A stretch of 45,688 nucleotides of DNA from an uncultured bacterium (GTDB lineage: Bacteria; Bacillota; Clostridia; Oscillospirales; Oscillospiraceae). The notes below the pieces were generated by a model. It did not search any database. It worked only from the letters and a program-made list of their open reading frames with translations, and was not told the origin of the DNA. A program made the translations under genes and the position numbers. Position 1 is the stretch's first letter; the number at the start of each line of letters is the position of its first letter. The stretch covers positions 1 to 45,688 of the forward strand of contig CAOKLO010000027.1 in assembly GCA_948469375.1 (NCBI GenBank), read 5' to 3'. Of this stretch, positions 1 to 45,688 are shown one piece after another.

Positions 1-112
1 ATACTGTTCCAACGCCCGATTACAAAGCTGCGCCCACGCCGCCCGCCATTCCTCGGCCTTGGTCTGCTCGTTCCAGTCGGTGGCGGGGATGGCCTTGCAC
101 TGCCAGCACGAA
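1..112 (-). pseudogene. MobA/MobL relaxase fragment (internal piece, runs off window)
   Basis: Reading the minus strand from about 112 down to 1 in the frame one base off the integrase gives a peptide containing ATDWNEQTKAEEWRAAWAQL and CNRALEQY. This is the pattern of MobA/MobL relaxases (a D-W-N/D stretch, then E-x-W-R-x-x-W-A-x-x-x-N-R-x-L-E). Relaxases of this family nick a plasmid or integrative element at oriT for mobilization. There is no start codon; the piece is joined directly to the 3' side of a truncated integrase, so it looks like the product of a deletion. The rest would lie left of the window. The family call rests on motif recognition only. Confidence 0.5.
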
Positions 113-925
113 AAACGCCTGGTACTTCGTGGGGGCGCTGTCCAGACTGTCCAGGAAGCGCTGGGCCTCCTCCAGGGTATAGCACTCCTTTTCGCTGTGC
201 TCCATCGGCGGCAGGATGACATTCCGGGCCGGATTGTCCCGGATCATCCCCATCCTGACGGCATAGCCCAGCACAGAGGACACGAACGAATGATAATTGC
301 GGATGGTCTTGGGGGACAGGCTCTCCTTGACCGTTTCCACCGTGAACAGTTTTTTCATATCCTGTTCTAGGGCTTGAGCCAGTTTCTCCGCCGTCTCCAG
401 GCTCACCCGTTCGCCCCGGTAGGCGGCAGACACAGTGGAAGGGCCAACACCCGCTCGCTTTGCCAATTCCTTTTGGGTAATGCTGTGGGGCAACTCCTTT
501 GCCCTGGCTCCGGCCCGCCGGGTGCTGATTCCATCCTCTCCCAGGTTGTTGATAAAACTTTGGATATGCCGGGAGGTCAGCTTGTCAAGGCGGATATGTC
601 CCAGGGCCGTGTAGGTGCGATCCTCGAATTGATGGAGACGGGCTACGGTCCTGATCCGCAGGTTCGGCTCGGCGTACTCCTGGAACCACTGACGGGAAAA
701 GGCTTCAAACTTGATAGCGCCATTGGCACCCTTGCCAGCACACTGTTCCTCAAAGAGCACAGCCTGCCGCTGGAGCTCTTTTTCTATCTGCTTGGGTTTC
801 ATCCCCGGCTCCGGTCTCCATGTCATGGAGTGTACTACCTGATTCCCTGAAACATCGTAACCGCTGGAAACACGAATCAGATAAGAGACACCTGTTTTGC
901 CCTCGCGCTTCTTGATGGTCGCCAT
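20..925 (-). pseudogene. Tyrosine integrase, N-terminal part only, with an HTH inserted in the core-binding domain
   Basis: The N-terminal DNA-binding region and SAM-like core-binding domain are recognisable, including KTIRNYHSFVSSVLGYAVRM and the usual linker before the catalytic domain (YTLEEAQRFLDSL). The homology stops at FFVLAV near position 105, before the first catalytic Arg. The last 25 or so codons read out of frame through a relaxase fragment, so no R, HxxR or Tyr nucleophile is present and the protein cannot recombine DNA. Residues about 145-197 form an XRE/LacI-like helix-turn-helix (ELAKRAGVGPSTVSAAYRGE) placed inside the core-binding domain, an architecture seen in some clostridial integrases. 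The ATG overlaps the hicB stop by one base, so it is the last gene of the RHH-hicA-hicB operon. Confidence 0.7.
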
Positions 926-1131
926 TATGCGTACCTCAGCCGCCCTTTTGGTTCCGGCACCTCCCGGCCCAGCTCCTGGGCGGTTTCAATCCACTCCTGG
1001 GCGATCTGTTCCACGTTGTGCAGCGCCTCCCTTGCGGTGGGGCCGTCTGCCATACACCCGGCCAGCTCCGGCACTTCGGCGATGTAAGCACCGTCCTCCT
1101 CGCTCCAATACAGGATGATTTCATACTTCAT
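925..1131 (-). CDS. hicB: HicB-family antitoxin
   Basis: This 68-residue protein has the compact HicB fold pattern: YEIILYWSEEDGAYIAEVPE, then LAGCMADGPTAREALHNVEQ and a helix ending WIETAQELG. HicB antitoxins bind and block the HicA mRNA interferase. No separate C-terminal DNA-binding domain is visible; regulation may instead depend on the RHH protein encoded at the head of the operon (inference). It overlaps the upstream hicA gene by 11 bases and touches the downstream integrase, so the genes are probably translationally coupled. Family assignment is confident; activity is untested. Confidence 0.85.
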   Translation of the reverse strand: MKYEIILYWSEEDGAYIAEVPELAGCMADGPTAREALHNVEQIAQEWIETAQELGREVPEPKGRLRYA

Positions 1132-1384
1132 GCAAATCCCCTCCTAACTGGTACTTCAAAATGATATTGCGCACCTGCTTCACCTGGTAGGGCTTTGCCT
1201 GATTGCCCACAGGCTGGATGTTAATGATTTCCTCCACACCGTCCTTAGTGTAGATGAAATGGTCACCCTTTATGCGGCACTGGAAGCCCAGACGGTCAAG
1301 GACGGCCCGCAGGTCTGCAAAGAGTATGCTCTTGTCCTTTGTGCCGCTCATGATGGACAAGAGCAGCTTTTCATATTGGCTCAT
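1121..1384 (-). CDS. hicA: HicA-family toxin (mRNA interferase)
   Basis: An 87-residue protein with a dsRBD-like small fold: RAVLDRLGFQCRIKGDHFIY carries the conserved Gly-x-His of HicA, whose His is the catalytic residue in known family members, followed by a strand ending in a VEEIINIQP segment and a terminal helix VKQVRNIILKYQL. It is longer at the N-terminus than minimal HicA toxins (about 60 residues). It lies directly before hicB and overlaps it, the usual toxin-first HicAB order. Its start overlaps the stop of the RHH gene by four bases. Confidence 0.8.
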   Translation of the reverse strand: MSQYEKLLLSIMSGTKDKSILFADLRAVLDRLGFQCRIKGDHFIYTKDGVEEIINIQPVGNQAKPYQVKQVRNIILKYQLGGDLHEV

Positions 1385-1677
1385 TGCTCATCTCCCGTCT
1401 TTCCATCATTCTGAGCCGTTTCCTGGGCCTTCTCCCGCTCGGAAGGCAAGGATACCACCCCTTGCCCTTTCGTTGATTCCGGGGCATCCTGTGGGCCTTT
1501 ACGGCGGTCCTGGGATATCTGGTTGTCTATAGCGCGGTTGATGAAGCCGTTGACGCTCTCGCCCTGGGCTTCGGCGTGGGCCTTGATTTCGTCTTTACGG
1601 CCCTTTGGCATGGTCAGGTTTACCCGGTCGACATTCTCTTTTTGCCACGTGTTTTTATACTGCGTTTTTCCTGCCAT
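1381..1677 (-). CDS. Ribbon-helix-helix (Arc/CopG-like) regulator
   Basis: The 98-residue protein begins with a short basic stretch, then a beta strand (VDRVNLTMPKG) and two helices (KDEIKAHAEAQ, SVNGFINRAIDNQ), the classic RHH DNA-binding layout, followed by a disordered polar tail. The ATG at 1677 is chosen over the one at 1683 because GGAGG sits seven bases before it. As first gene of the RHH-hicA-hicB-integrase operon it is the best candidate to bind the palindromes just upstream (1759-1836), and possibly the related half-site at 3588-3597. It could alternatively act in mobilization, like MobC-type RHH proteins. Confidence 0.75.
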   Translation of the reverse strand: MAGKTQYKNTWQKENVDRVNLTMPKGRKDEIKAHAEAQGESVNGFINRAIDNQISQDRRKGPQDAPESTKGQGVVSLPSEREKAQETAQNDGKTGDEQ

Positions 1678-1688
1678 CGTCATACCTC

Positions 1689-1710
1689 CCTTTTAGTTGG
1701 GAGCCTCCAA
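1689..1710 (-). other. Hairpin in the leader of the RHH operon
   Basis: GAGCCTCC and GGAGGCTC form a perfect 8-bp stem with a 6-base loop between the promoter and the ribosome binding site of the RHH gene. No T-run follows on the minus strand, so it is not a clear terminator. It may stabilise the leader or modulate translation. Confidence 0.5.
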
Positions 1711-1740
1711 TTTTGGAGGCTCCTCTTCCAGTATGGTTAT

Positions 1741-1769
1741 ATTATACACCACTTGTCAATCGTGCGCAA
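1741..1769 (-). promoter_or_regulatory. Sigma-70 promoter of the RHH-hicAB operon
   Basis: On the minus strand TTGCGC (1769-1764), a 17-base spacer and a perfect TATAAT (1746-1741) precede the RHH gene. The -35 lies inside the first operator palindrome, so a bound repressor would block RNA polymerase. The promoter of the HTH gene at 3500 has the same layout (TTGCGC, 17 bases, TATAGT). Confidence 0.7.
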
Positions 1770-1836
1770 GATGCAATATCGACAAAATATCGTGCGCAAG
1801 ATTATGCGGTTTGCCAATTGATATCGTGCGCACGAT
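1759..1836. promoter_or_regulatory. Three palindromic operators
   Basis: ATCGTGCGCAAGAT occurs at 1759-1772 and 1789-1802, and the perfect palindrome ATCGTGCGCACGAT at 1823-1836, with centres about 30 and 34 bp apart (roughly three helical turns). The first overlaps the -35 of the RHH promoter. The core TGCGCAAGAT recurs at 3588-3597 over the -35 of another promoter. This is typical of cooperative binding by an RHH or HTH autorepressor. Confidence 0.7.
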
Positions 1837-2861
1837 GTGATATCATAATTATGTCAGGAGGGAACGGCCAACTGGAGAAGGCCCGCAAGGGTAAAGGTTC
1901 AAAAGGTTCAAAAGTACCATTTGTCTCCGCTGATACACGCTCTGGCTTGCTATGTATCTGGGAATCATACCCCTCCCTGGTGGTGCTGATAGCATTTTGA
2001 ATGGTCAGGGCCCCATAGGTGCTGCCGCTCTGGGGCCTGTCCCACTTCTCCCGCATAAGGCCGGATTGACGGAACAGGCTGTCCATCCGAGCGGCATCCT
2101 TGTTTGTCCAGAACGCCAGCATATTGCAAAACGCTATGTCCGCCTCCGAGCGGGACTTGTAGCCAGTGGTGTCCCCCGCCCACAGCGCGGTGAAGGCCAC
2201 GCCGTTCTTGGAGCGTTTGGCCCGCTCGATCAGCGCCAGATCATCCAATTCTACAGGGGCTATAGGTGTCTGTGTTTGAGGTGTGGGGGTCTGTGCTCTG
2301 GGCCGCACCATGTACTTTTCCAGCACCGCCGCAAGCTGTTCCCCGCGTTCCTCCAGGGGATAACCGGGGTTGATGGCATCCCCGGTGACGGTGACATATT
2401 TGTGTTGCTCCAGCTATGTAGACCTCCAGGCCCAGCCGCTGGTTGTTGATGTAGTATCGGGCTTTATCATACTGGAAGCCGTCCGACACAGTGAACAGAA
2501 TGCGCAGGCCCTTCCCGCTGGGGGAGCGTTCCGTATATCCGTGAATAGTCCCCGCAATATCGCGGGCCAGCTCCGATGGCCTCCCATTATCGTCCAGACA
2601 ATGGTCAATGTCGATAGCTCCCAGGCTACCGAATATGCCCGCACCGATACCGTCATACTGCCCCCGTTCCGCTGCCTCCAGGGTTGCGGACAGCGGCGCG
2701 AAGGTGCCGGGGTTGGTGCTTTGCGCCCCGCCGCCGGTACGCGGGTTGTAGGGGACTTTTGTGGACTTGTCCGTCCCTGGCCGGGTTTCATACCGCCAGC
2801 AGCAGAAAAGGCCGCTTTCTCGCAGTTCGGCGGGCAGATTGTTTGCTTGCACCTTATTCAA
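1802..2861 (-). pseudogene. Mobile-element primase/replication protein, frameshifted and truncated
   Basis: From a TTG at 2861 (preceded by a run of G's) the reading frame encodes an AEP-like primase N-terminal region: SGLFCCWRYE, KVPYNPRTG, GIGAGIFGSLGAIDIDHCLD and SPSGKGLRILF, the last two holding the acidic and Ser/Lys motifs of primases in clostridial plasmids and integrative elements. At about 2400-2408 the frame breaks: GLEVYIAGAT continues as KYVTVTGDAINPGYPLEERG in the next frame, which runs to the stop at 1802. Homology ends near 1865 before the expected helicase part (DUF3987-like), so the gene is also truncated at its 3' end. Its start overlaps the stop of the upstream gene. Confidence 0.7.
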
Positions 2862-3276
2862 TCTTACGTCCCCCCTGCTCGATTGTCGCTGTCGCGATTG
2901 CATCGGCCGCTTTAATGATTTGGGCGGCGCGGTGCCGAAGCCGTTTGGCGCATAAGTCCCGCTCGTTAGTGCTCTTGGGCAGATAGTAATCGCTCTGGCT
3001 GTCCTCGCAAATGGGCGTACCTGATAGCCGTTCCGCACGGATCATCAGCCGGACTTTTCGCTCGTCCAGGTGGAGCAGATTCTTTAAGTGCTTCAAGGGC
3101 ACCGCGTTCTGCTGGCCGGGAAGGAGAAAGGAGGCAACCTTCACCGCTTGCCCTGACGGGGGCGTTGTGGTAAACTGTTGGTGGAGATGTGGTCCGCTTT
3201 GGAAGGTCGGCCCCGTTTCCACCTGGCCGTCCTGGTGTTGCAGCACCGGGGCGGCTTTCTTTTCGTTCTTTGTCAT
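2854..3276 (-). CDS. Small HTH-type mobile-element protein
   Basis: A 140-residue protein. The first 50 or so residues are polar and probably disordered. The middle (VPLKHLKNLLHLDERKVRLM) looks like a winged-helix or HTH segment followed by a short beta hairpin. The C-terminal half is helical and basic (RLRHRAAQIIKAADAIATAT). The ATG at 3276 overlaps the previous stop in an ATGA, and the stop overlaps the primase start, so the three genes form one coupled operon. A role in element replication or its control is an inference from position. Confidence 0.6.
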   Translation of the reverse strand: MTKNEKKAAPVLQHQDGQVETGPTFQSGPHLHQQFTTTPPSGQAVKVASFLLPGQQNAVPLKHLKNLLHLDERKVRLMIRAERLSGTPICEDSQSDYYLPKSTNERDLCAKRLRHRAAQIIKAADAIATATIEQGGRKIE

Positions 3277-3500
3277 CGGCAAGCCCTCACATTCACGGGT
3301 CTCACCTTGCCCTGGGCGTTGGTAGGGGTGAACAGGTACTGCTCCAAAGTGTCAACGTCCACCAAATACTTGTTCCCTGCCATGACGCAGGGCAGTTCTC
3401 CAGCGATGATCTTCCGCCGGACGGCTGTGGGTGTCAGGGCGCACCCTGGGTCCTGCTGGCGTAGAAGTTCCACTGATTGCTTAATGGTTCGTAATTTCAT
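3273..3500 (-). CDS. Excisionase-like helix-turn-helix protein
   Basis: This 75-residue protein has a MerR/Xis-type winged helix: TPTAVRRKIIAGELPCVMAG then NKYLVDVDTLEQYL, where the helix pair is followed by a beta strand contacting the DNA backbone. Such proteins act as recombination directionality factors or as small regulators in clostridial integrative elements. It is first in the operon with the HTH-type protein and the primase and has its own promoter about 70 bases upstream. Xis versus plain regulator cannot be decided from sequence alone. Confidence 0.65.
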   Translation of the reverse strand: MKLRTIKQSVELLRQQDPGCALTPTAVRRKIIAGELPCVMAGNKYLVDVDTLEQYLFTPTNAQGKVRPVNVRACR

Positions 3501-3565
3501 GGTTTGTCACATCCTTTCGCTAATTGAGACGATAAGCGGACGAGCGCCTTATCTCCCCGTCTCTT

Positions 3566-3597
3566 ACTATACCATATCGGCTCTTAATGCGCAAGAT
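3566..3597 (-). promoter_or_regulatory. Promoter of the HTH/primase operon with an operator over the -35
   Basis: Minus strand TTGCGC (3594-3589), 17-base spacer, TATAGT (3571-3566). TGCGCAAGAT at 3588-3597 covers the -35 and matches the right half of the operators at 1759-1836, which suggests one regulator controls both operons. Confidence 0.6.
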
Positions 3598-3853
3598 GAT
3601 TTTGAACTTTTTCGATTGATAAGCGGTGAACTTCATAACTTATTTGCGAAATCGGAAATTTTTTACCGGCATTGGAAGAATTTTTCCCGGCAATGGGTAG
3701 TTTTCTGCCGGTTCTGGAAATGGAACTTTTACAACTTCACTGCATCATAGGGTAAACACAAAAAAGAATAGACCGCCCCACGTCACACGTGAAGCGGTCT
3801 ACAGCTACCATAAAGGACAAACAAAGGACAAATCAGCCCCCGGACGAAAATAC
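3598..3853. other. AT-rich intergenic stretch left of the prophage
   Basis: No convincing gene. The stretch has repeated motifs with TTTTACCGGCATTGG, TTTTTCCCGGCAATGG and TTTTCTGCCGG (about 3659-3711), each a T-run followed by a CCGG-type core. They might be protein-binding iterons of the old integrative element. CACGTCACACGTG near 3779 is a short imperfect palindrome. Confidence 0.3.
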
Positions 3854-3895
3854 AAAACCCCGAAACCCTTGCAAATACAGGGGTTTCGGGGTTTT
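3854..3895 (-). terminator. Intrinsic terminator, probably the original tRNA-Leu terminator
   Basis: AAAACCCCGAAACCC (3854-3868) and GGGTTTCGGGGTTTT (3881-3895) form a perfect 15-bp stem with T-rich sequence after it on the minus strand. It lies directly downstream of the tRNA 3'-end fragment left at the prophage border, so it is likely the host terminator of tRNA-Leu(GAG) before integration. Confidence 0.75.
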
Positions 3896-3899
3896 GGCG

Positions 3900-3928
3900 T
3901 TGGTGCGGATGACGGGACTCGAACCCGT
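3900..3928 (-). repeat. Prophage attachment repeat (att), tRNA-Leu 3'-end remnant
   Basis: These 29 bases, from TTGGTGCGG to AACCCGT, are identical to 44573-44601 and hold the 3' part of tRNA-Leu(GAG): T-arm, acceptor 3' strand and CCA, in the same orientation. No matching 5' half (GCGGATG) exists beside this copy, so it is a remnant, not a tRNA gene. It lies 41 bases from the 3' end of the integrase gene. Confidence 0.85.
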
Positions 3929-3969
3929 GCGGAAACCTGCTATTTCCGTTGAAAATCAATGCCTTGCCA

Positions 3970-5058
3970 TTACTCATGTGTAATTTTGTGTGCAGAATCA
4001 ATTTTCTTGTCCGCAATTGATTGAAAGAACGAGTCGACTTTGTTTCCAGCCATGTCCTTGTCGCTCTGAAACACATGCTGATAAATCTGTTTCATGGTAA
4101 TATCTGTTGACCACCCGCCCCGGGCCATTGCCACCTTGTCCACAATACCCAGGGAGAGCATAACCGAGGCGTTTGTATGGCGCAGGCCGTGGACCCCGAC
4201 AAAGGGAACTCCTTTTCGCTGGCAGATGTCCCTCATGGTGTCATAGATCGTGTTGGGGTGCATGAGGAATACTCGGCCCTCTCTGTGCTCCGGCGTGTAT
4301 GCCTCCAGCTTTTGCAGAATATACCCAGGACAGTCCAGCGTCCGGCGGGAAGCCTCCGTTTTCATTTCATCGCGCAGGACATACCCTCCGTCCTCGCTAC
4401 GGACATAGGTGCGCCGCACCAGGATTTTTGAGCTCTCAAAATCTACGCTGTCCCAGCATAGCCCCATAATTTCCGACCGGCGCATTCCAAGCCACACCGC
4501 CAGCAGGATGGGGATTTCAACCGCGCTGCCCTGTATGGCTTCGAACAGGTCCATCATGCCCTGCTCATCCAGATAGGCATGCTCCGCTCGTTTCCGCTGC
4601 GGAAGTCTTACCCGTTTGGCGCTGATGTCCTTATACTCGGAAATCACAGCAACCGTCAGGCCCAGGGCGTTCTTGATTGTTTTGGCCGACACGGTCGCCG
4701 CTTCCGCATTCACCGCAGCCTGTAGGTCTGCGACCTCAATGTCTAGGATCTTCTTTCCCATAAGCCCCCGGAATCGGTTGCGCTGTATCTCCCGGTAGCC
4801 GCTGATGGTGGAAGGCGAGAGCACATTCCCCCGGCTTTCTATATACCGATCAATCGCAGACGTGAGGGAGAGTGCCCCCTTGCGCACTTCCTTCAGAGCG
4901 GCGCTCTCTTCTATCAACCCATTTTTCAGCGCCACCGCTTTGGCCTGGGCCTCGCCGGGCGTCTCGGCCACCACGCTGACCCGTTTCCCGTCCACCATGA
5001 CCTGACACCGCCATGTCCCGCTGGGGAGCTTCTGCGGTGTCGGGAGCTTCTTTTTCAT
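3970..5058 (-). CDS. int: Phage tyrosine integrase
   Basis: A 362-residue tyrosine recombinase that inserts the phage into, and with a directionality factor removes it from, the tRNA-Leu site. It has an N-terminal arm-binding domain (about 1-60), a SAM-like core-binding domain (65-150) and a catalytic domain (160-340). Catalytic residues are visible: R193 in GMRRSE, a likely K233, H290-x-x-R293 in HGLRHTNAS, W316 in place of the second His, and Y326 in QIYQHVF. GAGGAGGG lies eight bases before the ATG. It ends 41 bases from the attachment repeat, the usual place for the phage integrase, so it is the better candidate of the two recombinases here for integration. Confidence 0.93.
   Translation of the reverse strand: MKKKLPTPQKLPSGTWRCQVMVDGKRVSVVAETPGEAQAKAVALKNGLIEESAALKEVRKGALSLTSAIDRYIESRGNVLSPSTISGYREIQRNRFRGLMGKKILDIEVADLQAAVNAEAATVSAKTIKNALGLTVAVISEYKDISAKRVRLPQRKRAEHAYLDEQGMMDLFEAIQGSAVEIPILLAVWLGMRRSEIMGLCWDSVDFESSKILVRRTYVRSEDGGYVLRDEMKTEASRRTLDCPGYILQKLEAYTPEHREGRVFLMHPNTIYDTMRDICQRKGVPFVGVHGLRHTNASVMLSLGIVDKVAMARGGWSTDITMKQIYQHVFQSDKDMAGNKVDSFFQSIADKKIDSAHKITHE
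3988..3994 (+). promoter_or_regulatory. Possible integrase arm-type site
   Basis: GTGTGCA occurs here, 60 bases inside the left attachment repeat and within the 3' end of int, and twice inside the right end (44430-44436, 44442-44448). Short repeats flanking the core on both phage arms fit arm-binding sites of a tyrosine integrase. Confidence 0.35.
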
Positions 5059-5097
5059 CCGTCATTCCCTCCTCGCTTTTCAGGCGGGGGATTTTTG

Positions 5098-5126
5098 TTG
5101 CTTTTTGTAGATGGCTGTGCTATGCT
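5098..5126 (+). promoter_or_regulatory. Promoter of the type I toxin
   Basis: TTGCTT (5098-5103), 17-base spacer, TATGCT (5121-5126) on the plus strand, about 110 bases before the toxin ATG. The long leader it implies is normal for type I toxin mRNAs. Confidence 0.55.
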
Positions 5127-5188
5127 GGGAGCAGGAAAGCACAGCTTTCAGCGCTGCCCGTATTCGGTAGGCGGTGAAGCCCTCGTAA

Positions 5189-5229
5189 CAGGGGGCGCTT
5201 CTTGCCCCCTGATTCCAGGAGAGGGGGGC
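5189..5229 (+). promoter_or_regulatory. Leader hairpin able to mask the toxin ribosome binding site
   Basis: CAGGGGGC (5189-5196) pairs with GCCCCCTG (5204-5211). The same GCCCCCT could instead pair with the ribosome binding site GAGGGGGGC (5221-5229). The two pairings exclude each other, so the leader may switch between a closed and an open toxin mRNA. Confidence 0.45.
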
Positions 5230-5235
5230 TGCGAT

Positions 5236-5319
5236 ATGACGACTTCGGAAGTTCTTGAACTTTGTCTGGTCATTATCGGCATTTGCGGCCTGTTCCTACA
5301 GGTATACAAAAAGAAGTAA
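5236..5319 (+). CDS. Holin-like small membrane toxin of a type I toxin-antitoxin system
   Basis: A 27-residue peptide: polar MTTSEVLE, one hydrophobic membrane span (LCLVIIGICGLFLQV) and a basic KKK end. This is the pattern of the Firmicutes holin-like toxin family (Hol_Tox/TxpA-like), which damages the membrane when freed from its antisense RNA. The ATG at 5236 is preceded by AGGAGAGGGGGG; an upstream in-frame start (5095) would add non-conserved residues and precede the promoter. The stop codon lies inside the stem of the shared terminator, and a convergent RNA promoter lies 90-120 bases downstream, the usual type I layout. In a prophage it may stabilise the lysogen. Confidence 0.75.
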   Translation: MTTSEVLELCLVIIGICGLFLQVYKKK

Positions 5320-5402
5320 CCGCCCCTGGTTCCCCAACCCGGCGGTTACTTCTTGTAACATAGCTTAGGGGGCCTCACCGTCTACCGGCAGCGCCCTTTC
5401 TA
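5307..5402 (-). ncRNA. Antisense RNA antitoxin (predicted)
   Basis: A near-consensus promoter (5437-5409) directs transcription toward the toxin gene. The RNA would be about 95 nt, end at the terminator at 5311-5355 and be complementary to the 3' end of the toxin mRNA, including its last codons. This matches known type I antitoxins such as RatA paired with TxpA, by arrangement rather than sequence. Confidence 0.6.
5311..5355. terminator. Bidirectional terminator shared by toxin mRNA and antisense RNA
   Basis: AAGAAGTAACCGCC and GGCGGTTACTTCTT form a 14-bp stem overlapping the toxin stop codon. On the minus strand the stem runs into CTTTTTG, giving a good terminator for the antisense RNA. The toxin and antitoxin RNAs would overlap here over the whole stem. 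Confidence 0.7.
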
Positions 5403-5408
5403 TTTTTC

Positions 5409-5437
5409 AGTATAACCGCTTGATGTGGAGTTGTCAA
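5409..5437 (-). promoter_or_regulatory. Strong promoter of the antisense RNA
   Basis: Minus strand TTGACA (5437-5432), 17-base spacer, TATACT (5414-5409). No coding sequence lies downstream on this strand until the integrase. Confidence 0.75.
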
Positions 5438-5504
5438 GTCCCGCCGTAGAGATGGGGCTCTTCTTTAGTGTTTGTGGAGAACTCCTTTCTGACATACAGA
5501 GAAG

Positions 5505-6053
5505 CTAAATATTCCTGTTGTTTCCATAAAATATCCGGCCAGAACTCAAGATTTTACGATATCCACAACCGAGTGCAAACGCTTTATCTGGATGCACACA
5601 GGTTTTTGCATCACTGCATTCTAAATATCGTGAGCAACAATCCCACTCTTTGGGGTATCTGTTCACAGTCTCACTTACTACGTTGACAAGAAAGGGAGTA
5701 TAGCTTTCAAAAGGGTATTCGTCAGTAATGAGAACTCGGTAATATTTTTCATTCTTTGTGGGTTTCTTACATGGGGCATCTGTTGGGATTAAGTCAGCAA
5801 GGGACGTCGGAATAGATATATAGTGCTGTTTTCCTCGAATCCTAATGCGGAATGCGGTCAGGTTTCCAAACTTGACAACGGTATATCCACCAGCCGAAAA
5901 TTTTGTGGGTTTAGTAGCAGTGATAGACAATAAACTGCTGTCCCCACCCATTGATTTGACAGCGGCCCGCAAACCGGATTCGATAGTAGAAAGGAATTCC
6001 TTTTCATGATGTTCAGGGGATTCAAAGCCTGTAAGCGTTATTTGACTATCCAC
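5505..6053 (-). CDS. Cysteine-rich protein paired with a DEDDh exonuclease
   Basis: A 182-residue protein of unknown function. The GTG at 6053 is chosen because GGGGGAGG lies nine bases upstream and it overlaps the exonuclease stop by eight bases, implying coupled translation. The N-terminal two thirds look like a mixed alpha/beta domain. The C-terminal 45 residues carry a cysteine cluster, CC-x5-C-x5-C-x10-C (residues about 139, 140, 146, 152, 163), with VHPD and ALGCGYR between, suggesting a metal or Fe-S site. The pair is distinctly more AT-rich than the rest of the prophage, a sign of separate acquisition. It stands between integrase and repressor, where lysogenic-conversion and defence genes often sit; a defence role is only a hypothesis. 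Confidence 0.65.
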   Translation of the reverse strand: MDSQITLTGFESPEHHEKEFLSTIESGLRAAVKSMGGDSSLLSITATKPTKFSAGGYTVVKFGNLTAFRIRIRGKQHYISIPTSLADLIPTDAPCKKPTKNEKYYRVLITDEYPFESYTPFLVNVVSETVNRYPKEWDCCSRYLECSDAKTCVHPDKAFALGCGYRKILSSGRIFYGNNRNI

Positions 6054-6942
6054 ATTGAATGACCTCCCCCAGTAATGACATAAATTCGCACTCACTAATA
6101 ACTTCAATGGAAGCTTTGCCAGATGCGTTTAGCTCATGCGCTTTTTCTTCTTTATCACTCATTCCATCCTCACCGACTATAGTAATGTCCTGTTTGCCAA
6201 CAACTAAGTAATTGGTTTTGCCTGAAACGGAAGTTCTGACGAGTGCGCCGCAGTCTACTGCCATCTGAGCAGCTTCGAGTCGGCTAATGGATAAGTCTCC
6301 GGTAAAAACAATTTTCTTTCCGAATAGAGGGTGGCTTGTATCCGTTGGTGTTGTTCTTGGAACAATTTCTTTAGGGCGAAATTGAGCAAAAGCCCTTTTC
6401 TTCTTTTTTTGCTTGGGCGCATAAAAAATGTTTGAATAGTCCATAAGCTCTTGAATGCAGAGTTTCCAAAATATATCTGAGGTTGCCTCACAATCAGTTA
6501 GTGCATCATGAAAGCTACCTACGGGATGAAAGCCAAGGTATTCAGCAACAGTTTTTAAATGATAATTGGGTAAATCTAAGTGTTTGTGTGCCCAATTCAT
6601 TACGTCTATGAATTGGGCTCCATCAAGCGCTCCGCCATAGGCTATGCTAATAAACCTCAAATCGAAAGATACGTTATAGCCCACAAGAACCGCATCATCA
6701 ATAAAACGAAAAAATGATTCTTTGATATCATAAATTTTCGGGGCATTTGCGACTATAGTATCTGTAATTCCATTTACTGAAGTAGCCTCAAGTGGAATGG
6801 GGCAGCCTGGGTTAACATATGTGTTAAATCTTTCGATTTCCTGAGTCCCGAGAAATTTGATGGCTGAGATTTGAATGATCTCATCTTTAGAGGGATCGGT
6901 ACCAGTAGTTTCAACATCAAGAAACACGATAAAACGCACCAT
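6046..6942 (-). CDS. DnaQ-like 3'-5' exonuclease with C-terminal BRCT domain
   Basis: A 298-residue protein with a DEDDh exonuclease domain (1-170): ExoI FLDVETTG (D9, E11), ExoII GYNVSFDLRF, ExoIII HDALTDCEAT with the catalytic His and Asp. A lysine-rich linker (KQKKKKR) leads to a BRCT domain (about 205-292: FGKKIVFTGDLSISRLEAAQ ending in TNYLVVGKQD), the type found in DNA ligase and in stand-alone epsilon-like proteins of Firmicutes. Predicted to degrade or proofread single-stranded DNA ends, with BRCT giving DNA or protein contact. The ATG at 6942 is preferred over 6945 by its spacing to GGGAGA. AT-rich and coupled to the Cys-rich gene downstream. Confidence 0.85.
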   Translation of the reverse strand: MVRFIVFLDVETTGTDPSKDEIIQISAIKFLGTQEIERFNTYVNPGCPIPLEATSVNGITDTIVANAPKIYDIKESFFRFIDDAVLVGYNVSFDLRFISIAYGGALDGAQFIDVMNWAHKHLDLPNYHLKTVAEYLGFHPVGSFHDALTDCEATSDIFWKLCIQELMDYSNIFYAPKQKKKKRAFAQFRPKEIVPRTTPTDTSHPLFGKKIVFTGDLSISRLEAAQMAVDCGALVRTSVSGKTNYLVVGKQDITIVGEDGMSDKEEKAHELNASGKASIEVISECEFMSLLGEVIQCG

Positions 6943-6956
6943 CATCGCTCTCCCTT

Positions 6957-6985
6957 GTGCCCAATTCGGGCACTTTTTTATTTTT
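6957..6985 (+). terminator. Hairpin with T-run, plus-strand orientation
   Basis: GTGCCC-AATTC-GGGCAC followed by TTTTTTATTTTT on the plus strand, between the exonuclease and repressor genes, both on the minus strand. It would stop plus-strand transcripts, although no plus-strand gene precedes it. It may be the edge of the inserted AT-rich cassette. Confidence 0.5.
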
Positions 6986-6988
6986 GTC

Positions 6989-7360
6989 TTATGCCGTCTC
7001 GCTTCCGGCCCCGTTCGATGGGGACGATGCGTCCCCCTGATTCTTCTCTAGGATGAGACGGCGGATCATGCTGTCGATCAGCGCCTGGTCCTCTGGATCA
7101 AGCAAGTCATACTCCGGCGGGTATCGCGGCCCACCCTCGGCCACGGGGGTGGGCGCTATTTCTTCGCCCAGCAGCTCGCTGGTGGTGACGCCCAGGTAGG
7201 CGGCCAGTTTCTCAACCTTGTCCACTGATGGCACCCGCCCTCGCTTTATGTCAGGAAGGAAGCTACTTCCAAGTCCACACTCAACGCAAACATTGGAAGG
7301 CTTTAAGTTCCTCTCTATACATAGCATTTTGACTTTTTGCACAAAAGCGATGTTGTCCAT
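6989..7360 (-). CDS. CI-like prophage repressor (XRE family)
   Basis: A 123-residue protein with an N-terminal XRE HTH (about 5-65): FVQKVKMLCIERNLKPSNV, recognition helix near SSFLPDIKRGRVPSVDKVEK and LAAYLGVTTSELLG. The C-terminal half is short and helical (PEDQALIDSMIRRLILEK), likely for dimerization; there is no LexA-like peptidase domain, so SOS cleavage is not expected. It is divergent from the Cro-like gene at 7628, with operators between, forming the lysogeny switch. Confidence 0.85.
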   Translation of the reverse strand: MDNIAFVQKVKMLCIERNLKPSNVCVECGLGSSFLPDIKRGRVPSVDKVEKLAAYLGVTTSELLGEEIAPTPVAEGGPRYPPEYDLLDPEDQALIDSMIRRLILEKNQGDASSPSNGAGSETA

Positions 7361-7404
7361 GAGCTTTTACACCTCTTAAAATAAGAATTCGGCATTTCGT
7401 GAAA

Positions 7405-7422
7405 ATCTCGATAACACGAGTT
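7405..7422. promoter_or_regulatory. Second, imperfect repressor operator
   Basis: ATCTCGATAACACGAGTT: the left half ATCTCGA is identical to the main operator at 7435-7452 and the right half matches five of seven positions. Centres are 30 bp apart, three helical turns, as for cooperatively bound operators. Confidence 0.6.
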
Positions 7423-7429
7423 AAATACC

Positions 7430-7458
7430 TTGACATCTCGACATATCGAGATTATGAT
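7430..7458 (+). promoter_or_regulatory. Early rightward promoter with operator inside the spacer
   Basis: TTGACA (7430-7435), 17-base spacer, TATGAT (7453-7458). The perfect palindrome ATCTCGA-CATA-TCGAGAT (7435-7452) fills the spacer exactly, so a bound repressor would exclude RNA polymerase. A leader of about 165 bases follows before the Cro-like gene, holding no clear small ORF. Confidence 0.8.
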
Positions 7459-7627
7459 TAGCGTAGCACAAGGACAGACAGAGCAGGCGAGGAGGTGGGG
7501 CCCAGGGAAGGAGCATCATTTCCCGGCACTCGGGCCGTGATTACTCTAACCCATCATCATAGTAAATCAGAAATTAGTTTTTGTCAATGTCCTGGGCTAA
7601 TATCAACCAAAAAAAGGGAGTGATAGA

Positions 7628-7846
7628 GTGAGCTTTGCAAAGGCGTTCATCGCCGCGAGAGAAAACGCCGGCTTGACCCAGCGGGAGGCGGCGGAGAAGC
7701 TGTGCGTGAACCAGTCCACGGTGTGCTTCTGGGAGACCGGCCGGAACTTCCCCCGCGCGTCCATGCTGGTGAAGATGGCCGACCTGTACTGCTGCTCCAT
7801 GGACCAGCTGCTGGGCCGCAAACCAAATACCCAGGACAGCGCGTGA
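7628..7846 (+). CDS. Cro-like XRE-family regulator
   Basis: A 72-residue single-domain HTH protein: FIAARENAGLTQREAAEKL, recognition helix around NQSTVCFWETGRNFP and end KMADLYCCSMDQLLGRK. It starts with GTG; GGGAG lies seven bases upstream. First gene of the early rightward operon and divergent from the repressor, so it probably acts like Cro, shutting off the repressor or early genes. Confidence 0.8.
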   Translation: MSFAKAFIAARENAGLTQREAAEKLCVNQSTVCFWETGRNFPRASMLVKMADLYCCSMDQLLGRKPNTQDSA

Positions 7847-7861
7847 AAGGAGGTGTAAGCC

Positions 7862-8149
7862 ATGGGCAGACCTAAAAAAACGACCGCCCAGCGCAGAGCT
7901 GAACGGTTCGATGTTCTGTATCGGGTGGGCAAGGCCCGGCTGGGCCTGCTGGAGCCGGATATTGCGGCCATGCTCGGCGTGAACCGTGATACCCTGCGGA
8001 GCTACCGGCGGGACCCAGGGAAGCTGCCCCTTGAGAAGGCGGCCATCCTGGGGACGGCCATGGGCTGGACGAACGAGGAGATCTCCTCCGTCCTGTTCCC
8101 GGAAAGAGAAACCCCGCCGGGTGTTAGCGGCACCAGGCGGGGAGCGTGA
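7862..8149 (+). CDS. Small HTH regulator
   Basis: A 95-residue basic protein with a predicted HTH: LLEPDIAAMLGVNRDTLRSY, followed by RRDPGKLPLEKAAILGTAMG. It begins MGRPKKTTAQRR, a short AT-hook-like GRPKK motif. A GGAGG ribosome site lies just upstream and the gene follows the Cro-like gene by 15 bases. Probably an early phage regulator; the target is unknown. Confidence 0.65.
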   Translation: MGRPKKTTAQRRAERFDVLYRVGKARLGLLEPDIAAMLGVNRDTLRSYRRDPGKLPLEKAAILGTAMGWTNEEISSVLFPERETPPGVSGTRRGA

Positions 8150-8171
8150 GGCACGACCATTCAAAAAATCA

Positions 8172-8203
8172 GCCCACGCCCAGATTGTACCATGGGCGTG
8201 GGC
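8172..8203. other. 10-bp perfect hairpin before an early gene
   Basis: GCCCACGCCC (8172-8181) and GGGCGTGGGC (8194-8203) flank a 12-base loop. On the minus strand the stem is followed by TGATTTTTTG, so it could terminate leftward transcripts. On the plus strand it sits 19 bases before the start of the 8222 gene, just ahead of its AAGGAGG. Confidence 0.5.
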
Positions 8204-8221
8204 GAAAATCAAGGAGGATTT

Positions 8222-8482
8222 ATGACGAAGCAAACCGTTCTGGACAAGCTGGACGAGCTCCGGGCCGCAGTGGAGCAGCTGCCGGATGACTGCGATGTCA
8301 GCAGGGCCAGCATTGAAACGTCTTCTATTTCCCCCACCCCCTGCGTCCATGTGAGCCTGACGTCCGGTGTCAGAGCGCTGGCTGTTGCCCACGGGGCCAG
8401 CGTTGACATCCATTCGACGGGCCAACTGGTGTCGACCGCCGTGGGCGGCGTGGAGTTCAGCCAGTTTGAGCGCCCTCGCTGA
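8222..8482 (+). CDS. Hypothetical early phage protein
   Basis: An 86-residue protein not recognised. The ATG at 8222 is set by AAGGAGGATTT directly before it. An N-terminal helix (VLDKLDELRAAVEQLPDDCD) precedes a beta-rich part with little charge (TPCVHVSLTSGVRALAVAHG). It may bind another protein; no catalytic motif is visible. Confidence 0.55.
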   Translation: MTKQTVLDKLDELRAAVEQLPDDCDVSRASIETSSISPTPCVHVSLTSGVRALAVAHGASVDIHSTGQLVSTAVGGVEFSQFERPR

Positions 8483-8692
8483 CGGCCCGCCTGATTGCGG
8501 CGGCAGCGCGGCATAAAAGGGGGCCCCCGGCGGGTTGGAGGACCCACCGGGGGCAGGTAAGCCGGAGAAGAAAGCTTACCATGAAGACAAAAATATCATA
8601 ACACATCCAAGCGCGCCTTGCAAGGGGGGCGTTAAAAAAACAGCGTTAAGTTCAGGCCGTAAGCCAGGCGGCCCAGGAAACGGAGGTCTACC
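8483..8692 (+). other. Gene-poor stretch with two further hairpins
   Basis: GCCCCCGG and CCGGGGGC (8523-8552) with an inner GGGT/ACCC form one strong hairpin. GGTAAGC and GCTTACC (8556-8580) form another, directly followed by ATG and a 6-codon reading frame (8581-8601). No convincing longer gene. The stretch may be a structured leader for the replication genes. Confidence 0.4.
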
Positions 8693-8785
8693 ATGAGACA
8701 AAACTTTACCCATCATCCACCCAATAGCGCCCAGTTGGCCGCGCCGGGGAGCGCGGGCCAGAAGAAAGCGGAGGCGCCGGAATGA
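8693..8785 (+). CDS. Tiny ORF coupled to the replication initiator
   Basis: Thirty codons, beginning MRQNFTHHPPNSAQ and ending QKKAEAPE, with GGAGG eight bases before the ATG and a stop that overlaps the start of the next gene (AATGA). The good ribosome site and the overlap suggest it is translated and couples translation of the initiator. No homology recognised. Confidence 0.5.
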   Translation: MRQNFTHHPPNSAQLAAPGSAGQKKAEAPE

Positions 8786-9666
8786 ATCAGCTCCAGGAAG
8801 AAGCCGCTTACTATGCTGTCATTACGGCCCCGGTCCGGTACGACCCGGAGCTTTCCTCTACGGCCAAGCTCCTCTACAGCGAGATCACCAGCCTGTGCCG
8901 CAAGAAGGGCTATTGCTGGGCCAATAACAGCTACTTCGCCGAACTGTACGGCGTGTCAGCCAGCACGATCAGCCGCCTTGTCTCCCAGCTGGAGAGCCGG
9001 GGGCACATCAAAACCGAGATCGTCCCCGTGGCGAACGGCTCCGAGCGGCGCATCTACGCGGACCCGTACGCTGTCAATCATGCCGGAATCTCACATTTCG
9101 AGGATGAGGGGCAAGGTTCGCAAGAGGGGGGTACGCAAAAAGCGCAAGACCCCCAGGGGGGTACGCAAAAAGCGCAAGGGGGTCTACGCAAAAACAGCAA
9201 GGGGGGTCTACGCAAAAAGCGCAAACAGAATGATTATCACATGAATGATTACACAGAAGATACCCCCTATAGTCCCCCAGCGGGGGACAGCGCACCCGCT
9301 GGGTCTGCTCCAGAGGACAAGCCCGCTGCGCCTAAGTCCCGGCGGGAGAAGTCCATGCCGGCCCACGACCCGGAAGCCTTCGAGACGTTCTGGACGGCCT
9401 ACCCCCGGAAGGACGACCGCAAGAAGGCCATCCGGGCCTGGGACAAGCTCAAGCCGGACAAGTCCCTGTGCCGGGTCATGTACGACGCCCTCAAGCGCCA
9501 GCGGGCCTCGGAGCAATGGGCGGAGGCCGGCGGCAAGTTCATCCCGCTGTTCTCTACCTGGCTCAACGGGTGCAAGTGGGAGGACCAGGGCGTGGACCTG
9601 TCTCTGCTGGACCGGTCTAGAGCCTCTTCCGGCTACTGGGCTTCAGACCCGGAGGCAATGACATGA
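8782..9666 (+). CDS. Phage replication initiator (helix-turn-helix, DnaD/O-like)
   Basis: A 294-residue protein. The N-terminal part is a winged-helix domain typical of phage replication initiators: AKLLYSEITSLCRKKGYCWA, then NNSYFAELYGVSASTISRLV and a wing RGHIKTEIV. Residues about 112-153 are a Gly/Gln/Lys-rich linker encoded by the iterons. The C-terminal part (FETFWTAYPRKDDRKKAIRA, then WLNGCKWEDQG) is the module often seen at the end of phage initiators and helicase loaders. It lies directly before the DnaB-like helicase, so it likely marks the origin and helps load the helicase. Confidence 0.8.
   Translation: MNQLQEEAAYYAVITAPVRYDPELSSTAKLLYSEITSLCRKKGYCWANNSYFAELYGVSASTISRLVSQLESRGHIKTEIVPVANGSERRIYADPYAVNHAGISHFEDEGQGSQEGGTQKAQDPQGGTQKAQGGLRKNSKGGLRKKRKQNDYHMNDYTEDTPYSPPAGDSAPAGSAPEDKPAAPKSRREKSMPAHDPEAFETFWTAYPRKDDRKKAIRAWDKLKPDKSLCRVMYDALKRQRASEQWAEAGGKFIPLFSTWLNGCKWEDQGVDLSLLDRSRASSGYWASDPEAMT
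9126..9225 (+). repeat. Four iterons inside the initiator gene (putative phage origin)
   Basis: Four direct copies of a G-run followed by TACGCAAAAAGCGCAA or a close variant, with TACGC at 9132, 9162, 9185 and 9209 (spacings 30, 23 and 24). ACGCAAAAAGCGC has partial dyad symmetry. Iterons within the initiator coding sequence recall the lambda origin in gene O. They encode the low-complexity linker (GGTQKAQ, GGLRK repeats). Confidence 0.65.
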
Positions 9667-9687
9667 GGCGGTGTAAGGAGGATGACC

Positions 9688-11064
9688 ATGTTAGAACTTG
9701 AATTGGCCCTGCAAGCTCAGCAGTCGGTGCTCGGCTCCATGCTGATCGACGAGCGGTGTATCCCGCTGGTGCTGTCCAAGCTCCGGCCGGAGGACTTCTC
9801 CGACGGCGCCTGTCGCTCCACCTTCACCGCCATTCGCAAGCTGGCCCGGGAGGGGCGGCCGATGGACCCGGTGACGGTGGTGGACGCCATGCAGGGCGGG
9901 GACCGTTACATAGCCTGGGTCCGGGAGGTCATGGAGGTGACCCCTACCTCCGCCAACGTGGGGGAGTATATCCCCATCGTGCGCAAGGCCGCTCAGTGCC
10001 GCCGGGTCATGGACCTGTCGGAAAAGCTGGGCGACACAGACTATGACGGAAAGGTGGCGCTGGTCCAGCAAATGGCCGCCGCCCTGTCGGCTGCGGACCG
10101 TATGCCCCGCATGACCGGCCAGGAGCGGTCCGCCGACTTCTACGAGCGAATGAAGTGCGAGGACAAGCCCAAGTACCTGCCCTGGGGCGTCCCCACGGCG
10201 GACCGGTGCGTCTACGCCGAGCTGGGGGACATGGTGCTGCTGGGAGGCTACGCCTCGTCGGGCAAGACCCTGCTGTCCATCTCCATGGCCCAAACCCAAG
10301 CGAAAGCCGGGTACCGGGTGGGCTATTACTCCCTGGAGACCAGTCCCCGGAAAATGACGGATCGGCAGATCGCCGCCCTGTCCGGGGTGCCGCTGAGCAA
10401 GATCAAGACCCGATGCTTCGGCGAGGACGAGTGGGGCCGGTTCGCCCAGGCCGTCTGCGACGTCTCCACGACGTGCCCCTTCGACGTGATCCAAGCGGCG
10501 GGGTCCACCGTGGGCGACATCGCCGCCGACGCGGTGGGGCACGGGTATCAGGTGATCTACGTGGACTATGTGCAGCTGGTCCGGGCTTCGGGGGTGCGTG
10601 CCTCGGACCGCTATGCCGTGGTCACCGCTGTGAGCCAGGGCCTCAAGACTTTCGCCCAGAGCTCGGGGACGGCGGTGGTGGCGCTGGCCCAGCTGTCCCG
10701 CCCTCCGAAGGAACAGGGGAAACCTGTGCCGCCCTCCATGCACTCCTTCCGGGAGTCGGGGCAGCTGGAGCAGGACGCGGACGCCGCTTTCCTGGTCTAT
10801 CTCGCCAATCCCGACGACAGCAGCTCCAACCGAATCTTCAAGATCGGCAAGAACAAAGAGGGCCCCCGGGCCCAGGCGGAGCTGGTGTTCCGGGGCGACA
10901 CCCAGACCATGGTGGAGCTGGAGCCTGGGCCGGATCGCTCTATGGCGGCGGAGATGAGCGCCCAGGGCCGGGCCATCAAGCAGCGGAACCGGGCGCTGGC
11001 CCAACAGATGAAGTTCCGGGAGATGCAGGGCGGGGACGGAGAAAATCCCTTCGCTGACGACTGA
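9688..11064 (+). CDS. Replicative DNA helicase, DnaB-like
   Basis: A 458-residue protein with the N-terminal DnaB domain (AQQSVLGSMLIDERCIPLVL) and a RecA-like helicase domain: Walker A GGYASSGKT (about 186-194), Walker B VIYVDYVQ (about 281), and a downstream LAQLSRPP then FRESGQLEQDADAAFLVY as in DnaB motifs H3-H4. It unwinds the phage replication fork. The ATG at 9688 is chosen because AAGGAGG overlaps the ATG at 9682. Follows the initiator by 21 bases. Confidence 0.93.
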   Translation: MLELELALQAQQSVLGSMLIDERCIPLVLSKLRPEDFSDGACRSTFTAIRKLAREGRPMDPVTVVDAMQGGDRYIAWVREVMEVTPTSANVGEYIPIVRKAAQCRRVMDLSEKLGDTDYDGKVALVQQMAAALSAADRMPRMTGQERSADFYERMKCEDKPKYLPWGVPTADRCVYAELGDMVLLGGYASSGKTLLSISMAQTQAKAGYRVGYYSLETSPRKMTDRQIAALSGVPLSKIKTRCFGEDEWGRFAQAVCDVSTTCPFDVIQAAGSTVGDIAADAVGHGYQVIYVDYVQLVRASGVRASDRYAVVTAVSQGLKTFAQSSGTAVVALAQLSRPPKEQGKPVPPSMHSFRESGQLEQDADAAFLVYLANPDDSSSNRIFKIGKNKEGPRAQAELVFRGDTQTMVELEPGPDRSMAAEMSAQGRAIKQRNRALAQQMKFREMQGGDGENPFADD

Positions 11065-11088
11065 ATTTTAGAATTGGAGGTACATGCC

Positions 11089-12000
11089 GTGAGAACATTT
11101 GCAATTTTGAACATGAAGGGCGGCGTAGGCAAAACCACCACCGCCATCAATCTGGCCTATCTGCTGGCCGCCGAGTACCGGCAGCGGGTGCTCCTGATCG
11201 ACGCCGACCCCCAGGCCAACGCCACCCGCGCATTACTGCCCGATGGGGACTGGGCCGGGCTGGCCGGACTGCTGGGAGGCTACGCCACTGTCTACGACGA
11301 GGTGGTGGTGTCCAGCGGCATCCCCAACCTGGATGTGATCCCGGCCTCGGACGCGCTGTGGGAGATCGACCTGCGGGAGCGCACCGGGGACGGACCGCTC
11401 CACGGCACGGCCAACGCCCTGCGGGATCTTCGGGACAACGCCATGGAGGACGACGCCTACGACGTGATGGTCATCGACTGTCCGCCCAACTTCTCGGCGG
11501 CCTGCGTCGCCGCCATCAACGCCGCCAACAGCATCATCATCCCGGTGCTGCCCGACGCCTTCTCCGCCGACGGCATGGACAGTCTCACCATGCAGATCTC
11601 CGGCGTGCGCAAGCTCCACCCCGATGTGCGGGTGGCGGGGTGCCTGGTGAACCAGTGGCACCGCTCGGACGTGGTGGTGGACGCCACGGCTTACCTGCGG
11701 GAGAACGCGCCGGTGCCGGTGTTCGACACGGTGATCCGGCGGACGGACAAGGTGCTGGAGGCCACCTGGGCTCGGGAGCCGGTGCAGACCTGGAGCCCGT
11801 TCAGTTCGGCGGCGCGGGACTATCGCTCATGGGTCAAAGAACTCGTTGAAAAAGAAGGATTAAATCATGGGGCCCTCGCAAAGCCGTCCTTTGGCTTTGT
11901 GGGGAGAGGAAACGCAAGGGAGCGGGTTCCGTTTTCGCCGCAGGCGGAAACGGAACAGAGCGGACTTTGCGGCGACGAGGAGGGGCTGGGCAATGGGTAA
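11089..12000 (+). CDS. parA: ParA-family partition ATPase with an element-derived C-terminal tail
   Basis: A 303-residue protein. Deviant Walker A KGGVGKTT (residues 10-17), LLIDADPQANAT and VMVIDCPPN mark a ParA ATPase, which moves DNA over the nucleoid using ParB-like partners. GTG at 11089 is used: GGAGG precedes it by eight bases and the homology starts at RTFAILNMKGG. The natural C-terminus should lie near VKELVEKEG; from about residue 260 on the protein is translated from repeat copy A (ALAKPSFGFVGRGNARERVP and on), so the last 44 residues are not part of the fold. The stop overlaps the DUF3102 start by eight bases. A ParA in a prophage suggests a plasmid-like state or origin. Confidence 0.9.
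   Translation: MRTFAILNMKGGVGKTTTAINLAYLLAAEYRQRVLLIDADPQANATRALLPDGDWAGLAGLLGGYATVYDEVVVSSGIPNLDVIPASDALWEIDLRERTGDGPLHGTANALRDLRDNAMEDDAYDVMVIDCPPNFSAACVAAINAANSIIIPVLPDAFSADGMDSLTMQISGVRKLHPDVRVAGCLVNQWHRSDVVVDATAYLRENAPVPVFDTVIRRTDKVLEATWAREPVQTWSPFSSAARDYRSWVKELVEKEGLNHGALAKPSFGFVGRGNARERVPFSPQAETEQSGLCGDEEGLGNG
11867..11980 (+). repeat. Dispersed structured element, copy A
   Basis: Starts ATGGGGCCCTCGCAAAGCCG. Hairpin 1: GCAAAGCC and GGCTTTGT. A purine-rich stretch GGGGAGAGGAAACGCAAGGG follows. Hairpin 2: GTTCCGTTTTCGCC-GCA-GGCGGAAACGGAAC, 14 bp with one G-U. The tail reads GAGCGGACTTTGCGGCGACG. It covers the 3' end of parA and ends about 13 bases before the next ATG. Copies B (18200-18310) and C (45290-45408) share the unpaired segments while both stems differ in sequence but still pair. 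Confidence 0.8.
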
Positions 12001-13033
12001 ATTCAACCTGGCGGAGCACATCCAAAAGGCCCAGTCTGCTCAGGTTCGGGACATCGAGGTTATCACCACCGAGATCCTGGACGCCAAGCGGGCCGGGGGC
12101 GAGGCCATCCTGACCATCGGCCGGGGGCTCATCGAGGCAAAGGCGTTGCTGTCCCACGGGGAGTGGCTGCCCTGGCTGGAGGAGCGGGTGGAGTTTTCGG
12201 AGCGTTCAGCTCGAAACTTCATGAGGCTTGCGCGCGACTGGACAAATCGGCAAGCGCTTGCCGATTTGGGAGCCACGAAAGCGTTACAGCTCCTGGCCTT
12301 GCCGGAATCTGAGCGTGAGGCTTTTCTGGGCGAGACCCATGAGGTGAACGGCAAGGAGAAAACCGTCATCGACATGACCTCCCGAGAGCTGGAGGCCGCC
12401 ATCAAGGAGCGGGACGAGGCCCTGAAGGCCGCCGCCCAGGCCCAGGCGGACCAGAAGGCGGCGGACGAGGCCCGGGCGAAAATGGCTGAGGATATGCGGC
12501 TGGCCAACGAGCGGATTGCCGAGCTGAACGACCAAGTAGATTGGTATTCCGCTGATTCCATCAAGGCCCAGGATGCTGTTACTCAGTTGGAGAAGGAGTT
12601 AGCGGAGCTGAAAAGCCGCCCTGTGGACGTGGCAGTCCAGGCCGACCCCGCCGCCGTGGAGGCCGCCCGGAAAGAGGCCGAGGCGGCCATGCAAAGCAAG
12701 CTGGATGAGGTAAAGGCCGCCCAGAAAGAAGCGCAGGAGCGGGCGCTGGAGGCCAACAATGCGGCGGCCCGGACACAACGGGAGCTGAAACAGGCCCAGG
12801 CGGAGCTGGACGCCCTCCGGGCCAAGATGGCCCAGGCGGAGAAGAAGGCGGCGCTCACCTCAAGCGAGGACCTGGTGCTGTTCCGGGCGATGTTCGACCA
12901 GGTGCAGGAGCTGGCCAACAAGATGGGCGGGGTGCTGCTGAAGGTGCGGCCCAAGGATCCGGAAAAGGCCCAGGGGCTGGCCAACGCCCTCCTCGCCCTG
13001 GCCGACCAGATCAGGGAGGTGGCGCAGGCATGA
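11993..13033 (+). CDS. DUF3102-family protein, candidate ParB-like partner
   Basis: A 346-residue protein. The first 120 residues match DUF3102: ILTIGRGLIEAKALLSHGEW, LPWLEERVEFSERSARNFMR and a short hydrophobic LQLLALPESER, an HTH-containing region resembling DNA-binding parts of plasmid proteins. Residues about 125-290 form a long Ala/Glu/Lys coiled coil, and the end is helical (LANALLALADQIREVAQA). The ATG at 11993 follows GGAGGGG. It directly follows parA, and in Firmicutes elements these two families often sit together, so a role as centromere-binding partner is plausible but unproven. Confidence 0.75.
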   Translation: MGKFNLAEHIQKAQSAQVRDIEVITTEILDAKRAGGEAILTIGRGLIEAKALLSHGEWLPWLEERVEFSERSARNFMRLARDWTNRQALADLGATKALQLLALPESEREAFLGETHEVNGKEKTVIDMTSRELEAAIKERDEALKAAAQAQADQKAADEARAKMAEDMRLANERIAELNDQVDWYSADSIKAQDAVTQLEKELAELKSRPVDVAVQADPAAVEAARKEAEAAMQSKLDEVKAAQKEAQERALEANNAAARTQRELKQAQAELDALRAKMAQAEKKAALTSSEDLVLFRAMFDQVQELANKMGGVLLKVRPKDPEKAQGLANALLALADQIREVAQA

Positions 13034-13410
13034 ACGGATGGTATGAGCAGGCGGCGGAGAAGCTGAAGGCCGAGAAAAAGGCCGGGACCTACGACAGATA
13101 CGCCAAAGCCATGAAAGAAGCCGTGTGCGAGGCGCTGGACGGGTTCTGCCGCCAGGACGCCGAATTTGCCCAGGCGGTGGTCCAGGGCGGGTCATTTGAG
13201 GACTGTATGAAGGCCGTGGCCAAAAACTGCGGAAGCGCAATCTCCGACCTTGAGGTATTCCGCCGGGCGGTGCGGTTCTACTTCCCCGGCGCCGATGTGA
13301 AGTTTCATATGACGGTCAACCTCTGCGCCGACGTGGAAGCCGAGGCCGGACCTGCGGCGCGGGCGGCCGGCGCCGGCCCGAAGATCCTCGACCTTGAGGA
13401 CTTCTTGTGA
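13030..13410 (+). CDS. pcfK: PcfK-like / AcrIIA9-family protein
   Basis: A 126-residue acidic protein: YDRYAKAMKEAVCEALDGFC, GSFEDCMKAVAKNCG, ISDLEVFRRAVRFYFPGA and VKFHMTVNLC follow the PcfK-like family (named for plasmid pCF10), to which the Cas9 inhibitor AcrIIA9 belongs. PcfK proteins accompany PcfJ on conjugative elements and phages, as here. Whether this member blocks Cas9 is unknown; the family is wider than the proven inhibitors. Its ATG overlaps the previous stop. Confidence 0.75.
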   Translation: MNGWYEQAAEKLKAEKKAGTYDRYAKAMKEAVCEALDGFCRQDAEFAQAVVQGGSFEDCMKAVAKNCGSAISDLEVFRRAVRFYFPGADVKFHMTVNLCADVEAEAGPAARAAGAGPKILDLEDFL

Positions 13411-13424
13411 GGGGGGGCGGCAGG

Positions 13425-15119
13425 ATGAAACAGACAGAGGAGGACCGGGCGGTCCTGGACTCGTGGCCGGTGGTGTCCAAATCCGACATCGAGGCGCTGA
13501 ACGACCTGTTCCCGCACTATATTTTCTTCCGGGCAAGGAAGTGCGCGGCCGAATTTCACGCCAGCTGCTGCGGGCACAGGCAGACCATTTCCCATCTGCG
13601 GCGTACGGAATTTCCCTGGGAGAACAGCCTGCTCAACGCCTGCCGGCATGACCAGCCCCACACCTGCCCCTGGTGCGGCCACAAGGTGGTCATGAAGGAT
13701 CTGAGCCGGGCTGGGAAGCGGAAAAAGCTCAAAGCCTATGAGCTGGTCCTTCTGCTCCATGCCAGGGACGGCGCACTGTATGCCGACGCGCTCTGCTTGC
13801 GCAAGGAATACGAAACGGAGGAGGCTCTGACAGAAAGGCCTCAATACTGGCTGAACAGCGGATATCGCTTTGCGCTGGGCGATGTGATGGAGATCGACTA
13901 TCAGACGTTCAGCGGCGAGGGCGTTGTGACCCATGAGCGGGGACGGCTGGGCAGGAAAAAGCTGGTGCAGGAGCCGTTTAAGAGCGGAAGCCTTTCCTGG
14001 TATTCCCATGGGCCTTATGCAATTGTCAACCGGGACGCGCTGGCCGCCTGCCCCGACCTGCGGTACTGCCAGTATTTCTCGGGCTGGCAGTACCGCCCCG
14101 GAGGAGCACGGGGTTATGCCTTTCGATTCTGTGATTTTGTGTCCTACCTGACCGCGTACTGCATGTACCCCCGCCCGATAGAGATGCTGGTCAAGGCGGG
14201 CCTGTACGAGCCTGTGGCGGGCCTGGTCCATGACCGCAAAAAATTCGCCGGCGCCATCCGCTGGGAGGAGCCGGACATCCGAACGTCCATGGACCTGGAC
14301 AAGCGGGAGCTGTCCCAGCTAATCTCCCTTCACCCGCCCATGGAGGCGCTGGTCTGCCGGGCCAAGGCGAAGCGCTTGTTCGGGCTGGCGTGGGATGTGG
14401 CCGATGCGCTGGATTTTTACCAGTGTTTCGGATCCCAGGCTGACGGCATGGAGGTGCTGAGGTTTTGCAGGGAGTACAAGCTGGACCCGGAGCGGCTTTT
14501 GCGCTATATGGAGTCTCAGATGGTGGTGGACGCGGACCTGCCCTGGCTGGACATGGCGGACGTGTTTGAGCTGTACCGGGACTATCTGGACGCGGCTTAT
14601 TACCTGGGCCGCTGTCTGGAGCACGGCAAGGTGTTGTGGCCGGACGACCTGCGGCAGGCCCACGACCTCATGACGGGGCAATGGGCGGTGAGCCAGACAG
14701 AGTTGGCCGAACAACGCGGGCGGGCTCCCGAGTCGGCCAATATCCGGCGGCTGAAGTACGAGTTCGAGCTGGACGGCCTGCGGATCGTGTTCCCGATGAC
14801 GGCGGCGTCGATCAGGCGGGAGGGGAAACTGCTGAAGCACTGTGTGGGCGGCTACGCAGACCGGCACATGAAAGGGGTGCTCACCATCCTGTTCCTCCGA
14901 CGGGCGGCTGCGCCCGGCACGCCCTATGTCACCATTGAGATGCGCGGCAATCAAATCGAACAGATCCATGGCTATCAAAATGATCTCCATGGCGAGAGCC
15001 CCGGGAAGACGCACCGTGAGTTTATCAATGCCTGGCTGGGCTGGCTGAAAAAGGGCAGCAGACGCGATAAGGATGGTCGGCCGATCCTGCCCGGGAAGCG
15101 GAAAGGGGCGGCGGCGTAA
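13425..15119 (+). CDS. pcfJ: PcfJ-domain protein
   Basis: A 564-residue protein of unknown function. Near the N-terminus is a zinc-binding CxxC pair region (CPWCGHK, with Cys/His upstream). The C-terminal PcfJ domain holds the hallmark LLKHCVGGYADRHMKG (Cys-Val-Gly-Gly-Tyr), ILFLRR, PYVTIEMR and a QIHGYQND segment. The ATG at 13425 is chosen for its spacing from GGGGGGCGGCAGG; a GTG at 13407 is less likely. It forms an overlapping or adjacent unit with the PcfK-like gene. Conserved His, Cys and acidic residues suggest an enzyme, but no reaction is established. Confidence 0.8.
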   Translation: MKQTEEDRAVLDSWPVVSKSDIEALNDLFPHYIFFRARKCAAEFHASCCGHRQTISHLRRTEFPWENSLLNACRHDQPHTCPWCGHKVVMKDLSRAGKRKKLKAYELVLLLHARDGALYADALCLRKEYETEEALTERPQYWLNSGYRFALGDVMEIDYQTFSGEGVVTHERGRLGRKKLVQEPFKSGSLSWYSHGPYAIVNRDALAACPDLRYCQYFSGWQYRPGGARGYAFRFCDFVSYLTAYCMYPRPIEMLVKAGLYEPVAGLVHDRKKFAGAIRWEEPDIRTSMDLDKRELSQLISLHPPMEALVCRAKAKRLFGLAWDVADALDFYQCFGSQADGMEVLRFCREYKLDPERLLRYMESQMVVDADLPWLDMADVFELYRDYLDAAYYLGRCLEHGKVLWPDDLRQAHDLMTGQWAVSQTELAEQRGRAPESANIRRLKYEFELDGLRIVFPMTAASIRREGKLLKHCVGGYADRHMKGVLTILFLRRAAAPGTPYVTIEMRGNQIEQIHGYQNDLHGESPGKTHREFINAWLGWLKKGSRRDKDGRPILPGKRKGAAA

Positions 15120-15247
15120 TGGAACAGATTTTGAAGCCCGGTGACACTTGCCCCTGCTGCGGGCAGCCGATTTTGACCGATGACCCGGACAAGCTGATCT
15201 TGCTGAGCTGGCTGGCGTGGATGAAAGGGGAGAAATCAAAACCGTGA
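15119..15247 (+). CDS. Small CxxC zinc-knuckle peptide
   Basis: A 42-residue peptide (start MEQILKPGDTCPCCGQPI) with a C-P-C-C-G knuckle and a helical end (LILLSWLAWMKGEK). The ATG overlaps the pcfJ stop in TAATG, and the stop overlaps the GTG of the next gene. The coupling indicates real translation. Such half zinc ribbons are common in phage replication regions; no function is known. Confidence 0.6.
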   Translation: MEQILKPGDTCPCCGQPILTDDPDKLILLSWLAWMKGEKSKP

Positions 15248-15699
15248 TAAAGTATTTTTGCGATGTGTGCGGCGCGGAGACGGCCAACTGCGATAATTCT
15301 CCGTCCAGCTGGGCGGCGGAGCTGTGCGGGCTGGCGGACCTGTGCCCTCGCTGTGAGGGTCTTGTCAAAAAGGTGGATGTATCCGCCCTGGTGCGGGCGG
15401 AGCTGCGGCGGATGGTGGCGGAACAGGAGGCCCCTTCCCCGCCGGCCAATCCGCCCCCGAGCCCCAAGGGGAAAGCGGCCAGGGAGAAGCGGGATATCCT
15501 GGCGGCGGTCGAGAACTTCCGTCAGGAGCGCGGCCCCAGCGCGACCCTCACGCTGGCAAAGCTGGCCAAGGTGAGCGAAAGCGAGTTGCGGGCCATGCTC
15601 ACGTGTGAGCCGGTGCCCATCGCCACCTGGCGGAAGGTGGGCGGGGCGCTGGGGGTGGCCAGCGCCGGCGGAAATGGAGGGAGCCATGAGACCAATTGA
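15244..15699 (+). CDS. Zinc-ribbon protein with C-terminal HTH-like segment
   Basis: A 151-residue protein. CDVCGAET and LCPRCEGLV form a four-Cys zinc ribbon; a Pro-rich linker follows (EAPSPPANPPPSPKGK). The C-terminal part (DILAAVENFRQERGPSATLT, then LAKVSESELRAMLT and WRKVGGALGV) resembles an HTH. GTG at 15244, overlapping the upstream stop, is preferred. Likely a phage DNA-binding or regulatory protein. Confidence 0.6.
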   Translation: MIKYFCDVCGAETANCDNSPSSWAAELCGLADLCPRCEGLVKKVDVSALVRAELRRMVAEQEAPSPPANPPPSPKGKAAREKRDILAAVENFRQERGPSATLTLAKLAKVSESELRAMLTCEPVPIATWRKVGGALGVASAGGNGGSHETN

Positions 15700-16060
15700 C
15701 GCGGAGGCCTTGTCTGAGGGTATTGAGCTGCACCGAAAAGGGACAGACCAGGAATGTGAATCGGACCGTCAATGGGCGGTGGGCTATAATGCCGGGCTGG
15801 ACCGTGCGCTCTATAGCATTGCATACGCCAAGACTGTTTGTCTCCAGTCCAGCGAACCCCTGACTCTGGAGGAACTGCGGGAGATGGACGGGGAGCCTGT
15901 ATGGTATGTATTCCCCGGCGCCGATACGCTGACCTCCGCAGGCGGATTTTTCTGTCTCTGCTGCAAGGGTGAGATTATCGGCCCCAGCGGGCACAGCTTT
16001 GACTGCGCGCTCCTCGATGGGAGATTCTACCGCCGCAGGCCGGAGGAGGGAAAGCCATGA
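15686..16060 (+). CDS. Hypothetical phage protein (MRPIDAE type)
   Basis: A 124-residue protein beginning MRPIDAEALSEGIE, the start of many small Firmicutes phage proteins, followed by DRQWAVGYNAGLDRALYSIA and a beta-rich C-terminus (GEPVWYVFPG, then GGFFCLCCKGEIIG) with one Cys pair. GGAGGGA precedes the ATG. Function unknown. Confidence 0.6.
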   Translation: MRPIDAEALSEGIELHRKGTDQECESDRQWAVGYNAGLDRALYSIAYAKTVCLQSSEPLTLEELREMDGEPVWYVFPGADTLTSAGGFFCLCCKGEIIGPSGHSFDCALLDGRFYRRRPEEGKP

Positions 16061-16293
16061 ATATCTTATGCAGCCGATGCGGGGCAAGCAAGGAGTTCCG
16101 GTACAGCGCCGGTAATGTCCTCTGCACCGTCTACACCCAGGGTTGGCGCAGCTACGGCTCGGCGCTTTACTGCCCGGAGTGCGCTTCGACCTGGGACGAG
16201 CGGAATAAGGACAGGCCGCTGCCCGGGCCAGAGGCCACCGTCTCGCTGATCGACTATTACCACCTGTCCAGCAAGAGGAAATACCATCTATGA
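16057..16293 (+). CDS. Small zinc-ribbon protein
   Basis: A 78-residue protein: ILCSRCGASKEF and ALYCPECASTW supply two CxxC pairs of a zinc ribbon. Overlaps the previous stop by four bases (ATGA), and its own stop overlaps the ATG at 16290. Function unknown. Confidence 0.65.
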   Translation: MNILCSRCGASKEFRYSAGNVLCTVYTQGWRSYGSALYCPECASTWDERNKDRPLPGPEATVSLIDYYHLSSKRKYHL

Positions 16294-17007
16294 ATATGAG
16301 GCCGATTTTGTTTAACGCCCCCCATGGTTCGCGCCATCCTGGAGGGCCGCAAGACGGTGACGCGGCGGGTGATCAAAGCGCCGTATTACATCGACGAAAA
16401 AGTCCTCTCGCCTGAATCTGGGCTTTGCCTGCGCCGCGGGACCAATATAACAGGCGGTATGCCGTATGCGGACAGCCCCTACCACCCCGGCGACATCCTG
16501 TATGTGCGGGAGACTTTCAAAATTGACTACCTATCCAACATTCCGGGATCCGGGCGCATCTTCTACAAAGCAGACGGCGCATATAGTGATTTTTCTTTTT
16601 CGCCTGCTCGCTACGATATGATGAGGCGGGCGCAGCTCAAGCCAGGATGGAGGCCAAATGAAAACATGCCCCGCGAGGCGGCGCGTATCTTCCTGCGGGT
16701 GACGGAGGTGCGGGTGGAGAGGTTGCGAGGATCATTCTTTCAGTGCGGACCCACGATTATCCAATTGCAAAAAGAAGGCGTTGATATTGGGGAGCAGTGC
16801 CGGGAGTGTATCGAAGCCTACGGAAGCCCCTGTTGCCTTGACAGCGAAAGCGAGTGCGGCATGCTGGACGAGGTGCGCAGTAGTTTTTCTGATTTGTGGG
16901 ACAGCACAATCAGGCCTGGTATCCGAGCTCTCTATGGCTGGGGGGGCAATCCCTGGGTGTGGGTCATCGAATTTGAGCGGTACGAGAAGTCGGAGGCCGC
17001 CCCATGA
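16290..17007 (+). pseudogene. ASCH-domain-like phage protein with a +1 frameshift at a C-run near its start
   Basis: The family normally starts MRPILFNAPMVRAILEGRKT. Here an ATG at 16290, coupled by ATGA to the previous stop, gives MNMRPILFNAP and then leaves frame because the run at 16318-16323 has six C's; five would restore NAPMVRAILEG. The rest is intact (227 residues from ATG 16324): MVRAILEGRKTVTRRVIKAP, YHPGDILYVRET, RIFLRVTEVRVERL and a GWGGNPWVWVIEFER end, matching ASCH-like RNA-binding folds of phage proteins. Either the internal ATG is used, giving an N-terminally shortened product, or slippage on the C-run restores the frame, or this is a sequencing error. Confidence 0.65.
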
Positions 17008-17174
17008 GCCGCCTAGTGCTGACCATCGCGGTGGATAACGCCACGCCAGGCAAGGCCATCGGCATCAAAGAGGCCATCGCCATGGATCTGGAGGAGAAGT
17101 ACGGCGACGTGCGGGTGCTCCAAGTGGAGGTTCAGGGCGATGAACAAATGAGTTTTGACAGGAGAGTGGTCTAG
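17004..17174 (+). CDS. Small hypothetical protein
   Basis: A 56-residue protein starting MSRLVLTIAVDNATPGKAIG and ending QMSFDRRVV. Its ATGA overlaps the previous stop and its own last base starts the next gene's GTG, so it belongs to the same coupled operon. Alternating strand-helix-strand pattern, no recognised family. Confidence 0.55.
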   Translation: MSRLVLTIAVDNATPGKAIGIKEAIAMDLEEKYGDVRVLQVEVQGDEQMSFDRRVV

Positions 17175-17398
17175 TGGAGGAAAGAACGGCAAAGCGTATC
17201 GTCATTGAGTACGAGGACGCGCCCACGCGGGAGATATCCAAAGGGTTCGTGGCCCAATTTACCGAAAATGAGGAGGATGACACAATCACATCTACCTTCG
17301 ACATGGTGGGCATGTCCGGGAAGGACCTGGAGATGATGGTGCTCAGCATCATTCAGCTCGGCATGAAGCTGGGCCTGTTCGGGAAGGAGTATCAATAG
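17174..17398 (+). CDS. Small hypothetical acidic protein
   Basis: A 74-residue acidic protein (GTG start, AGGAGA upstream), with a beta-rich first half (KRIVIEYEDA, KGFVAQFTENEEDDTITSTF) and a helical end (LEMMVLSIIQLGMKLGLFGK). No recognised family. Its stop abuts the ATG of the Rep-like gene. Confidence 0.55.
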   Translation: MEERTAKRIVIEYEDAPTREISKGFVAQFTENEEDDTITSTFDMVGMSGKDLEMMVLSIIQLGMKLGLFGKEYQ

Positions 17399-18292
17399 AT
17401 GGCCCGGGCAATCAAGCACATCAAGGCGGGGCTGCTGAACATTGAGGTCATCGGGACCATCCCGGAGCATGAGCCGGGGCGGCGGCGGGGAGGCCGCTGC
17501 CGCCCCACCTGTCCGGCGATGCAGTTTTACAATGACAAGCGCTCCTGGCGGGAGGTGGAGCTGTGGCTGGCCGCCAACTTTGGGAGGCATGACTTCGTTT
17601 ACACGCTGACCTACGACGACGCCCACCTTCCGCCGGATAAAAAAGCGGCCGGGAAATGCTACCAGAAATTTATTGCAAAGCTCCGTGCGGTGCGAAAGCG
17701 GCGGAAGGAAGTACTTCTCTATCTTTATGTTACGGAAGGCTGGCATGGGAGCTCAGCCAACCGGCACTTTGCCGGAGACGGCCTGCTGGAGAACCGGAGG
17801 CTGCACCACCATGTCGTGCTGAACAGTATCGGCCCGGGGGACTTTGAGGAGATCCGCAGCCTGTGGGAATCTGTGGGCGGGGGCTATATCCGGGCGGAGC
17901 CGGTGGACGTGCATTACTACCGGGAGCTGGCCAAGTACCTGACCAAAGAGGCCCGGGAGTTCGGACGGGCCAAGCCCGGGGAGCGGACCTGGAACAAGAG
18001 CCGGAACCTCAAGGAGTATGACGTAGAGTACATCGAGATCCCAAGCGACAGCGTGACGCTCTCGCCTCCGCCAGGCGCGGTAGACTATGTGCAGTTCTCG
18101 GAAAAGAACCCGTTTGGGTTTGCAGACTGCATCGGCGCACGGTATCTGCTCTTCGAGGAAGCCTCTGTTCCGCAGTACAGCTATACAACGGGGCGAAAAA
18201 TGGGGCCCCCGCAAAACCGCCCTTCAGGTTTTGTGGGGAAAGGAGGAGCAAGGGAGCGGAATGAGGAATGCCCGAAGGGCGTTTCGAATTGA
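17399..18292 (+). CDS. HUH-type rolling-circle Rep-like protein with an element-derived tail
   Basis: A 297-residue protein: DFVYTLTYDDAHLP is Rep motif 1, RRLHHHVVLN the HUH metal-binding motif 2, and YYRELAKYLTKEAREFG motif 3 with the likely Tyr nucleophile. Such proteins nick DNA for rolling-circle replication or serve phages in an unclear role. The N-terminus is basic with a Cys (GRRRGGRCRP). From about residue 267 the sequence is translated from repeat copy B (PPQNRPSGFVGKGGARERNE), so the last 30 residues are element-derived, like the ParA tail. Confidence 0.75.
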   Translation: MARAIKHIKAGLLNIEVIGTIPEHEPGRRRGGRCRPTCPAMQFYNDKRSWREVELWLAANFGRHDFVYTLTYDDAHLPPDKKAAGKCYQKFIAKLRAVRKRRKEVLLYLYVTEGWHGSSANRHFAGDGLLENRRLHHHVVLNSIGPGDFEEIRSLWESVGGGYIRAEPVDVHYYRELAKYLTKEAREFGRAKPGERTWNKSRNLKEYDVEYIEIPSDSVTLSPPPGAVDYVQFSEKNPFGFADCIGARYLLFEEASVPQYSYTTGRKMGPPQNRPSGFVGKGGARERNEECPKGVSN

Positions 18293-18310
18293 GCGGACTT
18301 TGCGACGACG
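18200..18310 (+). repeat. Dispersed structured element, copy B
   Basis: Starts ATGGGGCCCCCGCAAAACCG. Hairpin 1: GCAAAACC and GGTTTTGT. Purine stretch GGGGAAAGGAGGAGCAAGGG, then AGCGG. Hairpin 2: GGAATGCCC-GAA-GGGCGTTTC (9 bp, two G-U). Tail GAGCGGACTTTGCGACGACG. It begins inside and ends 18 bases beyond the 3' end of the Rep-like gene. Conserved bases match copy A; stem bases differ but still pair. Confidence 0.8.
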
Positions 18311-18382
18311 CGCTATACGTCCGGCAGAACACGAAAATAGAACACTCCTAATAATTTTTGAGCTTGAAACCAATCATAATAA

Positions 18383-18616
18383 TTGGAGAGGGCGGGAAGA
18401 AATGAGGGGAAAGCATTGCAAGGACAAGCGAATTGTGGTAAACTGACAGTGAAAGATGGATGGGTGACCTGCCCAGTGTGCAGGCGAAACCACCGTCTGA
18501 TTCGGGTGGAGCCCGAGACAGTCGCGATAGGGCTTCCGGTATATTGCCGGACGTGCCGGAGCGAAATGATTTTGAACATCGAGAGAGGCCAGAGCGTTGA
18601 GCGCCAGAGCCCATGA
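18383..18616 (+). CDS. Cysteine-rich KTR-family protein
   Basis: The core DGWVTCPVCRRNHRLIRVEP, then LPVYCRTCRSEMILNIE matches the KTR family of small proteins on clostridial conjugative and phage elements: two CxxC knuckles separated by about 22 residues. The start is uncertain. The open frame begins at TTG 18383 without a clear ribosome site; GTG 18449 fits the family start better but would be almost leaderless from the promoter at 18416-18444. Function unknown; zinc binding is likely. Confidence 0.6.
   Translation: MERAGRNEGKALQGQANCGKLTVKDGWVTCPVCRRNHRLIRVEPETVAIGLPVYCRTCRSEMILNIERGQSVERQSP
18416..18444 (+). promoter_or_regulatory. Extended -10 promoter before the KTR gene
   Basis: TTGCAA (18416-18421), 17-base spacer ending TGG, TAAACT (18439-18444). 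Transcription would start near 18451, at the GTG of the KTR core. Confidence 0.45.
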
Positions 18617-18656
18617 CCAACCCTGTGAGGTTGCGTTGTGGACGCTGGCGCTTTTG
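18597..18656 (+). terminator. Terminator after the KTR gene
   Basis: AGCGCCAG near 18600 pairs with CTGGCGCT near 18640, with an inner AACC/GGTT pairing, followed by TTTGTTTTG. A long interrupted stem, so strength is uncertain. Confidence 0.55.
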
Positions 18657-18686
18657 TTTTGCTTTGGCCGTGGAGGTGGCAAGCCC

Positions 18687-19055
18687 ATGGCAAGCAAACC
18701 GCTCCGGCCCTGCCGCCATCCCGGCTGCCCCGAGCTGACCCGGGATGGCTGGTGCCCGGAGCACAAGCCCAAGCAAGCGCCCCGGCGGGAGTCCGCCTCC
18801 TGGCACCGCTGGTACAGCCTGCCGGTGTGGACGGACGACCTCCGGCCCGGCCAGCTGCTCCGCGAACCGTTTTGCCGGGAGTGCGGCCGGCGTGGCCTGC
18901 GCACCTGGGCCACCGACGTGGACCACATCCGGGACCACAAGGGGGATTGGGCGCTGTTCACCGACCGTGACAATCTCCAGAGCCTGTGTCACGCCTGCCA
19001 TTCCCGGAAGACCATGAGCGCACAGTGGCAGCGAGTCCGAAAAAAGCGGGGCTGA
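18687..19055 (+). CDS. HNH endonuclease
   Basis: A 122-residue protein: a zinc-binding start (CRHPGCPELTRDGWCPEH) and an HNH domain, CRECGRRGLRTWATDVDHIR, then NLQSLCHACHSRKTM with DVDH, N and H in HNH order. Phage HNH proteins next to terminase genes are needed for DNA packaging by several cos-type phages. The ATG at 18687 has GGAGGTGG upstream. It lies 200 bases before the small terminase gene. Confidence 0.85.
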   Translation: MASKPLRPCRHPGCPELTRDGWCPEHKPKQAPRRESASWHRWYSLPVWTDDLRPGQLLREPFCRECGRRGLRTWATDVDHIRDHKGDWALFTDRDNLQSLCHACHSRKTMSAQWQRVRKKRG

Positions 19056-19257
19056 TTTTACCTGCCAAAACGCCGGAGCGGGGGCAGCTTTGGGCGCGGG
19101 GCCGCGCGCGGTTTGGTTCGCGCACCGCCTGCGCGGGGTTCCTTGCGGACCCCTCCCCCCAGGGCAAGGAAGTTTCCGCCAGCCGCTTGAAGACCGTTTG
19201 GCATCCTCCCCGCGAGAATTTTTCCCCATGGCGGGCCCAGAAAGGAGCTGACAAAAC
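19056..19257 (+). other. Non-coding stretch before terminase, candidate packaging (cos) region
   Basis: Very GC-rich and rich in dyads: GGGGCCGCGCGCGG near 19096, and TTCCTTGC (19139-19146) pairing with GCAAGGAA (19163-19170). No coding potential. Its position between HNH and small terminase is where cos sites of HNH-containing phages lie; the exact site cannot be read from sequence. Confidence 0.35.
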
Positions 19258-19764
19258 ATGCCGGGACCGAGACAGCCCACCGAGCTGGTGGTGGCCAACG
19301 GCCGCAAACACCTGACCCGGGCCGAGGAGGACCAGCGGCGGGACCAGGAGGTCCATGTCCCGGTGCCGGACCGGGCGGAGCCGCCCCGGTGGCTGCCCAA
19401 AAAGCTCCACGCCGAGTTCCGGCAGATCGGCGAAATCCTGCGGCTGGCCGGGCTGTACGCCGAGCTGGACCGGGACGCCCTGGGGCAGTATTTCCTGGCC
19501 CGGGAGCGGTGGCAGCGGGCGGATAAGCTGGCCGGTAAGGCCATCCGGGAACAGGATGAGAAGCTGGCGAAGGAGTGGACCACAGTACAGAGCACCTATT
19601 TCCGGCAATGCCGCCAGTGCGCCGAGGTGCTGGGGCTGTCCATCTCGTCCCGGTGCCGTCTGGTGGTGCCGCCCGCCCTGAGCGCCGCCGCAGCCCCCGT
19701 GGAGGAGGACGAATTCACCCGTGCGCTGCGGGCCAGACAAAACAGGGCTGCCGGTGGGAGCTGA
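19258..19764 (+). CDS. terS: Terminase small subunit, P27 family
   Basis: A 168-residue protein starting MPGPRQPTELVVANGRKHLT, with LPKKLHAEFRQIGEILRLAG, LDRDALGQYFLARERWQRAD and an RQCAEVLGLSISSRCRLVVP end, as in P27-type small terminases. It recognises phage DNA and brings it to the large subunit. AAGGAG lies ten bases before the ATG. Confidence 0.88.
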   Translation: MPGPRQPTELVVANGRKHLTRAEEDQRRDQEVHVPVPDRAEPPRWLPKKLHAEFRQIGEILRLAGLYAELDRDALGQYFLARERWQRADKLAGKAIREQDEKLAKEWTTVQSTYFRQCRQCAEVLGLSISSRCRLVVPPALSAAAAPVEEDEFTRALRARQNRAAGGS

Positions 19765-19768
19765 GCCA

Positions 19769-21577
19769 ATGAGCGGGATCGTTGTCGACCGGGAATGCGG
19801 CCAATTCGTGTGCGACTTCGTGGGGCGCTTGCCCACCACGGACACGGGGAAGCCCTTTGTGCTCCACCCCTGGCAGCGGGACGCCATCATGGAGTTCTAC
19901 TCTACCCTGGAGCCTTATGACGAGGGGCCGGGGAAGGAGGCCGAGGCGCTGGTGCGCAAGTACCAGTACCTGTACCTGGAGATCCCCAAAAAGAACGGCA
20001 AGTCGGAGCTGGCCGCCGCCCTGGGGCTGTATCACCTCTTTGCCGACGGCGAGATGTCCGCCGAGGTGTATGTGTGCGCGGCAGACCGGGATAATGCCGA
20101 TATTGTGTTCCTGGCCGCGGTGTTCATGCTGGAAAGCGCCCCGTGGACCGCCAAGATGGTGGCCTCCGGCGAGCTGAAGATCATCCGCTCCAAGCGGCGC
20201 ATCGAGTTCCGCCAGAAACAGCGGGCGGACAATGGCCGGGTGGACTGGGTGATGGTGGGGCGGTTCCAGGTGCTGTCCGCCGAGGCCTACTCCAAGCACG
20301 GCTACCGGCCCTCCTGCGTAATCTTCGACGAGCTTCACTCCCAGCCCAACCGGGACCTGTGGGACGTTATGACCTTCGGCGCGGGCTCCGGGCGGCGTCA
20401 GCCGGTGTGGATCGTGCTGACCACCGCCGGCGACGACCCGGACCGCACCAGCATCGGCTGGGAGGTCCACGAGAAGGCAGTGGCCATCCGGGATGCCCGC
20501 CAGCTGCGCGCCATCCTGGCCGAGGGCGGAGACCCCCGGCAGGTGCTCAGCCTGCGCCATACGGAGCCCGAGGATATGGAGCAGGCCCAGGCCGCGCTCC
20601 TGGAGCGGGATATGCCCAACTGGCTGCCGGTGCTGTACGGCCTCACCGCCATGTATGGCGACGACCCGGAGGACCTGGCCAAGGTCGACATCTGGGACGA
20701 GGCGCTGTGGTATCAGTGCAATCCGTCCCTGGGCACCCACCTGTCGCTGCGCACCCTGCGGCTGGAGGCCCGGGAGGCCAAAAAGAGCGAGGCGGGAGAA
20801 AAGCTGTTCCGGTGGCTGAGGCTGAACCAGTGGATCGCTGTGAAGACGGTGGGCTGGCTCGCCTTGCCCCTGTACGACAAGACCCAGTGTGGGCCGTCCA
20901 AGAAGGCCGAGCGGGAGGCGTGGATCCGGGAGCACCTGGCGGGCAAGACCTGCTACGGCGGCCTGGATATGTCCAAAACCACCGACCTGACCGCGCTGGT
21001 GCTGCTGTTCCCGCCCCAGGCGGGGCTGGACACCTGGGTGGCGCTGTTCCGGGCCTGGCGGCCCCGGGACACCGTGCTGGAGGCGGAGCGCCGGGACCAT
21101 GTGCCCTACCAGGACTGGGAGCGGGCGGGCTTCCTGACGCTGTGCGAGGGGGACATGGTGGACTACCGGGATGTGACGGCGGCGGTGCTGGAGGCGGCGG
21201 AGCTGTACGACCTTCAGGCCCTGGGCGTGGACCAGCACCTGACCCAGACCATCACTCCGGCCCTCCAGGACGCGGGCATCCTGGTGATGGCCATTCCCCA
21301 GACCATGATGGGGATGTCCCCGGCCATGAAGGAGCTGGAGCAGCTCATCCGCCGGCGGGAGATGCTCCATGTGCATAACACCTGCGCCCGGTGGAATTTC
21401 GGCAATGTGCGCTGCGCGGTGGACGGGAACGAGAACATCAAGCCCATGAAAAATCACTCCATCGGGCGCATCGACATCACGGTGGCCTGGATCATCGCCA
21501 TGGCGGCGGCCATGCAGCGGCGCAGCGCAAAACCGGACCTGGCCCAGGCCATGCGCACGAGGCGCTATCACTTATGA
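19769..21577 (+). CDS. terL: Terminase large subunit
   Basis: A 602-residue packaging motor. Walker A EIPKKNGKSE (about 71-80), Walker B CVIFDELH (183-190) and coupling motif WIVLTTAGDD are visible; the nuclease domain begins GGLDMSKTTDLTALVLLFP with a later LGVDQH. The start at 19769 follows a run of GGGAGCTGAGCCA after the small subunit stop. Family: phage Terminase_1/YmfN-like of HK97-type heads. Confidence 0.93.
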   Translation: MSGIVVDRECGQFVCDFVGRLPTTDTGKPFVLHPWQRDAIMEFYSTLEPYDEGPGKEAEALVRKYQYLYLEIPKKNGKSELAAALGLYHLFADGEMSAEVYVCAADRDNADIVFLAAVFMLESAPWTAKMVASGELKIIRSKRRIEFRQKQRADNGRVDWVMVGRFQVLSAEAYSKHGYRPSCVIFDELHSQPNRDLWDVMTFGAGSGRRQPVWIVLTTAGDDPDRTSIGWEVHEKAVAIRDARQLRAILAEGGDPRQVLSLRHTEPEDMEQAQAALLERDMPNWLPVLYGLTAMYGDDPEDLAKVDIWDEALWYQCNPSLGTHLSLRTLRLEAREAKKSEAGEKLFRWLRLNQWIAVKTVGWLALPLYDKTQCGPSKKAEREAWIREHLAGKTCYGGLDMSKTTDLTALVLLFPPQAGLDTWVALFRAWRPRDTVLEAERRDHVPYQDWERAGFLTLCEGDMVDYRDVTAAVLEAAELYDLQALGVDQHLTQTITPALQDAGILVMAIPQTMMGMSPAMKELEQLIRRREMLHVHNTCARWNFGNVRCAVDGNENIKPMKNHSIGRIDITVAWIIAMAAAMQRRSAKPDLAQAMRTRRYHL

Positions 21578-21589
21578 CAGGAGGCTCCT

Positions 21590-21766
21590 ATGAAAAATTT
21601 AGTCAAAGGCCTGATGGGACACCTGGGGGAACTGGCCCTGCTGGCCGGGGCTGCCGCCGTGTCGGTGGGGTGCGGGCTGATCTATCTGCCCGCCGGCCTG
21701 ATCGCCGGAGGCGTCCTGACCATCATCGGGTCGGTGCTGTCCATGTGGGGAGGGGATGAGAAGTGA
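21590..21766 (+). CDS. Small membrane protein between terminase and portal
   Basis: A 58-residue protein with two hydrophobic segments: LGELALLAGAAAVSVGCGLI and LPAGLIAGGVLTIIGSVLSM. GGAGG precedes the ATG, and the stop overlaps the portal GTG in GTGA. Similar small membrane proteins occur in this spot in related phages; role unknown. Confidence 0.65.
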   Translation: MKNLVKGLMGHLGELALLAGAAAVSVGCGLIYLPAGLIAGGVLTIIGSVLSMWGGDEK

Positions 21767-23097
21767 GCCTGCGCTCGGGATTAGTGCTGGCCGGACGGAT
21801 CAGGGCAAGTCCCCGAAAGTCCGCAGGGAAGCCCCCCATGGTGCTGTCTCTGGAGAGTCCCAGGGGGTGGCCGGGCCTGGAGGATGACCAGATCGCCATG
21901 AGCCGGGACCGGGCGATGAAGATATCCACGGTAAATCGTTGTGTCGAGGTGCTGTCCAACTCCATGGCGGTGCTGCCGGTGTACATCATGGACGAGGGGA
22001 CCAAGGAACGGCTGAAGCGCCACCGGCTGGGCCGGGTGCTGTGGGGGCGGGCCAATGAGGCCATGAGCTCCTTCGACTACAGCCGGCTCATGCTGTGCAA
22101 TCAGCTTCTGCGGGGGAACGCCTACGGCTGGATATTCCGGGACCAGGCCACCGGCTATCCCCGGGAGCTGATCCCCCTGCCGCCGGACCATGTGGAGCCC
22201 TGGGTGGACCGGGACGGGCGGCTGTGGTACCGCTTCCTGCACCCCAGGACCGGGGCGGTGCACGACCTTCGGCCGGAGGACGTGCTGCACTATAAGGCGT
22301 ACAGCGAGGACGGCATCCGGGGCATCAGTGTGCTGCGCCGGGCCGCCCTCACCCTGGACACGGCCCAGGCCGCCCAGCAGTATGAGAACAGCACCTGGCG
22401 CAGCGGCGGCCAGCCCTCCGGCATCCTGACCACCGAGTCCGACCTGGGCGACGTGATCAAGGTGCCCCAGCCAGACGGGACCGTGGCGGAAGTAGACCCC
22501 AAGGAGGAGCTGCGCAAGTCCTGGGAGGCGGTCCACCGGGGCCCGGACAACGCCATGCGGCTGGCGGTCCTTGACCTGGGGCTGAAGTATCAGCCCATTT
22601 CCATGAACAATACCGATGCCCAGTTCGTGGAGAGCAACGAGGTGCGGGTGGCGGATGTGTGCCGGTTTTTCGGCGTGCCCCTGCATCTGGTCTACGCCGG
22701 CAAGCAGAGCTACCAGAGCAACGAGCAGAACGGCATCGAGTACGTCAACTATACCCTGCTGGGCTATGAGACCCAGTGGAGCCAGGAGGACAGCTATAAG
22801 CTGCTTCTGCCCGGCGAGCGGGACAAGGCCCTGCGGATCAAGCGGGAGCTGAAGGTGTTCCTGCGGGGCGACACCGCGGCCCAGGCGGCGTTTTATACGT
22901 CGCTGCGAAACGTGGGCGGCTTGAACGCCAACGAGATCCGGGCCCTGGAGGATATGGGCGCGATTCCCGGCGGCGACTCCTATTACGCCAGCTGGAATTA
23001 CGGCCCGCTGGATCAGTGGGCGCTGCTCAGTGTGCTCCGGGCGCTGGGAAAGGCGGGCGCTGAGCCGCCTGCGAATGGAGGAGATAACGATGGATAG
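21763..23097 (+). CDS. HK97-family portal protein
   Basis: A 444-residue protein matching the HK97 portal family: MKISTVNRCVEVLSNSMAVL, HRLGRVLWGRANEAMSSFDY, LLRGNAYGWIFRD, LIPLPPDHVEPW, VLHYKAYSEDGIRGISVLRR and QSYQSNEQNGIEYVNYTL. It forms the dodecameric DNA entry ring at one capsid vertex. GTG start coupled to the preceding stop. Confidence 0.93.
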   Translation: MSLRSGLVLAGRIRASPRKSAGKPPMVLSLESPRGWPGLEDDQIAMSRDRAMKISTVNRCVEVLSNSMAVLPVYIMDEGTKERLKRHRLGRVLWGRANEAMSSFDYSRLMLCNQLLRGNAYGWIFRDQATGYPRELIPLPPDHVEPWVDRDGRLWYRFLHPRTGAVHDLRPEDVLHYKAYSEDGIRGISVLRRAALTLDTAQAAQQYENSTWRSGGQPSGILTTESDLGDVIKVPQPDGTVAEVDPKEELRKSWEAVHRGPDNAMRLAVLDLGLKYQPISMNNTDAQFVESNEVRVADVCRFFGVPLHLVYAGKQSYQSNEQNGIEYVNYTLLGYETQWSQEDSYKLLLPGERDKALRIKRELKVFLRGDTAAQAAFYTSLRNVGGLNANEIRALEDMGAIPGGDSYYASWNYGPLDQWALLSVLRALGKAGAEPPANGGDNDG

Positions 23098-23800
23098 GAT
23101 TTTGAAGGCCGCCACAGTGGTGAAGCAGGCGGCGGGCGAGGCGGAGCTGGCGCTCATCAACGCCCAGACACTCCGGCCGCTGGCGGCGGAGGAGGTATAT
23201 ACCTTCCGGCTGGCCGCCTGCGACGACCAGGTCGACCGGGACTTCGAGCGATTCACCGGCGAGACCCTGGAAGGGCTGGCCACCCTGTTCGTGGGCAAGA
23301 GCGTGCTGATGGACCACACCTGGCGGGCCGAGAGCCAGACGGCCCGGGTATATGCCGCCGGGGTAGAGGACTCCGGCGGGGTGAAGCGGCTGATTCTTCG
23401 GTGCTACATGCCCAGGACGGAGCAGACCGCCGGTACCATTACCGCCATCGATGCGGGCATCCTGCGGGAGTGCAGCGTGGGCTGCGCAGTACGGCGGGCC
23501 ATATGCTCCGTGTGCGGGGCGGACCAGACCAAGACCTGCTGCCCCCACATCCCCGGCCGGGAGTACGACGGCCAGCTGTGCGTGATGGAGCTGGACGGGG
23601 CCAGGGACGCGTACGAGGTTTCCCTCGTGGCGGTGCCGGCCCAGCCCGGAGCCGGTGTGATCAAAAGCAAGCGGTACGGAGGCGCGGAGGCGCCGGAGAC
23701 AGACGGGCCCCAGGGGGCGCAGGCCCCTGACGATACCCTCCTGCTGGCCCAGGCGGCCCAGGAGCTGGAAGAAAAACGATATGGAGGGAATTTTACATGA
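23090..23800 (+). CDS. Prohead protease-like / capsid maturation protein
   Basis: A 236-residue protein between portal and capsid. VYTFRLAACDDQVDRDFERF and FVGKSVLMDHTWRAESQTAR hold the conserved His of phage prohead proteases; ILRECSVGCAV and DAYEVSLVAVPAQPGAGV match the Ser-containing and ExSxVxxPA segments. It also has an unusual Cys-rich insert (CSVCGADQTKTCCPH). It likely cleaves the scaffold portion of the capsid protein. ATG 23090 follows GGAGGAGATAACG. Confidence 0.8.
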   Translation: MDRILKAATVVKQAAGEAELALINAQTLRPLAAEEVYTFRLAACDDQVDRDFERFTGETLEGLATLFVGKSVLMDHTWRAESQTARVYAAGVEDSGGVKRLILRCYMPRTEQTAGTITAIDAGILRECSVGCAVRRAICSVCGADQTKTCCPHIPGREYDGQLCVMELDGARDAYEVSLVAVPAQPGAGVIKSKRYGGAEAPETDGPQGAQAPDDTLLLAQAAQELEEKRYGGNFT

Positions 23801-24996
23801 CGTATCAGGAACTGCTGGAGCTGAAGCACAAGCGGGCGGAGAAGGTGGCCCAGGGCAAGGAGCTGCTGGCCAAGAAGGACCTGGAGGGGCACAAGGCCCT
23901 GATGGCGGAGATCGATGAGATGAACGCCGAGATCGAGGCCACGGAGAAGCAGCTGGAGCTGGAGGGGAAATTCGGTGAGGATCCGGGTAACGGCCAGCCC
24001 GCCTCCAAGGTGTTCGCGCCCGGCCAGGGGGACGGGGAGGATAACGGCTACGCCAAGGCGGTGAAGTCCTTCGCGGCGGCGGCCCGGTCCGGCTTCCCCA
24101 AGACCAAGGCCGCCGGGGACATGATGCAGGAGGGCGTGGACGCCGACGGCGGCTATACCGTGCCCCAGGACATCGTGACGCGGATCATCAATTTGCGGGA
24201 GGCCAAGGAGAGCCTGCTGGATGAGGCGCGGGTCATCCCCGTCACCACCAAGAGCGGCAAGCGCACCATCAAGAAGCGGGGGCAGCACCAGGGCTTTGCC
24301 ACGGTGGCGGAGGCGGCCAAGTTCGGCAAAGCGGCCACGCCTCAGTTTGCCGTGCTGGAGTATAACATCGAGAAGCGGGGCGGATACCTGCCCGTCACCA
24401 ACGAGCTGCTGGAGGACAGCGATAATAACATCGCCGCCATCGCTGAGGAGTGGCTGGCCGACGAGGCCCGCGTCACCGCCAACAAGGAGATTTTGGCGGT
24501 GGTCCAGTCCAAGGCCGCCCAGGACCTGAAGGACCTGGACGGCGTGCTGAAGGCCTGGGTGGGCCTGGGCTCCACCTTCCGCGCCACCTCCAAGCTCATC
24601 ACCAACGATGACGGCCTGCTGTGGCTGGGGACGCTGAAGGACAGCAACGGCCGCTATCTGCTCACCCCCAACCCCGCGGACTCCAAGGAGCTGCGGCTGT
24701 GCGTGGGCCCCCATGTGCTGCCCGTCAAGACCTACGACAACGAGACCGTCCCCACCACCGAGGGCAAGATCCCCATGATCCTGGGCGACCTGAAGGAGGG
24801 CGTGGTGTACTGGGACCGCCGGGTGTACAGCGTGAAGGTGTTCGACCAGGCCACCATCGGCGATTTCAACGCGGCAGAGCAGGATATGACCATCTGGCGG
24901 GGCTCCCTGCGGGACGACTGCACCGTCCGGGACGACGGGGCCTTTGTGAACGGCTACATCACCGCCGGCTCCGGTGTGCCGGAGCCCCAGGGCTGA
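23797..24996 (+). CDS. HK97-type major capsid protein
   Basis: A 399-residue protein. The first 100 residues are a coiled-coil scaffold (delta) domain (KALMAEIDEMNAEIEATEKQ), to be removed by the protease. The capsid fold follows: GGYTVPQDIVTRIINLREAK, VIPVTTKSGKRTIKKRG, YLPVTNELLEDS, WLADEARVTANKEILAVV and KVFDQATIGDFN. Overlaps the protease stop by four bases. Confidence 0.93.
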   Translation: MTYQELLELKHKRAEKVAQGKELLAKKDLEGHKALMAEIDEMNAEIEATEKQLELEGKFGEDPGNGQPASKVFAPGQGDGEDNGYAKAVKSFAAAARSGFPKTKAAGDMMQEGVDADGGYTVPQDIVTRIINLREAKESLLDEARVIPVTTKSGKRTIKKRGQHQGFATVAEAAKFGKAATPQFAVLEYNIEKRGGYLPVTNELLEDSDNNIAAIAEEWLADEARVTANKEILAVVQSKAAQDLKDLDGVLKAWVGLGSTFRATSKLITNDDGLLWLGTLKDSNGRYLLTPNPADSKELRLCVGPHVLPVKTYDNETVPTTEGKIPMILGDLKEGVVYWDRRVYSVKVFDQATIGDFNAAEQDMTIWRGSLRDDCTVRDDGAFVNGYITAGSGVPEPQG

Positions 24997-25014
24997 CAGA
25001 AGGGAGGACCAGAC

Positions 25015-25437
25015 ATGGGAAGACCGAGAAAAGCCGCCGCGCCGCCTCCTGGTGGCGCTCAGGAGACCGGGGACGAGCTGGAGATGGGAATGGACACCCC
25101 TGGGGCCCAGGAGGCCGCTAAGAGCGCCGGGACCGGCCAGATCATCGGCCCGGAGGATGCGTCCGAGCTGCTGGGCTGCCAGGAGGATGAAGCGGTGCTG
25201 CAGGAGGGGCTGCTGACGGAGTATGCCGTGACAGCGGCGGGCGGCCTGAAGCTGCGGACGGGGCCCGGCCTTGACGCGCGGATCATCGCGGTACTGCCCT
25301 TCGGCGCGGGCGTATATACCGATGGGGAGCCGATGGGCGGCTGGCTCCAGGTGCGCACCGGGCGGCTGGAGGGCTGGATGATGGCCGCGCATCTGGACCC
25401 GCTCCCGCTGCTGGCACTGGCTTCCGGCGATGTATGA
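25015..25437 (+). CDS. Bacterial SH3-domain protein in the head module
   Basis: A 140-residue protein. It starts with MGRPRKAAAPPPGG, a basic, probably disordered region. Residues about 68-130 are an SH3b domain: VTAAGGLKLRTGPGLDARII, LPFGAGVYTDGEPMGGWLQV and GRLEGWMMAAHL. SH3b domains usually bind cell-wall peptides or mediate protein contacts. A head decoration or connector accessory role is possible; unusual at this position. Confidence 0.7.
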   Translation: MGRPRKAAAPPPGGAQETGDELEMGMDTPGAQEAAKSAGTGQIIGPEDASELLGCQEDEAVLQEGLLTEYAVTAAGGLKLRTGPGLDARIIAVLPFGAGVYTDGEPMGGWLQVRTGRLEGWMMAAHLDPLPLLALASGDV

Positions 25438-25738
25438 GACGCGCAAGCACCTCCTGCTGGCCTACTGCAAGCTGACCGAGCTGGCAGATGATCCGGAGGT
25501 GGAATCGCTGCTCCCCCTCTTGCACGACTCGGCGGTAGCCTACCTGGAAAACGCCGGGATACGCGAACCCAAATACGGCACGCCCCGGGCGGCTCAATAC
25601 GACCTGGCAGTGTGCCGCATCGTGCTGGATGCCTGGGAGCGCCGGGAGACGTCTGTAGCGGCCACAGTGATAGAGGACAATCCGGCTTTCCGGCGGATGA
25701 TCAATCAGCTGAAGCTGACCGAGGGGGTGCGCACATGA
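25430..25738 (+). CDS. Head-tail connector (gp6-like)
   Basis: A 102-residue helical protein: LLAYCKLTELADDPEVESLL, AVAYLENAGI and AVCRIVLDAWERRETSV follow the HK97 gp6-like connector that sits under the portal ring. The ATG overlaps the previous gene by eight bases. Confidence 0.82.
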   Translation: MYETRKHLLLAYCKLTELADDPEVESLLPLLHDSAVAYLENAGIREPKYGTPRAAQYDLAVCRIVLDAWERRETSVAATVIEDNPAFRRMINQLKLTEGVRT

Positions 25739-26310
25739 CCAGGACAGACAGAGCCGTGGAGGTGGGCCGCCTCAATGACCGGGTGGACGTGCTGGCCTTT
25801 CGGGACTGGCACGAGCCGGATATGCCCGCCGCGTGGGAGTGGGAGCGGGTCCGGCGCACATGGGCCGGGGCGGAGCTGATGACCCGTCCGAACGTCTACT
25901 CGGTCCACGGCCTGGGGGCGGCGGGGGTGACGTTCACCCTGCGCCGCCAGAGCCTGGACCTGGATAATGCCCTGCGGTGGCGGGGGCAGCATTGTCTCAT
26001 CACCGCCATCCGGCCCCTGGGGAGGCTGTATCTCACGGTGGAGGCAGCGCTGGTGGTGCTGTCCCAGTGTGAAAACCCCAAGACGGGTGAGACCTTCCCC
26101 GCCGTCCTGACGGAGAAATATGTGCGGCATGAGCAGCTGGAGCCTATGGCCACCAACGAGCACCGGCGGGTGCTGGTGGCGCCCAAAGCGGTGACGCTGA
26201 GTCCGGGCCCGCTGGTGGTGGTGGACGGGGTGGAGTGGCCCATCGTCACACCCTACGAGTTGGACCCGCACAAGAACGAGTACGAGCTGGAGAGGGTGGT
26301 GACGCTGTAA
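25735..26310 (+). CDS. Head-tail adaptor / head closure protein
   Basis: A 191-residue beta-rich protein: VGRLNDRVDVLAFRDWHEPD, RRTWAGAELMTRPNVYSVHG, WRGQHCLITAIRPLGR and YVRHEQLEPM. The N-terminal half resembles phage head-closure (gp16/SPP1-like) proteins, with a second domain after residue 125 (VLVAPKAVTLSPGPLVVVDG). Start ATGA overlaps the connector stop. Confidence 0.7.
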   Translation: MTRTDRAVEVGRLNDRVDVLAFRDWHEPDMPAAWEWERVRRTWAGAELMTRPNVYSVHGLGAAGVTFTLRRQSLDLDNALRWRGQHCLITAIRPLGRLYLTVEAALVVLSQCENPKTGETFPAVLTEKYVRHEQLEPMATNEHRRVLVAPKAVTLSPGPLVVVDGVEWPIVTPYELDPHKNEYELERVVTL

Positions 26311-26789
26311 TGCTGGAGGTCCACATCCACAAGTCTGAGCTGGACCGGCTGGTGGGAAAGCTGGAGCAGGCCCCCCAGGTGCTGGCACAGGCCAGACGGC
26401 AGGCCCATGAGGCCGCCGCGTCAAAGCTGAAGGAAGCGGTACAGCGGGAGATCGGCGGCTCCGGCAGGGTGAGGAGCTGGCAGGAGGGCTATGTGGGCAG
26501 CGGCGGCGGGTATGCCGCCGCCCGGCCCCTTGCCGAGACTTATGCTGAGTCCCGTGGGAAACAGATGTTCAGCAGCCACCATGACAAACCTCATCCCACC
26601 TACGCGGTGGGCTACATCACCAACGCCATCAACAGCGGCCACAAGGTTCGGGCAGGCAAGCTGGGATTCCGGAGCAACCCCGTCCACGGCAAGGAATTCT
26701 ACCAGCGGGCCCAGGACCAGGCGGAGCAGGTGGCGCAAGAGGCCGCGAATCAAATCGTCCAAGCCCTGACGAGCCATTTAGGAGGATAG
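26310..26789 (+). CDS. HK97 gp10-like tail-completion protein
   Basis: A 159-residue protein: helical start (LDRLVGKLEQAPQVLAQARR), KLKEAVQREIGGSGRVRSWQ and a Gly/Tyr/His-rich middle, then FYQRAQDQAEQVAQEAANQI. This matches the HK97 gp10/tail component family linking head and tail. ATG overlaps the previous TAA by one base. Confidence 0.75.
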   Translation: MLEVHIHKSELDRLVGKLEQAPQVLAQARRQAHEAAASKLKEAVQREIGGSGRVRSWQEGYVGSGGGYAAARPLAETYAESRGKQMFSSHHDKPHPTYAVGYITNAINSGHKVRAGKLGFRSNPVHGKEFYQRAQDQAEQVAQEAANQIVQALTSHLGG

Positions 26790-26790
26790 C

Positions 26791-27261
26791 ATGATCACAA
26801 ACAACGACATTGCGGGCGCCCTCGGAGCTCTGGTGGAGCAGGCATTCCCCGGTGAAAAGCTGTACTGGGATTTCGTGCCCACCGGCTTTGAGCGCCCCTC
26901 CAACCTGATCCAGATGCTGGACGGCAAGGCCTACCCCAATTTCAGCTGCGGTTCGGTGGAGGTCCGCCCCCGGTTTATGCTATCCACCTTTGTCCCCGTA
27001 GACGCTTACAATCACGGAGATTCCATGGAGCTGACCCGGCGGCAGATGCTCCTGCTGGGGCTGTTCCTGCCGGGGTACGTCAGGGTGAAAGACCGGGCGC
27101 CCCATGTGCTGGACGAAATACTGATGGAGAGCGACCTGGACGCGGCGTCCATCATCGTCCCCTTCAGCTATATTTTGAGCCGGGAGGAATTCATGGAACT
27201 GACCCAGCGGCCTGATATGGGTACGCTGCACATCAGACAGGAGGTATCGACACATGGCTAA
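26791..27261 (+). CDS. Tail terminator-like phage protein
   Basis: A 156-residue protein: NNDIAGALGALVEQAFPGEK, FERPSNLIQMLDGKAYPNFS, VRPRFMLSTFVPVD and LHIRQEVSTHG. It belongs to the small protein found just before the sheath gene in PBSX-type phages, probably the tail terminator. Preceded by AGGAGGATAGC, overlaps the sheath start. Confidence 0.7.
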   Translation: MITNNDIAGALGALVEQAFPGEKLYWDFVPTGFERPSNLIQMLDGKAYPNFSCGSVEVRPRFMLSTFVPVDAYNHGDSMELTRRQMLLLGLFLPGYVRVKDRAPHVLDEILMESDLDAASIIVPFSYILSREEFMELTQRPDMGTLHIRQEVSTHG

Positions 27262-28363
27262 ACTCACCAGTCCCCGGGTATCTGTCAGCTTCACCGAGCT
27301 GGGCATCAGCGCCATCACCCGGGGGGACAAAGGCACGGTGGCCCTCGTCGTCCGGGACGGGGCGGTGCAGGCCCCCTTTGCCATCACCCAGGCGTCCCAG
27401 GTTCCCGCCGTCCTGGGCAAGGATACCCAGGATTACATCAAGCGCACCTTCCTGGGCTATGTCACCCCGCCCAAGAAGGTCATCGTCTACGTCATGGCCC
27501 CGGACCAGGCCGCGCCTGCGGCTGAGGGCGAGGCTCCGGCGGCGGGCGGCATCACCGAGGCCCTGGACTATATGGCGGCCCAGGTGTTCGACTATATCTG
27601 CGGCCCGGCGGACTGCACGGCGGCGGAGGCGGCGGAGATCGCCAGCTGGGTCAAGAGCCAGCGGCTGAACAACGCCGCCAAATACAAGGCGGTGCTGCCC
27701 AACCACAGGGCGGACAACTACGCCATTGTCAACTTCACCGGGGACGCCATGACGGACGGGACCACGATATGGGCCACGGCGGAATACTGCTCCCGGATCG
27801 CGGGGCTGCTGGCGGGCACGCCCATGAAGATCTCCGCCACCTATGCGCCCCTGCCGGAGCTTTCCGACTGTGCCCGGCTGACGAAGGAGGAGTCCGACAA
27901 GGCTGTGGGCGACGGCGAGCTGGCCCTGCGTTGGGACGGGCGGAAGGTGAAGCTGGACCGGGCGGTGACCTCTCTGGTCACCACCTCCCAGGGGATGCTG
28001 GACAGCTTCAAGAAAATCAAGATCGTGGAGATCATGGACCTGATGCGCACGGACATCACCGCCACCGCCGAGGACGAGTACGTGGGCAAGTACGCCAACA
28101 GCTATGACAACAAGATGCTGCTGGCGGCGGCCATCAGGGGCTATCTCATGGGCCTGGAGCAGAGCAGCCTGATCCAGCCGGGGTACACGGTGGACCTCGA
28201 CATGGAGGCCCAGGAGCAGTATCTGGCCGCCAGGGGTGTGGACACCGCGGCGATGAGCGAGAAGGAGCTGCGGGAGGCGGACACCGGCTCCCATGTGTTC
28301 CTGCTGGTGCGGTGCAAGATCCTGGACGCCATCGAGGACGTCATCATCAAGGTGGAGATCTGA
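27254..28363 (+). CDS. xkdK: Contractile tail sheath protein
   Basis: A 369-residue protein of the PBSX XkdK sheath family: SPRVSVSFTELGISAITRGD, GTVALVVRDG, LGYVTPPKKVIVYVMAPDQ and the C-terminal LIQPGYTVDLDMEAQEQYLA ending EDVIIKVEI, the polymerizing end of sheath proteins. Its presence defines a myovirus morphology. GGAGGTATCGACAC precedes the ATG. Confidence 0.93.
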   Translation: MAKLTSPRVSVSFTELGISAITRGDKGTVALVVRDGAVQAPFAITQASQVPAVLGKDTQDYIKRTFLGYVTPPKKVIVYVMAPDQAAPAAEGEAPAAGGITEALDYMAAQVFDYICGPADCTAAEAAEIASWVKSQRLNNAAKYKAVLPNHRADNYAIVNFTGDAMTDGTTIWATAEYCSRIAGLLAGTPMKISATYAPLPELSDCARLTKEESDKAVGDGELALRWDGRKVKLDRAVTSLVTTSQGMLDSFKKIKIVEIMDLMRTDITATAEDEYVGKYANSYDNKMLLAAAIRGYLMGLEQSSLIQPGYTVDLDMEAQEQYLAARGVDTAAMSEKELREADTGSHVFLLVRCKILDAIEDVIIKVEI

Positions 28364-28398
28364 TCGGGCCACCACCGGAACGATAAGGAGGTAATCAT

Positions 28399-28836
28399 AT
28401 GGCACAGGCTGCGATCCCCGCCAACCGGGTCATGGCGGGCACCTGGGGACAGGTGTGGGTGGACGGTGAGCTGTGGGCGGAGCTGTCCGCCTTCCAGGCC
28501 AAATTCACCTACAACAAATCCCCGGTCAATATGTGCGGGGCCATGGCGGAGGACGCCAAGGTGACCAGCGTGAAGGGCACCGGCTCCATCACGGTGAGCA
28601 AGGTGTTCACCCGGAACCACACCCAGGCGGACTCCCTGCTGGAGGGGCGGGACGTGCGGGCCACCATTGTGGCCAAGCTGGACGACCCGGACTCCTACGG
28701 TGCGGAGCGGGTGGCGCTGTACAACGTCAGCTTCGACGACGAGACCATCATGGACTTTGCCCACGGCCAGCTGGGCCAGACCACCCACCCCTTCACCTTC
28801 ACCAGCCGGGAGTGGCTGGATGTGGTGAAGCCGTAA
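28399..28836 (+). CDS. xkdM: Tail tube protein
   Basis: A 145-residue protein of the XkdM family: GTWGQVWVDGELWAELSAFQ, FTYNKSPVNMCGAMAEDAK, GTGSITVSKVFTRNH and SFDDETIMDFAHGQLGQTTH. It stacks in hexameric rings inside the sheath and is the DNA conduit. AAGGAGG lies nine bases upstream. Confidence 0.9.
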   Translation: MAQAAIPANRVMAGTWGQVWVDGELWAELSAFQAKFTYNKSPVNMCGAMAEDAKVTSVKGTGSITVSKVFTRNHTQADSLLEGRDVRATIVAKLDDPDSYGAERVALYNVSFDDETIMDFAHGQLGQTTHPFTFTSREWLDVVKP

Positions 28837-28846
28837 GGAGGAACTT

Positions 28847-29230
28847 ATGAGCAAATTTTTGGATCAGATGCTCCGCCCGGAGGCGGAGGACGTGCAGAAG
28901 AACCTGCCCCACGCCCAGTATGAGGTCAAGCGCCTCAGCCGGGCCCTGGGTGAGCCGGTGGTGCTGGAGCTGCGGGCGTTGTCCTATACGCGGGCCCAGG
29001 AGCTGCGCAACCTGACGGAGGACGTGGAGCTGCACATCCTGATGGCCGGCTGTCCGGAGCTGAAGGACCCGGCCCTCCAGAACAAGTTCGGCGGAGCCAC
29101 GCCGGCGGAAACGGTGAAGGCCATGCTGCTGCCCGGCGAGATCGTAGAGCTGTCCAGGGCGGTGGAGCGGCTGGCGGGCTACCGCAAGCGCACCATCCGG
29201 GAGCTGAAGGACGAAGTAAAAAAAGGCTAG
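28847..29230 (+). CDS. xkdN: Tail assembly chaperone, short form
   Basis: A 127-residue XkdN-type chaperone: RLSRALGEPVVLELRALSYT, RAQELRNLTEDVELHILMAG and KDPALQNKFGGATPAETVKA, ending ELKDEVKKG. It coats the tape measure protein during tail assembly. The gene ends in GTA AAA AAA GGC TAG; ribosomes slipping -1 on the A-run make a longer form (next entry). GGAGG precedes the ATG. Confidence 0.88.
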   Translation: MSKFLDQMLRPEAEDVQKNLPHAQYEVKRLSRALGEPVVLELRALSYTRAQELRNLTEDVELHILMAGCPELKDPALQNKFGGATPAETVKAMLLPGEIVELSRAVERLAGYRKRTIRELKDEVKKG

Positions 29231-29388
29231 AGGAGCACAGCGACCCGGATCTGGAGCTCCTCTGGTGGCTGTTCCGCAACAAGAACATCATGCCCTGGAC
29301 GGCATACGGCGAGATGTGCCGTTCAGGGCCCCGGGATGTGACCCACGTGTTCGCCTTGCTGCAGCATGAGCGGTTTGGCGAAACATAA
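29218..29388 (+). CDS. C-terminal extension of tail chaperone made by -1 ribosomal frameshift
   Basis: A AAA AAA at 29218-29224 is a canonical slippery heptamer. After slipping, the frame reads AGG CTA GAG from 29224 for 54 codons (RLEEHSDPDLELLWWLFRNK, then NIMPWTAYGEMCRSGPRDVT) to TAA at 29386-29388. This frame has no ribosome site of its own and its Trp-rich, acidic peptide matches the second chaperone product of phage G/GT-type and P2 E/E+E'-type pairs. The fusion product (28847-29388) would be 180 residues. Confidence 0.85.
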   Translation, partial: KKRLEEHSDPDLELLWWLFRNKNIMPWTAYGEMCRSGPRDVTHVFALLQHERFGET

Positions 29389-29412
29389 CGCCGCCCCTGG
29401 AAGGAGCGGCGT
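29388..29412. terminator. Hairpin between the chaperone and the minus-strand moron
   Basis: ACGCCGC and GCGGCGT flank an 11-base loop just past the stop of both convergent genes. It could act on either strand but has no T-run, so strength is doubtful. Confidence 0.45.
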
Positions 29413-29640
29413 TCAGACCAGAAGGGAAACGGCAAGCAGGAACATGAGGCCAAACAACAGGAATGAGGAGAGGAAAGCACCCAGTCCCCTCAAAAATTTG
29501 GGGGAACGGAGCCATTTAACAAAGTCCCCTCGTGCAATGTCCCATTCGGTGTTGGTGATTGAGGCATACATGAGGCACATGCCCCAAACCAGCATCCAAG
29601 CACCCGCGCACCCTGCTGCTATCACGATTGCCATTGCCAT
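29413..29640 (-). CDS. Membrane-protein moron on the opposite strand
   Basis: A 75-residue protein with two predicted membrane spans: MAIVIAAGCAGAWMLVWGMC near the start and FLSSFLLFGLMFLLAVSLLV at the end, with a polar, charged segment (NTEWDIARGDFVKWLRSPKF) between. It is the only minus-strand gene of the late region, sits between chaperone and tape measure, and has its own near-consensus promoter (29695-29668). GAGGAGG lies ten bases before the ATG at 29640. This is the pattern of a lysogenic moron expressed from the prophage; superinfection exclusion is a common role for such membrane proteins but is unproven here. Confidence 0.7.
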   Translation of the reverse strand: MAMAIVIAAGCAGAWMLVWGMCLMYASITNTEWDIARGDFVKWLRSPKFLRGLGAFLSSFLLFGLMFLLAVSLLV

Positions 29641-29667
29641 GATGGAGACACCTCCTCTTATGTTTTT

Positions 29668-29695
29668 AGTATACCACAAATCACATTGGCGTCAA
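29668..29695 (-). promoter_or_regulatory. Promoter of the moron
   Basis: Minus strand TTGACG (29695-29690), 16-base spacer, TATACT (29673-29668). It reads away from the tape measure gene and would be active in the lysogen independent of late transcription. Confidence 0.7.
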
Positions 29696-29706
29696 GGGGT
29701 GAGACT

Positions 29707-31944
29707 ATGCCAAAGGACAGCGTGAATCTATATCTATCCATCCAAAGCGGCAGTTCTGAGCACACGCTGGTATCTCTGACCGACAAGACCCGTGCTCTGG
29801 ACAAGGAGACCCAGCTGCTGAAGCAGGCGACGGAAGCCCTGGCTAAGGCGAATAAGCCCTTGACCGAGGAACAGGTCCGGCTCCAGGCGCAGATGAAGGC
29901 GTCTCAGAAGACTGTGAACGAGCAGCAAAAGGCCTATGCCGAACAGGGTGATGAGCTGTCAAAATTGAACCTGGACCGTGCCATTGAGGAGCACGCGAAG
30001 CTCAAGGCCGAGTTGTCTGAGGTGAACGCCCAGTTGGGCGCCAATCAAAAGACTTACAAAGAATATCTCGAAACCGTCCGCAAGGGGACGTTGAGCGATA
30101 CCGGCGGGGGCGGGAGCGGGGCCTCCTCCAGCGACAGCCTGAGCCTTAAAAACATGGCAAAGGGCCTTGTCATCGGCCAAGTGGGGCAGATGTTTTCGTC
30201 CTCATTAGGCGGGCTGGGGCAGGCTGTCCTCACCAGCATGATCGGTACGCCGGAGGCGTCGCTGATCTCCGACGCGTTGAGCAATGCCATTTCAGGCGGC
30301 GCGGCGGGCGCGATGTTCGGCCCCTGGGGGATTGCCGCCGGGGCCGCGCTGGGCGGGCTCTCCGGACTGATTTCCGGCGGCACCAAAATCTTTGAGGCCA
30401 AAGACGACGCGTTCAAGGACTACTACGGCGGGCTATACAACGACGTAAAGGGCCAGTCCGGGGAGATGGTGGGCGCGGGCTCCACCCTGGCCTCGGGACG
30501 GCAGACGGACCGCATCTCCTTCACGACCATGTTCGGAGACGAGCAGACCGCCAAGGAATACCTGAAGAACCTGGTGAGCATGTCCAACCACACGCCATTT
30601 CTCTATGACGACCTGGTGGCCATGAGCAAAACCCTGGCCACCTATGGCTACAGTCCCGACGAGGGGAGCGAGGATTACATCCTGGACGCGCTTCAGACCA
30701 TCGGCGACACCGGGGCCGCCCTGGGCATGGGCACCGGAGACATGACCGCCGTGGCCCAGGCCCTGGGCCGGATGAAGTCCAGCGATAAAACCACGCTGGA
30801 GTATCTGAACATCCTCAATGACCGGGGTATCGGCGCGGTGGGGATGCTGGCCCAGGCCAAGGGCGTGGACCAGGGGAAAATTTACGAAATGATCTCGAAG
30901 GGCCAGATCTCCGGCAGTGAGACAGTGGACATCATCACGGAGGCCCTCCGGGACGCCTACACCGGCACCATGGAAGATCAGAGCAAGACCTTCGCGGGCA
31001 TTTCCTCCACCCTGGAGGGCCTGGAACAGGAGCTTCAGAACGCGGGGGGCGACGCCTACAATGAGCTGCGCCAGTCCGGCAAGAGCGAGATGGTGGCCGC
31101 CTACGACGGCGCCCTGGGCGACGCCATCAAGGAGATCAATGCCGTTGTGGGCGAGAACCAGGCGCGGAAGGAAAATCTCCAGGACCAGTATATGCGGGAA
31201 GTCCTGGACATGGTGCTCCGCGGCAATCAAGGCTCGTTATGGTCCACCTTTGACCAGGATCAGCAGAATGCGCTGACGGAGATGTCCCAGGAGTTCGCCC
31301 GGTGGAGCCAGCAGTATGAGGAGAGCGGCCGGACCGATGAGGAGGCCGGGGCCCAGATGGAGTCGCTATATGAGCAGGCTCAGGTGCTGGGGCAGGCCTA
31401 TTTTGACAACAGCGATCTGATGAAAACCCTCCACGATGTGGAAGAGGATGAGGTGGAGGCTATCCGGCAGAATACCGCGGGGCTGGAGCAGGCCTACACC
31501 GCCACGTATAACCTGAGCCAAGTGATGAGCCGGGGCCTGATCGTGCATAGTGTGGGAGGCTACACCAGCACAGCTCCAACTCCGAACGAGCTTGCCGATG
31601 CTGAGGCCACAGTGGCCGCCTGGCGGGCAGACCCGGACTCCGTTACCCCGGAGCAGATGTCCGCCGCCCAGAACGCGCTGGCCGACAGCGCGGCGGCGGC
31701 GCGCCGCAACGCCTTCGGCCTGGACCGGGTGCCCTACGACGACTACCCGGCCCTGCTCCACGAGGGAGAGCGGGTGCTCACCGCCGCCGAGGCCCGGGCC
31801 CAGGACGCGGGGAACGTCCAGCCTTTGGCCATCACCATCACCGGCAACAGCTTCACCGGCACGCCGGAGGATATGGCCTACGAACTGGCGCAGATCATCC
31901 TCCAGCGGCTGACCGAGGCGGGCATCGCCGCCGCGCCCAAATAA
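29707..31944 (+). CDS. Tail tape measure protein
   Basis: A 745-residue protein. Residues 1-125 form coiled coil (QLLKQATEALAKANKPLTEE, LDRAIEEHAKLKAELSEVNA). A Gly/Ala-rich hydrophobic part follows (SNAISGGAAGAMFGPWGIAA), then a globular tape-measure domain (TTMFGDEQTAKEYLKNLVSM, GTGDMTAVAQALGRMKSSDK, YLNILNDRGIGAVGMLAQAK). The C-terminus has YDDYPALLHEGERVLTAAEA, common at tape-measure ends. It sets tail length and is short for a myophage, predicting a short tail. ATG 29707 rather than the TTG at 29686 is taken because AAGGGGTGAGACT precedes it. Confidence 0.9.
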   Translation: MPKDSVNLYLSIQSGSSEHTLVSLTDKTRALDKETQLLKQATEALAKANKPLTEEQVRLQAQMKASQKTVNEQQKAYAEQGDELSKLNLDRAIEEHAKLKAELSEVNAQLGANQKTYKEYLETVRKGTLSDTGGGGSGASSSDSLSLKNMAKGLVIGQVGQMFSSSLGGLGQAVLTSMIGTPEASLISDALSNAISGGAAGAMFGPWGIAAGAALGGLSGLISGGTKIFEAKDDAFKDYYGGLYNDVKGQSGEMVGAGSTLASGRQTDRISFTTMFGDEQTAKEYLKNLVSMSNHTPFLYDDLVAMSKTLATYGYSPDEGSEDYILDALQTIGDTGAALGMGTGDMTAVAQALGRMKSSDKTTLEYLNILNDRGIGAVGMLAQAKGVDQGKIYEMISKGQISGSETVDIITEALRDAYTGTMEDQSKTFAGISSTLEGLEQELQNAGGDAYNELRQSGKSEMVAAYDGALGDAIKEINAVVGENQARKENLQDQYMREVLDMVLRGNQGSLWSTFDQDQQNALTEMSQEFARWSQQYEESGRTDEEAGAQMESLYEQAQVLGQAYFDNSDLMKTLHDVEEDEVEAIRQNTAGLEQAYTATYNLSQVMSRGLIVHSVGGYTSTAPTPNELADAEATVAAWRADPDSVTPEQMSAAQNALADSAAAARRNAFGLDRVPYDDYPALLHEGERVLTAAEARAQDAGNVQPLAITITGNSFTGTPEDMAYELAQIILQRLTEAGIAAAPK

Positions 31945-31953
31945 GGAGGGGCT

Positions 31954-32820
31954 ATGGAGCGCGTCATCATCCTGAAGAACACGGACACCGGGCATGCCCT
32001 CACCCTGCCGGTGACGCCGCAGAGCTACCCCATGGCGGAAGGCCGGGCGGTGGAACGGCTGGATATGGCCGAGACCGGGCAGATCGCCCTGCCGGGTCTG
32101 AATACGCTGTTCGTGGGCACGCTGGAGTTCATGCTCCCGGCCCGGGCCTACCCCTTCCTCACCGCCGGGGCCGTGGCCCAGCCGTCCCATTACCTGGGCC
32201 AGATCACCCAGTGGAGCGCGGCAGCCAATGTGTGCCGCTACATCGTCACCGGCACGGACATCAACGCGCCTGTGCTGCTGGGGCCGCTGGACTATGGCGA
32301 GGACGACGGCACCAATGACGTCAACTGCAAGCTGCCGCTGTACGAGTACCGCTATCTGGACGAGGCCAAGGCGGAGAAGGTGACCCAGAACAACGGGCGG
32401 CCGGTGGACACCACCAGCCAGCCCGAGACGGCAGGCAGCTACACAGTGGTGAAGGGAGACTGTCTGTGGACCATCTGCAAACGGTTTTACGGCGACGGCT
32501 CTCTGGCCTATAAGCTGGCCACCGCCAACGGGATCAAGAATCCCAACCTGATCTATCCCGGCCAGGTGCTCACCCTGCCGGATAAAGCGGTGCTGACAGG
32601 CTACGCGGCCACGCCCGCGCCATCTGTGGCTGGGACCGCAAGGCAGCAGACTGAGCCTGCGGCAAGCAGCGGCGGCAGCACGAAAACCGCCTATGAGGAG
32701 GCCCAGCAAGAGAAATTTGCGCAGAGAAGGACGGCCAGGACCCAGGCGCGGGCGGCCATCGGACTGTCCTCCGACGCGGCCCGGAAGGAGCAGCTGGCGC
32801 TCAGAAAGGCAGGCAGATGA
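31954..32820 (+). CDS. xkdP: LysM-domain tail hub protein
   Basis: A 288-residue protein. The N-terminal domain (1-145) resembles PBSX XkdP. Residues about 162-212 are a LysM peptidoglycan-binding domain: GSYTVVKGDCLWTICKRFYG, LAYKLATANGIKNPNLIYPG, QVLTLP. The C-terminal part is Ala/Gln/Arg-rich and helical. It probably anchors the baseplate hub and contacts the cell wall during injection. AAGGAGG precedes the ATG. Confidence 0.88.
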   Translation: MERVIILKNTDTGHALTLPVTPQSYPMAEGRAVERLDMAETGQIALPGLNTLFVGTLEFMLPARAYPFLTAGAVAQPSHYLGQITQWSAAANVCRYIVTGTDINAPVLLGPLDYGEDDGTNDVNCKLPLYEYRYLDEAKAEKVTQNNGRPVDTTSQPETAGSYTVVKGDCLWTICKRFYGDGSLAYKLATANGIKNPNLIYPGQVLTLPDKAVLTGYAATPAPSVAGTARQQTEPAASSGGSTKTAYEEAQQEKFAQRRTARTQARAAIGLSSDAARKEQLALRKAGR

Positions 32821-33818
32821 TCCAACAGGAATACGTAAAAATCCGGGCCACAGACCCGGACGGCACCACCGCTAACATCACCCAGCTCTGCCGCTCCATC
32901 ACCTGGAGCGGGGACTGGCGCAACGCGGCCCGGACCCTGCGGTATTCCCCTGTTGTGTCCGCCGCCGATGTCCACCTGCCCCGGGCCCCCACGGAGCTGG
33001 GCGGCTCGGTGCAGTTCTGGCGGGAGTCTACCCTGCTCATGGACGCCTTTGCCCTGGAGCGCACCCGGGACAGCCTGGGAAACACCATCGACGTCACCGC
33101 CTACGACCGGGGGCTGTACCTCACCCGAAACAGCGACTTCCGGCGGGTGGAGAACCAGACGGCGGAGGCCGTCACCGCCTCGGTGTGCGGCAAGTTCGGC
33201 ATCCCGGTGGGAGAGCTGGCGGCCACGGGAGTACCCCTCACCCGGAATTTCCCGGGGGTGACGGTGTACAAGATCATTATGACCATGTACTCCCTGGCCG
33301 CCGACCAGACGGGCAAGCAGTACCGCATCCGCTTCCGGGGGCGAAACCTGGAAGTAGTGGAGATGAAGCAGTCCGACGAATCGCTGAGGCTCAAGCCGGG
33401 GAGCAACCTGCTCTCCTGCGTGGCCAAGGAGAGCGCCTCCTCCATGACCAACTCCGTGGCCGTTTACGACGACCAGTATAACCTGGTCACCACCCAGGAG
33501 GACAGCGAGGCGGTGAAGCTCTACGGGCTGATGCAGGCGGCCATCCGCTCCGGGGCTTACGAGGACCCCGGCAGCCATGCCAAACAGGTGCTGAAGGAAA
33601 ACGGGCTGAAAACCATCATCACCGTCAATGTCCTGGGGGACCTGCGGCTCATCACCGGGAACACGGTGGTGGTGGAGGAGCCGGTAACGGGCATACAGGG
33701 GCTGTTCTGGATCATCTCGGACAGTCACACCTGGCGAAAGGGTATTTACCAGACCAAGCTCACGCTGTCGCTGGAGGGCTTGATGGACAAGCAGACAGCG
33801 GGCAGCGAGGCCAAGTGA
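32817..33818 (+). CDS. xkdQ: Baseplate hub protein (XkdQ-like, gp27-like fold)
   Basis: A 333-residue protein: ITQLCRSITWSGDWRNAART, LRYSPVVSAADVHLPRAPTE, VQFWRESTLLMDAFALERTR, VTAYDRGLYLTRNSDFRRV and TGKQYRIRFRGRNLEVVEMK match the XkdQ/late-control family forming the baseplate hub. Start overlaps the LysM gene stop in ATGA. Confidence 0.88.
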   Translation: MIQQEYVKIRATDPDGTTANITQLCRSITWSGDWRNAARTLRYSPVVSAADVHLPRAPTELGGSVQFWRESTLLMDAFALERTRDSLGNTIDVTAYDRGLYLTRNSDFRRVENQTAEAVTASVCGKFGIPVGELAATGVPLTRNFPGVTVYKIIMTMYSLAADQTGKQYRIRFRGRNLEVVEMKQSDESLRLKPGSNLLSCVAKESASSMTNSVAVYDDQYNLVTTQEDSEAVKLYGLMQAAIRSGAYEDPGSHAKQVLKENGLKTIITVNVLGDLRLITGNTVVVEEPVTGIQGLFWIISDSHTWRKGIYQTKLTLSLEGLMDKQTAGSEAK

Positions 33819-33834
33819 CGGGGAGGAAATTGTT

Positions 33835-34314
33835 TTGGACGGTAATCCATACGCAGGCCTGGTCGCCCTGATCCGGGAGCAGGGCGCGGACGCCAACCCT
33901 GTCGGAGACAGCGCGAAGGCCGGACTGGGCGCCGCCCCGGCCCGGATGCGGCTGGGGACGGTGGTAAGCACCGCGCCGCTGAAGGTAAGGGCAGCGGGGC
34001 TGGTCCAGCCCCCCAGCGCCCTGCGCATCAATGAGCGGCTGGTGAAGGGCGCCAGGTGGAAGACCAAGACTACCAGCCCCAACAGCGACATCAAGGATTT
34101 TACCGGCCCGATCTCCGGCCCGGTGCAGGGCGTCCACGGTATCGGCTCCCTCATTGAGTTCACCGGCGGCGAGGTGCATATCCCGGATACCGTCATCGAC
34201 GAGGCCACGGTGGAGCAGCTGGAGCTGGACCTGGCGGTGGGGGACACGGTGCTGCTGCTCACAGAGGACGACCAGGTATATTACATCATCATGAAGGTGG
34301 TTGGTGCGGTATGA
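33835..34314 (+). CDS. xkdR: DUF2577 baseplate protein (XkdR-like)
   Basis: A 159-residue protein: YAGLVALIREQGADANPVGD, MRLGTVVSTAPLKVRAAGLV, LVKGARWKTKTT and a DLAVGDTVLLLTEDDQVYYI end follow DUF2577/XkdR, an OB-fold baseplate component (spike-associated). TTG start at 33835 with GGGAGG upstream. Confidence 0.83.
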   Translation: MDGNPYAGLVALIREQGADANPVGDSAKAGLGAAPARMRLGTVVSTAPLKVRAAGLVQPPSALRINERLVKGARWKTKTTSPNSDIKDFTGPISGPVQGVHGIGSLIEFTGGEVHIPDTVIDEATVEQLELDLAVGDTVLLLTEDDQVYYIIMKVVGAV

Positions 34315-34742
34315 GCAGCATTTTCCCCATCATCTCGCCCCCGGAGGATTCGGGCGGACAGGACCGGAACCTGCCCCTGTGTAAAGAGGTGGCCTGGGAT
34401 TTTGAGAACGACGTGCCCATCTTCCGGGGCGGAGAGCCGGCGGTAGTCACGGAGAAGGAGGCGCTGAAGGTGTGGATCTGGCGGACCCTGCGCACGCCCC
34501 GGTTCAAGTATGAGATCTACACCTGGGCCTACGGGTCCGAATTTGAGAGCCTGCTGGGCCAGGCCTATAACGACTCGGTGAAGACCGCCGAGGCCCCCCG
34601 GTATCTCCGGGAGTGCCTGCTGGTGAACCCCTACATCAAGCAGGTCAAGGATATTTCCGTTTCCTTCGAGGCTGCCCGGCTGACAGTGAAGGGGACGGCG
34701 GTGACCATCTACGGGGAGGTGGACTTCAATGCCATTGTTTGA
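34311..34742 (+). CDS. xkdS: DUF2634 baseplate protein (XkdS-like, gp25 relative)
   Basis: A 143-residue protein: LPLCKEVAWDFENDVPIFRG, ALKVWIWRTLRTPRFKYEIY and TWAYGSEFESLLGQAYNDSV match DUF2634, the PBSX equivalent of the T4 gp25 wedge protein that starts sheath polymerization. Overlaps neighbours on both sides. Confidence 0.86.
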   Translation: MSSIFPIISPPEDSGGQDRNLPLCKEVAWDFENDVPIFRGGEPAVVTEKEALKVWIWRTLRTPRFKYEIYTWAYGSEFESLLGQAYNDSVKTAEAPRYLRECLLVNPYIKQVKDISVSFEAARLTVKGTAVTIYGEVDFNAIV

Positions 34743-35778
34743 GAATGTGACGCCGGGAACCATCCTGGAGCGGGTGCTCAGCCGGATGGACACCGACCTC
34801 CAGACCCGGGAGGGGTCCTACGCCTACGACCAGGCCGCCCCCATCTCCTTCGAGATCTGGCGGGTGCTCATGACGCTGGACGAGCTCATCGAGGCGTTCT
34901 ACGTCAACGAGAACAGCGGGCCCTATCTGGACGCCCACGCCAGGCTGTTCGCCATGAGCCGCCGGGAAGGGGCGCGGGCGGCGGCAAAGATGCTTTTCCA
35001 GGGACAGGACGGCACGGTGGTGCCTGCGGGCAGCCTGTTCTACGCCGCCGGGACGATGGAATTCCGGCTGACGGCGGACGCCGCCATCAAGGACGGGACT
35101 GCGGAGGGCTGGGTGCTGGCGTCGGATGTGGGAAGCGCCTGCAACGTCCCCGCCGGGACCATCGACCAGATTGGGCGGACCATCCCGGGGCTGGAGAAGT
35201 TCGAGAACGAGGAGGCCCAGGGCGGCGCGGACCCGGAGAGCGACGTGGACCTGTTCCAGCGTTTGGATGAAAAGCGCAAGCGGCCTCCCACCAGCGGCAA
35301 CGAGGCCCATTACAAGGAATGGGCGCTGAGTGTCAACGGGGTGGGGGCCGTGCGGATAACGCCCCTGTGGCGGGGCCCGGGGACGGTGCTGGTGCTCATC
35401 GCAGGCTTTGACCGCCGTCCGGTGGATGACGCCATCGTGGCCGACTGCGCCCGGTATATCCAGACCCAGCGGCCCGTGGGCGCAGACGTCACCGTGGCCT
35501 CTGCCGTGGCCGTGGAGGTGGACGTGGCCGCCCGGGTGGTACTCACCTCCACCGCGGCCTTGCCCGCCGTGGAAGCGGCCTTTACGGCCCGCCTGGACGA
35601 GTATCTGGCGGACGCCGCCTTTGAGGAGTTCACCGTCTACGCCAACCGGGTGGGGGCGCTGCTCATGAGTGTGGACGGCGTGGTGGACTATGAGGGGCTG
35701 ACCCTCAACGGCAGCGGGGAAAATCTGGTGCTGGAGCAGAACGGGGTGCCTGTTCGGGGGAGGGTGGACTTGTCATGA
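34729..35778 (+). CDS. xkdT: Baseplate J-like protein
   Basis: A 349-residue protein of the baseplate J/gp47 family (XkdT): ILERVLSRMDTDLQTREGSY, YVNENSGPYLDAHARLFAMS, GTVVPAGSLFYAAGTMEFRL, VGSACNVPAGTIDQIGRTIP, GNEAHYKEWALSVNGVGAVR and a C-terminal YANRVGALLMSVDGVVDYEG. It forms the wedge of the baseplate. Overlaps the XkdS-like gene by 14 bases. Confidence 0.92.
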   Translation: MPLFENVTPGTILERVLSRMDTDLQTREGSYAYDQAAPISFEIWRVLMTLDELIEAFYVNENSGPYLDAHARLFAMSRREGARAAAKMLFQGQDGTVVPAGSLFYAAGTMEFRLTADAAIKDGTAEGWVLASDVGSACNVPAGTIDQIGRTIPGLEKFENEEAQGGADPESDVDLFQRLDEKRKRPPTSGNEAHYKEWALSVNGVGAVRITPLWRGPGTVLVLIAGFDRRPVDDAIVADCARYIQTQRPVGADVTVASAVAVEVDVAARVVLTSTAALPAVEAAFTARLDEYLADAAFEEFTVYANRVGALLMSVDGVVDYEGLTLNGSGENLVLEQNGVPVRGRVDLS

Positions 35779-36392
35779 GGGAGCTTATGAGCTACCTGCC
35801 GGAAAATTATCCGGCAAGCCGTGAGACAGTCACCTTCCAGGAGGCGCTCCAGCCCGAGGTGGGCGTCATGTGGGCGGCCCGGGACGACCTGCTTGCCCAG
35901 CTGGACCCATGGACCGCCGAGTGGGGGTTGGACTACTGGGAGGCCGCGCTGGGCCTGTCCAACGGGCAGGGTGTGGACCTGGACGTCCGGCGCCGGACCG
36001 TCGTGGCAAAGCTCCAGGGGCGGGCCACCACCACCCCAGAGGTGGTCAAAAACGTGGCGGAGACCCTGCTGGGCGTGCCGGTGAAGGTCATTGAGGTGTT
36101 TGACGAGTACCGGGTGGAGCTGGAGGTGGAGCCCGGCCTTGTGCCCGGCGCGGAGCTGCCCCGGCTGAAAGAGCAGATGCGGCAGATCATGCCTGCGCAC
36201 CTGGACTGGGCCTGTGTGATCCCGGTGCTGGCCCAGATTTCCCTGACGCCCCGGGTGGGGCCCAGGTGCAGCGAGGTCACACTGGACCCGTACCGGCCCG
36301 GGCTGCCCGGCATCCCGGCGGGCATGACGTCCTGGCTGGGGTGCGTGGCCAGCGTCAGCACACTACCGATGGCGGAACGAGAAGGAGGCTAA
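35775..36392 (+). CDS. xkdU: DUF2313 tail protein (XkdU/YmfQ-like)
   Basis: A 205-residue protein: MSYLPENYPASRETVTFQEA, WTAEWGLDYWEAALGLSNGQ, RRRTVVAKLQGRATTTPEVV and VIEVFDEYRVELEVEPG match DUF2313, which joins baseplate wedges to tail fibres (like T4 gp53/P2 I). ATGA overlap with the previous gene. Confidence 0.86.
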   Translation: MRELMSYLPENYPASRETVTFQEALQPEVGVMWAARDDLLAQLDPWTAEWGLDYWEAALGLSNGQGVDLDVRRRTVVAKLQGRATTTPEVVKNVAETLLGVPVKVIEVFDEYRVELEVEPGLVPGAELPRLKEQMRQIMPAHLDWACVIPVLAQISLTPRVGPRCSEVTLDPYRPGLPGIPAGMTSWLGCVASVSTLPMAEREGG

Positions 36393-36394
36393 AA

Positions 36395-38059
36395 ATGGGA
36401 TTGGAATATCGCTGTTACATGACACAGGCCGGGTATGCCCTCCAGGCTAAGCTGTTTGCGGAGGGCGGAGACATGACGGTCACCCGGGTGATGGTGGGCG
36501 GCGGCGTCCGCCCGGAGGGCGCGGAGCCGTCCCTGCTCACCGATCTGGTGGAGCCCATGGCCCAGGCCACGTCCACCAAGCCCGTCCGGGCGGGCTGTGA
36601 GGTGAGCCTGGTCATCGAGTACCGCTCCGACCTGAGCCCGGAGCTGGAGACGCCCTTTCAGATCAAGGAGTTCGGGGTGTTCGCCTTGGGTGCGGACGAG
36701 GAGGAGGCGCTGATCCTATGGGCGGACCTGACCCTCTGCCCGGACACCGCCGTGCCGTTGAAATACGGCGGGTGCGTGCGGCGGTATCCGGTGAACATCA
36801 CCGTGGGCCCGGACGCCACCGTGTCCCTGGCCTACCCGGCCGGGGCCTGGATGACCCACGAGGAGGCGGAGGCCATCATCCAGGCAGCCCTGGACAAGGG
36901 GCTGGACATGGGGGACGGCACCACGGTGGGCGAGGCTGTGGGCAGCATCAAGAACGAGCTGGACGAGACCAAGCAGGACCTGAAGGATCAGATGGACAAC
37001 TTCCAGCAGGACGTAGCCGGGGAGCTGGACACGGTGAGGCGCGCTGTGGACGGCTCCAGCTGGTATCACGCCTTTGAGCTGGAGGACTGGACGGGGAACC
37101 GCCTGCGCATTTCCAAGGCGCAGCACGGCATGGCGCCCAACCAGACGGCCTGCGTATTCACTTTGCGCCAGCGGATCGGGAGAACGGCCCGGGAGTACGA
37201 CGAAGACACAGTGGGCCCAGTGGCCGCCGATGTGGTGGAGATGGTGGCCCAGGCCCTGGCGGCCAACACCGCCGCAGCCGGGAGCTATCCCACGGCGGAG
37301 GACGGCCATGTGCTGCTGACCTGGGAGCAGGTGCAGTATTTCCTGCTGGACGATATCCTGGCGCCGGCGGACCAGGCGGCGGCCAAAGCGGCAGAACTGG
37401 GTTTCGGGCCCTGGAAGGACCGGGACAACGGCGCTGCGGAGGTGGTCACCCTGGATGAGCTGCTGTCCGCCGCTTACCTGCCCGCCCTGGGCGGCCCGGC
37501 CACCGCTTTCAACGCCATGTGTTCCGCAGACGCCATCCGGGGCCTTCGCTTCCGCCGTGCCGTGCCGGGGGACGGCTATGCGGCCAAGTACGATCTGGAC
37601 GGCCTGCTCACCGTCACCTGGGGCACCATGTCCTGCCGGGTGCATTGGGATATGGCCACCAAAGACCTGATCGTGGACAGCGACGGTGCTTTTACTGGCG
37701 ATATTCTGGTGATGGGTCCGGCGGACGTTGGTCCCATCGAATCCATTCCGGGGGTCAGCATGGCCCGTAGCGTGGACTGGGCCAACATCCGAAACAAGCC
37801 GGATGTGGCGCTGAAAAGCGAAGTGTATCCAACAGAACATTTTGTATTCATGGGTATTGTGCCGGATATGGAATCCCTGCCTGAAGTGGGCGCGTTTGTC
37901 GGCGAGATGTACGGGGTGACGGCGCGCAATTATTACTATGTCTGGACGGGAAACGGCTGGGACCAAGCGCCTTATAGGGCCGTTTTCGAACACACAGAAG
38001 AAGACAGAGACCTGCTACTGAAGCCCCCGGCAGAAACCTCGCAGGAAACCGAGAGCTAA
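36395..38059 (+). CDS. Tail fibre / receptor-binding protein
   Basis: A 554-residue protein. The N-terminal domain (1-160: YMTQAGYALQAKLFAEGGDM, TVTRVMVGGGV, FQIKEFGVFALG) is the conserved phage tail-collar fibre domain that attaches to the baseplate. A coiled-coil part follows (IKNELDETKQDLKDQMDNFQ), then a globular region, then SVDWANIRNKPDVALKSEVY, a motif that ends many fibre shafts. The last 80 residues, of lower GC, are rich in aromatic residues (YGVTARNYYYVWTGNGW) and probably form the host-binding tip. GAAGGAGG precedes the ATG. Confidence 0.82.
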   Translation: MGLEYRCYMTQAGYALQAKLFAEGGDMTVTRVMVGGGVRPEGAEPSLLTDLVEPMAQATSTKPVRAGCEVSLVIEYRSDLSPELETPFQIKEFGVFALGADEEEALILWADLTLCPDTAVPLKYGGCVRRYPVNITVGPDATVSLAYPAGAWMTHEEAEAIIQAALDKGLDMGDGTTVGEAVGSIKNELDETKQDLKDQMDNFQQDVAGELDTVRRAVDGSSWYHAFELEDWTGNRLRISKAQHGMAPNQTACVFTLRQRIGRTAREYDEDTVGPVAADVVEMVAQALAANTAAAGSYPTAEDGHVLLTWEQVQYFLLDDILAPADQAAAKAAELGFGPWKDRDNGAAEVVTLDELLSAAYLPALGGPATAFNAMCSADAIRGLRFRRAVPGDGYAAKYDLDGLLTVTWGTMSCRVHWDMATKDLIVDSDGAFTGDILVMGPADVGPIESIPGVSMARSVDWANIRNKPDVALKSEVYPTEHFVFMGIVPDMESLPEVGAFVGEMYGVTARNYYYVWTGNGWDQAPYRAVFEHTEEDRDLLLKPPAETSQETES

Positions 38060-38109
38060 ATACCGCAGAGAAATAGAGGGGATGGGCAGAGAGCAGAAAG
38101 GAGGATCAT

Positions 38110-38382
38110 ATGACCATATACGAGCTTTCATTGGAGTATGCGCAGACCTCGGCAGCTCTGTGGCGCCGCATTGTGGAGCTGGAGCAGGCGGCCAAGACGG
38201 AAGAGGACGAGATGGTGAAGCACCAATTGGAAGGCCGAGCCCGTTCTCTGCGCAGCATGTACCGGGACGCCCGGGAGGTTGCCCGGAATCTGGAACACTA
38301 CTATGACCGGCAGCCGCCGAAAAAAACCGTGGGCGTGAAACGAGGAAAAGGAGGCCGCAGCAATGCGCACAGTTTCGTATGA
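38110..38382 (+). CDS. Small helical protein
   Basis: A 90-residue protein: one long charged helix region (ALWRRIVELEQAAKTEEDEM, LEGRARSLRSMYRDAREVAR) with a basic end (KKTVGVKRGKGGR). GAAAGGAGG precedes the ATG, and it overlaps the sigma-like gene by 20 bases, so the two are co-translated. It could be a partner of that factor; no family recognised. Confidence 0.6.
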   Translation: MTIYELSLEYAQTSAALWRRIVELEQAAKTEEDEMVKHQLEGRARSLRSMYRDAREVARNLEHYYDRQPPKKTVGVKRGKGGRSNAHSFV

Positions 38383-38680
38383 TAACACGTTCGGCATGGT
38401 AGATTACGCCATGTATGCCGAGCTCATGGCGGATGACAACAAAGACCAGATCAACCGCCTCAAGCGCAATCTCACCCACGCCCTGCGGCATGACATCACT
38501 GCCCGGCAGCGGGAGTACATGCTGCTCTACTACGGGAAGTGCATGAGCATGGAGGCCATTGCCAAGCAGTTCGGGGTGAACAAGTCTACCGTGTCCCGCA
38601 CGCTGAAGCGGGGACGGCAGCGCCTGCACCGCTGCCTGCGCTACGGCGCGGCCAACCTGCTGGAACAGGCGAACAGTTAA
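38363..38680 (+). CDS. Sigma-70 region 4-like factor
   Basis: A 105-residue protein. TARQREYMLLYYGKCMSMEA, then IAKQFGVNKSTVSRTLKRGR form a sigma region 4 HTH with the usual R-x-R-L end (QRLHRCLRYG); the N-terminal half lacks an evident region 2. Such factors regulate late genes in some Firmicutes phages. Its location between fibre and lysis genes, inside the late operon, would allow self-reinforcing late expression or lysis timing. GGAGG lies seven bases upstream. Confidence 0.75.
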   Translation: MRTVSYDNTFGMVDYAMYAELMADDNKDQINRLKRNLTHALRHDITARQREYMLLYYGKCMSMEAIAKQFGVNKSTVSRTLKRGRQRLHRCLRYGAANLLEQANS

Positions 38681-38693
38681 GGAGGAGGATCCG

Positions 38694-39206
38694 ATGAGTT
38701 TGTTTTGGAACGAGAGCACCATCGACGGCATCCCGTGCAGCGTGACGGCCGTAGGCGGTCTGAAGGGCAATGTATACCATGTGACCATTGAGCGCAAACA
38801 TGCCAGCCTGGAGCAGATCGAGGCCATCAACTGGAAACGGCCCAGGCAGGATTGGAAGTGCCCGCTTCCCAAGGACTGCAGTTTTGATGTGACGGACATC
38901 CGCTACTCCATGAACGCCAAGGCCTACACTGTATCCCTTCAGCTGAAGGAGCAGTATCTGGGCGACATCTCCAGATACCAGGCGCAGATCGATGCGCTGG
39001 AGGAGGACCGGACCCGACTGGAATCGGACAGCGCGAATATGCAGGACACGATCCAGCAGCTGACGGGCCAGCTGGCCGAGGCGGACGAGACAGCCATCGC
39101 CCTCTTTGAGGAGCTGGAGGCGGCGCGGGCCGAAAATCCGGAGGCTGGGGAGCCGCCGGTGCCTGATGTGCTGGATCCTGCGGAGGCCGGGGAGGTGACA
39201 CAATGA
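38694..39206 (+). CDS. Hypothetical tail/late protein with coiled coil
   Basis: A 170-residue protein. The N-terminal part is beta-rich (FWNESTIDGIPCSVTAVGGL, NVYHVTIERKHASLEQIEAI, WKCPLPKDCSF); residues about 85-145 form a coiled coil (ISRYQAQIDALEEDRTRLES, QQLTGQLAEADETAIALFEE). The acidic Pro-rich end is flexible. Position suggests a tail fibre accessory. AAGGAGGAGG precedes the ATG. Confidence 0.6.
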   Translation: MSLFWNESTIDGIPCSVTAVGGLKGNVYHVTIERKHASLEQIEAINWKRPRQDWKCPLPKDCSFDVTDIRYSMNAKAYTVSLQLKEQYLGDISRYQAQIDALEEDRTRLESDSANMQDTIQQLTGQLAEADETAIALFEELEAARAENPEAGEPPVPDVLDPAEAGEVTQ

Positions 39207-39385
39207 GCGCCATCGCAAAGAGCTACTGGAGGAGCATCCAGCGGGGGGTTCGGGCATTCGCCGCTGTGCCGGCCAGCCAGAAAGAGGCCGTGCGCGTCCT
39301 GGCCCGGGCAGACGTGGAAACCGGACTGCTGGACCGAGCGGCATACCAGGATTTCATCGGGGAGGAGTACCCGGAGGCAGGCTGA
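39203..39385 (+). CDS. XkdX-like small late protein
   Basis: A 60-residue protein: IAKSYWRSIQRGVRAFAAVP and VLARADVETGLLDRAAYQDF have the XkdX pattern (short helix, then a turn with an acidic D/E-x-x-Y motif). These small proteins precede lysis genes in PBSX-like phages; role unknown. Start overlaps the previous stop by four bases. Confidence 0.65.
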   Translation: MSAIAKSYWRSIQRGVRAFAAVPASQKEAVRVLARADVETGLLDRAAYQDFIGEEYPEAG

Positions 39386-39398
39386 CGCAGCAGCTCCC

Positions 39399-39529
39399 GC
39401 TCCGGCCCTCCGCCGGGCGCCGCAAATCTTTATGAAAGTGAGTTGAAAACTTCCTCCTTGACGGCCCGGAACAGACGGGCAACACATCATCACGATGTGT
39501 CTATGCGGCGCCCGGCGGAGGGCCGGAGC
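39399..39529 (+). ncRNA. Multibranched structured RNA closed by a perfect 26-bp stem (predicted)
   Basis: The 26 bases at 39399-39424 are the exact reverse complement of 39504-39529. The 79 bases between hold three small hairpins: AAGT/ACTT (39436-39452), GCCCG/CGGGC (39464-39480) and ACACATC/GATGTGT (39482-39500). A stem this long with an ordered interior, in the gap between the XkdX-like gene and the lysis genes, is no terminator (no T-run) and does not code. It may be a cis-acting RNA (processing or stability element) or a DNA cruciform. Confidence 0.6.
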
Positions 39530-39591
39530 AGAACCTTGTATCAACTGGGGAACTCCTCCCGGCGGAGAGAGCCGGTATCAATGAGCAGGGG

Positions 39592-39918
39592 GTGACGAAA
39601 TTGGAGCATGAGGAGTTTGCGGTCCGCCTGGCGGAGGTGGAGGCCAGGAGCAAGTCCAACACCCACCGGCTGGACGAGATGGACAACAAGGTGGACACGC
39701 TCCAGCGGCTGACTACCGCCGTGGAGGTGATGGCCGCCGAGCAGAAACACCAGACTGAGACCATGGCGGAGATCAAAACGGACGTGACTGCCCTGGGGCA
39801 GAAAGTGGACGTTATCGAAAAGAAGCCGGGGAAGCGCTGGGAGGGCATCGTGGAAAAGGCTGTCTGGGCCGTCTGCGCCGCCGTCATTGCGTTCCTGCTG
39901 GCCAAAATCGGGCTGTGA
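39592..39918 (+). CDS. XhlA-like haemolysin/lysis accessory protein
   Basis: A 108-residue protein with an N-terminal coiled coil (FAVRLAEVEARSKSNTHRLD, EMDNKVDTLQRLTTAVEVMA) and one C-terminal membrane span (AVWAVCAAVIAFLLAKIGL), the layout of PBSX XhlA. It works with the holin in lysis. GTG start with GAGCAGGGG before it. Confidence 0.78.
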   Translation: MTKLEHEEFAVRLAEVEARSKSNTHRLDEMDNKVDTLQRLTTAVEVMAAEQKHQTETMAEIKTDVTALGQKVDVIEKKPGKRWEGIVEKAVWAVCAAVIAFLLAKIGL

Positions 39919-39932
39919 AAGGAGTACATGAG

Positions 39933-40133
39933 ATGAGCGACTACAGGAAGAACTGGTGGAGGGCGGCGGGCATCCGGGCCGTCAAGACCATGGCCCAGAC
40001 GGCGGTGGCTATGCTCCCCGCGGCGGCCACCATCGCGGCGGTGGACTGGGTGACGGTGGCGGGCACGGCGGCGCTGGCCGGCGTGGTGTCGGTGCTGACC
40101 TCGCTGGCGGGGCTGCCGGAGGTCAACGAGTAG
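39933..40133 (+). CDS. Phage holin (r1t type)
   Basis: A 66-residue protein: charged start (MSDYRKNWWRAAGIRAVKTM), two hydrophobic spans (AQTAVAMLPAAATIAAV and VAGTAALAGVVSVLTSLAGL) and a short acidic tail. The length and layout match r1t-type holins. It would open the membrane for the endolysin next to it. AAAGGAG precedes the ATG at 39933. Confidence 0.82.
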   Translation: MSDYRKNWWRAAGIRAVKTMAQTAVAMLPAAATIAAVDWVTVAGTAALAGVVSVLTSLAGLPEVNE

Positions 40134-40136
40134 CCC

Positions 40137-41456
40137 ATGGAGAACGCACGAAAGATATGGGACCACCTGACCGCCGCCGGGCTGACCCCGGCGGGGGCGG
40201 CGGGGCTCATGAGCAATCTGTACGCCGAGTCCGGGCTGAGGCCGGAGAACCTTCAGAACAGCTACGAGCGCAAGCTGGGCATGTCCGACGCCGACTACAC
40301 CGCCGCAGTGGACTGCGGGGCCTACACGGGTTTCGTCACCGATGGGGCCGGGTACGGGCTGGCCCAATGGACCTATCCCAGCAGGAAGGCCACCCTGCTG
40401 GCCTGCGCGCGGGCCCAGGGCCGCTCCATCGGCGACCTGGACATGCAGGTGGGGTATCTGCTCCAGGAGCTCCAGAGCCTGTTCCCGGCGGTGCTGAGGG
40501 CGCTGCGGACCACGGCCAACGTCCGGGAGGCCTCTGACCTGGTGCTGCTCCAGTTCGAGCGGCCCGTGGATCAGAGCGCGGCCAACTGCGCCCGGCGGGC
40601 GGGGTTCGCCCAGGAGTTCTACGACCAATTCGCAAAGGACGCAAAGGAGGAGAGCGGTTTGAAGCTGCTGGAATGTATCCTGACCGAAAACGAGTGCTAC
40701 CAGAAGCGGGTGAGGATCAAGCCCGTGGGCGTCATGGTCCACTCCACCGGGTGTAGCAACCCCAACCTGCGGCGGTATGTTCAGCCGGTGAAGTCCACAC
40801 TGGACCGGGAGGAGCTGCTGGCCGCCCTGGGTGTCAACCGCAACGGCAACAGCTGGAACCAGTTCCGCCCCGGCGGGCAGCAGGTGTGCGTCCACGGCTT
40901 CATCGGCAAACTGGCCGACGGCTCGGTGGCGGCGGTCCAGACCCTGCCCTGGGACGTCCGGGGCTGGCACAGCGGCTACGCCAACCGGAAGAGCACCACC
41001 AACGCCAATAAGCTGGGCTACATCGGCTTTGAGATGTGCGAGGATGACCTGACGGACCCGGTATACTTTGGGCAGGCGTACCAGGCGGCGGTGGAGCTGA
41101 CGGCCATGCTGTGCCGGGAGTACGGCCTGGACCCGCTGGCTGACGGGGTGGTCATCTGCCACCAGGACGGGTACAAAATGGGAATCGCCTGCAACCACGG
41201 GGACGTGTACAACTGGTTTCCCAAACACGGCAAGACGATGGATGACTTCCGGGCCGATGTGGCCCGGATCGTGGAAAAGGAGGACGATGAGATGAGGTAC
41301 TATAAGACGCTGGCCGACGTGCCGGAGTGGTACAGGCCCGCCGTGCAGAAGGCGGTGGACAAGGGGGCGCTCAACGGCGACGGAGACGGGCTGAACGTCT
41401 CCGAGGACCTGTGCAGGACCCTCACCGTGCTGGACCGGCTGGGGAAGCTGGACTGA
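40137..41456 (+). CDS. Two-domain endolysin (lysozyme-like plus amidase)
   Basis: A 439-residue protein with two lytic domains. Residues 1-160 match the phage tail lysozyme type: AGLMSNLYAESGLRPENLQN with the catalytic Glu (about E31), then GYGLAQWTYPSRKATLL. Residues about 180-375 are an N-acetylmuramoyl-L-alanine amidase: VGVMVHSTGC with a zinc His, GWHSGYANRKSTTNANKLGY and VVICHQDGYKMGIACNHGDV. The end (YKTLADVPEWYRPAVQKAVD) is a short domain often found in clostridial amidases. It lies after the holin and is followed by a terminator. Confidence 0.9.
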   Translation: MENARKIWDHLTAAGLTPAGAAGLMSNLYAESGLRPENLQNSYERKLGMSDADYTAAVDCGAYTGFVTDGAGYGLAQWTYPSRKATLLACARAQGRSIGDLDMQVGYLLQELQSLFPAVLRALRTTANVREASDLVLLQFERPVDQSAANCARRAGFAQEFYDQFAKDAKEESGLKLLECILTENECYQKRVRIKPVGVMVHSTGCSNPNLRRYVQPVKSTLDREELLAALGVNRNGNSWNQFRPGGQQVCVHGFIGKLADGSVAAVQTLPWDVRGWHSGYANRKSTTNANKLGYIGFEMCEDDLTDPVYFGQAYQAAVELTAMLCREYGLDPLADGVVICHQDGYKMGIACNHGDVYNWFPKHGKTMDDFRADVARIVEKEDDEMRYYKTLADVPEWYRPAVQKAVDKGALNGDGDGLNVSEDLCRTLTVLDRLGKLD

Positions 41457-41459
41457 CAG

Positions 41460-41493
41460 AACAGGGCCGGGAGTGCTCCCGGCCCTGTTTTTT
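41460..41493 (+). terminator. Late operon terminator
   Basis: CAGGGCCGGGAG (41462-41473) and CTCCCGGCCCTG (41476-41487) form a 12-bp stem followed by TTTTTT. It ends the late operon just behind the endolysin stop. Confidence 0.92.
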
Positions 41494-41554
41494 CTCTGCA
41501 ACGGGTAATTGGGTGTAGAGAAAACCTCAACTATGCAGCCAGCGGGAAACGTGG

Positions 41555-41820
41555 TATACTCGAATCTGTTATCAGGTAAGATTTTTTCAGGTCAGATATT
41601 TACTCCCAGGCCGCATCATGCCCTGGGAAGACTCGTCAGCATATAAAAGCAGCCGAAAGGCCATGGTGAAGCATCTCCACCTATCTGCATCCTGATACAT
41701 CTGCTAAAATAAGCATGGTTGTATCAGGGCGGAGTAAGTAAGGGCGGAGTAAGTAAGGGAGGACTGGCGATGGGGTAGGGGAAACCATGCCCTTCCGGTC
41801 TGGAAAAGCCTAGAAGTGGT
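41555..41820 (+). ncRNA. Structured non-coding RNA, unit 1 (predicted)
   Basis: Follows an extended -10 element TGGTATACT (41552-41560) without a clear -35. Downstream are TCCCAGG/CCTGGGA (41604-41628), a GCC-GAAA-GGC tetraloop hairpin (41652-41661), a 9-bp stem CCTGATACA/TGTATCAGG (41691-41728) and a tandem 15-base repeat GGGCGGAGTAAGTAA (41727-41756). No open frame has protein-like features. Ordered hairpins with a GNRA loop point to a functional RNA. Confidence 0.45.
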
Positions 41821-41823
41821 ATA

Positions 41824-41852
41824 TTGACACAGACGACAATTCATGGTATAGT
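41824..41852 (+). promoter_or_regulatory. Promoter 2 of the ncRNA locus
   Basis: TTGACA (41824-41829), 17-base spacer ending TGG, TATAGT (41847-41852): consensus -35 plus extended -10. No coding gene follows. Confidence 0.7.
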
Positions 41853-41858
41853 GATTAA

Positions 41859-42078
41859 AAAGTTTCTCGGGTGCGCCATGAGCGCCTCACAGTATCCGTG
41901 TGTCACTGGCAGTAGATCAGCGCGAGCCCCTTAAAAACGGGACGCAGAATTTTTTGACGCCTGGGCTTAGGCCGTTGAAAAGTTTTTGCGCCCATTTTTT
42001 GCGCATATTCAGCCCGGTGCGGAGGCTGGCCCAACCGGGGCCGCCCGTGAGAAGATTACAATATTTAGTAAAATCGTC
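41859..42078 (+). ncRNA. Non-coding RNA, unit 2 (predicted)
   Basis: The transcript from promoter 2 would begin GATTAAAAAG and hold GCGC/GCGC and GGCTTAGGCC pairings and two T-rich stretches (41948-41956, 41983-42000). No clear terminator is visible before promoter 3, so it may read on into units 3 and 4. No coding signal. Confidence 0.35.
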
Positions 42079-42108
42079 TTGACTTCATCAATATCCCTGT
42101 GGTATGGT
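42079..42108 (+). promoter_or_regulatory. Promoter 3 of the ncRNA locus
   Basis: TTGACT (42079-42084), 18-base spacer ending TGG, TATGGT (42103-42108). Confidence 0.6.
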
Positions 42109-42114
42109 GACAGT

Positions 42115-42400
42115 GTGATTGATTCTATGCGCGTTTCCTCTCCATGCGAGAGGGCAGGCCGCCCGTTGACCTGGGAGCGAAGGGTTTCGCATTGCGCACG
42201 TTTACGATACGCAGCCTTGCTCCAGCAAGGATAAGACCACGCGGTGCGTATCGGGTTTTCCTGGGTGCGGCTGGACCGTTGGCCGCTGCCCTTGTAGGGT
42301 TATTACGCCCGTTACTAACATTCGTGCCCTCCATGGGCGACATCAAAGCGGTACAATGGGGGCCAGCCGTCCTCATCGACAAAAAGAATGAACTTTCCCC
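42115..42400 (+). ncRNA. Structured non-coding RNA, unit 3 (duplicate of unit 4)
   Basis: The 5' end has GTGATTGATT, a GCGTT, hairpin CCTCTC/GAGAGG (42137-42153), CCTGGGA and CGCATTGC followed by ACGTT, in the same order and spacing as unit 4, in which the hairpin bases differ but pair. Then CGATACGCA and TGCGTATCG close a 9-bp stem (42205-42253) with an inner CCTTGC-TCCA-GCAAGG hairpin. GATTGATT to GCATTGC is 72 bases here and 70 in unit 4. Confidence 0.5.
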
Positions 42401-42402
42401 CG

Positions 42403-42431
42403 TTGACAGACGGGCGGCCCCGTGGTATAAG
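42403..42431 (+). promoter_or_regulatory. Promoter 4 of the ncRNA locus
   Basis: TTGACA (42403-42408), 17-base spacer ending TGG, TATAAG (42426-42431). Confidence 0.7.
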
Positions 42432-42437
42432 TGATCT

Positions 42438-42771
42438 TGTGATTGATTGCTTGTGCGTTCTCCGCTGAAATGCGGAGTCGGGCTGCTGGCCTGGGACCGG
42501 GGAGACACCCGCATTGCATACGTTGTTAAGATTCTACGCTTCAGCCATTCCGTGCGAGGGCCAAGGCTCCGCGGCTGTTGTTTCCTCCTCGGAGGGCAAC
42601 GGGGGCAGTGTGCCCATGGGCTGGAATTGAGATTTCAAGGCTCCACCAGAGAACGGTATTAGGCCCCAGCGGGCCATAATTGAAGACGAATCATCCGCCC
42701 CTTTACAAGGAGCGCGAAAAGTTTGACACCTGGATTCCAGGCAGCTCAGTTACTTTTCGCGCCCTTTTTTT
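42438..42771 (+). ncRNA. Structured non-coding RNA, unit 4 (about 335 nt)
   Basis: Begins TTGTGATTGATTGC, with hairpin CTCCGC/GCGGAG (42460-42477), CCTGGGA (42490) and CCCGCATTGC (42508-42517) as in unit 3. Further pairings include GGAGGGCAAC-type and GCCC-ATG-GGC hairpins. It ends in a large terminator (42712-42771). Size, gene-free setting and position beside the lysis cassette recall large ornate RNAs known from Firmicutes phages (ROOL, GOLLD), but no match is claimed. Confidence 0.5.
42712..42771 (+). terminator. Terminator of the ncRNA locus
   Basis: GCGCGAAAAGT (42712-42722) pairs with ACTTTTCGCGC (42752-42762), with an inner CCTGG-ATT-CCAGG hairpin, followed by CCTTTTTTT. Confidence 0.8.
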
Positions 42772-43316
42772 GTGCGCGAACACCTCCCGCTCCGCCAGGA
42801 GCACACCGCCGGATTTGCCCGCCGGCGGCCACGGGAGCCCAGGGCCACACAAGCCAGAACATGCCGAACACCCTCCCCGCCTTGAGGTCTGCGGGGACTC
42901 CAGGGACCAGGACCTCACGGGACCGTGGCAGCGGCCCCACCCCTGCGCACTGGCATTGCGCCAGTCCGGCTGTGCAGGGGCCAGCGCTTCCCACCCCCGG
43001 CCGGAGGGAACAAAGACACGTGCGGGCCTACCCGCAGCCGACGTTGAGCGGCCGTGTCAGCAGCAGTCCATACGGACAGGGTGAAGGCACCCAACGCTGT
43101 GTATTACTCACCTGAGCATAATTTCATAAAGGGAGACAGGGGCGCGCCGGCAGGTGCGCCCCGGCCCCCAAACCCTTACAGCCCCAATGGGTTCCAGCTT
43201 TCTACAAGGCAACAGAAAATGTTCGCCGTGGGAGAGACTGGGTAGAAAAGATAAAAATGCGCCAGTGGGTGGACTATGCCCACCGCAATATTTTTCGATT
43301 TTCAAGGAGTTGTTCC
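42772..43316 (+). other. GC-rich, hairpin-rich stretch without genes
   Basis: No frame looks like a protein. Hairpins include CGCCGG/CCGGCG (42808-42828), a long CCCCTGC/GCAGGGG arm enclosing ACTGG/CCAGT (about 42940-42980), GTCC-ATAC-GGAC (43067-43078) and GGGGCGC/GCGCCCC (43139-43162). GGGTGG/CCCACC with ATTTTT (about 43268-43296) may end transcripts before the recombinase gene. The integrase promoter is not evident. Confidence 0.4.
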
Positions 43317-44228
43317 ATGTCGATACAAGTGAAAAATCCCGGCATCTACAAGGCTCTGCTGGCCCAGCTGGACAAGACCGCCCGGCACAATAGGCAAGGG
43401 AGCTTCAAGACCAAGAAGCGGTACTATGACGCCATGAAACGCTTTTGCCGCTTTCTGGCTGACAACTTCCATCTGCAAAAACTGGCCAACGTCAACGGCA
43501 AGCACCTTGCCGCTTACGTGATCTATATGCAGGAGCAGGGTATGTCCGCCTCCACCATCAAAACCGACCTGGCCGCGATCCGGTTCTTCCATGATAAGAT
43601 GGAGCGAACGAAATACCATCTTCCCTCCAACGATGATCTGAGCGTGGACCTGGAGCGGCGTCGGTTCGGCGGCGTGGACCGGACCTGGAGCATGGATGAA
43701 TATTCCCGGTTCCGTGCCGCTTGTCTGGCCGATGGCAGGAATGACTATGCCGCCATTGCCTGCATCACCTGGTATGCTGGTCTGCGCATCCATGAGTGTT
43801 TCCGCATCGACACCGCCATTGCCGAACAGGCGCTGAGGGAGAACGCCATCACCATCAAGGGGAAGGGCGGGAAGGTTCGCACCGTCCCTATTTGTGGCAA
43901 TATCCGGTTGGAGCTGGAGAAGTTTCTGGCCGTGACGCCCCGGGGGCATAAGCTGTTTGTCCCGGACGATGTGCAGACACACAACGCAATCGGCCAGCTC
44001 CAGCAGTACATCTACAAGGTCCGGCCCACGGTCCAGGACGCTGGCTCCACCCGCCCCATGACCCACCACGGGCTCCGGCACACTTATGCCGCCAGGACGT
44101 GGCAGGAGCTGGTGGACAGTGGTGTGAGCCGGCTCAATGCCAGCTTGCTCGTGTCCCAGCTCCTGGGGCACGAGCGGCCGGATGTGACCACTACTTATTT
44201 GGCGTCTCTCAAGGAGGATAAATTTTGA
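43317..44228 (+). CDS. Second tyrosine recombinase (integrase)
   Basis: A 303-residue XerC/D-type recombinase without an arm-binding domain: SAM-like domain (about 10-105, KTKKRYYDAMKRFCRFLADN) and catalytic domain (120-300) with R157 in AGLRIHECF, K186 in GGKVRTVP, H251-x-x-R254 in HHGLRHTYAA, H285 in LLGHERPDV and Y294 in TTTYLAS. All residues are present, so it should be active. AAGGAG precedes the ATG. It ends 345 bases from the right attachment repeat. It may serve in excision, act on another site, or be left over from a second element that shared this tRNA target. Confidence 0.88.
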   Translation: MSIQVKNPGIYKALLAQLDKTARHNRQGSFKTKKRYYDAMKRFCRFLADNFHLQKLANVNGKHLAAYVIYMQEQGMSASTIKTDLAAIRFFHDKMERTKYHLPSNDDLSVDLERRRFGGVDRTWSMDEYSRFRAACLADGRNDYAAIACITWYAGLRIHECFRIDTAIAEQALRENAITIKGKGGKVRTVPICGNIRLELEKFLAVTPRGHKLFVPDDVQTHNAIGQLQQYIYKVRPTVQDAGSTRPMTHHGLRHTYAARTWQELVDSGVSRLNASLLVSQLLGHERPDVTTTYLASLKEDKF

Positions 44229-44380
44229 TGAAAAAAGAAGTGTTGACTCTCTATACAATGCTGTCCCAGGAGGACCGGGACAAGGTCGATGCGCAGATCC
44301 GTGCGCTTTTCGCAAAGAAGACCAATTCGCCCCGGACTGGGGACGAGCCCGAGGTTCTGGAACAGGAAGGCAGACACTAG
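44228..44380 (+). CDS. Small protein coupled to the second recombinase
   Basis: A 50-residue protein: MKKEVLTLYTMLSQEDRDKV, DAQIRALFAKK and an acidic end. Its ATG shares a base with the recombinase stop (TGATG), so the two are co-translated. A helical, charged protein of this size beside a recombinase could be a directionality or accessory factor; no family recognised. Confidence 0.6.
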   Translation: MKKEVLTLYTMLSQEDRDKVDAQIRALFAKKTNSPRTGDEPEVLEQEGRH

Positions 44381-44398
44381 GGCAGGATAACAAGTATG

Positions 44399-44428
44399 CA
44401 GGGAGCCGTGGGGAATACCCCGGCTCCC
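44399..44428 (+). terminator. Hairpin after the recombinase unit
   Basis: AGGGAGCC and GGCTCCCT with an inner GGGG/CCCC pairing form a strong stem; it lacks a long T-run. Probably the transcription end of the recombinase pair. Confidence 0.55.
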
Positions 44429-44429
44429 T

Positions 44430-44448
44430 GTGTGCAAATCCGTGTGCA
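44430..44448 (+). promoter_or_regulatory. Possible integrase arm-type sites, right end
   Basis: GTGTGCA at 44430-44436 and 44442-44448, 12 bases apart, matching the site at 3988-3994 near the left attachment repeat. Confidence 0.35.
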
Positions 44449-44534
44449 TTTAGCAAGGGGAAAAGCGGAAAACGCTCCACACAAAGCCGAATATTTTCGG
44501 CTTTCCATCTGCCTGAACCCGTTGCGGTTGTAGG

Positions 44535-44574
44535 GAAAAATCAGAACCCCTTGATTTTCAAGGGGTTCTGATTT
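44535..44574 (-). terminator. Phage-supplied terminator for tRNA-Leu(GAG)
   Basis: AAATCAGAACCCCTTGA and TCAAGGGGTTCTGATTT form a 17-bp stem with a 3-base loop, followed by TTCCC on the minus strand, right behind the tRNA CCA. It lies inside the prophage and replaces the host terminator stranded at 3854-3895. Confidence 0.85.
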
Positions 44575-44601
44575 GGTGCGGATGACGGGACTCGAACCCG
44601 T
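44573..44601 (-). repeat. Prophage attachment repeat (att), inside the tRNA-Leu gene
   Basis: Identical to 3900-3928 over 29 bases, covering CCA, the acceptor 3' strand and the T-arm of tRNA-Leu(GAG). Crossing over here keeps the tRNA intact because the phage brings the same 3' end. Confidence 0.85.
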
Positions 44602-44659
44602 ACGGCCGTGGGCCACTAGCACCTCAAGCTAGCCAGTCTACCAGTTCCAGCACATCCGC
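44574..44659 (-). tRNA. tRNA-Leu(GAG)
   Basis: Reading the minus strand, acceptor GCGGATG pairs with CATCCGC, followed by A and an encoded CCA. The anticodon arm GCTAG-CTTGAGGT-GCTAG shows GAG; a long variable arm (type II) and GGTTCGAGTCC T-loop are present. Its 3' end is the phage-derived attachment repeat. Confidence 0.93.
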
Positions 44660-44688
44660 ATAACCAAATGCCGGAGTCAACATGAGCT

Positions 44689-44717
44689 ATTATAGTGCCC
44701 GAAATTCATTTTGTCAA
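44689..44717 (-). promoter_or_regulatory. Promoter of tRNA-Leu(GAG)
   Basis: Minus strand TTGACA (44717-44712), 17-base spacer, TATAAT (44694-44689): full consensus. Confidence 0.88.
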
Positions 44718-44787
44718 GAGCGCAGTTGGGCTTCCCTCAAATTTTTGGGCTTAAAAGATTTATTTGCAGATTCCTGCGAAAAAACTG

Positions 44788-44816
44788 TTGACAACTGCCA
44801 TAGTGTGTGGTATTAT
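44788..44816 (+). promoter_or_regulatory. Promoter of tRNA-Leu(CAG)
   Basis: TTGACA (44788-44793), 17-base spacer, TATTAT (44811-44816), divergent from the tRNA-Leu(GAG) promoter. Confidence 0.85.
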
Positions 44817-44853
44817 CATTCTCGTGCTGAACGACAGTTCGCAGCTCACCAAC

Positions 44854-44940
44854 GCGCGAGTGGTGGAATTGGTAGACTCGCTGGCTTCAGGTGCCAGTGC
44901 TCGCAAGGGCGTGCGGGTTCGACTCCCGCCTCGCGCACCA
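44854..44940 (+). tRNA. tRNA-Leu(CAG)
   Basis: Acceptor GCGCGAG pairs with CTCGCGC, then ACCA. Anticodon arm CTGGC-TTCAGGT-GCCAG gives CAG; long variable arm and GGTTCGACTCC T-arm present. It lies outside the prophage. Confidence 0.93.
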
Positions 44941-44967
44941 ACTTGCATTGACAAAAAAGATGCAGGC

Positions 44968-44997
44968 AAAAATCCCGCACTCCGGTGCGGGATTTTT
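44968..44997 (+). terminator. Terminator of tRNA-Leu(CAG)
   Basis: AAAAATCCCGCAC-TCCG-GTGCGGGATTTTT, a 13-bp stem ending in T's, 27 bases after the CCA. Confidence 0.92.
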
Positions 44998-45154
44998 GCG
45001 ACTAAAAGCAGAAAACAGCGAAAGTTCAGAACAATATGAAGTCATTTACAAAATAAGGATGCGTAAAATAAAAATAACGCGCCGGAGATGCAAATCCGCC
45101 GGATTTGGGAGGTTTTGGGAATACGCATGACTCGAACTCCCCAGCGTTCAAAAA

Positions 45155-45211
45155 GCAAAAAGGCCGTCCGCAGCCTGCCAGTTTTCAAGGCAGACCTGTG
45201 GGCGGCCTTTT
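45155..45211 (+). terminator. Hairpin terminator in the right flank
   Basis: AAAAAGGCCG near 45155 pairs with CGGCCTTTTT near 45202, with an inner CTGCC/GGCAG stem. It follows about 110 bases with no gene; the upstream transcript is unknown. Confidence 0.6.
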
Positions 45212-45239
45212 TCATTTCCAGACTGTTCACATTGGTAGT

Positions 45240-45353
45240 TATGTCTGAACGCCAAGGGCTACGAACGCCTTGTAGGCCAGTTGTCGCGGGCTTCGGGAAC
45301 CCAAGCGAAGCCCAGCGCAGCGGGTTCGCTTGGGAGAGGAGGAGCAAGGGAGT
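45240..45353 (+). pseudogene. C-terminal remnant of a partition-type gene (ParM/StbA-like?), running into element copy C
   Basis: In the frame beginning at 45243, LNAKGYERLVGQLSRASGTQ then AKPSAAGSLGRGGARECA and a stop. NAKGYE is a C-terminal motif of ParM/StbA actin-like proteins, and the following gene resembles its usual partner. Only the end of the gene remains; it begins abruptly after a terminator, so a deletion or insertion removed the rest. The call is tentative. Confidence 0.3.
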
Positions 45354-45408
45354 GTGCGTAGTTTTCGCCAGTCGGCGGAAACGGAGCAAAACGGACTTTG
45401 CGATGACG
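45290..45408 (+). repeat. Dispersed structured element, copy C
   Basis: Hairpin 1: CCCAAGCGAA and TTCGCTTGGG with further GCCC/GGG pairs. Purine stretch GGGAGAGGAGGAGCAAGGGA. Hairpin 2: GTTTTCGCC and GGCGGAAAC. Tail CGGACTTTGCGATGACG. It ends three bases before the next ATG and lies outside the prophage, in a different mobile-element relic. Confidence 0.75.
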
Positions 45409-45410
45409 AT

Positions 45411-45688
45411 ATGACCGAGAAAAGGCGGGTGAACCTCTCGCTCAACCTCTCCGCGCCCCACCAGCGGGAGGCGTGGGGCATCATCCGCGCCATCCCCGCT
45501 GGGCAGCGGACGGACGCTGTGTGCCGGATGATCTGCAAGGGCCACAGGCGGGACGGGCTGCTGGAGGAGATCCGCGCGGTCGTTCGGGAGGAACTGCGCG
45601 GCGTGGAATTTGTCCCAGCAAAAGAAAAACCAAAGCAGCCGCAGGGGGCCGGGGACTTGGATGACAATGTCCTCGGCTTTCTGCTTGC
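45411..45688 (+). CDS. Small partition-type (ParR-like?) protein, cut by window end
   Basis: At least 92 residues with no stop before the window end: MTEKRRVNLSLNLSAPHQRE, AWGIIRAIPAGQRTDAVCRM, EEIRAVVREELRGVEFVPAK, then AGDLDDNVLGFLLA. The start is an RHH-like strand plus helices, and the protein type is found downstream of ParM-like genes in clostridial integrative elements, so a ParR-like centromere-binding role is inferred. No strong ribosome site precedes the ATG; the structured element lies there instead. Confidence 0.5.
   Translation, partial: MTEKRRVNLSLNLSAPHQREAWGIIRAIPAGQRTDAVCRMICKGHRRDGLLEEIRAVVREELRGVEFVPAKEKPKQPQGAGDLDDNVLGFLL

Follow-up and report, generated by a model that had tools for sequence, protein, structure and literature searches.

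As the preliminary description had reported, the window, a 45,688-nt stretch of DNA from an uncultured member of the Oscillospiraceae, contains three copies of a short structured element. They lie at 11866–11981, 18199–18314, and 45292–45412, all on the + strand. The copies have in common a purine stretch and a tail running from CGGACTTTGC to GACG, and the sequences of their two hairpins differ with the pairing kept. Copy 1 (covariance model (CM) E 9.6e-22) consists of the hairpin P1, the purine stretch, the hairpin P2, CGGACTTTGC, and a right end, GGCGACGA, at 11978. It lies at the end of the ORF of a ParA-type ATPase (11074–12000, +; Pfam AAA_31/CbiA). Sequence inspection and comparison with an element-free phage relative, L327, placed a stopless left copy of the gene end (E-G-L-N-H-G) at 11854–11871 (+), and the displaced end (E-G-L-G-N-G-stop; compared with GAGGGCCTGAACCGTGGGTAA of L327) at 11980–12000 (+). 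This right copy overlaps the next gene, which encodes a DUF3102 protein (11993–13033, +; Pfam) and whose start (ATG 11993) is kept within it. Copy 2 (CM E 3.8e-24) has its right end, GACGACGC, at 18311 and interrupts a Rep ORF (17399–18292, +; Pfam REP_ORF2-G2P). Compared with the element-free relative L407, a stopless left copy of the gene end (GCTATACAACGGGGCGAAAA; 18180–18199, +) continues into the element, the displaced end (Y-T-S-G-R-T-R-K-stop) follows at 18312–18340 (+), and the sequence 3' of it resembles the downstream sequence of L407. Copy 3, the best CM match of its own genome (E 2.0e-26), has its right end, GATGACGA, at 45409, and a start codon follows at 45411. No duplication was detected at this locus. 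The ORF over copy 3 (45088–45414), previously called a ParM-like remnant, had no Pfam match to E 0.01, which leaves that name unsupported.

The copies had also been said to cover the 3' ends of ORFs in frame and to add related C-terminal tails. Copies 1 and 2 are indeed entered in frame from the ParA and Rep ORFs, but the pattern does not extend to the family: 13 of 137 copies contained the stop of an upstream ORF (≥100 codons), compared with 131 of 685 random positions. In 29 of 137 copies this stop lay within the 30 nt immediately upstream, compared with 37 of 685 random positions. The related tails are real as read-through products (GFVGRGNARER... in ParA, GFVGKGGARER... in Rep), since both left copies are stopless and translation continues into a stop-poor element; they are a by-product.

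A CM search of the same genome returned 32 matches at E ≤ 0.1, 30 of them below 1e-5. Within the genus, 33 of 37 genomes carried the element, with match numbers that are lower bounds because at most 60 candidates per genome were scored, and 12 further genomes carried 5–50 copies each. The element is a dispersed family of which the three window copies are members, larger than the original three-copy account; the further copies sought in the follow-up amounted to hundreds of matches with the pairing kept, so the outcome named beforehand as a refutation, a lack of additional copies or of conserved pairing, did not occur. Because the public-sequence scans looked for the core motif in exact form, it is partly by construction that GCAAGGGAG and CGGACTTTGC do not vary in A2. 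The second scan found at least 118 stretches, a few of which belong to other groups and seem to be chance hits. One alignment was built from a selection of 100 chosen loci. Against Rfam, only tRNAs in the window reached the gathering cut-off, the surroundings of copy 1 gave no match up to E 5, and eight loci searched at E ≤ 0.5 gave tRNA, T-box, and two weak matches and no family for the element. A weak match to Collinsella-1 (E 0.21, L209:847-1034, +) overlaps one element edge on the opposite strand. The element fits none of the known families tested, and no account of it appeared among the titles and abstract openings listed by searches of the open-access literature (PMC). Gene names below follow NCBIfam or Pfam where so cited. 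SepF, SpoVAC, lepA, smpB, csrA, the flagellin beside tldR, and Avd are putative names from reading sequences, L207 and other partner loci were tied to named genes by sequence match only, and NCBIfam gave no match for the target genes of L081, L128, and L164.

The covariation score over 141 copies was 0.583, compared with 0.190 for shuffled and at most 0.148 for slid alignments, and exceeded all 500 shuffles. Of 3288 cells, 96.4% were paired (75.3% when shuffled), and 22 of the 24 base pairs had double changes. In the strand test, GU cells outnumbered AC cells by 312 to 38, and by 141 to 37 after the two most GU-rich pairs were dropped; the folding strand is the + strand. Tandem G.A/A.G oppositions were present in 128 and 125 of the 141 copies. 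Covariation, paired cells, and GU excess all support a folded RNA, one of the two readings first offered. Three copies (L004, L009, and L010) seem to lack P1.

Element-free relatives confirmed insertion at recR, pgk, and the ParA and Rep genes of the window. The element is therefore an insertion for which empty sites exist. The other early reading, a small mobile repeat targeting gene ends, is supported as well, for the same object. The same junction was occupied in different genomes at tpiA (L112/L122), pgk (L193/L139), groEL (L161/L207), L081/L132, and recR. Core genes with junctions include pgk, tpiA, eno, and groEL. At recR, the elements of L001 and L067 have one mismatch in about 137 nt and are more alike than their flanks; such identity between species could also be explained by selection on the RNA.

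The right end of the element is fixed (GACGA|). In 38 of 140 copies, the duplication score lay beyond the 99th percentile of 400 controls with mismatched flanks; alignment rows, which have no flanks, were removed from the counts by the flank filter. The right repeat began exactly 8 nt after CTTTGC in 18 of these and within 2 nt of that position in six more; the 14 others begin off the boundary, and some of them are due to elements in tandem or to repeats of another kind. Duplications beginning at the boundary came to 30 pairs, from about 30 of 162 copies, and were sorted by eye into 23 gene 3' ends, two cases of a lepA-like 5' end, and five that are neither (L022, L077, L114, L120, and L130). 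The lepA-like 5' end carries the element in reverse orientation. In the 23 copies, the sequence after GACGA repeats the end of the host gene, and the same end also lies upstream of the element; the insertion therefore carries a replacement gene tail. Left and right gene ends differ mainly in silent positions, with 52 synonymous and eight other codon differences and mismatches of 7/9/50 at the three codon positions, in pairs that are not fully independent (three recR orthologues and two junctions in L122); leaving out L214 and L215 gave 45 to 8, and all 30 pairs together gave 56 to 17. The mismatch was 3.3% at positions 1–12 and 9–10% beyond. The base before the junction was T in 18 of the 23 pairs and in 23 of all 30, and insertion takes place at a T|GG site. 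Where a protein gene is clearly the target, this site lies about 9–33 codons ahead of the stop codon, and in the remaining cases beside a gene, tmRNA, or tRNA end. The order in protein genes is a gene-end copy, mostly with its stop, an antisense segment in 14 of 31 duplications, P1, the core, and GACGA, with the resident end behind.

The antisense segment matches the insertion junction. It scored above the 99th percentile of 600 controls in these 14 duplications, which represent 11 different junctions, with scores of 12–18 compared with at most 8 in the other 17. All 14 segments span the junction and lie directly 5' of P1; their length varies from 12 to 27 nt, and the match is imperfect in places. 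A simple short target duplication was rejected, as it leaves both the antisense and the mainly synonymous differences unexplained. A further subfamily sits at tRNAs: the element abuts a tRNA or tmRNA 3' end in 11 of 162 copies (0.08 expected), and the tRNA subfamily of ~215 bp has T|GG at both ends, a conserved left end where the others have a gene tail, and head-to-tail accretion of elements.

We suggest, with a probability of about 0.4, that the element is a homing element that is non-autonomous, bears a guide, and works as the folded + strand RNA. This RNA would comprise P1, the conserved purine-rich core, P2, and the fixed 3' end GACGA, with the antisense segment as a guide that may pair with both sides of the target junction. 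The site might then be opened by a nuclease or recombinase that acts in trans, and the break would be repaired from the element-bearing copy of the same gene, so that homing could carry the element, along with its own gene tail, into the same site of other strains and species. The fresh gene-end copy that comes along allows the element to occupy essential genes and leave them intact. A more specific form, which we think rather unlikely, is a naturally occurring, RNA-guided homing element of bacteria that carries a rescue tail, in which the guide directs a trans nuclease to cut element-free alleles of core genes and repair copies the RNA gene together with a functional replacement for the gene end.

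Several observations count against homing. Boundary duplications are confined to about 30 of 162 copies, no antisense segment was detectable in 17 of 31 duplications, and the tRNA subfamily has its own conserved left end. In the four recR genomes, the right copies differ at 0–2 of 27 positions and the left copies at 2–6, although right copies are expected to be dead remnants. At several loci (L081, L132, and L182), the left copy equals the right copy; this restores the target, with no obvious bar to renewed attack. Profile searches (RVT_1, PF07282, and PF01797) found no nuclease or recombinase partner; G018 and G034, each with at least 20 matches, lack all three, in MAGs that are incomplete.

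The strongest competitor, which we also hold to be somewhat improbable, is a hairpin-ended DNA element of the MITE or REP type, moved as single-stranded DNA or by a trans serine-type recombinase (IS200/IS605-, RAYT-, or IS607-like). Its hairpins would be transposase sites, the antisense would guide cleavage on the left side as DNA, and the gene tail would either travel as cargo or represent a long duplication of the target. The tRNA subfamily, with T|GG at both ends, no gene tail, and head-to-tail accretion at tRNA ends, fits such an element, and recognition by structure would likewise yield covariation. An IS607-like element would be expected to have a GG core at each end. The conserved GU pairs and the GU to AC ratio point instead to RNA, and none of the 45 largest ORF clusters near 158 copies reads as a transposase. 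The Y1 profile PF01797 matched in 13 of 37 genus genomes and in only two (G020 and G024) of the 16 with at least 20 matches; a Y1 transposase was rejected as the mover, being missing from 14 of these element-rich genomes. No convincing cargo-bearing, kb-sized version was seen within the loci examined.

A SINE-like retroposon, in which the GACGA 3' end of the RNA starts target-primed reverse transcription and leaves target duplications of about 25–100 nt, has little probability. It would suit the fixed 3' boundary, the variable 5' part, the RNA-type covariation, and the copies apparently lacking P1, but leaves the junction antisense before P1 unexplained. RVT_1 (PF00078) was also missing in 16 of the 37 genus genomes (among them G020, which has at least 41 matches), in six of the 16 genus genomes with at least 20 matches, and in four of 12 other genomes, which have 6–31 copies; a reverse transcriptase is thus dispensable and was rejected as the mover. 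At L016, an Avd-like ORF flanks the element on one side and an apparent template repeat on the other, a reading by eye; a DGR link was rejected and the case taken as a gene-end insertion.

Still less likely is a cis-acting RNA selected at gene ends for mRNA 3'-end protection, processing, or termination, with the duplications as incidental recombination scars. No observation pointed to coupling or processing between genes. The gene-end position agrees with it, as do the conserved element within diverged spacer at L081/L132 and the P2 changes at the orthologous recR site, which preserve pairing. But the exact boundary, the empty sites, the insertions facing tRNA 3' ends, the reversed lepA-like 5' end, and the degenerate recR copies (L217 and L218) show that the element is inserted and can be lost. 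A small intron, whose antisense would be an internal guide for both exons, the 5' exon ending in U, and whose splicing would join the gene to a right copy encoding the same protein tail, is very unlikely. The T that precedes the junction in most gene-end pairs (18 of 23), the guide geometry, similar to that of a group I internal guide sequence, the synonymous bias, and the right-copy conservation at recR suit it, whereas right copies that are broken or cut short (L121 and L182) make splicing unnecessary and ruled it out as a general rule; moreover, the core is too small for group I or II and has no Rfam match, and in the antisense segments inspected, the partner of the U is A and not G. The least probable reading, a stand-alone omega or guide RNA of TnpB or TldR with the right copy as its 3' guide, draws on the target-matching sequence after the boundary, with best agreement in the first 12 nt, and on five loci where the element is directly 3' of tldR (L039, L042, L244, L245, and L253), but was rejected because sister tldR loci without it (L243, L246, L248–L252, and L254–L256) mark this adjacency as insertion, because 16 of the 19 PF07282 loci read resemble TldR, GLKYS standing at the first RuvC motif (the others being an aspartate-bearing G012 locus, a G026 fragment, and a G020 match in an unrelated ORF), and because PF07282 over the cut-off was missing in six of the 16 element-rich genus genomes and in 22 of 24 other genomes, being found in just two.

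If the guide-bearing homing reading is true, a tiny non-coding element would supply a spare end for the gene along with a copy of the address, and could in this way invade essential genes without harm. If the antisense guides insertion, common gut bacteria would hold an unrecognised RNA-guided nuclease or recombinase system, found here from the RNA side. Even without a guide, hundreds of conserved copies alter the reading of the ends of genes, the C-terminal tails of proteins, and the flanks of tRNAs in genomes of Oscillospiraceae and their phages. Since the element is inserted at glycolytic and chaperone genes, its mechanism can be tested in cultured isolates.

REP/RAYT and MITE-type bacterial repeats are short, dispersed, hairpin-rich, and non-coding, and so is this element; it is unlike them in its fixed 3' end, gene-tail duplication, and junction antisense, and most element-rich genus genomes are without Y1. 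The internal guide sequence of a group I intron pairs across the insertion point with a U before it, as the antisense would here, but the element has no detected group I core, pairs that U with A, carries a tail with a stop, and sometimes has a broken right copy. Fungal mitochondrial mobile ORFs (Allomyces atp6; Glomus atp6/atp9/cox2/nad3) carry foreign gene tails (PMC3630166). There, too, a native gene body is followed by an inserted C-terminal segment, a mobile segment, and the displaced native C-terminal segment, and the two tails diverge strongly at the DNA level but only slightly in protein sequence; an inserted tail and a displaced native tail are both found around our element. Those mobile ORFs encode a homing endonuclease, for which inserts of roughly 140–260 nt leave no room; the bacterial, multi-copy element instead has a structured RNA of ~110 nt and junction antisense in 14 of 31 duplications. 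The omega RNA of TnpB in IS200/IS605 is likewise structured with a 3' boundary abutting the target, and a selfish insertion bias is possible (PMC11870625); our element has no active-type tnpB beside it in the loci read, carries a gene tail, and occurs in many genomes without TnpB. Guide RNAs of csrA-associated TldR come from Oscillibacter and relatives, the same bacterial group, and the element adjoins several such loci (PMC13418256). It is an insertion downstream of tldR there, absent from sister loci. Homing gene drives with a recoded rescue are an arrangement invented by designers. The RNA-guided homing reading would give the element the same arrangement, evolved independently and with no protein gene in it.

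The window contains three copies of one element, as the preliminary description had proposed, and all three lie on the + strand, at positions 11866-11981 (copy 1), 18199-18314 (copy 2) and 45292-45412 (copy 3). Each copy has the same order of parts: a hairpin (P1), a purine-rich stretch of the GAGAGGAGGAGCAAGGGAG type, a second hairpin (P2), a conserved CGGACTTTGC and a GACGACGA-like end. Folded singly, the copies had z-scores of -3.8, -4.8 and -3.3. Rfam at curated cut-offs returned tRNAs only for the window and no match to the element, and there was no match around copy 1 up to E 5. For eight further loci, Rfam hits at E ≤ 0.5 were one tRNA, one T-box and a pair of weak matches; of this pair, one (Collinsella-1, E 0.21) overlapped one element edge on the opposite strand.

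The hairpins had been described as differing in sequence while still pairing, and this covariation was confirmed in larger samples. RNAalifold on a 22-copy alignment gave 24 pairs, 16 with compensatory changes. In 141 matches from 100 chosen loci, an alignment that favours structure as it was fitted to the covariance model, standard pairs filled 96.4% of 3288 cells, compared with 75.3% after shuffling and 42-50% after sliding. Changes on both sides were found in 22 of the 24 pairs, and the covariation score was 0.583, versus 0.190 for shuffled and at most 0.148 for slid alignments. GU cells outnumbered AC cells by 312 to 38; two pairs supplied 171 of the GU cells, and without them the ratio was still 141 to 37. 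Tandem G.A/A.G oppositions lay between the outermost G-C pairs in 128 and 125 of the 141 matches, followed one step inward by G.A/A.G (84/141) or Watson-Crick pairs, the pattern expected for tandem sheared pairs in RNA. The element folds as RNA of the + strand.

Further copies were sought with a covariance model, as had been suggested, and were found in the genome of the window and most genomes of the genus. At E ≤ 0.001, 37 of 60 genomes matched: 33 of 37 in the genus, the window's own genome included, with up to 50 each among the matches listed, and only 4 of 23 in the rest of the order. The own genome had 32 matches at E ≤ 0.1, and all 12 further genomes, mainly isolates, carried 5-50 copies each at E ≤ 1e-5. 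Cultured isolates rich in copies include Pseudoflavonifractor gallinarum DSM 107456, Flavonifractor sp. An10 and P. capillosus An827. A motif scan of named genomes yielded at least 118 stretches, with record titles mainly of Oscillospiraceae (Flavonifractor, Pseudoflavonifractor, Intestinimonas, Oscillibacter, Lawsonibacter); viral contigs yielded 26 stretches in a motif scan, of which three (L024-L026) were judged by sequence to be chance matches. Tandem copies were present in loci L130 and L079 and at G070:C9:239933-240498, with units of approximately 116, 138 and 222 bp. In L172, L071, L022 and L039:2203-2321, a second subtype of the RNA (GAGGACGAGCAGCGGAATG ... GGAGCTTGTGAGGACGA) was seen whose P1 is of the same style. 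In genome G020 (L191-L202), similar copies had another dispersed repeat module on either side, of the GCCGGGTCTCGTCCCGGC type on the left and the GTTTCGCC..GGCGACCTACTTTC type on the right.

When 200 nt on each side were compared, the two flanks shared a direct repeat in 38 of 140 copies that scored higher than the 99th percentile of 400 controls with mismatched pairs. Of these 38, 18 had a right repeat beginning exactly 8 nt past CTTTGC, and in 6 more it began within 2 nt of that point. At the protein level, 35 of 136 flank comparisons exceeded the 99th percentile of 300 controls. Under stricter settings, 30 duplication pairs began at the boundary; inspection placed 23 of them at gene 3' ends and 2, in reverse orientation, at a lepA-like 5' end, and the other 5 were of neither kind. 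NCBIfam identified the host genes recR, tpiA, groEL, eno, ychF and flagellin, and for pgk the match was to the kinase portion of a fusion model. The gene-end cases read gene body, left copy of the gene end, (spacer), P1, core, GACGA, right copy and native downstream sequence, the last with a terminator-like hairpin in places. A T preceded the junction, the point of insertion, in 18 of the 23 gene-end pairs, and the logo 3' of the core (162 copies) was CGACG, then A/C/T, then GG. Mismatches between left and right copies in these 23 pairs fell at codon positions 1/2/3 in 7/9/50 cases, and 52 differing codons were synonymous and 8 not (one pair had no assigned frame). Right copy mismatch was 3.3% at positions 1-12 and 9-10% beyond. 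In L071 and L172, where the gene was named by eye as lepA-like, the duplicated part contains the ribosome-binding site and first codons. In L016/L017, a copy follows an Avd-like ORF and lies directly upstream of an apparent DGR template repeat.

Element-free sites were found for several host genes. Among 30 fetched recR loci, the whole occupied locus was matched in G000, G022, G023 and G016, remnants were present in G028 and G029, and the remaining 24 had the gene end once and lacked the element over the stretch read. For pgk (30 fetched loci), the occupied sites used different junctions, one in G018 and G036 and another in G020; G061 had a degenerate copy, and most other loci had a single gene end. 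In L455 (G022), two pgk tail ends about 12 nt apart look like an excision or deletion footprint. The ParA end occurs once in phage L327 (65% identity to ParA), overlapping the next gene, and twice in the window, on either side of copy 1; likewise, the Rep end occurs once in the relative L407 (79% identity across the part that matched) and twice in the window, around copy 2. Both left copies in the window lack a stop, so the ORFs run into the element, and this read-through is the source of the shared C-terminal tails of ParA and Rep that the preliminary description had pointed out. Stops are scarce in the element (a mean of 1.86 open forward frames versus 0.87 after shuffling), so such tails look alike. 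We regard it as established, with high confidence, that the element is inserted, folds as RNA, has a fixed right end and comes with a duplicated gene tail.

The same base was hit in different genomes in tpiA (L112, L122), groEL (L161, L207), pgk (L193, L139), recR (L001, L067) and the gene of L081/L132. The recR loci L001 and L067 had one difference over approximately 137 nt of element and immediate junctions; the coding sequence around this stretch had visibly diverged. Among the four recR-occupied genomes, right copies differed at 0-2 of 27 positions and left copies at 2-6. Right copies that were dead remnants would not be expected to be so alike; the likeness could be explained by gene conversion with element-free alleles or by the right copy serving as a recognition sequence.

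In 14 of 31 duplications, the region from the left copy to P1 contained a segment antisense to the insertion point and the bases on either side of it. This antisense was 12-27 nt long with some mismatches and spanned the junction in all 14; its end lay immediately 5' of P1, 40-69 nt ahead of the core. Scores were 12-18 in the 14 and at most 8 in the other 17, with a control 99th percentile of 10. With tpiA, one of the pgk junctions and the L081/L132 gene each represented by two cases, the 14 amount to 11 different junctions. Between L081 and L132, the spacer around the antisense had largely diverged, and both antisense and element were conserved. A different, unrelated hairpin-rich element stands behind a copied pgk end in L432 (G006), L434, L436 and L440, with a second pgk end behind it. 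Read by eye, it carries a GCGCCGCC antisense of the junction, is apparently identical over about 150 nt between L432 and L436, and is followed by a second end with deletions in L434 and L440. On this reading, the gene-tail trick is not confined to one RNA family.

In a tRNA subfamily, the core was mostly longer and the end was TCCGACG, abutting the 3' CCA end of opposite-strand tRNA/tmRNA genes. Eleven of 162 copies lay within a few bases of a tRNA/tmRNA 3' end (expected 0.075), nine directly abutting, and the 3' end was the facing one in all 11. Several of these copies lacked a gene tail, had a conserved left end of the T|GGAAGGGGCGGTTAAAATCGATATTTCT type and formed head-to-tail chains with other small units having the same left end. 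Small units with one common left end and different right ends (hairpin types) were seen in L304, L310, L317, L293, L295, L298, L311 and L316, with TGG at junctions; some were in arrays, and several ended at tRNA 3' ends.

Candidate enzymes were followed in the 16 element-rich genus genomes (at least 20 matches, among the matches listed). Reverse transcriptase (RVT_1) was absent from 6 of the 16, the TnpB/TldR domain (PF07282, over the cut-off) from 6 and Y1 transposase (PF01797) from 14; G018 and G034 lacked all three. Overall, 16 of 37 genus genomes had no RVT_1, among them G020 with its 41 matches, and neither did 4 of 12 other genomes; absence from a MAG is weak evidence, but four RVT_1-negative genomes are named cultured strains. 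PF07282 exceeded the cut-off in 2 of 24 other genomes. Of 19 PF07282 loci read, 16 were TldR-like with GLKYS instead of the first RuvC aspartate motif; the locus in G012 retains the aspartate, that in G026 is a fragment, and a weak match in G020 falls in an unrelated ORF. Loci L039, L042 and L243-L256 are of the csrA-tldR-flagellin type, and their TldR-like proteins match the csrA-associated TldRs of PMC13418256 in having GLKYS at the first RuvC motif. Beside five tldR genes, the element is an insertion absent from sister loci. The moving enzyme may be supplied from elsewhere than the resident genes; alternatively, most copies may be old.

For each known family that was tested, the element lacks one or more of the features that define it; an as yet unfound transposase could still place it in a known class. 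Taken together, the junction antisense and an arrangement equal to that of fungal mobile ORFs are most simply read as a homing element that bears a guide, with a putative guide function and a presumed enzyme. We give this reading a probability of about 0.4. The main rival, which we consider less likely, is a hairpin-ended DNA element moved in trans. According to PMC3630166, mobile ORFs of fungal mitochondria bring in a foreign gene tail, and the native tail is displaced. The arrangement of the element is the same, with a foreign tail carried and the native tail displaced; the difference from the ORFs described there is that an RNA stands here in place of the endonuclease gene.
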